DNA of 64,000 bases, taken from assembly GCF_032930845.1 (NCBI RefSeq), contig NZ_CP136758.1, positions 1,813,001-1,877,000 on the forward strand, read 5' to 3'. Source of the DNA: Parvularcula sp. LCG005 (lineage in GTDB: Bacteria; Pseudomonadota; Alphaproteobacteria; Caulobacterales; Parvularculaceae). This document shows positions 1 through 64,000 of the stretch, in pieces; position 1 is the first letter of the stretch; each line of letters begins with the position of its first letter. The notes beneath the pieces were generated by a model. The model saw nothing but the letters and a program-made list of their open reading frames with translations, made no database searches and was not told the DNA's origin. Both the position numbers and the translations under genes were made by a program.

Positions 1-283
1 CATCCTCGACGAACATGACGATCGGCTTGGGATTCTCGCGCGCCACGATCCTGAGGTTTTCCAGCGTATCGCGATCCGGGGATTCACAGTCGATGATGAT
101 CACGTCTGGCTGCAGTTCCGCAATCTTATCGAGGAGCGCGACTGCCGATGTATCGTTCGCCTGCCGAACCACCGCCTTGCCCGCCAAGCCCTCTTCCACG
201 ATGCGCGCTCTTGCTGGGTCGCTGTCGACCAGCAGGACGATCAGCGGCGCTTCGACTGCGTTTGGGACTGGGTCAGGCTGCAT
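1..283 (-). CDS. nasT: NasT-like ANTAR response regulator (3' part off window)
   Basis: Only the N-terminal receiver domain (about 94 residues) is inside the window; the gene runs off the left edge. The start is the ATG at 281-283. The receiver opens with LIVLLVDSDPARARIV. The probable phospho-site region is IIIDCESPDRDTLENL, and the visible part ends in KPIVMFVED, a combination I know from NasT/AmiR-type regulators. Family knowledge: NasT carries a C-terminal ANTAR domain that binds hexaloop hairpins in nitrate-operon leader RNA and prevents termination; NasS, its nitrate-sensing partner, holds it inactive. No nasS is visible here and it may lie beyond the edge. The gene follows cysG on the same strand with an 86-bp gap, so it may be the last cistron of the nirB operon or have its own promoter. 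The ANTAR domain itself is not visible. Confidence 0.8.
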   Translation of the reverse strand, partial: MQPDPVPNAVEAPLIVLLVDSDPARARIVEEGLAGKAVVRQANDTSAVALLDKIAELQPDVIIIDCESPDRDTLENLRIVARENPKPIVMFVED

Positions 284-369
284 AAAAATCGCTGGCTCAA
301 GGCATGGCTTGTCAAAATATTGTGCGCTGCAGCGTGGCTGGAGGTCAAGGGAAAGTACGATTTCTCCTC

Positions 370-1734
370 CTAGGCAGCGATCTCAGCAGGCGCCGCCATC
401 GCACCGGTACGCGCCTGTCGGAAAACCTCACCAATGCCGATCATCACGGGAAGGTCTCTTTCAATCTCATCCGTCAGGAGGGCGGAAAGGCAGGTCGTCC
501 ACGCCCGCCCATCAGCCCGGGCGACCCCCTGGGCCACGCCGACGGGTGTTGCCGGGTCTAGCCCCTCGTCAATCAGGCGCGCCGCCAGCTCGGGAGCCGT
601 CTTGGCACCCATATAAACGATTAGCGTCGTCGCTGGATCGGCGCAGGCGCGCCAGTCGAGATCCGGCAAAATGCCCCGACGGCTATGGGCCGTGATAAAC
701 TTCACCCCCTGCGCACAATCGCGGTGGGTCAACGAGACGCCAAACTGGGCCGCCGCCGCCAGCGCCGTAGTGATGCCCGGTACGATGTCGACGGGAATCC
801 CGGCCTTCTCGAGGAACGCGATTTCCTCGCCGGCACGCCCGAAAATCATCGGATCGCCGGATTTAAGGCGCACCACGCGACGTCCCTGCTGCGCGAGCTT
901 CAGCATCGTATTGTTGATGTCCTCCTGGCGGCACGACGCACGCCCGCCCCGTTTGCCAACCAACAGCCGCTTTGCCTCCCGACGCGCAAGATCAAGCACC
1001 TCATCAGAGACCAGATCGTCGAACAGGATGACATCGGCGGATTGCAGTGCACGGAGGGCCTTGAGGGTGAGAAGCTCGGCGTCGCCCGGACCGGCGCCAA
1101 CGAGGGTGACCTTGCCGGAGTCTGTGTCTTTCATCGGGTCTGACATCATCAGGAGGGGCCCCGCCTCTTCGGCAGGACGGAAGAAAGCGGCACGCGCAAA
1201 TCGTTCCCACACGGCACGCCGGGCCGACTTGTCCGGAATCCGTCGGGCCAGTTCGCCGCGCAGCGTTTTGGCCGCCGCCGCCCAGTCGGCTATGCCCGAT
1301 GGCAACAGCGTTTCGATCCGCTGACGGATCGCCTGCCCGAGGATCGGCGAAGCTCCGGCGGTCGAAATCGAAACGACGACCGGCGACCGGTTGACGATCG
1401 AGCCGAACTGAAAATCGCAAAACGCTGGCTTGTCGATCACATTGCACGGTACCCCCGCGCCCTTTGCCGCGTTGTAGAACGCGTTCGCTCCGGCGTCACA
1501 GTCAAAGTCACCCAGCGCCAGGCTGACACCCTCGAAAGACCGCGGGTCAAACGGTCCATCGACGCCGGCGTCGCGCAAGGTCGCACCGGCGGCCGTCAGG
1601 AGCTCTTTCTTCCATTCAAGACCCTCACCCTCCCCGGCAACAAGGACCGTCTTGCCGTGAAGATCGAAAAACACGGGCAATACGGACAAGGGCTGGATGG
1701 CCTTCACCGCTTGGTTCTCGGGTCTACGCTGCAT
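370..1734 (-). CDS. cysG: Siroheme synthase (fused dehydrogenase/ferrochelatase and uroporphyrinogen-III methyltransferase)
   Basis: Makes siroheme, the prosthetic group of the nitrite reductase in the same operon. About 454 residues. The N-terminal Met8-like domain (about 15-215) has LPVFFDLHGKTVLVAG and the NVIDKP stretch with the catalytic-type Asp. The C-terminal SUMT domain (about 220-450) starts GKVTLVGAGPGD, and further on has RLKSGDPMIFGRAGEE, VPGITTALAAAA and LTHRD. The reading frame stays open upstream, but the ATG at 1732-1734 (MQRRPEN) gives a normal N-terminus and overlaps the end of nasA by 11 bp, fitting translational coupling. Oddity: the usual GGGxVAxRK dinucleotide-binding loop reads AGEGEGLEWKK. 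Deviating loops occur in other alphaproteobacterial CysG proteins, so this is not proof of lost activity. Confidence 0.92.
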   Translation of the reverse strand: MQRRPENQAVKAIQPLSVLPVFFDLHGKTVLVAGEGEGLEWKKELLTAAGATLRDAGVDGPFDPRSFEGVSLALGDFDCDAGANAFYNAAKGAGVPCNVIDKPAFCDFQFGSIVNRSPVVVSISTAGASPILGQAIRQRIETLLPSGIADWAAAAKTLRGELARRIPDKSARRAVWERFARAAFFRPAEEAGPLLMMSDPMKDTDSGKVTLVGAGPGDAELLTLKALRALQSADVILFDDLVSDEVLDLARREAKRLLVGKRGGRASCRQEDINNTMLKLAQQGRRVVRLKSGDPMIFGRAGEEIAFLEKAGIPVDIVPGITTALAAAAQFGVSLTHRDCAQGVKFITAHSRRGILPDLDWRACADPATTLIVYMGAKTAPELAARLIDEGLDPATPVGVAQGVARADGRAWTTCLSALLTDEIERDLPVMIGIGEVFRQARTGAMAAPAEIAA

Positions 1735-4360
1735 CTTCAGCCTCCAGCATTCGCGCAATTTCAGGGCGGCATGACCCACAATTGGTTCCGGCGCCTGTGC
1801 AGGCGGCGACCGCCTCAACCGAGAGCGCGCCGCCCCGGCAAGCGGCCATGATCTCATTCGCGCCGACATTCATGCACGAACACACGGTCGGACCAGGATC
1901 AGGTCTATCCTTACCCGGACGACCTGCGAGCACGGACAGCCTGTCCGCCTCATCCATCTCCGTGCCGATGAGGCCCGTCAGCCACGCGCGAGACACAGCG
2001 ACCGGCTCGCGATCGAAGAACGCCGCGCCAACGAGCCGGTCATTTTCGAAGACGGCGATGCGGTGCTTCGTTGCCCCATCGAACATGGCAAGAACGTCCC
2101 CCTGCTCCGGTGCGTAGCCAATGAGCGCGACGATCTCATCCCGGGTCGGCACAGGCCCCTTGCCCGCCCACTCGCATTGCGCGCCGCCCTCAATGACCGA
2201 TTTGGCCCAGTACCCGCGGCTTGGCAGCAACACGGAGACACCGGCAACGAAGCCGTACCATTTCGCTTTGTAGCGCTCGATCTCGACGCGAGAGGCCTTG
2301 GAAGCCGGTTGACCGGAGATCGGATCGGTCACCGGCGCCACCAGCGCATCGACCCGACCGTGGGAAGAGACTTCCCCTGTCCAGTGCATGGGCACGAATA
2401 CGCTGCCCTTAGGCGTCCGGTCGGTCACGACGACCCGCGCAATCACGTCGCCCAACGCATTGGACAGCCGAGCGAGGTCGGCATCTCGCACGCCGATCTT
2501 CAGGGCATCTTCAGGATGGACTTCGACGAAAGGCTCGGCAATGTGGCGCCACAGGCGCGGCGCCCGACCGGTGCGGGTCAGCGTATGCCAGTGATCTCGG
2601 ATGCGCCCGGTGTTCAAAACGAAACCATCATCCGCTTGCGGTGCGGGCGCCGCCGATGCGATGAACCGGGCACGTGCATCATCGGTGTAAAAGCGTCCAT
2701 CATCGAAAATGCGTGCCCGGGAAGATCGACCGGCGGGGATGGGCCACTGCGTAGGTGCAAGAGTGTCGTAGTCGGTCGCCGACAGGTGAGCGAGACCGCC
2801 CAGATCAAGATCGCGAGTCCCGTCATTCTCAAAGGCGGTCAGCGCGGCGTATTCAACGAAGATTTGGGCCGGCGACCCATAGGCAAAGGGCGCGGCCCAC
2901 CCCATCGCAGACGCGACGTCGCAAAGCTGCTGCCAGTCGTGGCGCGCCTCGCCCGGCGGCGGTAGCACCGCGCGCTGCCGAGAAATCCGGCGTTCGGAAT
3001 TCGTGACGGTCCCGTCTTTTTCCCCCCATCCCGTCGAGGGAAGCAGCACATCCGCGAGCCGCGCTGTATCGGTGTCGCGAACGATGTCTGAGACCACCAC
3101 CAGGGGACAGTCGGCCAGGCCCCGCTTCACACGATCCGCATTTGGAAGGCTGACGACCGGGTTGGTCGCCATGATCCATAGCGCCTTGATCCGCCCTTCG
3201 GCCACAGCATCGAACAGATCGACCGCTTTCAGGCCCGGCTTTGTCGCCATCCGCGGCGACGCCCAGAATCGCTGGACACGCTCTTCATGCTCCCGGTTGC
3301 CGATTTCCATATGCGCCGCAAGCTGATTGGAGAGCCCTCCGACCTCCCGGCCACCCATCGCGTTCGGTTGTCCGGTGACGGAGAAAGGCGACGCGCCGGG
3401 CTTGCCAACACGCCCGGTCAGCAGGTGGCAATTGAGGATGGCGTTGACCTTATCGGTGCCGTTCGCCGCCTGATTGACGCCCTGTGAATAGACTGTGACC
3501 GTACGGTCCGTCCGGGCAAACAAATCGTAAAATGTGGCGAGGTCGCGCTCAGAAAGACCGCACACCTCGGCCGTCCGCGCCATGGTCATTTCATCAGTGG
3601 CACTACGGACTGTGTCGACCCCAGCGGTATGGTTTGCGATGAACACCTCGTCACGGCAGGCCCGACCGTCCAGATCTCGGAAGAGCCCATTGAAGAGTTC
3701 GACATCGGTTTGCGGCCTGATCGCGAGGTGCAGATCGGCGATGTCACAGCTTGCGGTGCGGCGCGGATCGACCACCACCACGTTTGTCCCTCGCCGCTGC
3801 CGTGCCGCAGCAAGACGTTGATAGAGTATGGGGTGACACCAGGCAAGGTTCGAGCCGACGAGAATGACCAGATCAGCAAGCTCTAGGTCTTCATACGTCC
3901 CCGGAACGGTATCGCTTCCGAATGCCCGTTTATGACCCGCCACCGACGATGCCATGCAGAGCCGCGAGTTGGTGTCGATATTCGCCGACCCGATGAAACC
4001 CTTCATCAGCTTGTTCGCGACGTAATAGTCTTCCGTCAGGATCTGTCCGGACACGTAGAACGCGACGCTATCGGGCCCATGATCTCGGATAGCAGCGGCG
4101 AAGCCGTCGGCGATCTTTGCGATCGCCCGGTCCCAAGGTACGCGCTCGCCGGCAATCTCCGGATAGAGAAGACGCCCGGCGAGTCCCATCGTCTCAGCGA
4201 GTGCTCCCCCCTTGGAGCACAGCTTCCCGAAATTCGCGGGGTGATCCGGATCCCCTTCCACGCGAAGAGAGGTCCGACCCGTCGGGGTCGCCAGAACACC
4301 GCACCCGACCCCGCAATAGGGGCAGGTCGTCCGGACGGCTGGATGATTACTGCCATCCAC
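1724..4360 (-). CDS. nasA: Assimilatory nitrate reductase, catalytic subunit
   Basis: Reduces nitrate to nitrite in the cytoplasm with a Mo-bis-MGD cofactor and a [4Fe-4S] cluster. 878 residues. The N-terminal cluster motif CPYCGVGC, with a fourth Cys in KLCSKG, is at about residues 13-50. The molybdopterin oxidoreductase body follows (GSNLAWCHPI, NCHLLTGRVGKPG, NPVVSLPNA), then the dinucleotide-binding domain (VHPEDALKIGVRDAD). The C-terminus carries a BFD-like [2Fe-2S] domain (VCSCMNVG ... TNCGSCRPEI), typical of NasA proteins that take electrons from ferredoxin or an NADH-linked partner. The start is a GTG at 4358-4360, three bases after the nirD stop. The end overlaps cysG. The neighbouring mobA, moeA and moa genes supply its cofactor. 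Confidence 0.95.
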   Translation of the reverse strand: MDGSNHPAVRTTCPYCGVGCGVLATPTGRTSLRVEGDPDHPANFGKLCSKGGALAETMGLAGRLLYPEIAGERVPWDRAIAKIADGFAAAIRDHGPDSVAFYVSGQILTEDYYVANKLMKGFIGSANIDTNSRLCMASSVAGHKRAFGSDTVPGTYEDLELADLVILVGSNLAWCHPILYQRLAAARQRRGTNVVVVDPRRTASCDIADLHLAIRPQTDVELFNGLFRDLDGRACRDEVFIANHTAGVDTVRSATDEMTMARTAEVCGLSERDLATFYDLFARTDRTVTVYSQGVNQAANGTDKVNAILNCHLLTGRVGKPGASPFSVTGQPNAMGGREVGGLSNQLAAHMEIGNREHEERVQRFWASPRMATKPGLKAVDLFDAVAEGRIKALWIMATNPVVSLPNADRVKRGLADCPLVVVSDIVRDTDTARLADVLLPSTGWGEKDGTVTNSERRISRQRAVLPPPGEARHDWQQLCDVASAMGWAAPFAYGSPAQIFVEYAALTAFENDGTRDLDLGGLAHLSATDYDTLAPTQWPIPAGRSSRARIFDDGRFYTDDARARFIASAAPAPQADDGFVLNTGRIRDHWHTLTRTGRAPRLWRHIAEPFVEVHPEDALKIGVRDADLARLSNALGDVIARVVVTDRTPKGSVFVPMHWTGEVSSHGRVDALVAPVTDPISGQPASKASRVEIERYKAKWYGFVAGVSVLLPSRGYWAKSVIEGGAQCEWAGKGPVPTRDEIVALIGYAPEQGDVLAMFDGATKHRIAVFENDRLVGAAFFDREPVAVSRAWLTGLIGTEMDEADRLSVLAGRPGKDRPDPGPTVCSCMNVGANEIMAACRGGALSVEAVAACTGAGTNCGSCRPEIARMLEAEDAA

Positions 4361-4363
4361 GGC

Positions 4364-4708
4364 TCAAGCGACCTTTGCCGCGAGACGACGAAGATCGAGA
4401 TGCACACGCCCGGCGCGGACTTCGGCGGGATAGGTCTGGACAATTCCGGTATCGGCGCCCTTCGCTTCGCCGGTCTCCAGGCTGAAGACCCAGTTGTGAA
4501 GAGGGCACGTCACCGACCGGTCATGGACGATCCCCTGGCTAAGCGGCCCCCCCTTGTGGGGACACCGATCATCGAGGGCGAACACACCGTCATCCACGGA
4601 TCTGAATAACGCCACGCATCCACTTTGGGTTTTCACCACGCGCGCGCCGCGTCGAGGAATATCTTCCAGCGCACATACATCCGTCCACAAGGGTTGGTCG
4701 TTCGACAT
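4364..4708 (-). CDS. nirD: Nitrite reductase small subunit, Rieske type
   Basis: Small subunit of the NADH-dependent assimilatory nitrite reductase. About 114 residues with a Rieske-type fold and the pair CPHKGGPLSQG ... CPLHNWVF, so all four [2Fe-2S] ligands (Cys-His, Cys-His) appear present. Some NirD proteins lack them. The ATG at 4706-4708 shares its last base with the TGA of nirB, and a GGAGG lies seven bases before it. A GTG one codon further upstream is also possible. The gene sits between nirB and nasA, three bases from the latter, clearly one transcription unit. Confidence 0.93.
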   Translation of the reverse strand: MSNDQPLWTDVCALEDIPRRGARVVKTQSGCVALFRSVDDGVFALDDRCPHKGGPLSQGIVHDRSVTCPLHNWVFSLETGEAKGADTGIVQTYPAEVRAGRVHLDLRRLAAKVA

Positions 4709-7170
4709 CACACGACCTCCAGACGAAGTGCAGGCTCCAGCGCGGTGAATTCGTGGGCATCCTTGCCCGCCGCACGCTCTGCCCAGGGATCGGTCTGCAT
4801 GAATTGCTGCGAATAAACGAAGCGGTCGAAATAGCCGCGGCGGGCGTCGCCATCATTCATCAGTGTGTCGCGGATATAGTCGAGACCGACCTTGTCCGCC
4901 CACTTGTAGAGCCGGTCGAGATACCAGGCTTGCTCCCGATACATCTGCATGAGGGCGCCGATATACTCGATCGCCTCCTCCTCCGTCCCGACCGTGCAAA
5001 GAACTTCCGTTCCTTTGACGTGCATCCCGGCAGCGCCGGCGAAATGAATCTCATAGCCGCTGTCGACGCAGACGACCCCAATGTCCTTGCACGTTGCTTC
5101 GGCACAGTTGCGCGGGCATCCTGACACGCCGAGCTTGACCTTGTGCGGCGTCCATGACCCCCAGAGGAATTTCTCTAGCTTCACGGCGAGACCGGTTGAG
5201 TCCTGCGTCCCGAAGCGGCACCAATCCGTCCCGACGCAGGACTTAACCGTCCTCAACCCCTTCGCATACGCATGACCGGAGACGAGACCGGCGGCATTGA
5301 GATCGGCCCAGACCGACGGAAGATCTTCCTTCTTCACGCCCAGCATGTCGATTCGCGACCCGCCGGTGCATTTGACCGTCGGTATTTGGTACTTATCGAC
5401 CACGTCGGCGATGGCGCGCAGCTCCGCCGCGGTCGTCATGCCGCCCCACATTCGGGGGACCACGGAGTACGTCCCGTCTTTCTGAATGTTGGCATGCACG
5501 CGCTCGTTGATGAAACGGGACTGCCCATCATCGACATACTCACCCGGCCAGGCGCACAGCAGATAGTAATTGAGGGCTGGCCGACACTTCGCACAGCCGC
5601 AGGACGTCTTCCACTCGAGCGCCTGCATGACCGCCTGCATGGACTTCAGTTCCTGCGCGACAATGACGCGGCGCACCTCGTCATGGCCAAAATCCGTACA
5701 CCCGCAGACTGGCTTCACGGCAGAGGCATCGAAAGCATCGCCCAGGGTCATGGCCAGTAGCTGTTCGACCAGACCGGTACACGTGCCGCACGACGCGGAG
5801 GCTTTGGTATGGGCACGGACATCGTCGACGGAGCTGAGCCCTTTTTTCACGATTGCGCCCGTGATCTGCCCTTTACAAACGCCGTTACAGCCACAGATTT
5901 CCATCTCATCGGGCAACGCTGCAACGGCCGCCATAGGGTCCAGAGCGGCCCCTCCGGCGAAGGCGGGCCCGAAAATCAGGGTGTCCCGCATGTCGGAGAT
6001 ATCCGCCTTGTCCTTCAACTGCTGAAAGAACCACGGCCCGTCGCCGGTATCGCCGTACATCACCGCGCCGACGATCCTGTTGTCTTCCAGCACAAGGCGC
6101 TTGTAGACGCCCTTGGCCGCGTCACGGAACACGATCTCCTCGCGCCCTTCCCCCTCCGCGAAATCACCGGCTGAGTAAAGATCGACACCCGTCACCTTGA
6201 GCTTGGTTGCCGTCACTGATCCGCCATAGGATTGATCGCATCGACGGCAAAGTTGCGCGGCGACCACCTTCGCCATTTCATAGAGCGGCGCAACGAGGCC
6301 GTAGCATTGGCCCCGGTGCTGCGCACACTCGCCCAGGGCAAAGATCGACGGATCCGACGTCCGCATGTTGTCGTCGACGACGATACCGCGCTCGACGTCC
6401 AGTCCCGCTTCCTTCGCGAGACCCGCGCTCGGCCGGATGCCGACCGCCATGCAGACCATCCGCGCGGGGATGACCGTTCCGTCCTCTAGCCGGACGCCCC
6501 CGACTTCCTCAGTTCCAAGGATTTCCTTCGTGTTGGCCCCGGTCATCACATTGATGCCGCGGCGAAGAAGTTCCTGCTTCAGAAGGTGTCCGGCAGCCTC
6601 ATCAAGCTGTCGCTCCATCAGGGTGGGCGCAAGGTGGACAACGGTCACCTCCATGCCCTGCATCTTCAGCCCGGCTGCCGCTTCGAGCCCCAAGAGCCCC
6701 CCACCGATGACGACGGCATGGCCGCCGCCCTCAGCAATCTTGAGCATCTGCTCGACGTCGTCGAGGTCGCGATAGGTCAGAACGCCAGGCAGGTCGTGGC
6801 CGGGAACGGGAATGATGAATGGCGACGAGCCAGTCGCGATGACGAGGGCGTCATAGTCAGCAGTCGTCCCGTCGAGGGCGGTCACGCGCTTGGCCGCGCG
6901 ATCAATCTTCTCGACGCGCTTCCCGCGATGGAGTGTGATGCCATGATCGGTATACCAATCATCGTTATGGATGATGATATCTTCGTACCGCTTCTCCCCG
7001 GACAATACGGGGGACAGCATGATCCGGTCGTAGTTCACACGCGGTTCAGCGTTAAAAATCGTCACGTCGAACGCGTCGGGCTCTTCGCCGAACAGGTGGT
7101 CGAGCATCCGGCCCGGCGCCATCCCGTTGCCGATGATGACCAGACGTTTTTTGGGCGTTGATTGGGACAT
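4708..7170 (-). CDS. nirB: NADH-dependent assimilatory nitrite reductase, large subunit
   Basis: Six-electron reduction of nitrite to ammonium using NADH, FAD, siroheme and Fe-S clusters. About 820 residues. Domain order: N-terminal FAD/NAD oxidoreductase (LVIIGNGMAPGRML, then VIGGGLLGLEAA for NAD), two BFD-like [2Fe-2S] modules (CGCNGVC ... SCGTC and VCGCTDFGHDE ... CGCAKC), and nitrite/sulfite reductase half-domains with the siroheme/[4Fe-4S] ligands CVGTDWC and GVSGCPRNC. The start is the ATG at 7168-7170, preceded by GAGGGG; the open frame upstream of it is not needed. First gene of the nirB-nirD-nasA-cysG unit. The 189 bp upstream (7171-7359) must hold its promoter unless it is read through from mobA. 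Confidence 0.96.
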   Translation of the reverse strand: MSQSTPKKRLVIIGNGMAPGRMLDHLFGEEPDAFDVTIFNAEPRVNYDRIMLSPVLSGEKRYEDIIIHNDDWYTDHGITLHRGKRVEKIDRAAKRVTALDGTTADYDALVIATGSSPFIIPVPGHDLPGVLTYRDLDDVEQMLKIAEGGGHAVVIGGGLLGLEAAAGLKMQGMEVTVVHLAPTLMERQLDEAAGHLLKQELLRRGINVMTGANTKEILGTEEVGGVRLEDGTVIPARMVCMAVGIRPSAGLAKEAGLDVERGIVVDDNMRTSDPSIFALGECAQHRGQCYGLVAPLYEMAKVVAAQLCRRCDQSYGGSVTATKLKVTGVDLYSAGDFAEGEGREEIVFRDAAKGVYKRLVLEDNRIVGAVMYGDTGDGPWFFQQLKDKADISDMRDTLIFGPAFAGGAALDPMAAVAALPDEMEICGCNGVCKGQITGAIVKKGLSSVDDVRAHTKASASCGTCTGLVEQLLAMTLGDAFDASAVKPVCGCTDFGHDEVRRVIVAQELKSMQAVMQALEWKTSCGCAKCRPALNYYLLCAWPGEYVDDGQSRFINERVHANIQKDGTYSVVPRMWGGMTTAAELRAIADVVDKYQIPTVKCTGGSRIDMLGVKKEDLPSVWADLNAAGLVSGHAYAKGLRTVKSCVGTDWCRFGTQDSTGLAVKLEKFLWGSWTPHKVKLGVSGCPRNCAEATCKDIGVVCVDSGYEIHFAGAAGMHVKGTEVLCTVGTEEEAIEYIGALMQMYREQAWYLDRLYKWADKVGLDYIRDTLMNDGDARRGYFDRFVYSQQFMQTDPWAERAAGKDAHEFTALEPALRLEVV

Positions 7171-7359
7171 GACCCCTCGCGCTATAGTCGCGGACAAAGC
7201 CGCGATGACGGAAAAAATGGGAGAAGGTTTCGGACCGATTTCCCGGTCTCAAACCCGCTTTTCACCGTCGAAAAGCGCGTGGGCGCGAACGTTGCGCCGG
7301 TGAATAGTCGCACAGAATGCGGGGACGCGCAACAATTATGGGCTGTTGTCTTCGCAGAA

Positions 7360-7953
7360 TCAGCGGCGCGACATCAGCGCCGCGGCGGCCTTCAAGTCCT
7401 CTTGGGTATTGATGTTGAGGAACACGTCTTCCTGCCCGTCTCCCAGGACAACCGCACGGGACCTGATGCGCTCATGCAGGGCCCGCACCATGCGCTCCCC
7501 GCTGACCCAGACCTCCTCGATCGCCGCGAAGGACGAGGCGGGAAAATAAGCGGACAGTCCGTGAACTCGGTTGGTCGAATGGACGACCGCAGGACGCGCG
7601 GGATCCGCACTCAGCCGCCCGACATAATCGTCAGGCAAGAACGGGGTGTCGACCGGCGCCGTGACGAAACTTTGGCCCGGCCGATGGGCAGTCATCCACC
7701 GCACGGCAGAGATGATGCCGACCATGATCCCTGCATCGGCGTCGGCCTCGATATCGGGGATCACCGCATGGTCGCCGGGGACCGACTGCGACGGGCGGGC
7801 ACTGACCAGTATCTCTTTACACTGAGGGGCAAGACGCTCAGCGATATGCGTCAGCAGCGGCTTACCGTCCAGCAACACATCCGCTTTCGGGCCGAGCCCG
7901 AGGCGTTCCCCTTTGCCGCCGGCGAAGATGACCCCAATCGGTTCTTTACCCAT
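7360..7953 (-). CDS. mobA: Molybdenum cofactor guanylyltransferase
   Basis: Attaches GMP to molybdopterin, giving the MGD form needed by NasA. 197 residues from the ATG at 7951-7953 (MGKEPIGVIFAGG). The nucleotide-binding loop is FAGGKGERLGLGPK, a variant of LAGGxSxRMGxxK. The metal-site stretch APVDTPFLP corresponds to the family's CDxPFLP, with Val replacing Cys. The C-terminus has the family's VFLNINTQEDL (typically NINTPEDL). Longer upstream starts are possible but lack the conserved beginning. It is divergent from moeA across 62 bp and faces nirB in the same direction. Confidence 0.92.
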   Translation of the reverse strand: MGKEPIGVIFAGGKGERLGLGPKADVLLDGKPLLTHIAERLAPQCKEILVSARPSQSVPGDHAVIPDIEADADAGIMVGIISAVRWMTAHRPGQSFVTAPVDTPFLPDDYVGRLSADPARPAVVHSTNRVHGLSAYFPASSFAAIEEVWVSGERMVRALHERIRSRAVVLGDGQEDVFLNINTQEDLKAAAALMSRR

Positions 7954-8015
7954 CGCCCCTGCTCCTCTAGTCTTTCGCGACTGAAGGTTAGGGCGCGAAA
8001 GCCGGGATCGCAATC

Positions 8016-9215
8016 ATGATCAGCGTTGACGAGGCCGTGGCGACGATCGCTACGACAGCGAAGAGTCTCGAAACCGAGGGGGTGCCTCTGACCGAGGCGC
8101 CCGGCCGCGTCTTGCGAGAGGATGTGCATGCACGGGTATCGCAACCGCCCGCGTCCGTCTCGGCCATGGATGGATATGCGATTTGCTGGACCGGTCCGTG
8201 TACCGAGGGACAGACTTTTCGCGTCATTGGCGAGGCCCCGGCGGGCCGCCCCTTTTCAGGTGCGGTTTCGGGTGGCGACTGCGTCCGCCTTTACACCGGC
8301 AGTGTCGTGCCGGCCGGCGCCAACCACGTGATCATTCAGGAGCATGTTGAGCGGACCGGCGATACGATCACTCTCACCTCTCGCCAGCCTGAGCCACGAA
8401 ACATCAGACCAGAAGGCGGCGATTTCCGACGCGGTGACCCGATCGCCAGCGCGGGGACCATGATCGACGCGGCGCTCGCAGGGTTGATCGCCGCAGCCAA
8501 CGTCGATTCCGTGTTGGTCACGCGGTGTCCGCGGGTGGCGCTCATTGCCAATGGCGACGAGCTGCACCCGCCGGGGTCGCCCCTCCCAACTGGTGCCATT
8601 GTGAATTCCGCGCCTTTCGCCCTCGCCCCGCTCCTTCGGACGTTCGGCGCAAGCGTCGATTTTCTCGGTATCGCGGAAGACAATCAGAACGCGATCAAAA
8701 CCATGTTTGACGCTGCTCGCGACTATGATGTGGTGATCCCGATCGGCGGTGCATCGGTGGGCGACTACGATCACATGAAGGAGGTCGCGCGTACCCGCTA
8801 TGACCTTCTGTTCGAAAAGGTCGCGGTCAAACCCGGCAAGCCCACATGGTACGGAACGTCCGTGAACCGGCAGATTCTCGGCCTTCCGGGAAACCCCGCA
8901 TCGGCCATTACCTGCGCGCTCTTATTCGCAAAACCTCTCGTCGCGACTTTGCTGGGTGACGCTAGACAAACGTTACCCACCGCAAGAGCCCTATTGACGA
9001 CGGCGCTGCCTGCGAATGGGCCGCGCGAAACCTACCTGCGCGGTTCATGTTTTATCGATGATCAGGGGTCGCTCCGTGTAACCCCCCAGGCCGATCAGGA
9101 CTCGAGCCTGCTTCGCCCCTACGCCGCGTCAAACGCGTTGATCAAGCGGGAGCCAAAAAAAATGGCCGCCGAAATCGGCGGCCAGGTTCAAGTCATTTTC
9201 TTCGGGCGGCTTTAG
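8016..9215 (+). CDS. moeA: Molybdopterin molybdenumtransferase
   Basis: Inserts molybdate into adenylylated molybdopterin. 399 residues, normal MoeA length. Domain order: N-terminal linker/domain with VSAMDGYAI (about residues 48-56), GDCVRLYTGSVVPAGAN and HVIIQEHV, then the MoaB/Mog-like domain with NGDEL, PTGAIVNSA and IGGASVGDYDHMKE, then KPGKPTWYG and LPGNPAS. The only plus-strand gene in the nitrate block, divergent from mobA. Its final 20 or so codons contain the terminator hairpin of the convergent porin gene, and its stop overlaps the porin stop by 4 bp. Confidence 0.95.
   Translation: MISVDEAVATIATTAKSLETEGVPLTEAPGRVLREDVHARVSQPPASVSAMDGYAICWTGPCTEGQTFRVIGEAPAGRPFSGAVSGGDCVRLYTGSVVPAGANHVIIQEHVERTGDTITLTSRQPEPRNIRPEGGDFRRGDPIASAGTMIDAALAGLIAAANVDSVLVTRCPRVALIANGDELHPPGSPLPTGAIVNSAPFALAPLLRTFGASVDFLGIAEDNQNAIKTMFDAARDYDVVIPIGGASVGDYDHMKEVARTRYDLLFEKVAVKPGKPTWYGTSVNRQILGLPGNPASAITCALLFAKPLVATLLGDARQTLPTARALLTTALPANGPRETYLRGSCFIDDQGSLRVTPQADQDSSLLRPYAASNALIKREPKKMAAEIGGQVQVIFFGRL
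9155..9183 (-). terminator. Intrinsic terminator of the porin gene, inside moeA
   Basis: A perfect 8-bp stem (GGCCGCCG / CGGCGGCC) with a 4-base loop spans 9164-9183. Read on the minus strand it is followed by a T and, after an A, eight T in a row (plus strand A-tract 9155-9162). This is a textbook rho-independent terminator for the porin gene ending at 9212. It lies wholly within the moeA reading frame and encodes part of KKMAAEIGGQ near the MoeA C-terminus. Confidence 0.88.
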
Positions 9216-10438
9216 TAGGCCCAGCTTACTTCCGCCCACATTTTTTGCCGGTCGCCGGCGAACTCATCCGCCTGGTAATCGGCATACTTCACGAGGAACG
9301 TGGTCTTGCCAAACTTCGCCAAGGCGACGGCGTCAAACTCGGTTCCGTAGTCCGCACCGCCCTCGTTTGATGAAAAGTCGTGCACTGTACCGAACACCTT
9401 GATGAGGTCAGCCGCGCCTACTTTCTTCTTGGTAATAGAGATCGTTCCGTACAAGTCTTCTAGGCCTGCTGCTGGTGTGCCGAGGAACAGATCCGCGAAG
9501 CCATTGAAGGCATGGAGCGTTGCGAGCGGCGTCGAGAACGCCTTCACCCCATCATCGCTTCCCAGGACCTCATACCCGATTTTGCCTTCAAATCCGTCTT
9601 TCGCGAAAGAGACGGACACATCGTAGTAGTCGGCATCAAACTCAACTGGTTGCTCAGCGTAGTCTGACTGCTTGGCATAGCGAGCCTTGAACGTGAGGGG
9701 ACCATTCTTCAACGCAGCTGCCACGCCATAGGTCTGCGAAGAAGCAGCCGGCGCGTCGTCTTCAAAATCCAACAGATACGCAAAGCCCGTCAGCGTCAGG
9801 TCAACGCCTTCGGCCGGGACCTTGAATTGCGCGTTCGCCAGAACGGAATTGCTATCCCACCGCCCCATCGGCGAGTCGTCGCCGAAGATCCGGTTGACCT
9901 GGTTCACATAGGACACATCGACCGTCAGGCCTTCGACGCTCTTATTGACCACGCGGAGAGCATCGAAGGTCTGCTCGTTCTGACGCCATCCAACATTACC
10001 GACAAAACGATCGTCATCGAGTTTGATCCGCTGACGGCCAATGGTGATCGCCGTATCTTCGATCGACGTGTTCGTCAGCTGCAACCGGTTGAGTTCCGTC
10101 ACCTCCGGATCGGGCACCACGGGATACTCTGTGTCACCATTGATCGTTGAATTGTACTCGCTAATATACGATTCGACATAGTCGAAGTCGACCAGCAGCT
10201 TCGTGTTTGAAATGCTGCCAGTCTCAAAGCCTGCCGACACGCGTGAGGTCAGCGCCGTGGCATTATCGTCAAAGCCGGCCTGGTCCACGCCTTCGTAACG
10301 GAGTCGAACTGCCAGGATCGGCTTTGCCTCGGACAAGGCTTTCGAAAGACCTGTGACTTCCTGGGCGTTGGCCATGGAAAGACCCACGGCAAGGGCGGCG
10401 GTGGAAGTGATAAGGGCGTGTTTCATGGTTCGGATCAT
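9212..10438 (-). CDS. Outer-membrane beta-barrel porin, alginate-export-like
   Basis: 408 residues with a signal peptide (KHALITSTAALAVGLSMANA, cleavage near residue 25) followed by alternating beta-strand sequence rich in aromatic/polar pairs. Motifs such as ITIGRQRIKLDDDRFVGNVGWRQ and a final aromatic residue (EVSWAY) are typical of outer-membrane barrels of the alginate-export/OprB-like type. The start at 10438 has GGGGA about seven bases upstream; an internal ATG at 10426 has no such site. It lies between nrtCD and moeA in the direction of the nrt operon, 117 bp after nrtCD. I infer a role in nitrate passage across the outer membrane from context only; substrate specificity cannot be read from the sequence. 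Confidence 0.82.
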   Translation of the reverse strand: MIRTMKHALITSTAALAVGLSMANAQEVTGLSKALSEAKPILAVRLRYEGVDQAGFDDNATALTSRVSAGFETGSISNTKLLVDFDYVESYISEYNSTINGDTEYPVVPDPEVTELNRLQLTNTSIEDTAITIGRQRIKLDDDRFVGNVGWRQNEQTFDALRVVNKSVEGLTVDVSYVNQVNRIFGDDSPMGRWDSNSVLANAQFKVPAEGVDLTLTGFAYLLDFEDDAPAASSQTYGVAAALKNGPLTFKARYAKQSDYAEQPVEFDADYYDVSVSFAKDGFEGKIGYEVLGSDDGVKAFSTPLATLHAFNGFADLFLGTPAAGLEDLYGTISITKKKVGAADLIKVFGTVHDFSSNEGGADYGTEFDAVALAKFGKTTFLVKYADYQADEFAGDRQKMWAEVSWAY

Positions 10439-10555
10439 TGGTGTTCCCCGTTCAAAATGGTGCTGATGAAGAGGGAACGCCGTTGCTCCCGGAAAGCATC
10501 TCCCAGCGGATCGTCCTGCGTGGAGAACGGTGCTGCGAACGCAGCACCAGAAGAC

Positions 10556-12313
10556 TTAGGCAGCGCGGTGGTGAGTCTCGTATTCCTCGAGGAAAGTGAG
10601 AAGCTGCTCGCGATAATGATAATAATCCGGGTGGGACAGAAGCTCCTTCCGCGTCCGGGGTCGGGGCAAGTTGACTTCCATGATCTTGCCAACCGTAGCA
10701 TTCGGCCCGTTTGTCATCATGATAACCCGGTCGGCGAGTAGAATTGCTTCGTCCACGTCATGTGTCACGCAGATGGCCGTCACCTGAGTCCGCTTCCAGA
10801 CATCCATCAGGACCTCTTGCAGCTCCCACCGCGTGAGCGAATCAAGCATGCCGAACGGCTCATCGAGAAGGAGAAGCTTCGGCGAAAGCGCAAAGGCTCT
10901 CGCGATCCCCACCCGTTGTTGCATGCCGTTGGACAGTTCGCTGGCGCGCTTATGCATCGCGTCCACAAGACCAACCTTCGAAAGGTAGTACTCGGTGACC
11001 TCACGGCGCTCGCGCCGCGTTGCGTGCGGATAAACTCTTTCCACGCCCAGCGAGACGTTTTGATACGCGGTAAGCCAAGGGAATAGACTGGGCGCTTGGA
11101 ACACGACACCACGGTCAGGACCGGCCCCTGAAATCTCTTTTCCATCCAGGACAATACCGCCGCCGGAAATCGAGTTGAGCCCGGCCGTCATGGTGAGAAC
11201 CGTCGACTTCCCGCATCCGGAATGCCCGATCAGCGAGATAAACTCGCCCTTGCGCAGAGTGAGATTAAAGTCCTCCACCACCGTCAACGGCCCTTTGGGC
11301 GTTGGGTAAACCTTCTCGACCTTGTAGAACTCAAGATAGCGGTCATCACCGATCTTCGGATCACTCGCTGCCGATTTCACGGCCTCCGGCAGATCAGGCT
11401 CTTTGCCCGTCTGCTGCGCTTCACGCCCCGCACGGGTCATTTCCGCCGCTTCCTTCCGACCGCTCTTGATCCCGCCGGAGGTTTGCGTGGTCGGCACCAT
11501 GAACGGAAGAACCCGGTCATCGCCGCCTTCCTCCTTCTGCTCCATGCCAACCTTCATCAAATAGGCGGTCACGTCGCGGCGGAGTCTGATGAACTCTTCA
11601 TTGTGGTTCATCGCGGTTCTGTCGCGCGGGCGTGGGATGTCGACCGTGAAGGACGGGCCAAGGGTTGCACCGGGTCCAGGATTAAGCGGGATGATCCGAT
11701 CAGCCAAAAGGATCGCTTCGTCCACGTCATTTGTGATAAGGACCGTGGTCTTCTTTTCGCGCTGGCAGATGTCGGCGATTTCATCCTGGAGGTTGGCGCG
11801 CGTCAGTGCGTCAAGTGCTGACAGCGGCTCATCGAGGAGCAGCACTTCGGGCTCAATCGCCAGCGCCCGGGCGACGTTCACACGCTGTCGCATGCCGCCC
11901 GAAAGCTCCGCAGGCCGACGGCCCACGGCATGGCCCAGACCAACCATCTTGACGTATTTCGACGCCTGATCTGCCCGCTTCTTCCACGACCAGTGCGGAA
12001 ACACCGCATCGACGGCCAGGCGCACATTCTGCGTGACCGAGAACCACGGCATCAGCGAGTAGCTTTGGAACACGACACCACGCTTGCGGGAAGCGCCGGT
12101 GACAGGTTCACCGCCACAAACGATTTCACCCGATGTTGGCGCGGTCAGGCCTGCGATCATCGAAATGAGGGTTGTCTTGCCGCTGCCGGAAAAACCGACG
12201 ATGGCGACAAACTCCCCCTCATCGACTTCCAGGTTGATGTCGCGGAGGACGTCGGTCTGACCTGTGCCTTCGCCGTAGACCTTAGAGACGTTTTTGAGCT
12301 CAAGAAATGCCAT
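10556..12313 (-). CDS. nrtCD: Nitrate ABC transporter, two ATPase domains fused in one chain
   Basis: 585 residues with two complete ABC ATPase modules. Module 1 (about 1-255): Walker [10 protein letters not shown] (40-48), signature LSGGM (137-141), Walker B LLLDEP. Module 2 (about 325-570): Walker [10 protein letters not shown], signature LSNGM (460-464), Walker B LLLDEP. A linker of about 65 charged residues joins them. The modules differ at key sites: the switch (H-loop) position is Asn in module 1 (ITNDVDEA, residue 195) but His in module 2 (VTHDVDEA). In cyanobacteria NrtC and NrtD are separate proteins, and NrtC carries a binding-protein-like domain that is absent here. The chain should pair with NrtB. 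Nine bases separate it from nrtB. Confidence 0.9.
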
Positions 12314-12322
12314 GATCCGTCC

Positions 12323-13480
12323 TCACCGCTTGTCAGAGAAGGTGAACATGGCCTGCAGCGTGTACATCACACGGTCGAGCAGGAAGCCAATCACACCGAT
12401 CGTCAGCACGGCGACCATAATCCGCGCAAGCGAGGTGGACGAGCCGTTCTGGAACTCATCCCATACGAACTTTCCGAGACCCGGGTTCTGCGCCAGCATC
12501 TCAGCCGCGATCAGCACCATCCAGCCCACACCGAGCGACAGGCGCAGCCCGGTGAAAATCAGCGGCAGCGAGGATGGAATGACGAGCTTGGTGATTTTGT
12601 CGAACGCCCGAAGCTGCAGCACCTGACTGACATTCATGAGGTCCTTGTCAATCGACGAGACCCCATGTGCCGTGTTGATCAGCGTCGGCCAGAGCGAGCA
12701 CAGCGTGACCGTGATCGCGGATATCAAAAAGGCTTTCGGAAAAGCCTCGGAGGGTGTCAGGTAAACCGCGGAAACCACCATGGTGACGATGGGGAGCCAC
12801 GCGAGCGGTGAGACAGGTTTGAACACCTGGATCAGCGGGTTCATCGCCGCGTTCACAGACTTACTCAGCCCACAAAAGATCCCGATGGGAACCGCGACAA
12901 TCGTCGCGATCAGAAACCCGAAGAACACGGTTCGGAGTGAGGTCCAGATCTGATCGAAATAGGTGGGCTTACCGGTGAAAGCTCGTTCCTTCACCCGTTC
13001 GGGAAACCCTTCATCGATGAAGCGCTGGTTTCGCGCGTCCTGGCGATCGTAGAATGCGGCCGCTTTCTCACGGGTCGCCTTGTGGTCGTCAACAAGCGCC
13101 TCAAACTGCTCCCAGACCGCAACGGGCCCCGGAATCTTGCCAAGGCTCGTTTCAACCTGGCTCGCGCCGGCGGACCACGCCGCAAGAAACCCGAGAATCG
13201 CAAGGAGCGGAATGCCGAGGTCCCGCCACAGTGCGGCGAAATTCTGTTTCGGACTTTCCCCCATTGTCATACGGATGAACGGATTCAGAATGAAGCCGAT
13301 ACCGATGATTGAGAATATATTCATCACTTTACGGATGACATTTCCACCACCGCTCTTTTTTGGTGCCGACGGCTCGGACGCCACTTGCGGAACCGGCGCC
13401 GTAGCTTGCTCATCAGGCCGGTTCGAATCGGCTGGTGCGTCGAAGGATTGTCGCATAGGAACAACTTTTGTCGCAGACAT
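12323..13480 (-). CDS. nrtB: Nitrate ABC transporter permease
   Basis: 385 residues. The first 45 or so are hydrophilic and proline/alanine-rich. Then come a membrane segment (FSIIGIGFILNPFI), a second one (IPLLAILGFLAAWSAGA), a roughly 80-residue soluble insert and the permease core with about five more segments. The EAA-like coupling loop is in LQLRAFDKITKLVIPSSLPLIFTGLRLSLG. This permease core is the BPD_transp family of nitrate/taurine/sulfonate importers. The long N-terminal part and insert make it larger than the usual roughly 280 residues. The next gene downstream is nrtCD; upstream is nrtA, 61 bp away. Confidence 0.92.
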   Translation of the reverse strand: MSATKVVPMRQSFDAPADSNRPDEQATAPVPQVASEPSAPKKSGGGNVIRKVMNIFSIIGIGFILNPFIRMTMGESPKQNFAALWRDLGIPLLAILGFLAAWSAGASQVETSLGKIPGPVAVWEQFEALVDDHKATREKAAAFYDRQDARNQRFIDEGFPERVKERAFTGKPTYFDQIWTSLRTVFFGFLIATIVAVPIGIFCGLSKSVNAAMNPLIQVFKPVSPLAWLPIVTMVVSAVYLTPSEAFPKAFLISAITVTLCSLWPTLINTAHGVSSIDKDLMNVSQVLQLRAFDKITKLVIPSSLPLIFTGLRLSLGVGWMVLIAAEMLAQNPGLGKFVWDEFQNGSSTSLARIMVAVLTIGVIGFLLDRVMYTLQAMFTFSDKR

Positions 13481-13541
13481 TTTTCATATCCCAGTATACG
13501 GAAGGAACGGCATGCCTCGCACGCCGCCCCCTTTTATTGAA

Positions 13542-14927
13542 TTATTCGCTTACTACCCGACCGTCATCGCTCACGATCTCACCCTCTTTGAGGCCGATCG
13601 GAAACTGTGCGAGGTATTCATTGGGCTTGCGACCATTAAAAGTGATGTCGTCGATGAACTCTTTCTGCGGTGGCTTGAAGCCGTCGGTGTCCCACGGAAA
13701 ATCAGCTTCGTCGGCCTTGCCTTCGTCAACCAGCATCCGCGCGGCTTCGAGGTAGACGTCAGGTCGGTAGACCTTCTTCGCCGTGTCCATATACCAGCTA
13801 TCCGGCTTGGATTCGGCGATCTGCCCCCACCGGCGCATCTGGGTCAGGTACCAGATGGCGTCGGAATAGTACGGGTACGTTGCATTATACCGGAAAAATA
13901 CGTTGAAGTCCGGGATGTCGCGCTTATCGCCTTTTTCGTACTCGAACGTTCCCGTCATTGAATTGGCGATGACCTCCGCATCAGCGCCGACATATTCAGA
14001 GCGCGCAAGAATCTCGACGGCCTCCTCACGATTGGCGTTGTCGTTCTCATCGAGCCAGATCGCAGCGCGGATCAGCGCCTTGACGAGCGCCAGGTGCGTG
14101 TTCGGGTTTTCCTCCGCCCATTCGCGAGAGACGCCGAAAACCTTTTCCGGATTATCTTTCCAGATCTCGTAGTCGGTGATGACCGGGACGCCGATGCCCT
14201 TGAACACCGCCTGCTGGTTCCAAGGCTCACCGACGCAGTACCCATAGATCGTGCCAGCCTCGAGGGTCGCGGGCATTTGCGGCGGCGGCGTCACCGAAAG
14301 CAGGGCATCAGCTTGGAATTGACCGGTGATGTCTGTTTTCCCGTAGTAACCCGGATTAATGCCGCCAGCCGCAAGCCAGTAGCGAAGCTCGTAATTGTGC
14401 GTGGAGACGGGAAACACCATCCCCATCTTGAACGGCTTCCCCTGGTCTCGGTACGAATCAACGACGGGTTTAAGGTACTCCGCCCCGATTGGATGGACAG
14501 GGCGCCCGTCGGCCATTTTGGGAATGCCGGGCTTCATCTGTTCCCAGACTTCATTGGAAACAGTGATCCCGTTGCCGTTCAGGTCCATGGAAAAGGCGGT
14601 GATAATGTCAGCCTGCGTCCCGAAGCCGATCGTGGCCCCAAGAGGCTGACCCGCCAGCATATGCGCCCCGTCGAGCTCCCCGTCGATGACGCGGTCGAGC
14701 AGCACTTTCCAGTTCGCCTGGGGCTCGAGGGTCACATAGAGGCCCTCGTCTTCGAAATACCCCAGCTCATAAGCCACCGCGAGCGGCGCCATGTCGGTCA
14801 GTTTGATGAAGCCAAGCGTAAGCTCGTCCTTTTCCACATCAAGCCATTCGGCGCTCGCCGTGGTGGCGATGATCGAAACGGCGCCAACCAATGCGGCACA
14901 GAATTTTGCAGAAGTTTGAACGGTCAT
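13542..14927 (-). CDS. nrtA: Nitrate ABC transporter substrate-binding protein
   Basis: 461 residues with a Sec signal peptide (cleavage after ATTASA, near residue 27). It is a periplasmic binding protein of the NrtA/CmpA/NasF type. Family-like stretches include [54 protein letters not shown] and [12 protein letters not shown]. The length matches NrtA rather than short taurine-binding proteins. NasS sensors are related but usually lack a signal peptide, so this one is the transport component. First gene of nrtA-nrtB-nrtCD(-porin). Its 260-bp upstream region holds a hexaloop hairpin that may be the NasT target. Confidence 0.94.
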
Positions 14928-15039
14928 GGACAGAGTCCCTCACTCGAGAACGCGCCAACAGGGTTGCTGGGCGCAGCTGAAACGAATTGATTTTCGGGAG
15001 TGGGTGCCCACGTGTCCGTTCACGGAGGCGTTCCTATGA

Positions 15040-15065
15040 ACGACCGCCCATCGTTGGGCTGTCGT
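15040..15065 (-). promoter_or_regulatory. ANTAR-type hexaloop hairpin in the nrtA leader
   Basis: On the minus strand, about 115-140 bases before the nrtA start, the sequence folds as ACGAC, A, GCCC, loop AACGAT, GGGC, G, GTCGT. That is a 5-bp lower stem, an A/G mismatch, a 4-bp upper stem and a six-base loop with A at position 1 and G at position 4, the known signature of ANTAR-protein RNA targets (NasR, NasT, AmiR, EutV). The upstream arm ACGAC can instead pair with another GTCGT at 15091-15095, extended by GGG/CCC, so two mutually exclusive folds are possible. I could not identify a clear first hexaloop hairpin or a strong U-tract terminator. Confidence 0.55.
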
Positions 15066-15187
15066 CCCGGTCTTTACACAGTGAGGGAAAACGACGCTTC
15101 AATCAAGCAATATTTTCGTGCCGCAACAGTGCGCAGCAGGAAATCGCGTTCTCCAATGCAAATGCGGCTGGTTTCGTCGTAGACATG

Positions 15188-15673
15188 TCACTCTACGCCA
15201 CCTTCGGCGACCCAGTCGCCTGACGCGCCGCCCGATTTGCGGAGGAGCCGGACCGCCGTGATGACCATCCCCCGATCAGCGGCCTTCAGCATATCATAGA
15301 GGGTGAGGCAGGCGACCGTGACCGCGATGAGTGCTTCCATCTCCACCCCTGTCTTGCCGTCCGTTCGAACCGTGGCGGTAACCCTCAGCCCAGGGATGTT
15401 TTCGTCAATCTCAATTTCGACATCGACCCCGGAGAGCGGCAAGGGATGACACAGGGGGATGAGATCCGCCGTTCTCTTGGCGCCCATGATGCCCGCCAAT
15501 GTCGCAACGGAGATCACATCGCCCTTTTTCGTCCCCTGACGGATGAGATCGATGGTCTCGCTCCTGGTCTGTAGGAGGCCTTCCGCAACGGCCACCCGGG
15601 ACGTCACCGCCTTCCCCGCGATATCCACCATTCGTGGCGTGCCATCGGGGCCGATATGGGTGAGCTTGCTCAT
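15188..15673 (-). CDS. moaC: Cyclic pyranopterin monophosphate synthase
   Basis: Works with MoaA in the first step of Mo-cofactor synthesis (GTP to cPMP). 161 residues from the ATG at 15671-15673 ([18 protein letters not shown]). Family motifs seen are [29 protein letters not shown], and [23 protein letters not shown], which includes the catalytic-site region. The start overlaps the moaB stop (ATGA), so the longer open frame upstream is not used. Last gene of the tauE-like-moaA-moaD-moaE-moaB-moaC unit. Confidence 0.95.
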
Positions 15674-16197
15674 TCGCCGAGCCGGGGCATGATGTCGACG
15701 AGATTGCAGGGACGATGTCGGCTGTCGAGCTGCGCGGCGATCACCTTGTCCCAGCCATCCTTCACCGCGCCGGTCGAGCCGGGAAGGCAGAACACGAACG
15801 TGTTGTCGATGATACCAGCACACGCGCGGGATTGCAGGGTCGAGAGGCCCACCGTGTCATAGCTGACCATGTGAAACACAACCGAAAAGCCGTCGATCTC
15901 CTTGTCAAACAGCGGCCTGATGGCCTCGACGGTGACATCCCGCCCGGTCAGCCCCGTTCCGCCCGTCGTGATGATGGCCGCGATATCGTCCCTCGCGGCC
16001 CAGTCGATGATCCGATGACGGATTGCGCCGAGGTCGTCGCGCAGAAGGTCCCGTGCGGCGAGCCGGTGGCAGGCCGTTTCAATCCGCGCGGCCAGCGTAT
16101 CGCCCGACGTATCGTTTTCTACGGTCCGGGTGTCCGACACCGTCAGAACCGCGACGCCCACGGGGCGGAACTCTAGACTCTCGTTGATCCCGTGCAT
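15670..16197 (-). CDS. moaB: Molybdopterin adenylyltransferase-type protein
   Basis: 175 residues, MoaB/MogA family. Motifs are [46 protein letters not shown], and [13 protein letters not shown]. Family role: adenylation of molybdopterin before Mo insertion by MoeA. No separate mogA is seen in the block, so this protein probably does that step (inference). Overlaps moaC by 4 bp; moaE starts its frame on the other side with only 4 bp between. Confidence 0.93.
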
Positions 16198-16201
16198 CGG
16201 C

Positions 16202-16657
16202 CTACTCCCACCTCTTCAAATCAGTCCGGTCTTGCAGGGTCGGCTCGATCCATCGCGCGCCCTCGGGTCCCGCCTCCTTTTTCCAGAAGGGGGCCCGCTG
16301 CTTCAAGTGATCCATCAGAAAATCGCACGCTTCGAACGCGGCACGCCGATGCGCGGTGGCCGTCGCCACGAAGACAATCGGCGTTCCCGGCGCCATCTCA
16401 CCGACACGATGAACGACCACCACCCCCAGAAGGGAAAAACGGTCGATGGCGCCGCTGACGAACCTGCCGATCACTCGATCCGTATACCCCTCATAGTGCG
16501 AGAGAACGAGCCGGGTGCCCTCTCCCGGCAGGCCCCTGACGGTGCCGGTAAAGGTGACGATGGCGCCGGCTCTCCCCTCCCCGAGACGTGTCCGGAAGCG
16601 GGCCGCTTCGCCTTCGGGGTCGAAGGGGTCCGACGTGATGCGAACCGACGCGGTCAT
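16202..16657 (-). CDS. moaE: Molybdopterin synthase large subunit
   Basis: Catalytic subunit that converts cPMP to molybdopterin with sulfur delivered by MoaD. 151 residues from the ATG at 16655-16657 (MTASVRITSDPFD). Motifs: GAIVTFTGTVRG, LSHYEGYTDR, HRVGEMAPGTPIVFVATATAHRRAAFEACDFLMDHLKQRAPFWKKE, holding the catalytic lysines of the family. The start overlaps the moaD stop by 4 bp. The upstream extension of the open frame is a moaD shadow. Confidence 0.95.
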   Translation of the reverse strand: MTASVRITSDPFDPEGEAARFRTRLGEGRAGAIVTFTGTVRGLPGEGTRLVLSHYEGYTDRVIGRFVSGAIDRFSLLGVVVVHRVGEMAPGTPIVFVATATAHRRAAFEACDFLMDHLKQRAPFWKKEAGPEGARWIEPTLQDRTDLKRWE

Positions 16658-16896
16658 CCGCCCGAAACCGGCGGCAGAAAGGCCAGCTCTTCGGCTTTGT
16701 CCAGGACATGGTCGGAAGGCACAACCGCATGGTCGACAATATAGGACGTAGACCGATGACATAGCGCCTCCAGCGCATCGGCATCTGCGTCGAACATCCG
16801 CTCGGCGATGGTGATGGGCGTGTCGCCCGGCTCGGTCTCCACCTCATGGGCCGGACCGAAGCGCTCGCCAAACTTACCAAAGAACAGAACGCGCAT
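16654..16896 (-). CDS. moaD: Molybdopterin synthase sulfur carrier subunit
   Basis: 80-residue ubiquitin-like carrier. It begins MRVLFFGKFGERFG and ends in the required Gly-Gly (LPPVSGG), the site of thiocarboxylation. The ATG at 16894-16896 lies two bases after the moaA stop; a TTG two codons earlier is less likely. Overlaps moaE by 4 bp. Confidence 0.92.
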   Translation of the reverse strand: MRVLFFGKFGERFGPAHEVETEPGDTPITIAERMFDADADALEALCHRSTSYIVDHAVVPSDHVLDKAEELAFLPPVSGG

Positions 16897-16898
16897 GA

Positions 16899-17906
16899 TC
16901 AACCGCCGGTCACGCTCATATGCCGCGTGGTCGCCGGGGCCGAGCCTTCGGAGATGACAAAATCATGCGCATAGGGCTTTCGCGCGATGGCGGCGATGAT
17001 GGCAGACCGCAGGCCCGCTTCGTCGATCCCGGCCCGCATCAGTTCGCGGAAATCGGTGTGGGATTCCTGGCCAAGGCACTGATAGAGCCGGCCGGTACAG
17101 GTCAGCCTCACCCGATTGCAGCCCTCACAGAAATTATTCGTCAGGGGGGTGATGAATCCAAGGCGCCCACCCGTCTCCTCCACATCGACATACCGCGACG
17201 GTCCGCCGGTCCGGTGCGCCGAGGGAACCAGCGTCCATACCGCTTCGAGGTCGTCGCGCACCGCTGACAGGGGCACGTACTGATCGGTCCGGTCCGTACC
17301 GGTGTCGCCAAGCGGCATGACCTCGATCAGGGATACATCATGCCCCTCCAAATGCGCCCATTCGATCAGCCCGCGCAAATGGATCGCGGTGTTTTGCAGG
17401 GCCACCGCGTTGATCTTTACCCTGATCCCAGCCGCCTTCGCAGCCTCGATCCCCGAGAGCACATCGGTGATCTGTCCGCCCCGCGTCAGCGCGCGGTACG
17501 CTGCCCCGTTCAGCGTATCGAGAGAGACATTCACCCTCCGGACCCCCGCCGACGCCAACGCCGCCGCATGAGCTCGAAGCTGCGTGCCATTGGTCGTAAG
17601 CGTAAGCTCATCGAGCGAACCGTCACCAAGGTACGCGGACAGGCGGGAGATAAGATCCATGATCCCGCGCCGCACCAGTGGCTCTCCACCGGTCAGGCGA
17701 ACCTTGCGCACCCCCAGGTCGATGAACGCGTCAGTCAGGCGACTAAGCTCCTCGATCGAAAGCAGGTCCTTACGCGGTAGGAAGGTCATCTGCGCCGCCA
17801 TGCAGTACTGGCAGCGCAAATCGCAGCGATCCGTCACCGAAACGCGCAAATATTCGATGCGGCGCCCGAATGGGTCAAAAAGAGGGGAGGAATTGATAGA
17901 TGTCAC
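16899..17906 (-). CDS. moaA: GTP 3',8-cyclase
   Basis: Radical-SAM enzyme starting Mo-cofactor synthesis. 335 residues, the usual MoaA length. The N-terminal SAM cluster is RCDLRCQYC, the second cluster is [18 protein letters not shown], and the C-terminus ends in the conserved Gly-Gly (SVTGG). Other landmarks are [13 protein letters not shown] and LTTNGTQL. The start I choose is a GTG at 17904-17906 that overlaps the stop of the TauE-like gene as GTGA; longer frames upstream run through that gene and are spurious. Confidence 0.95.
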
Positions 17907-18691
17907 CCCCCCAATGTGCGGCGCACCACAGGAAAAAGCAAGCGGAGCCCGACAGCAAGGACGAGAATCGCAGTCATAGCTCGCAACACCTGCTCTGGCA
18001 GGAGCGCAGCGCCCAACCGGGATCCAACCTGACCGCCGATGAGCACGGCGACGATCAGCGGCCCATATTCGCGGAGCACTGCAGGCGCGATCTCGCCCGT
18101 CTTTTGGATTTGACCAATCAGCCCCGCGGCGGAATTGAAGAGGATGAAGAGCGAGGCGGTCGCGGCAATTCGCCGGGGCGTATTCCATCGAAAGAGATGA
18201 AGTAGCGGCGCAAGGAAGATTCCACCGCCAATACCCACCAACCCTGAAAGGTAGCCGACCCCGGTGCCGGTGAGGAGTAGGACGGGGCCGGACGGCACGA
18301 TCGGCAGGGAAGGTGCACCAGTCTTACCAAAGAGAAGGATGCCTCCGGAACAAACAAGCGCCGCGCCAAGAAGGGCGAGAAACACCTCTTCTGCAATCGG
18401 CGTCCGCCCCCCGAGCCACGCGGCCGGTACTGAGAGGGCGACAAGCGGCAGAGCTTGGCGCCAGGGAATGCTTCTTATGCGCGCACGGTGAGCGACACCG
18501 CCTGCAGCAACGATGAGATTGCAGGACAGCGAGATGAGCGGGATCGCCGCTGCGGAAACGCTCATCGCAACGAGAAGCGCACTGTAGCTCGAACCGCCAC
18601 CAAAACCGACGGAAGCATAAAGAGCGGCGATCACGCCGAAAAAAACAATCAGAACGGTCACAGTATTATAGTCAAGGCTGTCTAGCGCCAA
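17903..18691 (-). CDS. TauE/SafE-family membrane transporter in the moa operon
   Basis: About 262 residues with seven or eight hydrophobic segments and the family's glycine-rich repeats [15 protein letters not shown] (N-half) and [19 protein letters not shown] (C-half). Members export or import sulfite, sulfoacetate and other anions. Being translationally coupled to moaA suggests a link with Mo-cofactor supply, for example sulfur compounds or oxyanion movement, but this is inference. The start is unclear: TTG at 18689-18691 or GTG at 18659-18661; no good ribosome site precedes either. Confidence 0.85.
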
Positions 18692-19282
18692 TAAGCAAGG
18701 TCAATTGACGACCACCACTGTTGGTCAAACTCACTTAGAGAAGGAGCAAGCTAGTGTCGTCCGACTATCGAGGTTTCACGGGCCAGCTGGTTCATCAGTA
18801 TGTATCGTTTAATAGAAAAGGCTCGTCGCTCACCCTCCCAGAGCACTCGGTATCGAGCCCATAGATCCGTGGCGAGAGGAAGTGCGACTTAAGCGAGTCC
18901 ACCCCTCAATTTAACCAAGGTCGGAGGACTGGCGCGTCCTCTCGGACCAGGCTCGCGTGAACGGAGCCCGGCCGGGCCGGTCTCCGCCCTTCGGGACTTG
19001 ATCCTTCGCGCGGCGCGCGCCTTCGGGCGCGCATTGGGACAGGCGGCCAAGGCCGCCTGACTTTGCGGGGTCTTGGTTTCCCTCTCGGCCGGGGGGCGGC
19101 GCCCGTCTGTCGCCCGAAGCGGTCCGGCCGCAAGGGCGGCGGCGACAGGGCCGTCTCTGTTTCTTTTCGTCGTCCTACCCCCGCCCTTGCGGCCGGCCCT
19201 TGAGGCTTCGGGCGGAACGCGGGCTCTCGCCGCCCCCCGCCCTTCCGGGAAAACTGCGGGGGCGGGGAAAGGATGACGAACC
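18692..19282. other. Gene-free region at the left edge of the mobile element
   Basis: No credible gene. The left 200 bp are of ordinary composition. They include a perfect 10-bp palindrome GTCAATTGAC at 18700-18709 and a nearby TTGGTCAA at 18721-18727 that could be an operator for the TauE/moa operon. From about 18930 the sequence turns very GC-rich, with several stable hairpins and runs of G or C, leading into ardC. I see no convincing copy of the tRNA-Asp 3' end that would mark the left attachment site; only seven bases (TGGCGCG near 18936) match. Confidence 0.6.
19015..19057. repeat. Two adjacent GC hairpins upstream of ardC
   Basis: Hairpin one, 19015-19032, is a perfect 7-bp stem GCGCGCC/GGCGCGC with a TTCG tetraloop. 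Hairpin two, 19042-19057, is GGCGGCC/GGCCGCC with only two bases between the arms. They lie in the roughly 340-bp noncoding tract before ardC. Such tracts on plasmids can be single-strand initiation sites, transfer origins or leader promoters active on single-stranded DNA, but nothing here decides between these. Confidence 0.5.
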
Positions 19283-20113
19283 ATGACCCGTAGACGGAGA
19301 GAAAAGACCCATGGTGACCTTTATGAGGCGGTCACCGCCCGGATCATCGCACAGATGGAGGAGGGCACGGTCCCTTGGGTGCAGCCTTCGAGCAGCAAGG
19401 GAACAGGAGCGCGAGAGCCAGCTTTGGCTCACCTTCAAACAGGCGCTCGCCTTGGGCGGGGCGGTACGCAAGGGCGAGAGAGGCACCCCCATCGTCTATG
19501 CCGACCGGTTACGCCGGAGAGCGAACGTCAGAAAGCGGAACAGACAGGCAGGGCCGCGCGGGAAGTCGCCTTCCTCAAGCGGTACACGGTCTTTCACATG
19601 GACCAGTGCGACGGGCTTCCCGGGGACGCCGTCATGGGCCGGGCGCCCCTGTCCCCACGGCAGATCGAGCCCGAGGCGGAAAGGCTGATCCACGCCACGG
19701 GCGCGGATTTTCGGGTCGGCGGGGATAGCGCCTATTACGTGCCGTCTCACGATTTCATTCTGGTCCCGCCGCAAGCGGCCTTCCTGAACCAGATCAATTA
19801 TTACCGCACCTGCTTTCACGAGCTGGGCCATTGGACCGGCCACGCCGCGCGGCTGGCGCGGGACCTCACGACCAAGTTCGGGACCAAGGACGATGCCCGC
19901 GAGGAACTGGTCGCCGAAATGGCGAGCGCGTTCCTCTGCGCCGAAATGGGCATCGTGCCGACCGTGCGGCATGCGGACTATCTGGCGAACTGGCTCGACG
20001 TCCTGCGCGAGGACAAGCGGGCCGTCTTTCGCGCCGCGTCCCTCGCCTCGAAAGCCGCTGACTTCGTTCTGACGTTCCGCACACCGCAAGAGATGGGTCA
20101 ATGCACCGTCTGA
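19283..20113 (+). pseudogene. ardC: ArdC-like antirestriction protein, frame-damaged
   Basis: The frame stays open for 276 codons, but residues about 36-75 are not ArdC-like. In another forward frame the same DNA (about 19390-19510) encodes the expected family stretch (WLTFKQALALGGAVRKGERG, then TPIVYADR). So the gene shifts frame near 19390, apparently at a deletion that also removed the usual segment after VPWVQP, and shifts back near 19507. The rest is intact: FLKRYTVFHMDQCDGLP and the zincin motif HELGHWTGHAARL. Family role: N-terminal ssDNA binding plus a metallopeptidase-like domain, protecting incoming DNA from restriction. With the DNA-binding part scrambled it is probably inactive, though the peptidase-like half would still be translated. 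Confidence 0.82.
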
Positions 20114-20213
20114 ACGATGCACTACTCTACAGGCGTAAGGTACCCTGGTTGGCCTCGCGCAGATATGAGCGTACGAGCGGGAAGTGTCGAAAGTGCAGCT
20201 TCGATTGCTCGGT

Positions 20214-21761
20214 CTAGGTATTTGTATTGGGGAGGTGCCGACCAACATGCCCAATCACCATCTTCAAACGCTTTTGGTCGAAGATGAAGTGGATTGAAGC
20301 GCAAGAGTTTGGGTCACCTGCGCCAATCGTAATATGGGGCTCGAATAGCTGCTTCTCACCCTCGTACTCAAATTCGTAATCGAAACGAAACTTCCCGCGC
20401 GTCGTGTCGGAGATGTGCATGCTGCTCCGCTTTCCCCAACCGCGGCCGCGCAGATGCTGTAGCAGGTCGCCGCCGCTCCCCTTCTCCCTACGGTTCTTGC
20501 TCCAATCGTCGACGATTTCGTCAAGGTCCCTCAACGCGTTGAAGATGTCATAGGGGCGCTGGAATGGACTCGCCGATGCAGCTGACGTGGCCGATTCGAG
20601 GATCTCCAGGTTCTTACATCGCAGGGCAGCAGCGGTCACAGCCTCCACGACGGACGAGAATGAGAGATCCTCTGACTCGTCGGACTGCGCTAGTTCGCCG
20701 GGACCTTCGGCTCCTGCCTCGAAGAACACCTGCTGGTTAGCTCTGAGATTGGCATTTTCCGCCTCGAGTCCCGCGAGACGTTCCTCTGTCTCTCGGAGCT
20801 TGTCGACGGTTTGCTGGTAGTCTTCCCAAAATTCATCACCCGACTCCCGTTGCTGATCGAGAACCTTTTGACGCTCAGCAGCTTCGACATGCCGGATCAG
20901 GCCAGAAATTCGCTCGTCAGGCACATACCGAAATGCCGCGACAGCGAAGATCGCGCGCTCGATTGTTCGGGCGGCGGCCTGAGGTCCCACCTGCTCGATC
21001 CACGACCCAAAGAACAAGCGGTGGCTTCTCGGGTCGGACGTCTTCGAGAAGCCCGGCCAATAGATTCGAACCGCTCCATTGAAGCATGACAGTTGTCGGC
21101 CGACCTCGTCGGCAAAGTCCCAGGTCAACCCGGGATCCTCGACGCGCACGACCACCGCGACGCCAGCAAGGTTTCGCGCAAGCTTCACAGAATCGATCTG
21201 GTTCAACTCACCGCGGGCATACGGCGAGAGCAAAACGACGGGCAGCTTCCGGAGATCACTCGTTAGAAGGGCAAGTAGATCGTCCAGTCCATCCTGCTTC
21301 AGCGCGTACGGTTCAGCCCGGACCTGCATTTGCCCGATATAAGCGGACGCCTTCGTGCATATGTCCCGGACTGCACGAGGCGAACCGAAGAGCAGCTTCG
21401 CCGGAGCCACACTGTATTCGACAGATTCGATGGAGATGAGGTGCTCGACGCCGCAGCGATCACCGAACTGACCTACGCGGATCTCGTTCGCCCACTTCAA
21501 ACCCACGTCGGTGTCATCAGGGTAAGCCCAGCGCATGCGAACCGCACGTTCGCCACTGTCCTCGAAGACGGAAGAGACCAATGAATGACCTTTCGGAAGC
21601 TCCTCGGGCGCGCCTGCGACCTCTGGGGCGAAATCAAAATCGGGAAGTTCGCGGCGTTCTCTATAGTGCCCGACAATCCAATCCTTATAGGTGGCAAGAA
21701 CGTCCTCGAGACCATCGGCAGCCGCGACTTCAAAGCGACAGGAATAAACCAGACGAGCCAT
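20214..21761 (-). CDS. Unrecognised 515-residue protein, possible defence gene
   Basis: I cannot name the family. Visible organisation: an N-terminal alpha/beta part (about 1-150), a middle domain (about 155-280) containing LARNLAGVAVVVRV and the distinctive FNGAVRIYWPGFSK, a coiled coil (about 290-350, LRETEERLAGLEAENANLRAN), an acidic linker, and a compact C-terminal domain (about 430-515) with FEPHITIGAGDPNSCASIHF and ending VIGHVGRHLPNTN. No transmembrane segment and no signal peptide. The start has GGAAG just upstream. It is transcribed against the neighbouring plasmid-like genes, with base composition closer to the host than its neighbours, as for a cargo gene. Placement between ardC and a parB remnant suggests a defence or host-interaction role; this is inference. 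Confidence 0.75.
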   Translation of the reverse strand: MARLVYSCRFEVAAADGLEDVLATYKDWIVGHYRERRELPDFDFAPEVAGAPEELPKGHSLVSSVFEDSGERAVRMRWAYPDDTDVGLKWANEIRVGQFGDRCGVEHLISIESVEYSVAPAKLLFGSPRAVRDICTKASAYIGQMQVRAEPYALKQDGLDDLLALLTSDLRKLPVVLLSPYARGELNQIDSVKLARNLAGVAVVVRVEDPGLTWDFADEVGRQLSCFNGAVRIYWPGFSKTSDPRSHRLFFGSWIEQVGPQAAARTIERAIFAVAAFRYVPDERISGLIRHVEAAERQKVLDQQRESGDEFWEDYQQTVDKLRETEERLAGLEAENANLRANQQVFFEAGAEGPGELAQSDESEDLSFSSVVEAVTAAALRCKNLEILESATSAASASPFQRPYDIFNALRDLDEIVDDWSKNRREKGSGGDLLQHLRGRGWGKRSSMHISDTTRGKFRFDYEFEYEGEKQLFEPHITIGAGDPNSCASIHFIFDQKRLKMVIGHVGRHLPNTNT

Positions 21762-21944
21762 TCAATCTTCCTTTGCGGCGGTCGACCATGGGGGCGCGGC
21801 TTCGCCTCGGCGAGCACAGGGCAGGTCGGACTGATGTCCTCTCGGGATATCATACAAGGCAGTCCGGAACACCCTCTTAGGGCCTGCCTTCTGAAAGGGC
21901 GCATTTCGCCCTAAACCAACGCGAAAGCGCTGGCGGCCTCGTCC

Positions 21945-22328
21945 TTGGCCGAGACCCTGGAGAGCGTGGCCGCGCTCCCGCGAGATCCGCGCGCCGACTT
22001 GCGGCAGCTGGCCCTGTCCTGCCTCCTCGATCTGAGCGAAATGCGCGGGGACACACGCACGGAGGACGGACGGTCCTTGGGCACCTTCCTCGCCCGGCGG
22101 ATGGGGACAGACCTCACCCGCCGCTGGCACCCCGATGACAGCTATATCGGGCGACTTTCGAGGGACCAGATCCTTACGGCGCTGACGGAGATGGGCGTCC
22201 CGATGAAGGGGCTCGAGAAGGCGAAGAAGGCGGACCTCGTCCCCGTCGCCGCGCGCAAGGCACAGGCAGGAGGCTGGCTCCCCGAGCCCTTACGGTTCGC
22301 GCACGCCCCGGACCGGACGGCGGAGTGA
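21945..22328 (+). pseudogene. C-terminal remnant of a ParB-like partition protein
   Basis: 128 codons, TTG as first possible start and a stop codon closely upstream in frame. The pattern ALSCLLDLSEM, MGTDLTRRWHPDDSYIGRLSRDQILTALTEMGV and KGLEKAKKADLV resembles the C-terminal part of plasmid-type ParB/RepB proteins, which follows the nuclease-like and HTH domains. Those N-terminal domains are absent; the DNA upstream belongs to the 515-residue gene. I read it as a truncated partition gene, but an independent small protein cannot be excluded. No parA is nearby. Confidence 0.5.
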
Positions 22329-22509
22329 TGCGAGACAGGCGGGAGGGCGTGGTCGGTCTTCCGCCGGTTCCGTGTCGCCGACCCGAGGGCGAGGAGGTCG
22401 CGGCCCCGGTGCCGACCGCTTTCACGCCGGTGACAGCGCCGAGGCAAGAGGGTCGGTCTCGCCGGCGTCCATGGCGGGCCGATGACCCTGCCGAGGCGAC
22501 CATGGACCT

Positions 22510-22839
22510 ATGGCAGCCATCGGCTATGTCACCCACAATGAAGAGCGCGGCACCTACAAGGGCACGCTCCGGACCCTGACCATCGCAACCGGTATCGAGC
22601 TGGTGCCCAATGGCGAGAAGACCGACGAGCGCCAGCCCGACTTCCGCATCTTCACCGACGAACGCACCGAGATCGGGGCGGGCTGGCACCGCAAGGGCAA
22701 GACCTCGGGCCGCGCTTACGTGAGCCTCACCTTCGCGGCGCCGGAACTCGGGCCCCGGAAGCTCTACGCCAATCTCGGGCCCGCCGCAGGGCAGGACGAC
22801 CCCGCCGTCTTCGCCATCATCTGGAACCCCGAAGGCTGA
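22510..22839 (+). CDS. DUF736 family protein
   Basis: 109 residues, almost entirely one DUF736 domain: an N-terminal IGYVTHNEERGTYKGTLRTLT, then ELVPNGEKTDERQPDFRIF, and a C-terminal YANLGPAAGQDDPAVFAIIWN. These small proteins are common on alphaproteobacterial plasmids and ICEs beside ardC, parB and DUF2958; their molecular role is not established. The frame looks intact. A hairpin follows 8 bp after the stop. Confidence 0.9.
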   Translation: MAAIGYVTHNEERGTYKGTLRTLTIATGIELVPNGEKTDERQPDFRIFTDERTEIGAGWHRKGKTSGRAYVSLTFAAPELGPRKLYANLGPAAGQDDPAVFAIIWNPEG

Positions 22840-22847
22840 GCCCGAGA

Positions 22848-22876
22848 GCGCCCGCCGGTCCCTTACTGGCGGGCGC
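22848..22876 (+). terminator. Stem-loop between DUF736 and DUF2958
   Basis: A perfect 9-bp inverted repeat GCGCCCGCC/GGCGGGCGC with an 11-base loop. There is no T-run after it, so it is either a weak or rho-assisted terminator or an mRNA-stabilising hairpin. Confidence 0.4.
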
Positions 22877-23001
22877 CAAGGCTCCTTCCCCCACGGAGAA
22901 AGATCATGGACCTGATCCTGCCAGAGCAGGCGACCCGCCTGCGCATCCAATTCGAGGACGAAAGCGTCGACCAGCCGCCCCTCGTCAAGCTCTTCTGCCA
23001 C

Positions 23002-23041
23002 GCGATCAACTGCGGACGGACGTCCGCGGGAAGTTGATCGC
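23002..23041 (+). repeat. REP-like palindrome, copy A
   Basis: Outer stem GCGATCAACT (23002-23011) pairs with AGTTGATCGC (23032-23041); inner stem GCGGAC (23012-23017) pairs with GTCCGC (23022-23027); loop GGAC; a one-sided bulge GGGA on the 3' arm. This layout (imperfect palindrome with a small one-sided bulge) is that of repetitive extragenic palindromes. Confidence 0.7.
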
Positions 23042-23052
23042 CACTTTAGATG

Positions 23053-23093
23053 GACATCACCTTTCCGCGTCCGGAAGGACGCGGGGTGATGTC
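23053..23093 (-). repeat. REP-like palindrome, copy B, inverted to copy A
   Basis: Outer stem GACATCACC (23053-23061) with GGTGATGTC (23085-23093); inner stem CCGCGTCC (23065-23072) with GGACGCGG (23077-23084); loop GGAA; bulge TTT on the 5' arm. Its reverse complement lines up with copy A in the 3' arm (CGCGGAAAGGTGATGTC against CGCGGGAAGTTGATCGC, about 12 of 17 identical), so A and B form a head-to-head pair about 11 bp apart, like a BIME. Confidence 0.68.
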
Positions 23094-23486
23094 GCGGGCG
23101 CCGGAACCTGGCTCCTCTCCGGGCTCACCGAGGACGACGCCCTCGGCTTCGGCCTCTGCGACCTCGGCATGGGCTTCCCCGAACTCGGCTATGTGTCGCT
23201 CGACGAGCTTCGAGGCATCAGAGGTCCCTTCGGCCTCACCATCGAACGAGACCTCACCTTCGAGCCCCTCGCGACCCTGACGGTCTATGCCGAGGCGGCC
23301 CGCATGGCCGAAGGCGTGGTCGAGGACCGGGCTTCCTTGGAGGCCGCCTTCGAACGGCTCGAGCGCCGCGCCAAGGAGGACCGACGGGTCCTCAAAGCTC
23401 GGATGCTCTGACTTCTGTGGCGGGCCGGGTTACCTCGGTCCGCCGCGCGCCGCGCACCGCATGGGAGCCGTCAACGCAAGGCTCCG

Positions 23487-23517
23487 CATTGCAATGTCAT
23501 GCACTCTGCACTACATG
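23487..23517 (+). promoter_or_regulatory. Putative promoter/operator of the toxin-antitoxin operon
   Basis: A perfect 10-bp palindrome CATTGCAATG (23487-23496) overlaps a possible -35 box TTGCAA (23489-23494); 17 bases later is TACATG, a weak -10. A second inverted repeat TGCA-CTC-TGCA is at 23500-23510. Self-repression by antitoxin binding to palindromes is usual for DUF1778 antitoxins; the assignment here is by position only. Confidence 0.4.
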
Positions 23518-23537
23518 TTGGCGGTCAGGAGGCCACC

Positions 23538-23846
23538 ATGCTCGACATCGATCTGTCCGATCTCAGCCAGGACAAGGGCGCGCGCACGACCCAGCTGCGC
23601 CATGGCGACCGCCTGGCCGATCTCATCGACCGCGCCGTCGCGGCCCTCGGCGTCGAGAAATCGACCTTCCTCCGGGCCGCCATCGCCAAGGAAGCCCAGC
23701 GCATCCTCAAGGAGAGCAGCCGCCATTTGATGAGCGCCGAGGACGCGGCGAAATTCGAGGCCGCTCTCGACCGAAAACCGACGGTCACGAGTAAGGCCAA
23801 GGCCGCCGCCAAAGCCTATCGCGCCCGGGTGGTGCATGCCGACTGA
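23538..23846 (+). CDS. DUF1778-type antitoxin (TacA-like)
   Basis: 102 residues from the ATG at 23538 (MLDIDLSDLSQDKG), preceded by AGGAGG. The ribbon-helix-helix core is TTQLRHGDRLADLIDRAVAA followed by LGVEKSTFLRAAIAKEAQRIL. The C-terminal tail, ending KAYRARVVHAD, should wrap and inhibit the acetyltransferase toxin. The stop lies 11 bp inside the toxin gene. An upstream in-frame start at 23499 lies in the promoter region and is unlikely. Confidence 0.88.
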   Translation: MLDIDLSDLSQDKGARTTQLRHGDRLADLIDRAVAALGVEKSTFLRAAIAKEAQRILKESSRHLMSAEDAAKFEAALDRKPTVTSKAKAAAKAYRARVVHAD

Positions 23847-24381
23847 GCGGAAAGCGCCGCTTCGCATCGAACGTTTCGACCCTGCGCGGCATGACCGGGC
23901 CGGGTTCTCCTGCGGGGTGCCACGCCTCGACAATTTCCTCCAGCTCACTGCCAAGCAGCAGCAGACCGCCGACATGACCCGGGTCTATGTGGCGGTCGAG
24001 GACGGTGAGGACCGCATTCTCGGCTATCACACCATCGGCATGGGGATGATGGAGGCGAGCCTCCTCAAGAAACGGCCCCGCGGCGCCCCCGACCATGGCG
24101 AGCTTCCGGTCCTCTTCCTCGGTCAGGTCGCGGTGGATGGGCGCGCCCAAGGACAGGGCCTCGGCGGCATCCTGATGCAACATGTCTTCGAGAAGGCCCG
24201 ATTGGTGGCCGATGAAGCCGGATGCTTCGCCCTCCTCCTCGACGTGATGACCGATGGCGGCGAGGAGTCGTTCGAGCGGCGGCGCGCGTGGTACGCCTCA
24301 TTCGGGTTCGAGCCTTTCCCGAGCCGCCCGGCGCGCATGTTCCTGACACTGAAGGATGTGCGGGCGATCCTCTGTGAGTAG
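23836..24381 (+). CDS. GNAT acetyltransferase toxin (TacT/AtaT-like)
   Basis: 181 residues, GNAT fold. FxCGVPRLDNFLQ-type N-terminus (FSCGVPRLDNFLQLTAKQQQ), acetyl-CoA loop LFLGQVAVDGRAQGQGLGG, and the C-terminal catalytic-type Tyr in RRAWYASFGFEPFP. Members of this family acetylate the amino group of charged tRNAs and block translation. The gene overlaps its DUF1778 antitoxin by 11 bp, the standard arrangement. All key motifs look intact, so the pair may be active and help retain the decayed element. Confidence 0.9.
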   Translation: MPTERKAPLRIERFDPARHDRAGFSCGVPRLDNFLQLTAKQQQTADMTRVYVAVEDGEDRILGYHTIGMGMMEASLLKKRPRGAPDHGELPVLFLGQVAVDGRAQGQGLGGILMQHVFEKARLVADEAGCFALLLDVMTDGGEESFERRRAWYASFGFEPFPSRPARMFLTLKDVRAILCE

Positions 24382-24502
24382 CGGGTGCTTGGGATGTGCG
24401 CGGGTCGTGCAGTAGCCTTGGCGAGAGAGTGCCGGGCCTCCCATCCCTTTCCCAATTGGACAGATCCCGTCGCGCCCCAAGAAGCCATCCTGCCCGGTTG
24501 GG

Positions 24503-24709
24503 TTACCGCTCAGAACGGTAGGCCTTGGTCAGGCGCCCCGTCTTGGTCACCACGCCGAGGCGGTGAAGCGCCGCCAAGGCCGACGCTTTCGACCGGCCAT
24601 GCTTCGCCATAAAGGCCTTCGCATCCTCGTGGAACTTTACCGCCGCTTCGGGTGAGGACGGGTCGAGTACCTTCGGGGCGCGCCGTTGATCAGCAAAAGA
24701 CGTCGTCAT
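24503..24709 (-). CDS. Small hypothetical protein
   Basis: 68 residues. Basic, helical, with SSPEAAVKFHEDAKAFM and a C-terminal half ASALAALHRLGVVTKTGRLTKAYR that looks like a short winged-helix tail. Similar short proteins occur near toxin-antitoxin and plasmid genes, but I cannot assign a function. Codon use is like its neighbours. Transcribed against the TA pair. Confidence 0.55.
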   Translation of the reverse strand: MTTSFADQRRAPKVLDPSSPEAAVKFHEDAKAFMAKHGRSKASALAALHRLGVVTKTGRLTKAYRSER

Positions 24710-24866
24710 CGGCCGACCATAGAAAGAAGGATCGGCTCCCTCCAGTCAGGAAGCGTCCCGCCCCGGCCCCATGGGCTCACATTGCGCAGAAGGTCGAGAT
24801 CAAGTAAGATGGGGGTGCTTTCTTTGATGACGCGTTCCGGTCTCCCGCTCCGGCAGGAGACATTCC

Positions 24867-25313
24867 GTGAACCACGTGCATCTCATCGGTCGGCTCGGCG
24901 CCGACCCGCTTGCCACCCCCTATGCCTGCGATCTCGGTCGGGATGACCCGAAGATCCTTGTCCGCTTCGACCTCGCGGTTGATGCCGCGAGCAGTCGAAA
25001 GGCGGAGGAGACCCCGCCTGTCTGGGTGCCGATTGTCCTCTTCGACGGGCAGCCCGCGCGCTTTGCCACCGAGCACCTGACCAAGGGCGATCTCGTCGCC
25101 CTGTCGGGACGGCTCGACCTCCGGCGCTGGACCGATGAGGACGGCAAACCCATCCGTCAGCTGCAGGTCATCGCGAGCGAACTGCGCAAGCTGACCCCCC
25201 GCCGGACGCCCGATGACGAAGGCGCCGATCCTCCGCCGGAAGATGACATCCGGGCCACCAATGTGGTGCCCCTCAGCCATGAACGGACCCAGCGGCGGGA
25301 GCGTCTGCAATGA
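24867..25313 (+). CDS. ssb: Single-stranded DNA-binding protein, element-encoded
   Basis: 148 residues. OB-fold core beginning MNHVHLIGRLGADP, then FDLAVDAASSRKAEETPPVWVPIVLF (split here: FDLAVDA and PVWVPIVLFDGQ), and GDLVALSGRLDLRRW. The acidic tip DDDIPF that recruits replication partners in chromosomal SSB is missing; the protein ends in a basic tail (HERTQRRERLQ). The start is a GTG with AGGAG eight bases upstream. Plasmids and ICEs often carry such SSBs to protect transferred DNA. The last 41 bp overlap the convergent TraD-like gene. Confidence 0.85.
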   Translation: MNHVHLIGRLGADPLATPYACDLGRDDPKILVRFDLAVDAASSRKAEETPPVWVPIVLFDGQPARFATEHLTKGDLVALSGRLDLRRWTDEDGKPIRQLQVIASELRKLTPRRTPDDEGADPPPEDDIRATNVVPLSHERTQRRERLQ

Positions 25314-25587
25314 CCGCTGCCGTTTGTTCGTTCGCCTCCCCGTTCGGCACGGATGCCGGACGGGTCGGAACCGCTTTGGCGTCGGACCGATCCGGTCCCT
25401 CGGCGGCCAGTCTCACCAGACCCTCCCGCAATTGCTCCGGGTTCCAGCTGTCGAGCCCGGCGTCCATGACCAGGCTGCCGAGATATCGGGCCGCTTCGTC
25501 CTGCAGGGCCTTCTTGCGTTCTTTGAGTTCCGCTTCCCGGGCTTCGAAGCCCTTGAGTTCGGCGAGCGGGTCTTTCTTCCGTGGCAT
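25273..25587 (-). CDS. TraD/TraC-like small conjugal transfer protein
   Basis: 104 residues from the ATG at 25585-25587, preceded by AGGAGG-like sequence. Highly charged coiled start (RKKDPLAELKGFEAREAELK), then LGSLVMDAGLDSWNPEQLREGLVRLA, resembling the small TraD/TraC accessory proteins of alphaproteobacterial plasmids, which often pair with a relaxase. No relaxase is seen in the window. The 3' end overlaps ssb by 41 bp tail to tail. Confidence 0.6.
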   Translation of the reverse strand: MPRKKDPLAELKGFEAREAELKERKKALQDEAARYLGSLVMDAGLDSWNPEQLREGLVRLAAEGPDRSDAKAVPTRPASVPNGEANEQTAAVIADAPAAGSVHG

Positions 25588-25775
25588 GATGGCCTCCTTC
25601 CGGTTCGGGTGGGACCATCGTGACGGGCAGCGCTCGTCCCGTCGCGGGCTACAATGCGGCTTAGTTGAACGAAAAAGTTCCGGCGTCGGCATCCCCAGTG
25701 TCGCGGGAACCCGGTCTCCCCGAAGAGAGGGAACCGGGATGGTCCTTCAGGGCCCGGAGGGCCTGACTTGCCCTA

Positions 25776-26477
25776 TCACACACGACGCACAGGGTGCCGG
25801 GGTGGCTCGAGGCCAGTCTTCATACGGGGTTGCGACCAAGTCCGGAATAACCGGCTTCTTGCAGGGGCGTCACCGCGGCTCGGATTGCGGGCCATCAGCA
25901 CACGTCCCTGAAGCGCGTCGCTTTCATAGGTTGCCCGGACCGCGAGGCGCAGCGTCCCGGCGGCCCGCTCGCGAACAACCGGCCGCTTGATCTCATAGCC
26001 GTCGAGCAGCGCACCGGCCCACATGGCGCGGGTCAGGGCGACCACGGCATCATCGAGCGACGTTTCGGAAAGGGCCTGTTCCGTCTGGCGGCGGGCAAGG
26101 TCGGGGTTTCGCACCTCGATCTGGGTGGACGGCGTCGCCTTGGCCGCAAGCTCGACCTGATAAGTGTATCCTGCCCGCGTGGTCACGAAGAAGCTCGCCG
26201 CGCCGATGGCCTCGCCCTGGCGGGGCAGCCGACCGAGGGTCAGATAGAGATCCCCCGTGGCGGGCTCGTGCTGGAGCGAGAACCCGGCCCCCTCTCCGCC
26301 TTCGGCCATCTGGACCGACGCCGCGGCATCGCTCGTGAAACGCAGCCGCGTGATCCCGCTGGCGCTCACATAGCCGGTGACGACACCGCCATCGGAGGCT
26401 TCGACGATTTGTTGGGCGTGGGCCGCCGCGCTCAGACAAGCGGCACTGGTGACGGAGATGAGGAGGGTCCGGATCAT
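25776..26477 (-). CDS. traK: F-type conjugation protein TraK, C-terminus probably frameshifted
   Basis: 233 codons. Signal peptide (SVTSAACLSAAAHA) and the TraK-like body (FTSDAAASVQMAEGGEGAGF, YLTLGRLPRQGEAIGAASFF). TraK is the periplasmic/outer-membrane secretin-like ring protein of F-type mating-pair systems. The last 35 or so residues (after MARNPSR) are unlike the family. Shifting frame near 25875 gives VTPLQEAGYSGLGRNPV and a stop at 25820, which fits a TraK-like strand better, so an indel is likely. The start overlaps the traE stop by 4 bp. The next expected gene, traB, is missing: 25588-25775 holds no gene. Confidence 0.72.
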   Translation of the reverse strand: MIRTLLISVTSAACLSAAAHAQQIVEASDGGVVTGYVSASGITRLRFTSDAAASVQMAEGGEGAGFSLQHEPATGDLYLTLGRLPRQGEAIGAASFFVTTRAGYTYQVELAAKATPSTQIEVRNPDLARRQTEQALSETSLDDAVVALTRAMWAGALLDGYEIKRPVVRERAAGTLRLAVRATYESDALQGRVLMARNPSRGDAPARSRLFRTWSQPRMKTGLEPPRHPVRRV

Positions 26478-27073
26478 CGCGTCGTCTCCGCCTTGATGAG
26501 CGGCGCCTTGGGCGCTCGAGCTTCGTCTGCCGTGATGGGATAGAAATCCTCGAGCCAGAGCCGCAAGGCTTCGAAACGCCAGTCAGCGGCGTAGAGCGCT
26601 GGCTCCGAGGAGACCCGCTCGGGGCCCAGATAGGTGTGAAGCTCGCCGCGGATTTCGGAATAGAGCGTCAGCGGATCGACATAGATCTCCGCCGGATAGA
26701 AGACCGTCGCCGTCTTGGTGGCGATCAGCCGCCGTTCGGTCTCCATCAGCGCCGACTCGATCTCGCCATGGGTCGAGGGGTGCGCGAGGCGGAGAATGTT
26801 CTCTCTAAAGTAGGAGAGATTATGGGGGTGCCGGTTGAGGAACAGCCCGGCCACGTCGCGGGTGACCTGTTCAAGATATTCAGGGGACGGTGCACGGGCG
26901 CTGAGCGCCGTATCGGACAGCAGCGTCGGCGTCAGGATGACATGCCGATCGCGCGTCGCGATGAGATAGGTCTGAAGAAGACCGGTGACGCCGAGGAGCA
27001 GCGTGAAGACAGCCAGGACGTTCCGTTGGCGGAGGGCCGTCTTGAGGCGGGTATAGGAGACGTTCGTGTCCAT
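26474..27073 (-). CDS. traE: F-type conjugation protein TraE
   Basis: 199 residues from the ATG at 27071-27073. Basic N-terminus, one membrane segment (NVLAVFTLLLGVTGLLQTYLI, about residues 18-38) and a periplasmic domain including TPTLLSDTALS and YLEQVTRDVAGLFLNRHPHN. This is the VirB8-like inner-membrane component of F-type secretion systems. Two bases separate it from traL and 4 bp overlap traK. The longer open frame upstream overlaps traL and is not used. Confidence 0.85.
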   Translation of the reverse strand: MDTNVSYTRLKTALRQRNVLAVFTLLLGVTGLLQTYLIATRDRHVILTPTLLSDTALSARAPSPEYLEQVTRDVAGLFLNRHPHNLSYFRENILRLAHPSTHGEIESALMETERRLIATKTATVFYPAEIYVDPLTLYSEIRGELHTYLGPERVSSEPALYAADWRFEALRLWLEDFYPITADEARAPKAPLIKAETTR

Positions 27074-27075
27074 GG

Positions 27076-27369
27076 TCAGCCCGCCAGGTCCCGCTTGTAG
27101 GAGGACAAGGTTCGCTTGAAGGCGAAGAGGCTTGAGGGCAGCACCCAATAGGCGGCGTATCGTAAGAGGTTGAGGCTCTCGCCCTTCTTGAACTTCTTAA
27201 GCGCCCAGACACCGACAAAGCCGGCCAGGATCCCTTCGACGAAGCGCGACAGGACGATCCCGAGCATGAAGCCGCCGATCAGGACAATAAATTCGTCGAT
27301 CGTCCAGAAGGCGAGCTTTTCGGGCTCATCAAGGGTCGCCGGAATACGGGTTCTGTCCGTCTGCGCCAT
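27076..27369 (-). CDS. traL: F-type conjugation protein TraL
   Basis: 97 residues from the ATG at 27367-27369. TraL features: IPATLDEPEKLAFWTIDEF, hydrophobic stretches ILIGGF-like (FIVLIGGFMLGIVLS) and GILAGFVGVWAL, then basic FKKGESLNLLRYAAYWVLPSS. VirB3-like inner-membrane protein of the pilus assembly machine. The order traA-traL-traE-traK is that of the F plasmid. Confidence 0.88.
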   Translation of the reverse strand: MAQTDRTRIPATLDEPEKLAFWTIDEFIVLIGGFMLGIVLSRFVEGILAGFVGVWALKKFKKGESLNLLRYAAYWVLPSSLFAFKRTLSSYKRDLAG

Positions 27370-27496
27370 GGTACTTGCTGCCGGATGCGGGACTTCGGAT
27401 CGAGCACGCCCCCTCTGCCATCTGGCCCGGAGCCCTCTTTGCTTTCCGAGATGAAGCGTCCGATCTCGCTCCTTTGGTTCTAGGGTTGATGAAGGA

Positions 27497-27823
27497 TCAG
27501 ATGAGCGCGGTGACCGAGGACTGGACGATCGGTCCACCGATCCCGGCCGAAACGCCGACGGCGATGGGCACGCCGACATGGCCGAGCGACCAGCCGCTCG
27601 TCGCCATACGGACGATGCCGTAACCGAGGGATACAAGGGCGGCGAGCTTGCCGGCCGAGCCGTTGATATAACCGGTGATGGTCGTGACCGCCGTGTCAAA
27701 GGTGGTATCGGCACCGGCAAGAGCCGGTGCCGCCATCACCGCGGCGGCGGCGACCAGCAGCGCGCCGGCGACGACGGTCTGGGCCGCCCTCTCCGTATGC
27801 TGATGGGAGACGAAAGACTGCAT
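27497..27823 (-). CDS. traA: TraA-like pilin precursor
   Basis: 108 residues from the ATG at 27821-27823. Long leader (MQSFVSHQHTERAAQTVVAG, then LLVAAAAVMAAPALA) with cleavage likely near residue 37, then a short mature protein with two hydrophobic helices separated by a small polar loop (YINGSAGKLAALVSLGYGIV ... GHVGVPIAVGVSAGIGGPIV). Size and position before traL fit the F-type pilin. First gene of the remnant tra operon. Confidence 0.75.
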   Translation of the reverse strand: MQSFVSHQHTERAAQTVVAGALLVAAAAVMAAPALAGADTTFDTAVTTITGYINGSAGKLAALVSLGYGIVRMATSGWSLGHVGVPIAVGVSAGIGGPIVQSSVTALI

Positions 27824-28160
27824 GGATGGGTTTCCTTCTGATGACGCCGGAACCGTTCCGGCCCACTCATCAAGAAACAGAATTCCCAGCCGATCAAACT
27901 GTTTGTCTACGGAATATATGGCTTGAACGGCCACGATCTGGCCGTCTGGGCAAGGCGTTCACGTAAACCGGGCCGCCAAAATGGGACCACACGCTGAACG
28001 CGAAAATCCGCGTCGTTTTCGGCGTTTCGTCTTGCCGCCACGGCAAGACCCTTTCGCTCAGCGAAAGGCGCTGGCCTCCATCGCCTCATCACAAATCATT
28101 ACAGAGCCGTCGGCGTGCGGAACGGCACAAGCTGCGCTAGGATATGGCCGGGTACGCGAC
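27824..28160. other. Divergent intergenic region of the tra remnant
   Basis: 337 bp between traA and a divergent hypothetical gene; should contain both promoters. It has an AT-richer stretch (about 27885-27925). An open frame runs through part of it on the plus strand but shows no protein-like pattern. I see no clear -10/-35 pair. Confidence 0.4.
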
Positions 28161-28607
28161 ATGAGAGAAAGAATCGCGGCCTATGGAAACGTCCAGACTG
28201 GAAAGGGCATCGCGCCCATGGAGACCCATCAGATCCGCCTGTCCGCCGACGGGGACTTTCAGTCCTGTCTTCAGGCGGTGCGGCGGCGGGCCTGCAGCCT
28301 CGGAGTCTCGACGGGAAAGATCACGGACATCGTGCGAGCAGCGCTTTTGAGCGCGTCGGGGCCCGAGCTGATCCGCTTCGGGGAGCGGCATGACTGCACC
28401 TCTCTGACCGCGCCAGCTCGGGCCCCAAAAGCGGCATCTGGCGAAGTCTCTGGACCGTCGGCCATGAAGCTCAAGCAGCTCCTGGGCGAACTCATCGGCG
28501 AAGCGCCGTTTGACGCATCCCTCCGGGTCGTCGTTCATGCGAGCGTCCGCCTGCTGGCCGAACGCGACGATGACGCCTTCCGATCTGCCTTCACGCGCAA
28601 AACCTGA
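28161..28607 (+). CDS. Hypothetical protein of the element
   Basis: 148 residues if started at the ATG 28161; an ATG at 28218 (METHQIRLSADGDFQ) is also possible. Features: QSCLQAVRRRACSLGVSTGKITDIVRAALL, which could be a small helix-turn-helix or RHH-like part, and a C-terminal helix MKLKQLLGELIGEAPF. Function unknown. Divergent from the tra remnant and upstream of xre, so a regulatory role is possible. Confidence 0.5.
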   Translation: MRERIAAYGNVQTGKGIAPMETHQIRLSADGDFQSCLQAVRRRACSLGVSTGKITDIVRAALLSASGPELIRFGERHDCTSLTAPARAPKAASGEVSGPSAMKLKQLLGELIGEAPFDASLRVVVHASVRLLAERDDDAFRSAFTRKT

Positions 28608-28631
28608 TTCAGCGGACTTTGCTGATTCTAC

Positions 28632-28660
28632 TTGTCAAGAATTTATTTTCCCCAGATACT
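28632..28660 (+). promoter_or_regulatory. Sigma-70-like promoter of the xre gene
   Basis: TTGTCA (28632-28637), a 17-base spacer and GATACT (28655-28660), ending 23 bases before the xre ATG. The spacer is AT-rich, unlike the GC-rich surroundings. Confidence 0.6.
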
Positions 28661-28683
28661 TTGCGGCGAAGCAGGGTTAAGGG

Positions 28684-29142
28684 ATGGAAGGACCAGCCGA
28701 TATTTGCCCGAGCGCAGCGCGCATTGCCCAGAGACTGGGAAACAGACTTCTCATGGCGCGCCTTCGCCGCGGGCTCTCGCAAACCCATCTGGCCGAGATG
28801 GTCGGGATCGGTTCTGGGTCCACCATTGCCAAGTTCGAAGCTGGCAAACGTCCCCCGTCTCTTCCCACACTGATCAAGCTCGCGGCCGCGCTCGAGATCG
28901 AGACCCATGCGCTCCTTGACGGGCTCGACGACCGACAGCTTCCACCCGAAGACCCCTCTCCTCTCGACGGCGCGATCGTGCTGGAACTCATCCGTAGGCG
29001 CGCGGTCACCCTCGAGAGCCCTCACATTCGAAAGGTCGTCTACAGCAATCTCGACAAGCTCGATGACCATACGCTTCGACGTCTCCTAGAAGATCTAGCG
29101 GGCGGTGGGCCTGGATCGAACGATGGCAGCCACGCCGCCTAG
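28684..29142 (+). CDS. Xre-family transcriptional regulator
   Basis: 152 residues. HTH_XRE domain at about 20-75: MARLRRGLSQTHLAEMVGIG then IAKFEAGKRPPSLPTLIKLA, the usual helix-turn-helix plus 'E.G.R.P' signature. The C-terminal half (about 85-140) has no recognised domain. Probably controls the element's integrase or transfer genes, or itself. Ends 4 bp inside the convergent small gene. Confidence 0.85.
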   Translation: MEGPADICPSAARIAQRLGNRLLMARLRRGLSQTHLAEMVGIGSGSTIAKFEAGKRPPSLPTLIKLAAALEIETHALLDGLDDRQLPPEDPSPLDGAIVLELIRRRAVTLESPHIRKVVYSNLDKLDDHTLRRLLEDLAGGGPGSNDGSHAA

Positions 29143-29396
29143 GCCGACCCGTGGTCAGGGCATTGCGGACAGGGAGAAAGGTGCACACGCCTTTTCGCGA
29201 CCTTGCGCTTGCCAACCTCGTCCCTCGAAAGGATCGCCACCTCAAAGTAGATCGGCGACCAATTATAGACCTTGCCGATCAGCCAGCAGGGCTCACCGGG
29301 GATCGGCTCCCGCGCGATCGGTGCCTGAAGGTCCCGATACTCTTGCGGCGTCGCTGGCTTGGAGGAGCGACGCATCGGAGGGGTCGGGTCCGGCAT
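29139..29396 (-). CDS. Small hypothetical protein
   Basis: 85 residues from the ATG at 29394-29396. Sequence MPDPTPPMRRSSKPATPQEY, then GEPCWLIGKVYNWSPIYFEVAILS, and a Cys pair near the end (SPCPQCPDH). It reads like a real protein in the second half. The open frame extends to 29621 but that part is not protein-like. Convergent with xre, 4-bp overlap. Confidence 0.45.
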   Translation of the reverse strand: MPDPTPPMRRSSKPATPQEYRDLQAPIAREPIPGEPCWLIGKVYNWSPIYFEVAILSRDEVGKRKVAKRRVHLSPCPQCPDHGSA

Positions 29397-29601
29397 GCCG
29401 GATCGGTCGTCGGGCACACCGGTCTCTCCCCGTGTTGAACAAAGGCCACTCGCGCTAAAATTGCGCTCATCCGTTGATAAAGCACGGACCAGACCGAACG
29501 GATTAGGGCGTTGGCATTTACCAAGCCGGTAGCCCGCGACGCGGCGGACCCGCCTCCGTAGGATCGTACGGCTTTCCTCGCTGCGTCCGCTCGACATCGC
29601 C

Positions 29602-29829
29602 ATGCCGCGCGAACCCGACAATCTTGAGCGCCTCTACGAAGCCCGGCGCATTGCTGCCCACGTGGTCCGCTGTTGCGGCCCCGGCTATCGCGGCCTCTTC
29701 CAGCGCCTCGACCTTGAGATCGCTCAGCGCGAAGAGGAAGAGACCCGGCTCACGGCCTGCCTCAACGCGACGCGACCTCATCATCGAGCCGCTCGAAGAT
29801 CTCGGGCTAAAACGGGTGGGCGATCTTGA
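29602..29829 (+). CDS. Possible small hypothetical protein
   Basis: 75 residues. The first two thirds (NLERLYEARRIAAHVVRCCG, LFQRLDLEIAQREEEETRL) look like a helical protein; the end is low complexity and overlaps the integrase 3' end by 23 bp. No good ribosome site. The stretch 29397-29601 beside it shows nothing else. Confidence 0.35.
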   Translation: MPREPDNLERLYEARRIAAHVVRCCGPGYRGLFQRLDLEIAQREEEETRLTACLNATRPHHRAARRSRAKTGGRS

Positions 29830-31195
29830 GAAGCTCATCCCGCCGATAGGCGAGTGAACCGCCATCACCGTAAACCGGCCGGGTCGTCTTGCGCCCCATC
29901 AGGAGGCAACGCAGCCCATAGTCGATATTGGCCTCCTGCATCCGCTTCTCGAAGGCATGCCGGAACGAATAGATGACATGATCCGGGGTCGGAAAAAGAC
30001 CGCGGCGTCGAAATCCCTTCATCATATTGGCGGAGAAGAGCTCGCTCTTGTCCTGATAGCGGGGGAAGCCGCCCCGGCCACGCTTGGCCGCCTCCAACGC
30101 GACGCCGACCAGCGGAATTTCGCGAGCCGAGGTCAGGGTCTTGATCTCGCGGCTGGTCCGGGCCCGGATGGCGATGTGAGGGACAGCCGCCTCGATCACG
30201 ATATCCTCCGGCTGCAGATTGATGATCTCGCTCGGGCGACATCCCGTTTCGATCAGCATATAGGTGATGACCTGGAGGTCTAGATTGAGACCGAGCAGCG
30301 CACCTGGCTTCAGGATCCGGCTCCGGACCCAGTCATTCTCGAAGGGCGGCACTTCGGTCCGCGACTTGGCTTTGAAGTGGATGCCGCGGAATGGGTTCGG
30401 ACGCTCTTCCTCGCCGATATGCTTGAAATAGGACGTGTACAGCGTCCGGATATTCCCGATATGGCGGTTCGCCGTGTTCGGTGCCACGGGCTTGGCCTTG
30501 GGATCGGTGGGCTTCACCTGGGCCGACCACCAGCGCTGATAATCGAGGGCGTGGTCTCTCGTGATCTCGGTGAGGACGAGATCGCCGACCTGGTCGATGA
30601 AATAGCCGATCGAGGTGCGCTTGGTCTTCTCCCAGCTGTAGCGCTGGCGGGGGGACTTGTAGAGGGTGTCGTTGAAGGCGATCTCACGCAGATAGATCTC
30701 GAACGCATCGGAGACCCTGACCGGCGGCTGCGGCGCACCGCCCAGAAGCGCCTCGGCTTCCCGCGGCGCGATGTCATCGCTGTGGCTCCGCTCCCGGACG
30801 GCGAGCAGCCGCTCGACGAGGTCGTCGAGGTCGGGGGTCGCAGCGAGGCGGTCGACCGTCCGGTAGGTGAAGCCCGCCGCCAGCGCCCGGGTCTGGGCAG
30901 CCTTATGCCGCTGACGCAGCGCCCCCAAGGCCTCGGCTCCGCCCTCCCCGGCAGCGGCCTGGGCCAGCCCTTGCCAATAGGCATCGTCGGCCTCGGCCAG
31001 ATGGTCACGGCGCAGGCGAGCCACTTCCAGAGAGTCCGTCCCCAGACTTTCTCTGATTGTGCCGCGGGTATCGAGATGGGCAAAACGGGTCGGGACGCGG
31101 CGGCAATACCACCATCTCCGGCCGCGTGATTTGAGGTAGCGATCGGCGTCGGACCGGCTCACCATGAGCAGCGGTGTAGCACGTTTTGTGGACAT
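29807..31195 (-). CDS. int: Tyrosine-type site-specific integrase
   Basis: About 462 residues from the ATG at 31193-31195; ATG at 31165 is an alternative. N-terminal DUF6538-like region (DADRYLKSRGRRWWYCRRVP), a core-binding domain (about 150-270) and a C-terminal catalytic domain with the first Arg in ETGCRPSEIINLQPEDI, the second Arg in YSFRHAFEKRM (Tyr replaces the usual first His of HxxR) and the nucleophile Tyr in RPVYGDGGS. Lies about 100 bp from the 3' end of tRNA-Asp and points away from it, the standard arrangement for an element integrated at a tRNA gene. The frame is intact. Confidence 0.9.
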   Translation of the reverse strand: MSTKRATPLLMVSRSDADRYLKSRGRRWWYCRRVPTRFAHLDTRGTIRESLGTDSLEVARLRRDHLAEADDAYWQGLAQAAAGEGGAEALGALRQRHKAAQTRALAAGFTYRTVDRLAATPDLDDLVERLLAVRERSHSDDIAPREAEALLGGAPQPPVRVSDAFEIYLREIAFNDTLYKSPRQRYSWEKTKRTSIGYFIDQVGDLVLTEITRDHALDYQRWWSAQVKPTDPKAKPVAPNTANRHIGNIRTLYTSYFKHIGEEERPNPFRGIHFKAKSRTEVPPFENDWVRSRILKPGALLGLNLDLQVITYMLIETGCRPSEIINLQPEDIVIEAAVPHIAIRARTSREIKTLTSAREIPLVGVALEAAKRGRGGFPRYQDKSELFSANMMKGFRRRGLFPTPDHVIYSFRHAFEKRMQEANIDYGLRCLLMGRKTTRPVYGDGGSLAYRRDELLKIAHPF

Positions 31196-31296
31196 TTTGT
31201 AGCACGATTTCCCCGGTTGGGGCGCGCCACTCACACGAAGCAAACGAGAAAACCGTTTGTTTCCAATACTTTGGCCAATTTCTGATGAGCAGAAAA

Positions 31297-31373
31297 TGGC
31301 GCGAGTGACGGGGCTCGAACCCGCGACCTCCGGCGTGACAGGCCGGCACTCTAACCAGCTGAGCTACACCCGC
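31297..31373 (-). tRNA. tRNA-Asp (GTC)
   Basis: On the minus strand: acceptor stem GCGGGTG/CACTCGC with one G-T pair, D-arm GCTCAGCTGGTTAGAGT, anticodon stem CCGGC/GCCGG with loop CTGTCAC (anticodon GTC), T-arm GCGGGTTCGAGCCCCG-like, discriminator G and an encoded CCA. 77 bases. The 3' end faces the integrase, so it is the probable attachment site. It appears complete, as expected when integration restores the gene. Confidence 0.95.
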
Positions 31374-31482
31374 GCATTTTTCCGAAACGCTGCAAGCAAC
31401 GTTGCGAGACGCGCCGATTAGGCGACTGGGCGGAGGCCGTCAAGCAAAACGTGTCGAATTATTTGCGCAATGTTTTCCCCAA

Positions 31483-31758
31483 TCACGCCCGTCGCCACTC
31501 GCTCAGGGCAATCAGGGTGAGGGTCGGTACAAAGCCATCAATCTGATGGGTCGGGTCGATCATTTCCCAGAGCTGGAAAAGTCCTTTCCAGCCGAACATC
31601 AGGACAGCGGCAACTGTGAGCAGCATGTTTGTGACAACACCAAAGCCAAACAGCCGCCCGATTGTGCCATCAACAATATCAAGAATGAGGGAGATCACCA
31701 GTTTGACCTGCAGGACGCGGCGATCCCGCACCGACAAGTCTTTCTTTTTCGCACTCAT
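31483..31758 (-). CDS. Small membrane protein
   Basis: 91 residues with a basic N-terminus and two hydrophobic segments (VKLVISLILDIVDGTIGRLF and VVTNMLLTVAAVLMFGWKG). Unknown function. The start overlaps the stop of the upstream hydrolase (ATGA), so the two are co-translated. Confidence 0.65.
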   Translation of the reverse strand: MSAKKKDLSVRDRRVLQVKLVISLILDIVDGTIGRLFGFGVVTNMLLTVAAVLMFGWKGLFQLWEMIDPTHQIDGFVPTLTLIALSEWRRA

Positions 31759-32693
31759 CGTTCCGCTGCCCCTTCCGCCCCAGTTAGAAACGCGAGGACC
31801 TCGGCCAGGAACCGGTCCGGCATTTCATGGTGGAGCCAGTGCCCTGCCCCTTCATAGATCGACAGCTGTGCATTCGGGAAGGCAGAAACCCGCTGGTGGG
31901 CATCGACCGACACGGGCGATCCCTCCCCCAGAATGATGGCCGCGGGACAGGTCACGGCCGCAAAAATCTGCGCGTAATCTTCCGGTGCTTCCGGTCGGAA
32001 ACCGCCAAACGACAGAAGCGGATCATACTTCCAGACAAAGCCGCCATCGACCGGTCGCAGACCGTGGTGCGTCAGGTGCCGCAAATGGTCATCCGCCAGT
32101 TTCGGATGAACCCGGCGCATGGGAAGCAGCGCCTTCTCGACGGACGGATAGATCCGTCGCTCATCAACGAGGCCGCTGACCCGCCGGTCCAGGGCGCGGC
32201 GCCAGCGATCAGTGGCCGGTCGTGCGGTGATGGCTGCGTACATCTGGGCAGAGAGGCCTAACGCCTCGACGGAGACGACGCGCTCCACCTCCTCAGGATA
32301 AAGAGCCGCGAACCGCAGCGCGATGTTACCGCCGAGGGAGTGGCCGATGATGAGCAAGGGAGCCTTGATGCCGCCAGCGCGAAGCGCGCGAACAAGGAGT
32401 ACGAAATCCGCGACAAATTCCAGCGCCTCATAACCCCCGCCGCGGGACCAGTCGCTCTCGCCGTGGCCGCGCAGGTCCGGCGTGATGCAGCAGAACTGCG
32501 CTGCCAGCGTCGGGATTAGGCGGTCCCAGCTGCGCGCATGATCCTTCATGCCGTGTTGCAGGATCAGCGGCGGCTTCGTCTCATCGCCCCAGATATTGTA
32601 GCGAAGGGCCAGGCCCCGAATGTTGAGCTCACCGTTCCGAAGCGGAACATCCGGTGACAGTCTGTCCGTGCCGATGTCAGATGAAGGTTGCAT
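31755..32693 (-). CDS. Alpha/beta hydrolase
   Basis: 312 residues. Oxyanion region LILQHGMKDHARSWD, nucleophile elbow IIGHSLGGNIALRFA (Ser near 119), acid region TCPAAIILGEGSPV, and catalytic His in YEGAGHWLHHEMPDRF. Typical of soluble esterases or epoxide-hydrolase-like enzymes; substrate cannot be told. Operon with the small membrane protein downstream. Confidence 0.85.
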   Translation of the reverse strand: MQPSSDIGTDRLSPDVPLRNGELNIRGLALRYNIWGDETKPPLILQHGMKDHARSWDRLIPTLAAQFCCITPDLRGHGESDWSRGGGYEALEFVADFVLLVRALRAGGIKAPLLIIGHSLGGNIALRFAALYPEEVERVVSVEALGLSAQMYAAITARPATDRWRRALDRRVSGLVDERRIYPSVEKALLPMRRVHPKLADDHLRHLTHHGLRPVDGGFVWKYDPLLSFGGFRPEAPEDYAQIFAAVTCPAAIILGEGSPVSVDAHQRVSAFPNAQLSIYEGAGHWLHHEMPDRFLAEVLAFLTGAEGAAER

Positions 32694-33016
32694 CGGGGCC
32701 CTTTGCCAAAAAGCACATCAGACGGAAAGACGGCGCTGCGCGGCGTGACCCTGCCGCAACGGGTGAGGTAGAATCGGGCAGACCGGCAGCGTTCAGCCTT
32801 TACAGCTTGGCGTCGCACGATTATGCGCAGCATACCTTACTCGAGTCGTGTCTGTTGGCGCGTCCGTTTATTTGCGCATCCAGCGCGGCGATTCAGTTCA
32901 GGACATTTGTTTTTGTTCGGGATCGGCGCGCACTTTGCATTTGAAGTCAGCGTCCCGAATTGACGATTGCCGGAACCCTTAGCAGAAAATTGCCTGTGGA
33001 AGATAACAAAGCCTCT
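32694..33016. other. Divergent promoter region and helicase leader
   Basis: 323 bp between the hydrolase and rhlE starts. AT-richer toward rhlE (about 32860-33000). A long leader before a DEAD-box helicase gene would fit cold-responsive control, but I see no defined element. No gene. Confidence 0.35.
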
Positions 33017-34408
33017 ATGACGTTCGACGATCTCGGACTTGAACCGACCCTTCTTTCGGCCATCAAGGACGCAGGATACACGACGCCGACGCCCATTCAG
33101 GCTGCAGCCATTCCCGAGGCCCTGAAGGGCCGTGACGTCCTGGGCATTGCCCAGACCGGTACCGGCAAGACCGCTTCTTTCGTGCTGCCGATTATTCACC
33201 GGCTGGCCAAAGGCCGCGCCCGCGCGCGGATGCCGCGCTCGCTCATCCTTGCGCCGACACGCGAGCTGGCAGCCCAGGTCTCCGAAAATTTCGAGAAATA
33301 CGGCAAGAATCACAAGCTCAGCATGGCGCTCTTGATCGGCGGCGTGTCATTTGGCGATCAGGATGCCAAACTGATGCGCGGCGTTGATGTGCTGATCGCC
33401 ACGCCGGGCCGTCTGATCGACCAGCATGAGCGCGGCAAGCTGCTGCTCACGGGTCTTGAAGTGATGGTCGTCGATGAGGCGGACCGTATGCTGGATATGG
33501 GCTTCATCCCGGATATCGAGAAAATCTTCAAACTGACGCCGTTCACGCGTCAGACCCTGTTCTTTTCGGCCACCATGCCGCCTGAGATCCAGCGCATCAC
33601 GGACCAGTTCCTGTCCGCGCCAGTGCGTGTTGAGACCGAGCGCCAGTCGACGACGGCCAAGACGATCACCCAGCAGATCGTTCGCCTGCCCAAATCCGAC
33701 GACAAGCTGAAGCGCGCGGTGCTGCGCAAGCTGATCGACGAGGCAGAAGAGCTGAACAACGGCATCATCTTCTGTAACCGCAAGAAGAACGTCGATGTGC
33801 TGGCCACGTCCCTGCAGAAGCATGGTCACGGCGCCCGTCCGATTCACGGTGATCTGCCGCAGGCATTCCGGACAGAAACACTGCAGTCCTTTCGTGATGG
33901 CGATCTGAAACTGCTCGTGGCATCAGATGTTGCGGCGCGTGGCCTGGATATTCCTGAAGTCAGCCACGTCTTCAACTATTCCGTCCCGGTAAACGCTGAG
34001 GATTACGTTCACCGCATCGGTCGGACCGGTCGTGCAGGCCGCAAAGGTCGCACGATCATGCTCGTCACCCCCGACGACGCGAAACAGTTTGATGCCGTGC
34101 TGAAACTGACTGGCCTCGAATCGATCGAAGAGATCGATATGGGCGACTTCTTCGACAACGTCGACCTGACGGACAGCAAGCCTGCCCGTGGCCGAAAAAG
34201 CGCCGGCAGCAACCGACGCTCAAAGGTGGCAAGTTCATCCGACGACGGCGAAGTTCAAGCGCCAAAGACGTCGAGCGCTTCCAAATCGTCACCGTCTCGG
34301 CGGGATGATGATGATGACAACACGGGCTCTGCAGATAGAGGCCGCAAGGGCGGACGCGAACCGGTTTTCGGGTTCGGCGACCACGTTCCCGACTTTTTCG
34401 CCCCCTGA
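33017..34408 (+). CDS. rhlE: DEAD-box RNA helicase
   Basis: 463 residues from the ATG at 33017 (MTFDDLGLEPTLL); TTG and GTG codons upstream in frame are alternatives, and the ribosome site is poor. Motifs in order: Q-motif TPIQ, I AQTGTGKT, Ia PTRELAAQ, II DEAD, III SAT, then HGDLPQ, RGLDIPEV and HRIGRTGRAG. The C-terminal 80 residues are basic/acidic and low complexity (GRKSAGSNRRSK, SRRDDDDDN), typical of RhlE proteins that act on ribosome assembly and RNA decay. Confidence 0.92.
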   Translation: MTFDDLGLEPTLLSAIKDAGYTTPTPIQAAAIPEALKGRDVLGIAQTGTGKTASFVLPIIHRLAKGRARARMPRSLILAPTRELAAQVSENFEKYGKNHKLSMALLIGGVSFGDQDAKLMRGVDVLIATPGRLIDQHERGKLLLTGLEVMVVDEADRMLDMGFIPDIEKIFKLTPFTRQTLFFSATMPPEIQRITDQFLSAPVRVETERQSTTAKTITQQIVRLPKSDDKLKRAVLRKLIDEAEELNNGIIFCNRKKNVDVLATSLQKHGHGARPIHGDLPQAFRTETLQSFRDGDLKLLVASDVAARGLDIPEVSHVFNYSVPVNAEDYVHRIGRTGRAGRKGRTIMLVTPDDAKQFDAVLKLTGLESIEEIDMGDFFDNVDLTDSKPARGRKSAGSNRRSKVASSSDDGEVQAPKTSSASKSSPSRRDDDDDNTGSADRGRKGGREPVFGFGDHVPDFFAP

Positions 34409-34535
34409 CACACATCAATTCGGCCTTTTGTTCCAAACGGCAGCGAAAATAATTGTCCGTTGGCGTCGGATGAATTGCGGAACATCTGTCGAAGCAGGCG
34501 CGTTGGCTCAGTATCCTTAATTACGGAGCTGAACC

Positions 34536-35810
34536 ATGAAAAATCTTTTGATCAGTACTGCCGCCGCCGCCCTGATGCTGTCCCCCGCAGCATTCGCGCA
34601 GACGACAGACGCCGCGCCTGCCGAAAAGACAGAGATGAGCGCGAAGTCCGACGTCAAGATGGACAAGAAAGCTGACGCTGCCAAGTGGGACAAAGACAGC
34701 AAGACCACAACTGCCGAAGCTGATCAGTCTGCAAACGATCTGAACAGCACTCAGGTCGCTGAAATGAATACTGACCGCGTCGTCTATAAAGGCGCCAACG
34801 AAGTCAGCGCCAAGGAACTTCTTGGTGAAGCCGTGATCGGCGCAGATGGCGAGCGGATTGCCCGTATCGACGATCTTGTGATCAGCAATGGTAAAATCAC
34901 CAACGTGGTCGTGCTGAGCGGCGGGTTCTTCGGCCTTGGTGGTGAGCGCGGTGCGCTTGCCTATGACCAGTTCGGTCTGACCATGGACGACGAGTACGAG
35001 CCCCGCGTCAATGTTTCGATGACTGAAGATGCTATTCAGAGCGTCGCCGCTTACGAAACAGACGAAATGAACGACTACAGCCTGGCCTCTGAACTGATCG
35101 GTGCCAAGGTGAAGTTTCAGGCTACGGATGACGCCACAGTTATTAGCGACCTTATTCTCGCCAAAGACGGTAGCGTTGAGTCCGCAATCCTTGCCGACGG
35201 CCTTCTTGGTCAGCTCACGAACAATTCGAAAGCCGTTGATTTCTCGAAGATCTCAATCGCTCAAGGTGACGGCGGCGACGTTGTTGTCGACATGAGCCAG
35301 ACCGAGTTCGAAGCGCTTGCCAAATACAGCTACGACACTGAAGAGGCATACGAAAACGACGAAGCCGATGACTGGTCCGAAGACACCGACCAGGCTGACG
35401 ATTGGTCGGAAACTGATGCTTCTGCAACCGATGCGACGGCCACGACCAACACGACCGTAAGCCAGCCAATTCGCAGCACGACGCCTGTGCCAGCCGCTCC
35501 AGCAACGACTGTTGCTCCATCGGTTGACAACGATCAGGTCCCGGACACGATGGATGCCAATGAAGATGCCATGAACGGCGCGGCAGCCGATGTGAGCACC
35601 GAGTGGGATGAAACCACCGATGAGATGCAGGAAGCTGGTCAAGACATGGAAGAAGCAGCCGAGGAGGCAGGTAACACTGCTGAAGCTGCAGCCAAGAAAA
35701 CCGGTGAAAAAGCAGCCGAGTGGACTGAAGAAGCTGGCGACGAAATGGAAGAAGCCGGTGACGATATCGAAGAGGCTGCTGACGAAGCCGAAGACGAAAT
35801 GGACCAGTAA
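34536..35810 (+). CDS. Secreted PRC-barrel protein with acidic repeat tail
   Basis: 424 residues. Signal peptide (LLISTAAAALMLSPAAFAQ, cleavage near 22). Then a Lys/Asp-rich segment, a PRC-barrel domain (about 95-165, LLGEAVIGADGERIARIDDLVI), a second one (about 185-250, ELIGAKVKFQATDDATVISDL), and a long acidic tail (about 270-424) with QxMEEAAEEA-type amphipathic repeats, like apolipoprotein or LEA-type helices. Good GGAG-like site before the ATG. Likely periplasmic or surface-associated; function not known. An intrinsic terminator follows. Confidence 0.85.
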   Translation: MKNLLISTAAAALMLSPAAFAQTTDAAPAEKTEMSAKSDVKMDKKADAAKWDKDSKTTTAEADQSANDLNSTQVAEMNTDRVVYKGANEVSAKELLGEAVIGADGERIARIDDLVISNGKITNVVVLSGGFFGLGGERGALAYDQFGLTMDDEYEPRVNVSMTEDAIQSVAAYETDEMNDYSLASELIGAKVKFQATDDATVISDLILAKDGSVESAILADGLLGQLTNNSKAVDFSKISIAQGDGGDVVVDMSQTEFEALAKYSYDTEEAYENDEADDWSEDTDQADDWSETDASATDATATTNTTVSQPIRSTTPVPAAPATTVAPSVDNDQVPDTMDANEDAMNGAAADVSTEWDETTDEMQEAGQDMEEAAEEAGNTAEAAAKKTGEKAAEWTEEAGDEMEEAGDDIEEAADEAEDEMDQ

Positions 35811-35862
35811 GCTTCCAACGCCATTTTATGGCAACTATAACGCCGTGAAATGATAAAAGACT

Positions 35863-35894
35863 GCCTCCTTCGCAACTGCGAAGGAGGCTTTTTT
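35863..35894 (+). terminator. Intrinsic terminator after the PRC-barrel gene
   Basis: Perfect 11-bp stem GCCTCCTTCGC/GCGAAGGAGGC with loop AACT, followed by six T. Confidence 0.95.
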
Positions 35895-35939
35895 GTATTT
35901 GCTATTACTTGTTTAAGTGGAATATGATAGGTGGTTTCA

Positions 35940-36809
35940 ATGGAAACAAAAATGTCGACCGCCAGCGATGATTTCGTTATTCCTCAGGACTGGGACCATT
36001 ACACCTCTGAGGATCACCAAACCTGGGACACGCTGTATGCGCGTCTGAAGTCCGTTTTGCCTGACCGCGCGGTACCGGGGTATCTGGAAGCACTCGATGA
36101 TCTCGGTCTTGGCGATGGCGGGGTGCCGGACTTCTCGCCCCTGTCCGACAGGCTGGAAGAGAGGACAGGCTGGCGTATTGTCGCCGTGCCGGGTCTGGTC
36201 CCCGATGAGGTTTTTTTCCGCCATCTTGCCAATCGTCGCTTTCCGGCCGGCAATTTTATCCGCCGTCCCGATCAGCTGGATTATATTCAGGAGCCGGACG
36301 TTTTCCACGATGTGTTCGGGCACGTTCCTCACCTCGCGGATCCAGTATTTGCTGACTACATGCAGGCTTATGGCGAAGCAGGCCTGAAGTCTCTCAACTC
36401 TGGTCGGCTGAAAAACCTTGCTGCGCTATACTGGTACACCGTCGAGTTCGGGTTGATCTCCACCCCCGAGGGCCTTCGCATTTATGGTGCCGGCATCATC
36501 TCTTCGCCCGCAGAAAGCGTTTTCGCGCTGGACAGCCCCTCACCTCACCGGGTGGCCTATGAGACGGAGCGGGTCATGCGCACCGCCTATCGGATTGATG
36601 ATTTCCAGCAGATCTATTTCGTGATCGAGTCTTTTGAGGATCTTCTTCAGAAGACACTGGAGACGGATTTTGGTCCGCTGTATCAGCGCCTGACGGGCGG
36701 ATACGATCATACGCCCGCTGACATTCTCGGTGGCGATCAAATCATCACGCGCGGCACCCAAGAATATGCGGCCCGTCAGGACGTGACGAAAGCCGCCGCT
36801 GCCGACTGA
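35940..36809 (+). CDS. phhA: Phenylalanine 4-monooxygenase
   Basis: Hydroxylates phenylalanine to tyrosine with tetrahydropterin and Fe(II). 289 residues from the ATG at 35940, which has AGGTGG upstream; ATG 35952 is possible. Iron ligands are His123 and His128 in FHDVFGHVP and Glu169 in YTVEFGLI. Family-typical ends are present (SPHRVAYETERVMRTAYRIDDFQQIYFVI). Its last 34 bp overlap the convergent miaA. Confidence 0.95.
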   Translation: METKMSTASDDFVIPQDWDHYTSEDHQTWDTLYARLKSVLPDRAVPGYLEALDDLGLGDGGVPDFSPLSDRLEERTGWRIVAVPGLVPDEVFFRHLANRRFPAGNFIRRPDQLDYIQEPDVFHDVFGHVPHLADPVFADYMQAYGEAGLKSLNSGRLKNLAALYWYTVEFGLISTPEGLRIYGAGIISSPAESVFALDSPSPHRVAYETERVMRTAYRIDDFQQIYFVIESFEDLLQKTLETDFGPLYQRLTGGYDHTPADILGGDQIITRGTQEYAARQDVTKAAAAD

Positions 36810-37684
36810 AGCAGCGTCTCCGCATCGGTATATTTGGCCCAGTCTTCCGTCTGATTGCGGAACCACGTCATTTGCCGCTTCGCAAGACGACGCGTCGACT
36901 GCTTCGCCAAAGCGGTGGCATCGTCCCAGGACATGTCACCCCGCAGCGCGGCGGCGATCTCCGGCACCCCTACGGCTTTCATCAGCGGCAGAGTTGAAGG
37001 CAATGAAAGGTCGAGCAGCGCCCTTACCTCTTCAACCACGCCTTCCGTCATCATCTGGTCAAACCGTAGATTACAGCGGGCATAAAGGTCAGCACGCGGC
37101 GGAACGAGCACATGCGCGGTGAAATTCGCGTCAATGACCTTGATCGGAGGGACCGCCTGCCATGCCGACAGGGACCTGCCCGTCGCGGTCATGACGGACC
37201 ACGCCCTGATGTGCCGTTGGCGATCCGCCGGTTTCAGCCGCTCCATCTGGGGATCAACAAGCAGCAACTGACGACGCAACTCGTCTGGGTCCCCTTGCCA
37301 TAGGCGCTCTCCCTGCTCGACCACCGCCGGCGGCACGTCGGGAATGGGCGACAGGCCTTCGATCAGGGCTTTCAACCACAGGCCTGTTCCGCCGACGACG
37401 ATGGGCACGGCGCCCCGATCCCATATCGATTGCATGACCGCGGCGGCGCGCTCGGCGAAAATGCCAGCCGACCAGATATCGGTGGCGGGTGATACGCCGT
37501 AGAGATGATGGGGGATCTCGGCCTCGTCTTCTGGCGATGGCCGCGCTGTTAGCCGATGCAGTTCCGCATAAACCTGCATGGCATCAGCATTGACGATCTC
37601 ACCATTGATCTGGCGGGCAAGATTGATAGCGACAGCGGACTTGCCGCTGGCGGTTGGCCCTGCAATGACGACGGCATTGGACAT
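36776..37684 (-). CDS. miaA: tRNA dimethylallyltransferase
   Basis: Adds the dimethylallyl group to A37 of tRNAs reading UNN codons. 302 residues. Walker A GPTASGKS (9-16), DAMQVY, IVVGGTGLWLKAL, and the C-terminal QSTRRLAKRQMTWFRNQ. Divergent from serB with only 22 bp between starts; convergent 34-bp overlap with phhA. Confidence 0.96.
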   Translation of the reverse strand: MSNAVVIAGPTASGKSAVAINLARQINGEIVNADAMQVYAELHRLTARPSPEDEAEIPHHLYGVSPATDIWSAGIFAERAAAVMQSIWDRGAVPIVVGGTGLWLKALIEGLSPIPDVPPAVVEQGERLWQGDPDELRRQLLLVDPQMERLKPADRQRHIRAWSVMTATGRSLSAWQAVPPIKVIDANFTAHVLVPPRADLYARCNLRFDQMMTEGVVEEVRALLDLSLPSTLPLMKAVGVPEIAAALRGDMSWDDATALAKQSTRRLAKRQMTWFRNQTEDWAKYTDAETLLQSAAAAFVTS

Positions 37685-37706
37685 TCAAGGACGGCTAGCA
37701 CGAGTG

Positions 37707-38570
37707 ATGAAGGTTTTAACCCTGGTCGCGCCCGATCGGCTCGACGAAAACACAATCGATCAGTTTGCGCACACGGTCCAGGCGGACGAAGTACGGGCCC
37801 TGTCTGGCTGTGCGGCCGACATATTCTTCGCCCGCGGCGGGGAGGATGATCGTACCCTCGTGGATACCGCGAATCGCCTTGGCCTTGACGCCGCTGTGCA
37901 AGTCTCGGCGGACCGTGAGAAAAAAATCCTGATCTCGGACATGGACTCTACGATCATCGAACAGGAATGCCTTGATGAGCTGGCCGAGAAGGCCGGTATC
38001 GGCGCGGAGATCGCGGCCATCACCGAGCGGGCCATGCGCGGTGAGCTGGATTTCGAATCTGCGCTCACCGAGCGGGTGGCACGGGTAAAGGGACTGAGCG
38101 CCAGCACGATCGACGAGGTGCTGAAAGAGCGCATTACCCTCTCCGATGGCGCCAGGACGTTCGTGCGGACAATGCGTGCGCGCGGCGCCCTGACCATTCT
38201 GGTGTCAGGGGGTTTTACGCATTTCACCCAAGCCATAGCGGACCGTGCCGGCTTTGAGCAGCATTACGGCAATACGCTGGATATTGAAGATGGCTATCTC
38301 ACCGGCAAGGTCACTCTGCCCATTCTGGGCCGCGAAGCAAAACGCGAGCGTCTGCTGGCGGCCTGCAGCGAAATGAACCTGCGGCCCGACCAGGCGTTAG
38401 CGATTGGAGATGGCGCAAACGACCTCGCCATGATTGAGCTGGCCGGTCTGGGTATCGCGTACAGGGCCAAGCCGATCGTCATTGAACAGGCCAGTGCATC
38501 GATCATGCATACCGATCTGACCACGGCTCTCTACTATCAAGGCATCGGTCGTGAAGAGTTCGCCACTTGA
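37707..38570 (+). CDS. serB: Phosphoserine phosphatase
   Basis: Last step of serine synthesis. 287 residues from the ATG at 37707; the open frame upstream runs over miaA and is not used. The N-terminal regulatory part is short (about 70 residues). HAD catalytic motif DMDSTI (Asp78, Asp80), VSGGFTHF with the conserved Ser, and GDGANDLAMI. Directly followed by grxD. Confidence 0.95.
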   Translation: MKVLTLVAPDRLDENTIDQFAHTVQADEVRALSGCAADIFFARGGEDDRTLVDTANRLGLDAAVQVSADREKKILISDMDSTIIEQECLDELAEKAGIGAEIAAITERAMRGELDFESALTERVARVKGLSASTIDEVLKERITLSDGARTFVRTMRARGALTILVSGGFTHFTQAIADRAGFEQHYGNTLDIEDGYLTGKVTLPILGREAKRERLLAACSEMNLRPDQALAIGDGANDLAMIELAGLGIAYRAKPIVIEQASASIMHTDLTTALYYQGIGREEFAT

Positions 38571-38612
38571 TTAATGCCGGTGGCAACCTTATCCCTAAAC
38601 AAGGAGACACCC

Positions 38613-38945
38613 ATGACTGAAATTTCGAAAGTAATTCAATCTCAAATTGACGACAATGCCGTGATGCTTTTCATGAAGGGCACGCCGCAATTTCCGCAAT
38701 GCGGTTTCTCTGCAGCGGTCGTTCAGATTCTCGACTATCTTGGCGTCGAGTACAGCTCAGCCAACGTTCTCGAGGATCAGGACCTGCGTCAGGGCATCAA
38801 GGAATTCTCGAACTGGCCCACCATTCCGCAGCTTTACGTCAAAGGTGAATTTGTTGGCGGCTGTGACATCGTGCGTGAGATGTTCGAGCAGGGCGAGCTT
38901 CGCCCCTTCCTTCAGAGCCAGGGCGTCGTAGAAGCGTCTGCCTGA
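38613..38945 (+). CDS. grxD: Monothiol glutaredoxin (Grx4 type)
   Basis: 110 residues from the ATG at 38613 with AGGAGA upstream. Active-site CGFS at 30-33, [19 protein letters not shown]. Binds and transfers [2Fe-2S] clusters. 42 bp after serB. Confidence 0.95.
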
Positions 38946-38949
38946 GCGA

Positions 38950-39897
38950 TCAGCGTCGGTACAGATAGTCGGCGGGCAGGTTAAGCCGCTGACAGGCTTG
39001 AACCGACGGCGCCGCCTCCACGACCAGATCACTGGCAAAGACGGCAATTTGCCGAACCGCTGCCCGCTGAACAGACGACAATGTCGCCTCCCCGATGTCG
39101 ATACGCTGCCGGATATGATCCGGCACAATATCAATGGCTGCCTGGATCAGCATGGGCTGCAAAACACCGGACAGGACCGGCAAAATCCTGGTCGTCCGCA
39201 TCAGCGCCAGAAATTCGTGTATTGCGGGCGATGGCCGCAACTGGTCCGACATCGCTGTCAGATAGCGATCAGCCCCCTCCCTCGTCAGCGGCAGGCCACT
39301 GGCGCCATAGGGTTCACCCACGCGCGCCGCTTCACTGAAGAACTTATCCTGATCAGCCAGATCGACGTTTTTGGCATAGGCGTCGTACGCGGACAAAAAG
39401 CCGTAGCTTGCGGTCAGATTGACCCAGTTCAGAAGCTCAACATCATTCGCGGTGTACCGAACACCATCAACTTCGCCAGTGACGACACCATGACGACGTT
39501 GCACCCCGGCGATCATCCGGCGCGCAGAGCTTTCTGCACCATAGACCGATATCATGGCTGCAAGGCCGGTGCGTTGCAGTCTGGCCTTGGGATCGGTGCG
39601 GAAAGAGGAGTGGGTCCATACGCCGTGACACACGCGGGGCTCCGCCAGTTCCATCAGCACGGCTGCAACGCCGCCGATGAATAGCGTGATGGGATTGCGG
39701 AATACGCGCCACGACACTGAATCTGCCGGAACCACCGCCGCTTCGCCCGGCGGCTGACGAAAATCATAGGGCGGTACACCGTCCGGCACCAGGAACTCCT
39801 GAAAAACCCGCTCCACATAGGGTTTCAGAGGCCACAACGAAAAAGCGCCGCACAGGGCGGCGCTTGATCGAGATTGTCGTTGCTGGCTTTCCACCAA
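38950..39897 (-). CDS. DUF2236 / oxygenase MpaB-family protein
   Basis: Up to 315 residues. Family pattern: ITLFIGGVAAVLMELAEPRVCHGVWTHSSF (conserved His), ARRMIAGVQRRHGVVTG, and LLNWVNLTASYGFLSAYDAY. Related proteins (latex-clearing protein, MpaB) are haem-binding oxygenases; this one probably keeps the histidines but no activity can be assigned. The start is uncertain: the ATG at 39895-39897 would place the rpsD terminator inside the gene, encoding SSAALCGAFS, and a GTG at 39814-39816 (VERVFQEFLVPDG) avoids this. Confidence 0.78.
   Translation of the reverse strand: MVESQQRQSRSSAALCGAFSLWPLKPYVERVFQEFLVPDGVPPYDFRQPPGEAAVVPADSVSWRVFRNPITLFIGGVAAVLMELAEPRVCHGVWTHSSFRTDPKARLQRTGLAAMISVYGAESSARRMIAGVQRRHGVVTGEVDGVRYTANDVELLNWVNLTASYGFLSAYDAYAKNVDLADQDKFFSEAARVGEPYGASGLPLTREGADRYLTAMSDQLRPSPAIHEFLALMRTTRILPVLSGVLQPMLIQAAIDIVPDHIRQRIDIGEATLSSVQRAAVRQIAVFASDLVVEAAPSVQACQRLNLPADYLYRR
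39840..39865 (-). terminator. Intrinsic terminator of rpsD
   Basis: On the minus strand AAGCGCCGC, loop CCTGT, GCGGCGCTT, continuing into TTTTT. It lies 44 bases after the rpsD stop and within the longest possible frame of the DUF2236 gene. Confidence 0.85.
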
Positions 39898-39908
39898 CGC
39901 GAGGCGCC

Positions 39909-40526
39909 TTACGACGCGTAGAATTCGACGACGAGGTTGGGTTCCATCGTGCCCGCATAAGGGACATCGGCAAATTCTGGCATCCGCACATAGGTTGCCG
40001 TCATTTTCTTTGGATCAACGTCGACATAGTCAGGGATGTCGCGCTCAGCCAACTGAAGGGCTTCCAGCACGAGTGCCATGTTCTTTGATTTCTCACGAAC
40101 TTCGACCACATCGCCTGGACGCAGGCGGCAGGACGGAATGTTTGTCCGGACGCCGTTCACGAGCACGTGGCCGTGGTTCACGAACTGACGTGCAGCGAAC
40201 ACGGTCGGCACGAACTTGGCGCGATACACAATGGCGTCGAGACGGGATTCGAGCAGGCCGATCATGATCTCGGCGGTGTTGCCCTTCCGGCGTGCCGCTT
40301 CTTCGTAGATCTTGCGGAACTGTTTCTCGGTGATGTTGCCGTAATAGCCCTTCAGCTTCTGTTTCGCCATCAGCTGTTGACCGAAGTCCGACAGCTTGCC
40401 CGCCCGGCGCTGGCCATGCATGCCAGGCTTGTAGTCGCGGCGGTTCAGAGGTGATTTTGGACGGCCCCAGATGTTCTCGCCAACGCGGCGGTCAATCTTG
40501 TACTTGGCGCTGATACGCTTGCTCAT
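39909..40526 (-). CDS. rpsD: 30S ribosomal protein S4
   Basis: 205 residues, full-length S4: [42 protein letters not shown], and the S4 RNA-binding domain [30 protein letters not shown]. Monocistronic here with its own terminator. Confidence 0.98.
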
Positions 40527-40660
40527 AGTCTCATCTTATTCTGGTGTGGCCCGGCATGCCGGCCGATCCGACATGCGATTGCAACGGCGGGACCACGCCT
40601 CCCGTCATGAAGCCAGCGGACCTATAGTGGGAAGGCCCCGCTGTCAAACCGATTAGCGAC

Positions 40661-40694
40661 AAAAAAGCGCCCCGCCTCTCCCGGCCGGGACGCT
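40661..40694 (-). terminator. Intrinsic terminator of the membrane-protein gene
   Basis: Minus strand: AGCGTCCCG pairs with CGGGGCGCT (one G-T pair) around a GC-rich loop, then six T. Located 29 bases after the stop at 40723. Confidence 0.8.
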
Positions 40695-40722
40695 TTCCTC
40701 TCCCCTGTCTCTTACCGTCAGA

Positions 40723-41595
40723 TCAGAACCAGTACGGCCGACGCAGACGCTGTAACAACAGGGGCTGAGAGCTTGGTGCCATGCGAATGGTCCAGACCGG
40801 ATTGACGCCGAGTGACGCGTCAAAGCGGCTTTCGACAATGCGGTACCCTTCAGCCTCAACCCGGGCCACGAGACTTGCCCGTGGGATGTCACCGGGAATG
40901 CGGGACGAGAGATACATCGTCCCGTCACGATACATCACGTCCGCGCCCGAATTGCGGAAGAGATTGTAAGTCTGCTTGGATTCTTCGTTGTGGAGCTTGC
41001 CGCGCAGGTCCCCCGAATCGATCAGTTCGGAAGGCTGGCGATCGAGGCCATCGGGGAAGATGATCTTCATGCGAATGCTATAGCCCTGCTCATCACGCTG
41101 CACTGCCGTGACGCTGGAGACCGGCACGCGATAGACAGGCGGCACCAGGCCTCTTGATGAGATGCCCTCCTCCTCGAACCAGCTATTGTCCCCCGCAGGC
41201 AGCGGTTCAAGGCTTGCCGCTTCGGTATCCGGACTAGGCAAGGCCCCGCCAAGATCAGAAGGCGCAAGCGTGGTGACCGCTGCGAGGACACCGAAACCCT
41301 GAGCAAATGCCCCACGGATTGTCACGGGCTGGAAGTATAGAATCGACAGAGCCCCAATCCCCATGAGAATCAGCACGACACCGTAGAGCGGAATATTGCC
41401 CAGACCGAGCATTTCTGTCAGACGCGCCAACCACTTGTTGAAAACGAAAAGTGTCGAGGCTTCGTCAGATTGAGTCAGATCAAAGAACGTCGCAGCCGCA
41501 ATACCGACAGCAGCAGCCAGACCCATTCCCATCATGTCCAGAGGCGAATACTCCCCTGGCGACTTCTGCATGCCTTTACGCTCACCATAGGCCAT
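40723..41595 (-). CDS. Hypothetical membrane-anchored protein
   Basis: 290 residues from the ATG at 41593-41595 (MAYGERKGMQKSPGEYSP), with GGGAG upstream. Two or three hydrophobic segments near the N-terminus (LDMMGMGLAAAVGIAAATFF, IPLYGVVLILMGIGALSILYF, AFAQGFGVLAAVTTLA), then a soluble domain (about 140-285) of beta character (VPPVYRVPVSSVTAVQRDEQ, YSIRMKIIFPDGL). Not recognised. Confidence 0.75.
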   Translation of the reverse strand: MAYGERKGMQKSPGEYSPLDMMGMGLAAAVGIAAATFFDLTQSDEASTLFVFNKWLARLTEMLGLGNIPLYGVVLILMGIGALSILYFQPVTIRGAFAQGFGVLAAVTTLAPSDLGGALPSPDTEAASLEPLPAGDNSWFEEEGISSRGLVPPVYRVPVSSVTAVQRDEQGYSIRMKIIFPDGLDRQPSELIDSGDLRGKLHNEESKQTYNLFRNSGADVMYRDGTMYLSSRIPGDIPRASLVARVEAEGYRIVESRFDASLGVNPVWTIRMAPSSQPLLLQRLRRPYWF

Positions 41596-41837
41596 TGGAC
41601 GCTCCCTAAGTCGATCACGGAGTGACGGTATCACAGCAACTTTTCTTTAACAATTCAGATTTGGCCCCCGCTGTGGTTGGAAAGGACCACTGAAATTGAA
41701 ACATAATTTCGTTTCTGGCCTGCGCGGCATCCGAATTGCTCTTTGCCATTGAAGGCGTTAGGCTCACTCCCGGTGGGTTCCGTCGGAGCAATCAGGCGAA
41801 ACAGACGATTGTCGCAATCTAAAACGATCTTGGGGGC

Positions 41838-43517
41838 ATGGTGCGCACACCTGTAACATTGGCGGCTCTGTTGGGTATCGCCGGTGCCGCCTATGGCGTC
41901 GCATTCTGGGGCATGACAACTCTCGACGCGAAAAGCGCCTGGAGTCGGTTCGAGGCGCTGTCGGGCAGCGGCGCGGAGGGGCGTGCCGTCGGCCATGGCG
42001 ATCAAGCTCTCGCGCTATTCACTGAAGATGGGCTCGACGCCGAATCGCTGGACGTGATGAAACTGGCCGTAGCCAACGCTCATTTCGAAAGTGGCGACCC
42101 GGAACGGGCGATCGAGCTCTTCTGGACCGTTTTGGGCAGTCCGCTGGGGGCGTCGATGACCGAGCCCGAGCGGATGGAACTGAAACACCGGGTGGCCCTG
42201 CTGAATCTGCGGACCGGCCAAGCCGTGCCCGCCGCCCTGATTTTCTCTGAATTTGTCGATGCCGCAGGCGATGATGCGGCCCTTGTCGATCCAGAAGATC
42301 CAGACAGCCAGACGGCCAAATACATCTCTTACGTGAACGCGGCTGTCGGCGATTTCGTTGATGCTATGCCCGCCATTGGCGGCGCTGATATTATTCGCGG
42401 CTCTGAATCGGACCGTCTCTATGCTGCTGATCAGCTGACCAATCTTGGCGGCTATTATGCGCGCATTGATGATGGTGATTATGCCGCCGCTGGCCTGCTG
42501 GCCGCGGCCTATCACACGCGGCGCGATATTCTGGGGCCGGACCATGCGGACACGGCCCACACCGCCCTTCTGCTCGCGCCGATCTATGAGCGGATCGGAC
42601 GCCTGACCGACGCTGAGACCATCTATCTCGAGGCCTTCCACGCGCAGGAGCGGGTCAAGGGATCAAACAATCCCGAGCTTAGCCTTTATATACGTCTGCT
42701 CGCTGACGTTTATCAGCGGCAGGGACGCAATACCGAGGCTGAAGCCCTGAACGTCCATATGCGGAGCATGTTCCGGGATTCCTTTGGCGCCCGGCGGTAC
42801 GCCCCGAACCGTGAGCGCAATCGCAAGTCAGACATCAACCGGCCGGTATCGGTCGATTTCCCGCTGTCAGCCCGTTACGCGCCGGATGATCTTGTGTTCG
42901 CTGCGAAGGAAGGCATCCCGGTCAGCAAGAATCCCGGACTTGAGGAGATGATGATCCGCAAGGCCGAAGAGGACGATACAGGGTCGATGCCGCAAATGCT
43001 CGTCGCCCTGTTCAACCAGTGCCAGTCGCCCCAGGAGAAACTGTCGCTTCGCTCCGGGTACCGCGCTTATTCCACACAGAAGCAGATTTACGAGACCAAG
43101 GACCATAAGGGTCAGGTTGCAGTACCCGGTACGTCAGAGCACCAGTCCGGCCTTGCAGCCGATATTGATGTGAACGGCCGGTTCATGCGCAGCACTGATC
43201 GCGCCTATCAGTGTTTCGAAGCCCACGCCTGGCAGCACGGATTCATTCTGACCTTCCCCGACGGCAATGAGTATCTGAGCGGGGAAGACACTTACGAGCC
43301 CTGGCACTGGCGCTATGTGGGCAAGCGAACGGCCCTGCTGTTCCGGGAAACCGGCCCGCTTGGCTATCCGCAGGAGTTTCTCGCGGCCCTGCCCTGTTAT
43401 GAAGAGCGCGCGCTCGCCGGCCTATTCGTCACCGTCGGAGAGCAGGATGTCTGTCTCGCCACCGTCCAAAAACAACCAAAAACAGCGGCGGTTCTCTCCG
43501 AATCGGCGGATGGCTGA
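41838..43517 (+). CDS. TPR protein fused to a VanY-type D,D-carboxypeptidase
   Basis: 559 residues. N-terminal signal-anchor (VTLAALLGIAGAAYGVAFWG), then TPR-like repeats (about 60-310, e.g. HTALLLAPIYERIGRLTDAE and LYIRLLADVYQRQGRNTEAE), then a peptidase M15 (VanY) domain. Zn/catalytic sites: SEHQSGLAADID (His435, Asp442) and EPWHWRYVG (Glu487, His490). Probably trims peptidoglycan stem peptides; the TPR part may dock partners. Six bases separate it from the next gene. Confidence 0.85.
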   Translation: MVRTPVTLAALLGIAGAAYGVAFWGMTTLDAKSAWSRFEALSGSGAEGRAVGHGDQALALFTEDGLDAESLDVMKLAVANAHFESGDPERAIELFWTVLGSPLGASMTEPERMELKHRVALLNLRTGQAVPAALIFSEFVDAAGDDAALVDPEDPDSQTAKYISYVNAAVGDFVDAMPAIGGADIIRGSESDRLYAADQLTNLGGYYARIDDGDYAAAGLLAAAYHTRRDILGPDHADTAHTALLLAPIYERIGRLTDAETIYLEAFHAQERVKGSNNPELSLYIRLLADVYQRQGRNTEAEALNVHMRSMFRDSFGARRYAPNRERNRKSDINRPVSVDFPLSARYAPDDLVFAAKEGIPVSKNPGLEEMMIRKAEEDDTGSMPQMLVALFNQCQSPQEKLSLRSGYRAYSTQKQIYETKDHKGQVAVPGTSEHQSGLAADIDVNGRFMRSTDRAYQCFEAHAWQHGFILTFPDGNEYLSGEDTYEPWHWRYVGKRTALLFRETGPLGYPQEFLAALPCYEERALAGLFVTVGEQDVCLATVQKQPKTAAVLSESADG

Positions 43518-43522
43518 ACTGT

Positions 43523-44830
43523 ATGAGATATCCTGAAAACCCGCGCCGGCGCGTGTCTGCCGCGTTCATGTCGTCGCCAGCCGTCTTCGACGCCTGCCAT
43601 GGGCTGTTGTCCGAACACGGCATAGACATCGTTACGCCGGACGGTCTTTTCGATGTGCTGCTTGTGGATCTGAGGCCAGGTCAGGTGGGCCAAGCCCGCG
43701 TGCCCAGTCTCGTGTCATCGGCTCGTCGTCTCGCCGGCGCCCGGCCTGTCCTGTTTCTCGCGGGCCACGAGCAATTCACGATGGCAGAGCTGCAAACACT
43801 CGCCAGTACGGAGACCGTCATTCCCGCCGTCGCCTCGGCGCGCGTGCTGACCACCGCCATCCGCCGTTCTGTCAGTGATGTGGACCGGGCATCCGAGGCC
43901 GCGCTGCGACTGCGCGCCATGGCCGGTCTTGGCATGGGCGTGCAGACGACGGGGGATATGCGGGAGGGCGTGGACCGCGCGCTTCTATTTGCTGAACCGT
44001 CGGTACAACTGCTGCCTGTCTTCGGTGATCTTTCTGTCCGGACACGTACCGAGCTGGTCATTCACGGGTCGCAGACGCTTCAGGTGCTGGAGCATGATCA
44101 GGCAGATGCCCTGTTTATTCTGGCCGCCAGAAACAGACGTCCACAATCATCGCTGATCCGTCTGCTCCGGCGACACTCACGGCTGAACAGCATCCCCATC
44201 ATCGTCATCGAGCCGCGCGCCGACATGCGGCATATGTCCTATTGGGCCAGCTGTGGCGCCGATGCCGTGATCCGGCCGAAAGAGCTGACACTGGCTGTCG
44301 AAATTGCCGGAAGAATCCGCCGGACCCGTGCGGCCTCTGAGGGTTGGAACACCCTGCTGCAACAGTCCAGCCTGACAGACGGCGCGGAGCCCGCGCGCCT
44401 CGCCTCGCCCCGATTTTTTGAGGCCTGCCTGGCCGAACGGCTGTCAGCCGCAGGCCGCGGTGATGGATGCCCCTTCGCCGTCGGCGCGCTGCGCATTGAT
44501 CCCGCGGATGGTGAGAACCATGCCACCGCGCGGTCGGAAGTTGCCGTATACGTTTCTCTGGCCCTTCGCTCGACGGACCTTGTGACGCGTCCCGCGCCAG
44601 ACCTCTTTCTGGTAACTCTGCCCAACGCATCAAAAGCAGAGGCGTTGAAAACCATGCAGGCGTTGAGCCGGATGATCACAGATCTGAAATTCGGCTCCCG
44701 CACGGCGGCCGCGACATTCAATGCGCGGACAAGTCTTGTCATGGCGTCCGACGCCTCGTCGGCCCAGTCGGTTATTAGTGCCGCCTTGCGTGAACTGCCG
44801 GCGGCCACCGCACCTCTTGTTCTTGCCTGA
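43523..44830 (+). CDS. PopA-like protein: receiver-like domain(s) plus degenerate GGDEF
   Basis: 435 residues, close to Caulobacter PopA. N-terminal receiver-like part (about 10-140), a second CheY-like part (about 165-285, DALFILAARNRRPQSSLIRL ... SIPIIVIEPRADMRH), then a GGDEF-like domain (about 300-430). The active-site motif is lost (APDLF at 358-362 in place of GGDEF), but the inhibitory-site RxxD is kept as RSTD at 349-352. This pattern means a c-di-GMP receptor rather than a synthase. In Caulobacter, PopA helps deliver CtrA to ClpXP; the same role here is inference. Tandem to VanY with a 5-bp gap. Confidence 0.65.
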   Translation: MRYPENPRRRVSAAFMSSPAVFDACHGLLSEHGIDIVTPDGLFDVLLVDLRPGQVGQARVPSLVSSARRLAGARPVLFLAGHEQFTMAELQTLASTETVIPAVASARVLTTAIRRSVSDVDRASEAALRLRAMAGLGMGVQTTGDMREGVDRALLFAEPSVQLLPVFGDLSVRTRTELVIHGSQTLQVLEHDQADALFILAARNRRPQSSLIRLLRRHSRLNSIPIIVIEPRADMRHMSYWASCGADAVIRPKELTLAVEIAGRIRRTRAASEGWNTLLQQSSLTDGAEPARLASPRFFEACLAERLSAAGRGDGCPFAVGALRIDPADGENHATARSEVAVYVSLALRSTDLVTRPAPDLFLVTLPNASKAEALKTMQALSRMITDLKFGSRTAAATFNARTSLVMASDASSAQSVISAALRELPAATAPLVLA

Positions 44831-44845
44831 CGATCCATCCCTCCG

Positions 44846-45781
44846 ATGCAAGCGCCCATGACATCGCCCCGGTGGCTACGCCCGCTGACCATCGGCGTGC
44901 TCAGCCTGCTTATGATCAGCTACGTGCTGGTCTGGTGGCTGGGACCTGTAAATCCCTTGGAGGCGCTGAGGATCAGCTACTTCATGCTGATCGGTGTCTT
45001 TGGCGCCAGCATCGCCAATTCCACAGGCACAGGGGGCGGTGTTGTTTTCATACCCGCTTTCTCCATCGTTCAGGAAGCGGCGGGTCTCTCCCTCACCACC
45101 GCGCAGATCGTGGCCATCAGCTTCGTGATCCAGAGTTTTGGCATGACCATCGGCTCGTTGACCTGGATAAACCGTCTCTACAAGGACGGACCATCGTCCA
45201 TTGGCGTCAGGGAACAGGATTTTTTCCGGATCATTGGCCTTGTCGTTGCCTGTTGCCTGCCTGTTCTGTGGCTCACTCAAGCCGCATCGCGGATCGATGC
45301 TCAGCAGCTCCTGCTCCTGTTCAAATCATTCTCGATTGTGCTGGGGTCGCTTCTTCTTCTGTCGGTGTTCCGGACTGAGAAAGGCACACCGCCGCGACAG
45401 CACCTGTCAAAGATTGACTGGATCGCTCTGGCGATCATGGGGGCAGCCGGTGGCCTCGCCACCGCGCTCTTCTCGGTTGGCGTGGGTGAGTTTGTCGCGC
45501 TCTACCTCTTTATTCGCGGCTTTTCTCTCAACACGAGTGTGGCCACCGCCGTTGTCATCTCAGCGATCACGGTCATTGCGGGTGTCCCGCTCAGCATACT
45601 GAATAATGAGATCGTCTGGGAGATTATCGCGGTCGCTGCGCCAGGCGTGGTGATCGGCGGCTATCTTGGCCGCCGCATCGCCCAAAGTCTGGGGGCCCGG
45701 CGGCTCAAGCTGATGGCCAGCCTGTGGATCATCGGCTCCTGCCTGTTCCTCATCACCCGCGCGCTCGGTCTCAACAGCTGA
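44846..45781 (+). CDS. TauE/SafE-family permease
   Basis: 311 residues, about eight membrane segments. Family repeats: FGASIANSTGTGGGVVFIPAF and GGLATALFSVGVGEFVALYLF. Anion exporter family; substrate unknown. ATG at 44846 or 44858. Its TGA abuts the stop of mfd on the other strand, forming the palindrome TGATCA. Confidence 0.85.
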   Translation: MQAPMTSPRWLRPLTIGVLSLLMISYVLVWWLGPVNPLEALRISYFMLIGVFGASIANSTGTGGGVVFIPAFSIVQEAAGLSLTTAQIVAISFVIQSFGMTIGSLTWINRLYKDGPSSIGVREQDFFRIIGLVVACCLPVLWLTQAASRIDAQQLLLLFKSFSIVLGSLLLLSVFRTEKGTPPRQHLSKIDWIALAIMGAAGGLATALFSVGVGEFVALYLFIRGFSLNTSVATAVVISAITVIAGVPLSILNNEIVWEIIAVAAPGVVIGGYLGRRIAQSLGARRLKLMASLWIIGSCLFLITRALGLNS

Positions 45782-48700
45782 TCAGCTGGGGTCGCCCTCG
45801 GCTACATCGGCGAGGATTTTCAGAATACGGCGACAGCCCTTCAGGCGATGTTCTTCATTCGGCCATGTCTGTTTGAACACCAGTTTCTGATCGGGCCGCA
45901 GTTTGAGGTCGAGCGGCGATCCCGCAATATACCCCACCAGGCCGCCTGGGTTCGGGAACATGTTTTCACGGAATGTGATGACGGCGCCTTTCGGCCCCGC
46001 ATCGATCTTGGCGACACAGGCGCGCCGACACAGCGCCTTGATGCCGACGATCTGCAGAAGATGATCGACTTCCTCCAGCAACGGACCGAACCGGTCGATC
46101 AACTCGGCGGCAAAGGCTTCGATGTCCTGCCCCTCGGTCAGATCGGAAAGGCGGCGATAGAGCGACATCCGCACATCAAGGTCAGCGACATAGCTGTCAG
46201 GGATGAGGACCGCCGTACCGATATTGATCTGCGGTGACCATGTCTCCTCGGCTTCACCGCCATCTTTCATGGACGCGACGGCCTCTTCCAGCATGTGCTG
46301 ATAGAGCTCAACGCCCACTTCCTTGACCGTGCCGGACTGCTCTTCGCCCAACAGATTGCCTGCCCCGCGAATGTCCATGTCGTGGCTGGCGAGCGTGAAA
46401 CCAGCACCGAGCGTGTCGAGGGACTGAAGCACTTTCAGACGCCGCGCCGCGCCATCCGTCATCTTCTTGCGCGGGCTGGTCGTCAGATAGGCGTAGGCCC
46501 GCTGTTTGGCCCGTCCAACTCGGCCCCGAATCTGGTAGAGTTGAGCAAGCCCGAACATATCCGCACGGTGAACAATCAGCGTATTGGCCGTCGGTACATC
46601 GATACCGCTCTCAATGATTGTCGTGGCCAGCAGGACATCGAACTTGCCGTCGTAGAAGGCGTTCATGATGTCTTCGAGTTCACCCGCCGCCATCTGGCCA
46701 TTAGCCACGCGGAATTTCACCTCCGGTACCTGATTGGTCAGGAATTCAGCGACGCCTTCCAGATCGGATACCCGCGGCACGACGTAAAAACTCTGCCCCC
46801 CGCGATAATGCTCGCGGAGCAATGTCTCCCGGGCGACCACGGCATCGAACGGCCCGATGGTGGTGCGGACGGCCAGTCGGTCAACCGGCGGCGTCGCAAT
46901 GAGGGACAGATCCCGAATACCTGTCATCGACAATTGCAACGTACGCGGAATAGGCGTTGCGGTCAGCGTCAAGACATGGGTATCGCCGCGATATTCTTTA
47001 AGACGCTCTTTGTGCTTCACACCGAAATGTTGCTCTTCATCGATGATGAGAAGCCCAAGATCGCGGAACTCAACCTGCTTTGACAAAAGGGCGTGCGTGC
47101 CGATGACAATATCAACCGTACCGTCTTTCACGCCTGCACGCGTCGCGCTCGCCTCCTTCGCCGTGACAAAGCGCGACAGCTGACGGACCTTGAGCGGGAA
47201 GCCGGCAAAGCGCTCGAGAAAGTTGCGGAAATGCTGGCGGACGAGCAGCGTGGTCGGCGCAATCAGCGCCACCTGCCGACCATTCATCGCAGCCACGAAC
47301 GCGGCGCGCAATGCCACCTCGGTCTTCCCGAACCCGACATCGCCGCAAATCAGCCGGTCCATGGGGCGGCCCGCACCAAGATCCGTGAGGACATCATCGA
47401 TAGCGTTCAGCTGGTCATCCGTCTCCGCATAGGGGAAACGGGCGCAGAACTCATCATAGGCGCCAGCCGGGGGCGTCAGCACCTCTGCCCGGCGGGTCGC
47501 ACGCTTTGCCGCAATCTCGATCAATTGCGATGCCATCATGCGAATGCGCTCGCGCATCTTCGCCTTGCGCGATTGCCACGATGCCCCGCCCAGCTTGTCA
47601 AGCGGGTGGTTCATGTCATCGGAGCCAAAGCGGCTCAACAGCTCAATGTTCTCTACCGGGAGGAAAAGTTTATCGCCCTTGTGGTAGATGAGAATCAGGC
47701 AGTCATGCGGCGCACCGCCGACCTCCAACGTCACCAACCCCTCATAGCGGGCCACACCATGATCAACGTGGACCACAAGATCGCCGACCGAAAGCGAAGC
47801 CGCCTCTGTGAGAAAATTATCGGCGCGTTTCACCTTGTTGCGGCGGACAAGACGATCGCCAAGAATGTCCTGCTCCGCAATGATGACGAGATTATCCGTC
47901 TCAAAACCATTCTCGAGACCCAACGCAACGACCGGCACAATCCCGTTGTCCATCGTCTGAACATCGGACCAGGAACTGACGACCTTCAGCGATGAAACAT
48001 CATGATCGTCCAAGACGCTGCGAAGACGATCGGCGGAGCCGTCGGTCCAGCCGGCGACAACGCACAGTTTGTCCTTGCGCTTCGCGCCGATATGGTCTGC
48101 GACCGCGTTGAAGACATTCTGGTTGCCAGCCCGTTCGGCCGCAAAGCTTCGGCCCTGCTTTGCGCCGAAATTGAAGGCTCGCTTCCCTTCCGGCGGCCCG
48201 AAAGGTGAGAGGGGACGTAAGACCGAGCGTTCAAGCGACCCCTTCCATTCGGCTTCGTCCAGATAGAGCTGATCCGGCGCGAGGGGACGGTAAGGTACGC
48301 TGTCCATCAGGCGGGCATTGTCATTTGCCGAATGATCTTCCGCTCTCGCCTCGTAATAGTCCGTGATTTGATTGAAACGCTCGTGAACCGCTTCATCACC
48401 AAGGTGGTCGTAGAAAATGAGGGCGTCGCCCATATAGTCAAACAGCGTGTCGAGCTTGTCGTAGAAAAGCGGCAGCCAGTGCTCCATGCCCGCTTGGCGG
48501 CGGCCCGCACTCACCGCTTCATACACCGGGTCATCGCCGGGCGCGCCAAATCGCGCGAGATATTTTGTCCGATAGCGGGAGATCGTCTCCTCATTCAGAA
48601 GCACTTCGGACGCCGCGGCCAGATGGAGCTCCTTGCGCTGATGAGTTGTCATCTGGGTGACCGGATCGAAAGCGCGGATCGTTTCCAGCGTGTCCCCAAA

Positions 48701-49279
48701 AAAGTCGAGCCTAACCGGCTCGTCAGCGCCGGGTGGAAACAGGTCGATCAGCCCGCCGCGGACCGCGAACTCACCCGCCTCGCGCACAGTCGACGCCCGC
48801 GAATAGCCGTTGGCAGACAAGTAGCCTGTCAGCTGGTCCATATCGACGGTCGCGCCAGGTCGGGCGGAAAAACTTCCCCCACGGATCAGTTGCCTGGGCG
48901 GCACACGCTGAACCATGGCATTCACGGTGGTCACGAGCACCAGCGGCATTTTCCCGTCGTGACTGACCAGCGTCGAAAGCGCCGCCATTCGCGCGGCAAT
49001 GACCTCCGGTGAAGGCGACATGCGGTCGTATGGCAGACAATCCCACGCTGGCAGACGCATGACCGGGACCGTCGGCGCAAAAAAGGCAATGGCTGCGGCC
49101 ATCGCTGCGGCGCGACTGGCATCCCGCGCCACATGCACGACAAGTCCGCTGCGCGCTGTCACCGCTTCTGCCACGGCCAGCGCATCAGCGCCTTCAGGCG
49201 CACCGTAGACAATCAACGCTTCGTCGCTGGTCCAGGCGGCGCTCGATGAAACCAGCGCAGTCGCAGATACTAGAGCCAT
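45782..49279 (-). CDS. mfd: Transcription-repair coupling factor
   Basis: 1165 residues from the ATG at 49277-49279. Displaces RNA polymerase stalled at DNA lesions and recruits UvrA. Order: UvrB-like N-terminal part (LPAWDCLPYDRMSPSPEVIA), RNA-polymerase-interacting domain (GDLVVHVDHGVARYEGL), RecG-like motor (GDVGFGKTEVALRAAF; DEEQHFGV; TATPIPRTL; ATTIIESGIDVPTANTLIV; QIRGRVGRAKQ) and C-terminal TRCF domain. Confidence 0.97.
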   Translation of the reverse strand: MALVSATALVSSSAAWTSDEALIVYGAPEGADALAVAEAVTARSGLVVHVARDASRAAAMAAAIAFFAPTVPVMRLPAWDCLPYDRMSPSPEVIAARMAALSTLVSHDGKMPLVLVTTVNAMVQRVPPRQLIRGGSFSARPGATVDMDQLTGYLSANGYSRASTVREAGEFAVRGGLIDLFPPGADEPVRLDFFGDTLETIRAFDPVTQMTTHQRKELHLAAASEVLLNEETISRYRTKYLARFGAPGDDPVYEAVSAGRRQAGMEHWLPLFYDKLDTLFDYMGDALIFYDHLGDEAVHERFNQITDYYEARAEDHSANDNARLMDSVPYRPLAPDQLYLDEAEWKGSLERSVLRPLSPFGPPEGKRAFNFGAKQGRSFAAERAGNQNVFNAVADHIGAKRKDKLCVVAGWTDGSADRLRSVLDDHDVSSLKVVSSWSDVQTMDNGIVPVVALGLENGFETDNLVIIAEQDILGDRLVRRNKVKRADNFLTEAASLSVGDLVVHVDHGVARYEGLVTLEVGGAPHDCLILIYHKGDKLFLPVENIELLSRFGSDDMNHPLDKLGGASWQSRKAKMRERIRMMASQLIEIAAKRATRRAEVLTPPAGAYDEFCARFPYAETDDQLNAIDDVLTDLGAGRPMDRLICGDVGFGKTEVALRAAFVAAMNGRQVALIAPTTLLVRQHFRNFLERFAGFPLKVRQLSRFVTAKEASATRAGVKDGTVDIVIGTHALLSKQVEFRDLGLLIIDEEQHFGVKHKERLKEYRGDTHVLTLTATPIPRTLQLSMTGIRDLSLIATPPVDRLAVRTTIGPFDAVVARETLLREHYRGGQSFYVVPRVSDLEGVAEFLTNQVPEVKFRVANGQMAAGELEDIMNAFYDGKFDVLLATTIIESGIDVPTANTLIVHRADMFGLAQLYQIRGRVGRAKQRAYAYLTTSPRKKMTDGAARRLKVLQSLDTLGAGFTLASHDMDIRGAGNLLGEEQSGTVKEVGVELYQHMLEEAVASMKDGGEAEETWSPQINIGTAVLIPDSYVADLDVRMSLYRRLSDLTEGQDIEAFAAELIDRFGPLLEEVDHLLQIVGIKALCRRACVAKIDAGPKGAVITFRENMFPNPGGLVGYIAGSPLDLKLRPDQKLVFKQTWPNEEHRLKGCRRILKILADVAEGDPS

Positions 49280-49356
49280 GGGGTCTTTCAACGCAAAATG
49301 GCGCGGACTGCCCCGGCAGCCCACGCAAATTTCAAAGGCATGAGCTAGCGCCCGAT

Positions 49357-49393
49357 GCCTTCAGGGGCAAGGTCGGCCCGTGCCCCTGAAGGC
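49357..49393 (-). terminator. Long perfect stem-loop between carbonic anhydrase and mfd
   Basis: 13-bp perfect inverted repeat GCCTTCAGGGGCA/TGCCCCTGAAGGC with an 11-base loop, 9 bp past the carbonic anhydrase stop. No T-run follows on the minus strand, so the termination role is probable rather than certain. Confidence 0.55.
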
Positions 49394-49401
49394 GGGCGGA
49401 T

Positions 49402-50076
49402 TTAGCTGTGATCGTGACCGCAATGCTGGGCATTGAGGGCCGCGACATCTTCAGCATAGCGGTCCTGCACGGGCACAAAGGCCTTCGTGTTGGAGTCGTA
49501 AGCTTCTACGCGGCCAGAGCGGATGTCATAGACCCAACCGTGCAGGGTCAGATCGCCTTTCGCCAGACGCGCCGCGACACTGGGGTGCGTTTTCAGATGG
49601 CGCAATTGAAGCACGACATTCTGTTGCGTCAGCAGCAACATCCTGTCTTCGTCGCTCAGATCCTGGCCAACTTCATTGACAATCTCAACCGCGGCCTTGC
49701 TGTAGCCGAGCCATTTGCGAACATGGGTATAGCCCTCGACACTTTCCGGCTGCATCAGACCGGACATGGCGCCACATTCCGTGTGCCCACAAATGACAAT
49801 GTGCGGGATACGCAGAATCGCCACCGCAAACTCGATACTGGCCGTCATACCGCCCGTATGTTCCGTATGCGGCGGGACGATGTTGCCGGCATTGCGCGCA
49901 ATGAACAGCTCACCCGGATCGGTCTGCGTCAGCATTGCCGTCTCAATCCGGCTGTCAGAGCAGGTGATGAAGAGGCATTCTGGCTTTTGGCCCTCGGCCA
50001 GCTTTTCGAAAAATTCGCGCTTTTCAGGAAAGATCTGGGATTGGAAATTCACGACACCGGATGCGAAACGGGGCAC
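49402..50076 (-). CDS. can: Beta-class carbonic anhydrase
   Basis: 224 residues. Zn ligands Cys39, Asp41 (CSDSR), His98 and Cys101 (HTEC). Hydrates CO2 to bicarbonate in the cytoplasm. AGGAGG-like site before the ATG. Independent gene with its own hairpin after the stop. Confidence 0.95.
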   Translation of the reverse strand: MPRFASGVVNFQSQIFPEKREFFEKLAEGQKPECLFITCSDSRIETAMLTQTDPGELFIARNAGNIVPPHTEHTGGMTASIEFAVAILRIPHIVICGHTECGAMSGLMQPESVEGYTHVRKWLGYSKAAVEIVNEVGQDLSDEDRMLLLTQQNVVLQLRHLKTHPSVAARLAKGDLTLHGWVYDIRSGRVEAYDSNTKAFVPVQDRYAEDVAALNAQHCGHDHS

Positions 50077-50157
50077 GGCGACCTCCTTGCTGACGTTTGA
50101 ACACTGCGGGGCGCGTCATAGGGGCACACGGGCCCGGAGGAAAGCGCCGGCTAACCT

Positions 50158-50436
50158 TTAACGCGGGGCGACGATCGCTGCGATATTGAAATCCTGCAGT
50201 TTCGTCATGACCGGCCCCTCGAAATTGGCGGGCACCGGATCACGCCTGATGATCCAGCCATACAGATCGTGGTCCGGGACATCGAGCAGACGGGTGAATT
50301 CCTGCTCTTCTTCATCGGTCATGGTGGCGAGGTTGGCTGCCGCGAACTGTCCAATGAGCAGGTCGGCTTCCTTGAAGCCACGATAGCTCGCACGATAAAG
50401 AAGGCGCTTGCGGGTCGGGGAACGTGATTCTGACAT
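50158..50436 (-). CDS. sdhE: FAD assembly factor SdhE
   Basis: 92 residues from the ATG at 50434-50436. Contains LLYRASYRGFKEADLLIGQF with the RGxxE motif needed for covalent flavinylation of succinate dehydrogenase, and FTRLLDVPDHDLYGWI. The longer open frame upstream lacks homology. Confidence 0.92.
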   Translation of the reverse strand: MSESRSPTRKRLLYRASYRGFKEADLLIGQFAAANLATMTDEEEQEFTRLLDVPDHDLYGWIIRRDPVPANFEGPVMTKLQDFNIAAIVAPR

Positions 50437-50574
50437 GGGCAGGAGAATATACCGCTTGCGTCGGCGCGCCAATGCGGCACAGGAGGACGTCTCGAAAATG
50501 GTAATCGGCCGAAAGACTTGTTGTATCAGGTCGACCGCGCCATATAGCCCGCGAATGGATCAGGAGTTTCTGGC

Positions 50575-50916
50575 ATGACCTACGTCGTTACCGACGCATG
50601 CATCATGTGCAAATATACCGACTGTGTCGAAGTCTGCCCCGTGGATTGTTTCTACGAGGGTGAAAACTTTCTGGCGATCAAGCCGGATGAGTGCATCGAC
50701 TGCGGCGTCTGCGAACCAGAATGCCCGGTCGAAGCCATCAAGCCCGACACGGAAGACCCAGATGGCAAGTGGACCGAGCTGAACGCCAAATATGCCGAGG
50801 CCTGGCCCAATATCACCAAGGCCAAGCCGGCCATGCCTGAGGCGGACAAATATGCGGATGTCGAGAACAAGCTCGACACCCTGTTCAGCGAGGCGCCAGG
50901 GACGGGCGACGAGTAA
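50575..50916 (+). CDS. fdxA: 7Fe ferredoxin
   Basis: 113 residues. Cys9, Cys17 and Cys50 for a [3Fe-4S] cluster and Cys21, Cys40, Cys43 and Cys46 for a [4Fe-4S] cluster ([26 protein letters not shown]). The spacing CxxCxxxxC is that of 7Fe FdxA. Upstream of carD, as in many alphaproteobacteria; 238 bp separate the two. Confidence 0.96.
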
Positions 50917-51154
50917 GGCGTGGCCCCGGCGCGCGTTACCATTTTGCGATAAAAACGGTCCGCAAATCCGCTGGAATTTATTGAAATTTTGTGCTAATAA
51001 GCGTTCTCAGGCTTCTGGGGCGAATGGCCCCTAGATCCAGAAAGGGTCTTTGGCTGCCCCTTGGTGCAGCTGCGCAACTAACCCTCTTACGGGCTTCAGG
51101 CATAGAACACGCTAGAAAGCGCGGCTTTCTGGCGTGCCAGCGAAAGGAACGGCC

Positions 51155-52093
51155 ATGACGAAAGCCACTTCTTCGAAGACGTCGGCGTCGCAGACGGCTG
51201 ATGAGTCGGTGACCCCGAAAAGCGGCAAGACTGCTTCGGCCAAATCCTCCGCGTCACGCAGCACTACCAAAGCGCGCACTGCCGCAAAAAAGACAACAGC
51301 GACGCGTACGGCTACCAAGAAAGCCGCCAAGACCAAATCCGCGACGGACGCCAAGCCGGCCGCAAAGAAGGCCACAAAGTCGGCCTCCTCCAAATCAAAA
51401 CCGAAGAACGAGAAGAAACCCTTGAAAACGTCGACCAAATCCTCCTCCTCGAAACTGGTTCCTGCAAAAGCGGCTGCGCCTGCGCCCGCTGCGAATGAAG
51501 ACGACGACAAGCCGAAAATTGCGCCGGCGCCCATGCGGCCTGCCCTGCGCGTTGCGAAACGCGCCGAAGCTCGTCGCGACAAGAATCAGACCTTCAAGGT
51601 GAACACGCAAATCGTCTATCCGGCCCATGGGGTCGGCCACATTTCTGATCTCGAGCATCAGAAAATCGGCGATTTCGAAGTCGAACTGTTCGTCATCGAT
51701 TTCGACCACGAAAAAATGAAACTGCGCGTGCCGGTCAACAAGGCTGCGGCCGCCGGGATGCGTAACCTGTCGACCGACGCTCAGATCGATGATGCGATGG
51801 AGATGCTCGAAGGCAAGGCGCGCGTGAAGCGCACCATGTGGTCTCGTCGCGCCCAGGAATATGAAGCCAAGATCAACTCCGGCGATCTCGTTTCCGTTTC
51901 TGAAGTCGTCCGCGACCTGTTCCGGGCGGACGATCAACCGGAGCAGAGCTATTCCGAACGCCAGCTGTTCGAGCAGGCGCGCGAGCGTCTGGGCCGCGAA
52001 GTGGCCGCGGTCCGGAAATACTCTCTCGATGATGCCGTGAAAGAGATTCACAAGCATCTCGACAAGAAAGAGCGCGCCGCGAACGCAAGCTGA
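51155..52093 (+). CDS. carD: CarD-family transcription regulator with a histone-H1-like N-terminal tail
   Basis: 312 residues from the ATG at 51155 with AAAGGAA upstream. The first 120 or so residues are almost only Lys, Ala, Ser and Thr (AKSSASRSTTKARTAAKKTT), like bacterial histone-H1 mimics, then a short acidic link (NEDDDKPK). The CarD domain starts at about 150 (FKVNTQIVYPAHGVGHISDL) and runs to the helical DNA-binding end (SEVVRDLFRADDQPEQSYSE). CarD binds the RNA polymerase beta lobe and stabilises open promoter complexes. The usual alphaproteobacterial CarD is about 170 residues, so the tail nearly doubles it. Confidence 0.9.
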   Translation: MTKATSSKTSASQTADESVTPKSGKTASAKSSASRSTTKARTAAKKTTATRTATKKAAKTKSATDAKPAAKKATKSASSKSKPKNEKKPLKTSTKSSSSKLVPAKAAAPAPAANEDDDKPKIAPAPMRPALRVAKRAEARRDKNQTFKVNTQIVYPAHGVGHISDLEHQKIGDFEVELFVIDFDHEKMKLRVPVNKAAAAGMRNLSTDAQIDDAMEMLEGKARVKRTMWSRRAQEYEAKINSGDLVSVSEVVRDLFRADDQPEQSYSERQLFEQARERLGREVAAVRKYSLDDAVKEIHKHLDKKERAANAS

Positions 52094-52111
52094 TTCGCCG
52101 CAATCATTTGT

Positions 52112-52152
52112 TATGCCCGTCCCGGTGGCCTCTGGCCCCGGCGGCGGGCATA
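52112..52152 (+). terminator. Stem-loop between carD and pepP
   Basis: Arms TATGCCCG/CGGGCATA enclose a second paired part (CCGG, GGCC, loop TCT, GGCC, CCGG). Strong hairpin 19 bp after the carD stop; no clear T-run, so the role is tentative. Confidence 0.5.
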
Positions 52153-52198
52153 TCTATATTCAGAGTACCCAATTCGAACTGACGTCCGTGAGGTCCCC

Positions 52199-57857
<5,659 letters not shown>

Positions 57858-57899
57858 CGGGGCCTCATTTCGGCCGAAACGGAGAACAGGTCAAGAACA

Positions 57900-58433
57900 T
57901 TACTCTATCAAACCTGTTTCTGCGGGGCTTAAAAAGAGTTTATCGATGACTTCATCCATCGAATTCAAAGTTTCAAATTTTGATTTCGAAATGCGCCTGT
58001 GCGCTGATCGTTCCGCTTTATGGCCGGTACTGTCCGCCTTTGTATGGCGCGCCGTCCGGTCTCCGAGGTCGGGCAGTTTCTCACCTACGCCACCGCCGAA
58101 AAAGAGAAACGGCCCAAGTGTCATCGTCACAGCTTCGAACAGGATCCACAGCACACAGCCAGAAGGTTTGGCGGACAGTGCTGTACTTATGGTCACCGCT
58201 GACGCCCTTCCCGACCGGATACGGCTTTTCAGCTGAATGTGACGAAGAACACCGCCGACTTCCACCACAACATCATAGCCAGCCGCATCGACCTCAGCCT
58301 TTAGAACTTCCGCATCATAAATTCTGCGCAGCCAAAGCGCGCGAAGAAGTTCGGCGAGGAAAAGGTGCTCGATCAGCTGCTCACGGCGACTGCTATAAAG
58401 AAAGTGTGCTGATCGGTCAAAACTGACGTCCAT
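57900..58433 (-). CDS. Putative nuclease-fold (PD-(D/E)xK-like) protein
   Basis: 177 residues. The N-terminal half begins FDRSAHFLYSSRREQLIEHL and contains YDVVVEVGGVLRHIQLKSRI, which fits the Asp ... Gln-x-Lys core of restriction-endonuclease-like folds. The second half is less typical (CVLWILFEAVTMTLGPFLFF, then a charged tail). No partner methylase is nearby. The start codon touches the terminator of the upstream gene, leaving no room for a ribosome site of its own. Confidence 0.55.
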   Translation of the reverse strand: MDVSFDRSAHFLYSSRREQLIEHLFLAELLRALWLRRIYDAEVLKAEVDAAGYDVVVEVGGVLRHIQLKSRIRSGRASAVTISTALSAKPSGCVLWILFEAVTMTLGPFLFFGGGVGEKLPDLGDRTARHTKADSTGHKAERSAHRRISKSKFETLNSMDEVIDKLFLSPAETGLIE

Positions 58434-58463
58434 GAAAAAACCTCGCCCGGAAAAGGCGAGGTT
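58434..58463 (-). terminator. Intrinsic terminator of the M28 peptidase gene
   Basis: Minus strand: AACCTCGCC, six-to-seven-base loop, GGCGAGGTT, then five more T (7 A on the plus strand at 58434-58440). Ends directly at the start codon of the next gene on the same strand. Confidence 0.85.
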
Positions 58464-58505
58464 TTCACAGTTCAGAGCGAAAAAACAGACTTTCCGCTGG
58501 AGAGA

Positions 58506-60125
58506 TTACATCCCCGACTTCGGCGCGAAAGTATCGCCGAAGAAGTCGCCCTCGTTCCAAGTGGGGCGTTCATCTGCATCCGCCAGCGCCTTGGCGATTC
58601 GGAAGTTCAGTTCAGCAAACTTGGCGCCCACGTCATAGAGGATGCCGGCTTCGCCTTGCGTCGGCTCGTCGCCTGGACGGTGGTAGTTGTTCTGGAGGAA
58701 CCAGGTGAACTTCTCCTGACCGCCATTTTCCCAGCCGGGGAACAGGAAGATCGACGGCACGCCAGCCTTCACGAAGTTATAGTGGTCCGAGCGAACGAAC
58801 AGTACCATGTCCGGCACAGGATCAGGCGAGAGCTTCACGCCCATGGTCGCCCCTGCATCGGCGGCGATCTGACGGATCGAGGAGTGCTCCGCACCAAACG
58901 CGATGGCGTCGGTGAAATCATAGAGCAGGATCGGCATGTCGAGGTTCACGTTGGCGACCATTGACGATGCTGGCACCGTCGGATTCCGCGCGAAATACTC
59001 AGACCCCAGAAGACCTTTCTCTTCCGCCGTCAGCGCGACGAAAAGAACTGACCGCCTCGGTGCATTGCCCGCCATCTTAAACTTGCGGGCCTCTTCCAGC
59101 AGCGTCGACACGCCCGTGGCGTTGTCCATCGCACCGTTATTGATGAGGTCCTTGTCCTTCTCGACAGACTTCAGCATGCCGATGTGATCAAGGTGCGCGG
59201 TCAGAACGATATACTCATCGGCCAGCGCCGGATCCGAGCCCTTGATGACTCCGACCACGTTGGGGGCCGTGTAATCATCAAACGTCGTCTTCGATGTCAG
59301 GCGAGCCGTTACGCCGAGCGGCCGCGCGGTCATCGTTTCACTGAAGATTTCGTCGACACCCAGTCCGGCAGCTTCGAGCAGTTTCTCCGTCCCGGCCTTG
59401 CTGAGCAACGTGTAGATGTCAACTTTGCCTGACTGGCCTTCAGGATAGGCCACCATTTCGTCCGGGCGGCTGACGTAAGACACCATTTGCGCCTTACCCT
59501 GATCATCCTCAGCGCGGTCTTCAGAGATCCCGAGAACACCGATGGCACCCATTTGCTGGGCAATGGCCATCTTCGTGCTGCCGCTCTGGAAGTGCGCGCG
59601 TTCTTCAGAGGGAAGTCCATCTGGCACGCCGGAGGCGATGGCAACAATCTTGCCGCGCACATCGACGCCCGCATAATCATCAATACCGAATTTCGGCGCG
59701 ACCAGACCATGGCCGACAAAGACAACTTCGCCCGTCACGTCGACGGATTCCATCGTTGGCGATGCGGTCGTGAAATAGTCCTGATAGAGGACCATGTCTT
59801 CACCATTAATGGTCAGACCCGCCCCATCGGGCACCATGGTGGCGCGGCGCAGGGGCACCTGCTGCAGATAGCCCTCATCACCGGCTGGCTTCACGCCGAT
59901 CTCGGCGAATGACTTGCTCACATATTCGACGGCCTTGAGGTAACCGCGCGTCCCGGCTTCGCGCCCTTCATAGGCGTCGCTCGCCAGGGTGGTCAGGTCT
60001 TTTTCAAAGCGGGCAGCGGATTCCGCCTGTCCTTCGGGCCAGACCGGCACCGTGTCAGTGGTCGCGCAAGCCGATGCCAGCAGGAGGCCGGACAGAGCCG
60101 CAACGGGCATTTTCCATATCATCAT
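58506..60125 (-). CDS. M28-family metallopeptidase lipoprotein
   Basis: 539 residues from the ATG at 60123-60125; the much longer open frame upstream covers another gene and is spurious. Lipobox LLASAC (Cys near 19). PA domain inserted (about 130-290), then M28 zinc sites: TAHLDHIG, NNGAMDNATG, TAEEKGLLGS, NLDMP, and SDHYNF. Exported aminopeptidase, probably attached to the outer or inner membrane. Confidence 0.9.
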   Translation of the reverse strand: MMIWKMPVAALSGLLLASACATTDTVPVWPEGQAESAARFEKDLTTLASDAYEGREAGTRGYLKAVEYVSKSFAEIGVKPAGDEGYLQQVPLRRATMVPDGAGLTINGEDMVLYQDYFTTASPTMESVDVTGEVVFVGHGLVAPKFGIDDYAGVDVRGKIVAIASGVPDGLPSEERAHFQSGSTKMAIAQQMGAIGVLGISEDRAEDDQGKAQMVSYVSRPDEMVAYPEGQSGKVDIYTLLSKAGTEKLLEAAGLGVDEIFSETMTARPLGVTARLTSKTTFDDYTAPNVVGVIKGSDPALADEYIVLTAHLDHIGMLKSVEKDKDLINNGAMDNATGVSTLLEEARKFKMAGNAPRRSVLFVALTAEEKGLLGSEYFARNPTVPASSMVANVNLDMPILLYDFTDAIAFGAEHSSIRQIAADAGATMGVKLSPDPVPDMVLFVRSDHYNFVKAGVPSIFLFPGWENGGQEKFTWFLQNNYHRPGDEPTQGEAGILYDVGAKFAELNFRIAKALADADERPTWNEGDFFGDTFAPKSGM

Positions 60126-60269
60126 CAATATGCCTTTTATCGAATTTCGGTAAGTTACTATCGACTGAAACCGTCCAAATGGCAAGGCAGAGGGTCCTAA
60201 CGATCCTTCACCTGGGCAATGAACGGGTACATAGCGGAAGCTCCCTGCGTAACGCTCTGAAGGCCCTTC

Positions 60270-61280
60270 ATGTCCGCGCCTCCTGATGATGCCGTCCCCC
60301 CACCGCGCCCCGATGCGGAGGCCGCCGCGACTGGCGGTCACACGCCGACAGGCGAAGGGCGCACCTTCACGGCAGATCGCGTCGGTATCGCCATGGCGGT
60401 CATCGGCGCCGTCCTGTTCTCGGCCAAGGGACTGCTTGCGAAGTTTGCCTATGATGATGGGATGTCGCCGATCGCGCTCATCTCCTTCCGAATGCTGATG
60501 GCCCTGCCCTTCTTCATCGTCGTGGGATATGGCGGATGGAAAAAGCGGCGGCCGACAATCCTGACCGCCGACTAGATCCGTCTGATCATTTGCGGGGTCA
60601 TCGGTTATTATCTCGCCGCATGGCTGAGTTTCTACGGCCTGACCTATATCTCTGTGCAGCTCGAACGGCTGATCCTGTTCAGCTATCCCGTGCTGGTGGT
60701 GATGGCGACGGCCGTCATGGCGCGACGAGCGCCTGAACCCGTCATTCTGGCTGCAGCCGGCATCACCTATCTTGGGATCCTGATGGTTTTCGGACATGAT
60801 TTCAGCGCCGCCGCCCCCGGCCGGGCATCGGCCGACATCCTGTACGGCTCGCTGCTCGTCTTTCTGTCGGCGACGACTTTTGCGACCTATGTCATCATCT
60901 CGAAACCGCTGATCGCAAAAATGGGCAGCCGGTTTTTCACCGCTGCGGCCATGTCGGTGTCGAGCCTTGCGGTTGCCACTCACGCCGGCGGTGCCGCGCT
61001 GCTCGGCGATGGCGGAGCGGGCTTTGTCACCACACCGACCGCCATGATCGCCGTGTTCGGCATCGCGACGATTGGGACGGTTCTGCCTGCTTTTCTGGTG
61101 AACGAGGCGCTCGGTCGCCTCGGCCCATCACGGGCCGCTATTCTGGGTACAGCGGGGCCGGTGGCAACAAGCCTTCTCGCCGTACCGATTCTCGGTGAGC
61201 CTTTTTCCGTCTATCATCTGGCGGCGCTCGTATGTTGCGCCATTGGCGTCACACTGGTCGCCCGCCAGAAACAGCGCTGA
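60270..61280 (+). pseudogene. EamA-family (DMT) transporter interrupted by an in-frame TAG
   Basis: One frame of 336 codons broken only by a TAG at 60573-60575 (codon 102). Before it: cytoplasmic N-terminus and EamA segments (VGIAMAVIGAVLFSAKGLLA, ALISFRMLMALPFFIVVGYG). After it in the same frame: IRLIICGVIGYYLAAWLSFY, GLTYISVQLERLILFSYPVL, and on to the end of a normal 10-helix DMT carrier (GEPFSVYHLAALVCCAIGVT). A single CAG-to-TAG change would explain it. An internal ATG (60699) could give a partial protein. Either a recent nonsense mutation, readthrough, or a sequence error. Confidence 0.85.
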
Positions 61281-61286
61281 CAGGGG

Positions 61287-61643
61287 TCAGATGATCTTCT
61301 GGATGGTGTTGTCGTCGTTCATGAGGACAACAGTCGGCTTGTAATTCCGGGCCTCTGCGGCATCAACCATGCCGAACGTGGCGATGATGACCTTATCCCC
61401 CGCATGCGCCAGCCGGGCCGCAGCACCGTTCAGCATGAACTGACCAGAGCCGCGCTCTCCCTCGATCGCGTAGGTCGCAAGGCGCTGACCGTTCGTCACG
61501 TTCCAGACGTCCACATGCTCGAAAGGCAGAATCCCTGCAGCGTCGAGCAGATCAGCATCAATGGCGATCGACCCTTCGTAATGAAGGTCGGTCATGGTCA
61601 GTGTCGCGCCATGGAGCTTGGACTTGAGCATTTTCAGTTGCAT
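61287..61643 (-). CDS. panD: Aspartate 1-decarboxylase precursor
   Basis: 118 residues. Makes beta-alanine for pantothenate. Self-cleavage site Gly24-Ser25 in [10 protein letters not shown] yields the pyruvoyl group; Tyr22, and the later [17 protein letters not shown] and KVIIATFG, are as in the family. Normal length. Confidence 0.96.
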
Positions 61644-61792
61644 TGCGTAACCTTCTGTCGCGCAGGACAGATATAAGAACGTGACGGGGGGCCGTGAAGG
61701 CCTGAACGGGACTTTTTCTCAAAAACAGCAAAAGCCCGTCACTGATGCGTGTTAGACCCCAGGACATTACGAATATCAAGACCGGAGACACC

Positions 61793-62839
61793 ATGAACCA
61801 ACAGATCGTCAGCGAATATTACGGCAAGACATTGCAGGGGTCTGAAGACCTCAAGACCGATGCGTGCTGCACGACTGAGGACATTCCCCGCTGGCACAAG
61901 GCCATATTGAGCGACATCCACGACGAAGTGATGGCAAAATATTATGGCTGCGGGCTGATCGCCCCCCTCAAGCTTACGGGCGCGCGCGTGCTCGACCTTG
62001 GCTCGGGCTCAGGGCGGGATGTCTACGCCCTGGCGCAGATGGTCGGCCCTGAGGGCCATGTCGTCGGTGTCGACATGACCGACGAGCAGCTGGACGTCGC
62101 ACGCCGCCATCAGGCCTGGCACGCCGAGAAGTTCGGCTTTGCCAATGTCTCATTCGAAAAAGGCACGCTTGAGGAACTCGACCAGATCGGCCTCGAACCT
62201 GCCTCCTTTGACGTCATCGTCTCCAACTGCGTGATCAATCTCTGCACGGACAAGCCTGCGGTTCTGCGGCACGTCAAATCCCTGCTCAAGCCCGGCGGCG
62301 AGTTCTATTTTTCCGATGTCTACGCCGATCGCCGCCTGCCGGAATCGGTCGTCAGCGACCCTGTGCTGTATGGCGAATGCCTTGGCGGCGCGCTGTACTG
62401 GAACGATTTCATCAACATGTCGAAAGGCGCAGGTTTTGCTGACCCCCGCCTCGTCACCGCCCGCCCGCTGACGATTGAGAACGAAATCCTCAAGGAGAAA
62501 CTGGGACAGTCACGCTTCTGGTCCGCCACCTACAGGCTGTTCAATCTCGACGGTCTGGAGCCTGCCTGTGAAGATTATGGACAGGCCGTGATCTACAAGG
62601 GCACGGTGGAACACGCGCCGGATGCGTTTATTCTTGACGGTCACCATGTCATTGAAAAGGGAAAGGTTTTTCCTGTCTGCGGGAACACATGGCGGATGCT
62701 GGCCGAAACGCGGTTTGCGGAGCATTTCTCTTTCATCGGCGATATGACGACTCATTACGGTATCTTCGAAGGCTGCGGAACAAACGTGCCTTTCGAGGAT
62801 GACAGCGCCGGGGTCACATCCGCCGGTGCCTGCTGCTAG
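61793..62839 (+). CDS. arsM: Arsenite S-adenosylmethyltransferase
   Basis: 348 residues from the ATG at 61793 with GGAGA upstream. SAM motif VLDLGSGSGRDVYAL, then SNCVINLCTDKPAVLRHVKS and LKPGGEFYFSDVYADRRLPE, as in ArsM. The four arsenic-related Cys appear present: Cys25/26, Cys53, Cys146 and Cys196, with the spacing 28 and 50 between outer pairs as in known ArsM. C-terminal end is cysteine-rich (GACC). No arsR or other ars gene is beside it. Confidence 0.88.
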   Translation: MNQQIVSEYYGKTLQGSEDLKTDACCTTEDIPRWHKAILSDIHDEVMAKYYGCGLIAPLKLTGARVLDLGSGSGRDVYALAQMVGPEGHVVGVDMTDEQLDVARRHQAWHAEKFGFANVSFEKGTLEELDQIGLEPASFDVIVSNCVINLCTDKPAVLRHVKSLLKPGGEFYFSDVYADRRLPESVVSDPVLYGECLGGALYWNDFINMSKGAGFADPRLVTARPLTIENEILKEKLGQSRFWSATYRLFNLDGLEPACEDYGQAVIYKGTVEHAPDAFILDGHHVIEKGKVFPVCGNTWRMLAETRFAEHFSFIGDMTTHYGIFEGCGTNVPFEDDSAGVTSAGACC

Positions 62840-62848
62840 GTCATCAGC

Positions 62849-63598
62849 CTAGCGCGCAGGCCGCCAGCGGAAGAATAGGATGGCGAGGATGGCCGCGCCG
62901 GCTGTCCACGCCAGCAAAATCTGCGCGTCGAGCAGGCGCACGTCTCCACCCGTCAAGGCGCCCACAGCCAACTGCCCCAACGGGCGAAATGGCAGCGCCC
63001 CCGTGATCGCAACCAGCCAACCCGGACTGTTCTGTACGGGGAAGAAAATATTCGACGCGAAGAGCAGCGGGAAGGAAATGGCGTTCAGGATGGCCGGTGC
63101 CGCCTGCGCGTTTGGCACCATGTTCACGACCGCCAGTCCGAGCGCGGAAAAACACGCCGCGCCGAGCACGATCACACCGAAAAACAGGATCAGCGATATG
63201 GCATCCGGCACCACCCCGAACACCAATCCACCGATCAGCAGGCAGACGAGAACAGTAGCCAATCCGACGATGATCGAAAACAGGATGCGGGCAGCCACAT
63301 AGGCAGAGATCGGCGTGGGCGTTGACCGTTGCCGTTTCAACCGTCCCTGATCGCGGTCAAATGCCAGCGTGATCGCCAGGCCGGTGAAGCAGACGGAAAT
63401 AATTGCGAATGCTGACATGGACGCGACATAGAATTTCAGGATGCCGTCGCCCGGCTGCATTTTGCCAAAGAACATCCCATTGAACAGAAGCAGGATGACG
63501 GGAAAGCCGATCCCGAAAAAAGCGGCACTGGGATTGCGGAAATAGGAAAGAGCCGCGAACCGCAAATGATGCGCGGTGACCGAAAACCATGAACTCAT
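62849..63598 (-). CDS. ABC-2 type transporter permease
   Basis: 249 residues with about six membrane segments (SAFAIISVCFTGLAITLAF, IPARILFSIIVGLATVLVC-like, LILFFGVIVLGAACFSALGL). Motif PAILNAISFPLLFASNIFFP, typical of drug/antibiotic ABC-2 exporters. Overlaps the ATPase gene by 4 bp. Confidence 0.88.
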   Translation of the reverse strand: MSSWFSVTAHHLRFAALSYFRNPSAAFFGIGFPVILLLFNGMFFGKMQPGDGILKFYVASMSAFAIISVCFTGLAITLAFDRDQGRLKRQRSTPTPISAYVAARILFSIIVGLATVLVCLLIGGLVFGVVPDAISLILFFGVIVLGAACFSALGLAVVNMVPNAQAAPAILNAISFPLLFASNIFFPVQNSPGWLVAITGALPFRPLGQLAVGALTGGDVRLLDAQILLAWTAGAAILAILFFRWRPAR

Positions 63599-64000
63599 GA
63601 CGGGCTTCCTTCCGCTTCCGCTGATTTGATGAGAGACAGATAGATATCTTCGAGGCTGGGGCGGATGATTTCGAGGTCCGCTATTTCCATCCCATTGGCG
63701 ACCGACCAGCCGGTCAGTTCATTCGCGACACGGATAACCCGCTCGTTCGGCACCACCAGCGTGTAGGCATTATCATGATGTGTGGTCACAAAACCGCTGA
63801 TCGATGAGGGCAATGTTGCGCTGTCACCGTTGAGAGAAAACCGGATCGTCGCGTCTTTCGCGACAGCCCGACGCAGCGCCGCAGGCGTCCCTTCAGAAAT
63901 GATCCGTCCAGAGACGATGACGGCAATCCGGTTCGCCAGATTCTGGGCTTCGTCCATATAGTGCGTGGTCAGAATGACCGTCAGCCCGGCCTCATTGAGA
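63595..64000 (-). CDS. ABC transporter ATP-binding protein (5' part off window)
   Basis: Only the C-terminal roughly 135 residues are visible: switch-His stretch VILTTHYMDEAQNLANRIAV, VSGRIISEGTPAAL, then the C-terminal domain of DrrA-type exporter ATPases (LEIIRPSLEDIYLSLI). The Walker motifs are outside. Partner of the permease. Confidence 0.9.
   Translation of the reverse strand, partial: LNEAGLTVILTTHYMDEAQNLANRIAVIVSGRIISEGTPAALRRAVAKDATIRFSLNGDSATLPSSISGFVTTHHDNAYTLVVPNERVIRVANELTGWSVANGMEIADLEIIRPSLEDIYLSLIKSAEAEGSPS

Follow-up and report, generated by a model that had tools for sequence, protein, structure and literature searches.

What is the sequence that separates the two halves of a broken DUF2958 gene in Parvularcula sp. 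LCG005, and by what process did it come to lie there? The gene sits in a stretch of 64,000 nucleotides of this genome that we analysed as a whole (the 64-kb window). A sequence-only reading had noted two mirrored, bulged hairpins between the gene halves and had taken them for a recently inserted pair of head-to-head REP-like palindromes, possibly moved by a RAYT-type transposase. On balance we find it probable that the insert is a single short non-autonomous mobile element, a divergent relative of the CIR-like two-arm repeats, and that it was inserted recently. The DUF2958 locus is itself a minor event, and a filled and an empty site within one gene provide a precise insertion footprint.

The insert and the gene that it interrupts

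The locus comprises the following features, where G050 and G056 are two genomes with an orthologous DUF2958 gene, and G010, G257 and G721 are genomes with further copies of the repeat:

22906 to 22999, plus strand: 5' half of the DUF2958 gene (N-terminus MDLILPEQ...VKLFC), with 88 of 94 nucleotides identical to G050 and 90 of 94 to G056
23000 to 23095, no strand assigned: inserted two-hairpin element, 96 nt replacing 4 target bases, with empty sites in the two orthologues
23001 to 23004, plus strand: left terminal CGCG, which replaces the YTAR (mostly CTAG) end of other family copies
23002 to 23041, plus strand: hairpin 1, bulged on its 3' arm (inverted-repeat search and DNA fold)
23042 to 23052, plus strand: spacer CACTTTAGATG, whose CACTTT motif is also present in G010, G257 and G721 copies
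23053 to 23093, plus strand: hairpin 2, bulged on its 5' arm, an inverted and diverged copy of hairpin 1 (DNA fold, alignment and shuffles)
23093 to 23096, plus strand: right terminal CGCG, whose final base doubles as the start of the right flank
23096 to 23411, plus strand: 3' half of the DUF2958 gene (PF11171, E 5.9e-29, profile 35-111), with 291 of 315 nucleotides identical to G050 (23097-23411)

Both hairpins fold as first described, mirrored bulges included. Hairpin 1 has a 10-bp outer stem, a 4-nt bulge on the 3' arm, a 6-bp inner stem and a 4-nt loop; hairpin 2, which follows after 11 nt, has a 9-bp outer stem, a 3-nt bulge on the 5' arm, an 8-bp inner stem and a 4-nt loop. The surrounding 116 nt (22995-23110) have a folding energy of -38 kcal/mol, where shuffled sequences average -21.6 (z -5.9), and none of 200 shuffles was equally low. 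The BIME-like head-to-head arrangement is supported. When hairpin 1 is inverted and set against hairpin 2 in register, 29 of 48 columns are identical (18 of 29 in the 5' half), a level that 50,000 pair-preserving shuffles reached at p 6e-5 to 1.2e-4. Plain local alignment is weaker (p 0.017, or 0.034 counting two orientations) and yields the same score of 11 for hairpin 1 inverted and uninverted alike, because the units are nearly palindromic. Since the local score is blind to orientation, the reading of the hairpins as inverted copies depends on the register of stems and bulges. The insert has no match in Rfam, and attC and intron readings of it were weighed and dropped.

That the hairpins interrupt a once intact gene is borne out by its relatives. 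The upstream DUF2958 frame reads into a stop within the insert. G050 and G056, whose orthologues share 92% and 91% of residues with the DUF2958 gene, read CTTCTGCC-CCTG-GGGCGCC at the site, and the window reads CTTCTGCC followed by 96 nt and GGGCGCC, a net gain of 92 with loss of the frame. The C-terminal half of DUF2958 was matched in 7 of 62 genomes of the family, the host being one of the seven. Among the best 80 of 114 DUF2958 homologues in the genome_contigs collection, none carries an insert at this site, as coding sequence or otherwise, and in 79 the reading frame stays open over the 25 or more codons that precede the match. The exception (L210) has a stop 17 codons upstream of the match, yet its residues continue across the insertion point without an insert. 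The covariance model of the family introduced below (R2) found nothing at E <= 0.01 in the loci around these best 80 of 114 homologues.

The event also looks recent, as had been proposed. Third codon positions take 11 of the 15 substitutions that the two gene halves acquired in their own lineage, and 8 of 14 in the lineage of G050. This bias indicates that the gene was under coding constraint through most of its separate history, and thus the insertion is young compared with the split from the orthologues in G050 and G056.

Alignment with intact DUF2958 genes bounds the insert at 23000-23095, close to the limits first given for it, but no target duplication could be shown at the site. If the CGCG were a duplicated target, the ancestral gene would have encoded His-Ala, and the relatives have Pro-Trp there. 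The Pro is present in 70 of the 78 scorable homologues among the best 80 of 114, with Trp next to it in the closest ones. Given this conservation, a replacement of 4 bp fits better than a duplication of CGCG. Replacement is also the simpler reading; transposition does not normally leave such a footprint, and the insertion may have followed another route than usual. TA is absent at both junctions.

Two further observations concern the DUF2958 gene and its upstream region. The orthologue in G056 (Parvularcula oceani contig 6; L019/L013) shows a deletion of one base when set beside the other two genes, which may mean that the gene is dispensable or may be an error in the draft sequence. Between the DUF736 and DUF2958 genes, a 12-bp inverted repeat (22848-22876; 92% complementary, 5-nt loop) is largely kept in G050 and G056 and is likely a terminator or attenuator.

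Two-hairpin repeats in other genomes

The sequence-only reading had implied a dispersed palindrome with further copies in the host, and in the host we found a single one. blastn returned this site only, the eight other matches having E 0.58 or worse. A degenerate core pattern with at most three mismatches occurs at 38 places, against 9 for the reversed control, and is matched perfectly by the two hairpins alone. We folded eight of these places (both hairpins and six others) and ran a model of the window's two hairpins (R1) on the 28 loci fetched besides the hairpins, so that 30 of the 38 places were covered. Three loci gave matches at E <= 1: L022 (0.004), L027 (0.1, at another position) and L042 (0.94). 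The best of these, L022, has one pattern mismatch and scores 20.4 bits, which corresponds to E 0.004 in 84.6 kb and 0.14 genome-wide, and lies within a 470-aa open frame that looks integrase-like by eye. With R2, the insert is the only host match at E <= 0.001 (E 1.2e-7). The insert is thus the sole convincing copy of its family found in the host genome.

The dispersal lies in other genomes. Within the 62 family genomes, R1 produced 11 matches at E <= 1 in G010, the strongest at 5.5e-6, and 13 other genomes gave scattered matches of lower strength; among 398 genomes of the order, five have a match at E <= 0.01, G257 being newly found. The copies in G010 share the layout of the insert: a hairpin bulged on the spacer side, a spacer of the CACTTTGGAA type, and a second hairpin bulged on the spacer side. 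In G010, blastn located copies or fragments of them at 40 places, as 58 pieces with E <= 1, and it located none in the host or in G257.

To place the insert relative to these repeats we rely on R2, which was built from six G010 and two G257 copies with the window excluded. In its four helices 94.6% of cells are paired, and both sides have changed in 15 of 37 pairs. Its covariation score is 0.360 against 0.164 for shuffled alignments, with none of 500 shuffles as high; one of the five measures, the number of further pair types, is unexceptional (86 of 500). With eight related rows, the covariation supports the family structure rather than proving it. Searched against the 64-kb window, R2 has two matches below E 1, and these are the two strands of the insert (E 2.4e-9 on the minus and 3.5e-9 on the plus strand). 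The match covers 23001-23094 and the full length of the model (1-107 of 107), and the spacer and the bulges line up. A match at E <= 0.001 was obtained in 18 of 385 class genomes, the host and 17 of 384 others. At most 10 candidates per genome were scored with R2 in the class and 15 with R1 in the order, which makes the copy numbers floors. The full-length match indicates that the insert is a member of a repeat family whose carriers fall into several taxonomic families of the class.

No near-identical copy of the insert was found in plasmids, in genome_contigs or in the family, order and class genomes searched. In plasmids, the insert at E <= 10 drew seven records with matches of 20-25 nt only, and two family copies at E <= 1e-5 drew none. 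The pattern GGACATCACCTTTCCGCG found nothing in viral contigs and the pattern GATNNCCACTTTAGATGGNNATC nothing in genome_contigs. A 22-nt exact match in one viral contig, inside an open frame that looks integrase-like by eye and with no second hairpin, was taken as chance. Rfam returned two weak matches for nine family loci, both far below the gathering scores. In the draft genome G642, six of ten fetched contig stretches (L251, L256-L260) stop at a repeat copy or no more than 24 bases away from one, which suggests a high copy number that breaks the assembly.

Ends and landing places of typical copies

Class-wide, we read the ends of 36 copies from 40 fetched loci in 14 genomes, together with the window copy; four loci cut by contig ends (L257-L260) were omitted, and 15 of the 36 copies come from G642 and G721. 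TA stands at both ends in 34 of the 36, the first base being C (25) or T (11) and the last G (28) or A (8). Within G010, where 26 of 30 loci were read and four with aligned spans of at most 80 nt omitted, TA is present at both ends in 14 of 26 copies (left in 23, right in 17). GANTC occurs in the loop region of the second hairpin in 24 of the 36 class copies and in 20 of the 26 from G010. The window copy has CGCG at both ends, with GC where the others have TA, it carries no GANTC on either strand, and the part of it that corresponds to the long second hairpin is shorter.

The edges of the G010 copies often coincide with the ends of genes. TAG is found at 39 of 52 edges, and at 30 of these it closes an open frame of 80 codons or more; the other two frames are open over that length at 15 and 3 of the 52 edges. 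In 24 of the 26 copies (within L097-L126), such a frame stops with TAG at an edge of the copy. The element is missing from five alignable sites in the related genome G011, whose identity to G010 in the region compared is 86%. At three of them (L098, L106, L108) G011 already has CTAG at the left junction, as the stop of the gene, and the other two do not show CTAG (L105 reads TCAG, L089 is unclear); the right flanks of L098 and L106 are diverged or displaced in G011. This comparison of filled and empty sites suggests CTAG, often at stop codons, as the typical landing place. We read the typical copies as inserting at CTAG, and hence often at TAG stops, so that TA or CTAG is left on both sides, which is likely, but not proven, to be a true target duplication. 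In G010, then, a CIR-like repeat appears to target CTAG stop codons. Closeness to TAG stops has likewise been reported for GTAG REPs, as excerpted from PMC3733652, and no title on CTAG targeting by alphaproteobacterial palindromic repeats was found among titles of the open-licence literature.

Among described repeats the closest kind is CIR (CIR1-CIR4, the CcrM/CerM-associated intergenic repeats of Caulobacter, Brucella and relatives), with which the family was compared by description. The excerpted account describes elements of about 110 bp in which a linker connects two arms, with TA termini and GANTC in a loop, names Caulobacter as a CIR-rich genus, states that CIRs have not been encountered inside genes, and treats the mechanism of their mobility as unsettled and in need of more information (PMC2229807). 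Like a CIR, the window insert consists of two independent long stem-loop arms and a linker, at 96 nt somewhat short against about 100-110 bp, and its homologues in other genomes have the TA ends and the GANTC in the second-arm loop region. Unlike a CIR, the window copy is intragenic and single, ends in CGCG rather than TA and lacks GANTC. RIMEs (Rhizobium-specific intergenic mosaic elements) comprise two palindromes in about 108 bp. They too belong to Alphaproteobacteria, as intergenic repeats of rhizobia (PMC2245857, PMC2573895); compared by description, the window copy departs from them in that it lies inside a gene and its host is not a rhizobium. GTAG and CGTC REPs form palindrome dimers (BIMEs), some of them inside genes, from units of 20-40 bp with a tag at one end, and the CGTC type is mostly alphaproteobacterial, with no known transposase in the excerpted text (PMC3733652). 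The arms of the window insert are longer than these and bulged, and the other family copies have TA at both ends. In size and in the TA ends of its other copies, the family also resembles RUP, Correia/NEMIS and other bacterial MITEs of about 107 bp, as far as these are covered in the excerpt of PMC2229807, but the window copy is without their terminal inverted repeats and target duplication.

Origin of the insert and candidate movers

If the insert is a mobile element of this family, it would have entered the DUF2958 gene in the way in which family copies transpose in other genomes, probably at a time when the conjugative remnant that surrounds it resided in a different host. A horizontally acquired carrier would explain why the host has a lone copy. 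Typical copies tend to settle on CTAG, in many cases the TAG stop of a gene, and do little harm there; the window copy entered an ordinary coding position and broke the gene. Several features count against such an origin, namely the absence of TA or CTAG ends and of GANTC, the shorter second arm, the 4-bp replacement, and the lack of a near-identical copy and of a linked transposase.

Which enzyme might move such elements? IS630-type transposases prefer CTAG. Mobilisation as a MITE-like element, by an IS630/Tc1-mariner-type transposase with the TA in CTAG as its cutting site, would account for the TA flanked by C/T and G/A at the ends of 34 of 36 class copies and for the CTAG at three of five alignable G011 sites, and has a precedent in RUP and IS630-Spn1, in the excerpt of PMC2229807. 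We nonetheless think it improbable. PF13358 (DDE_3) was not found in the host, G010 and five more of the 12 genomes tested (G011, G476, G752, G563, G519), the eight DDE_3 loci found in the other five contain no R2 match, TA is present at both ends in only 14 of 26 G010 copies, and the window copy has none. Perhaps the CIR-like elements form one class-wide transposon family homing to CTAG and TAG stops, with a mover that is neither RAYT nor IS630, of which the window copy represents a subfamily. The terminal TA would there have changed to GC together with its pairing partner in hairpin 1, the target would be read by base pairing with the element, and the shifted pair would let it enter genes. 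We hold this scheme to be quite improbable. Transfer of a REP/BIME pair by a RAYT (Y1, HUH) transposase, which the sequence-only reading had raised as a possibility, would agree with two inverted bulged palindromes, with the GTGG and ATGG that sit 5' of the two hairpins and recall the tetranucleotide of RAYT-linked REPs, and with the presence of Y1_Tnp (PF01797) in 12 of the 62 family genomes and in the Caulobacter vibrioides control. That control was positive together with E. coli and three others, and still neither the host nor G010, with the element at 40 places, has a PF01797 match; 34 of 36 class copies are bounded by TA on both sides instead of bearing a GTAG tag on one, and CIR-type repeats resemble the family more closely than RAYT-linked REPs do. 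We therefore regard RAYT mobilisation as very unlikely. G010 is estimated to be 92% complete, and a gene may thus be missing from its assembly. In the host genome, RAYT, the rve integrase core (PF00665) and IS630 were each searched for as resident mobilisers, and none was matched. The landing-site result makes the question of the transposase testable in genomes with many near-identical copies.

It is also conceivable that nothing transposed. Templated repair or slippage that builds quasi-palindromes could have produced the insert in place, its family likeness being a convergence of hairpins. Four target bases were replaced with no duplication seen, the copy is the only one in the genome, and its ends are CGCG, all of which would suit such an origin. 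Neither blastn nor the pattern search, however, detected a similar source sequence in the genome, and convergence would have to reproduce a match to the whole of R2 at E 2.4e-9, spacer and bulges aligned, so that we judge an origin in place highly unlikely. Even less credit, practically none, goes to the idea that the hairpin pair is a selected regulatory structure, a terminator or RNA-processing site, kept in the gene: the fold is stable, but the pair is absent from the examined homologues, truncates the protein and has no Rfam match.

The mobile element that we take the insert to be would probably have come into this genome together with its surroundings. The genes around it encode ArdC-like, DUF736 and DUF2958 proteins, a TacA-like/GNAT pair, SSB, TraK and TraE, a TraA match scores below its cut-off, and a gene with a DUF6538 domain adjoins tRNA-Asp farther along. 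Judging from this gene content, we read the neighbourhood as the remnant of a conjugative element; no attachment-site repeat was found within the 64-kb window.

Individual genes of the region deserve mention in their own right. The ArdC-like anti-restriction gene (19283-20113) has an N-terminal domain that covers only positions 2-33 of the 123 of its profile, followed by a metallopeptidase domain, and looks internally deleted or frameshifted. A 515-aa open frame on the minus strand (20214-21761), within the conjugative remnant, matches nothing in Pfam or NCBIfam. A TacA-like antitoxin and a GNAT acetyltransferase (23499-24381), in the layout of a TacAT-type toxin-antitoxin system, follow immediately after the broken DUF2958 gene. 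The 478-aa DUF6538-domain protein beside tRNA-Asp (29807-31373) is possibly a tyrosine recombinase.
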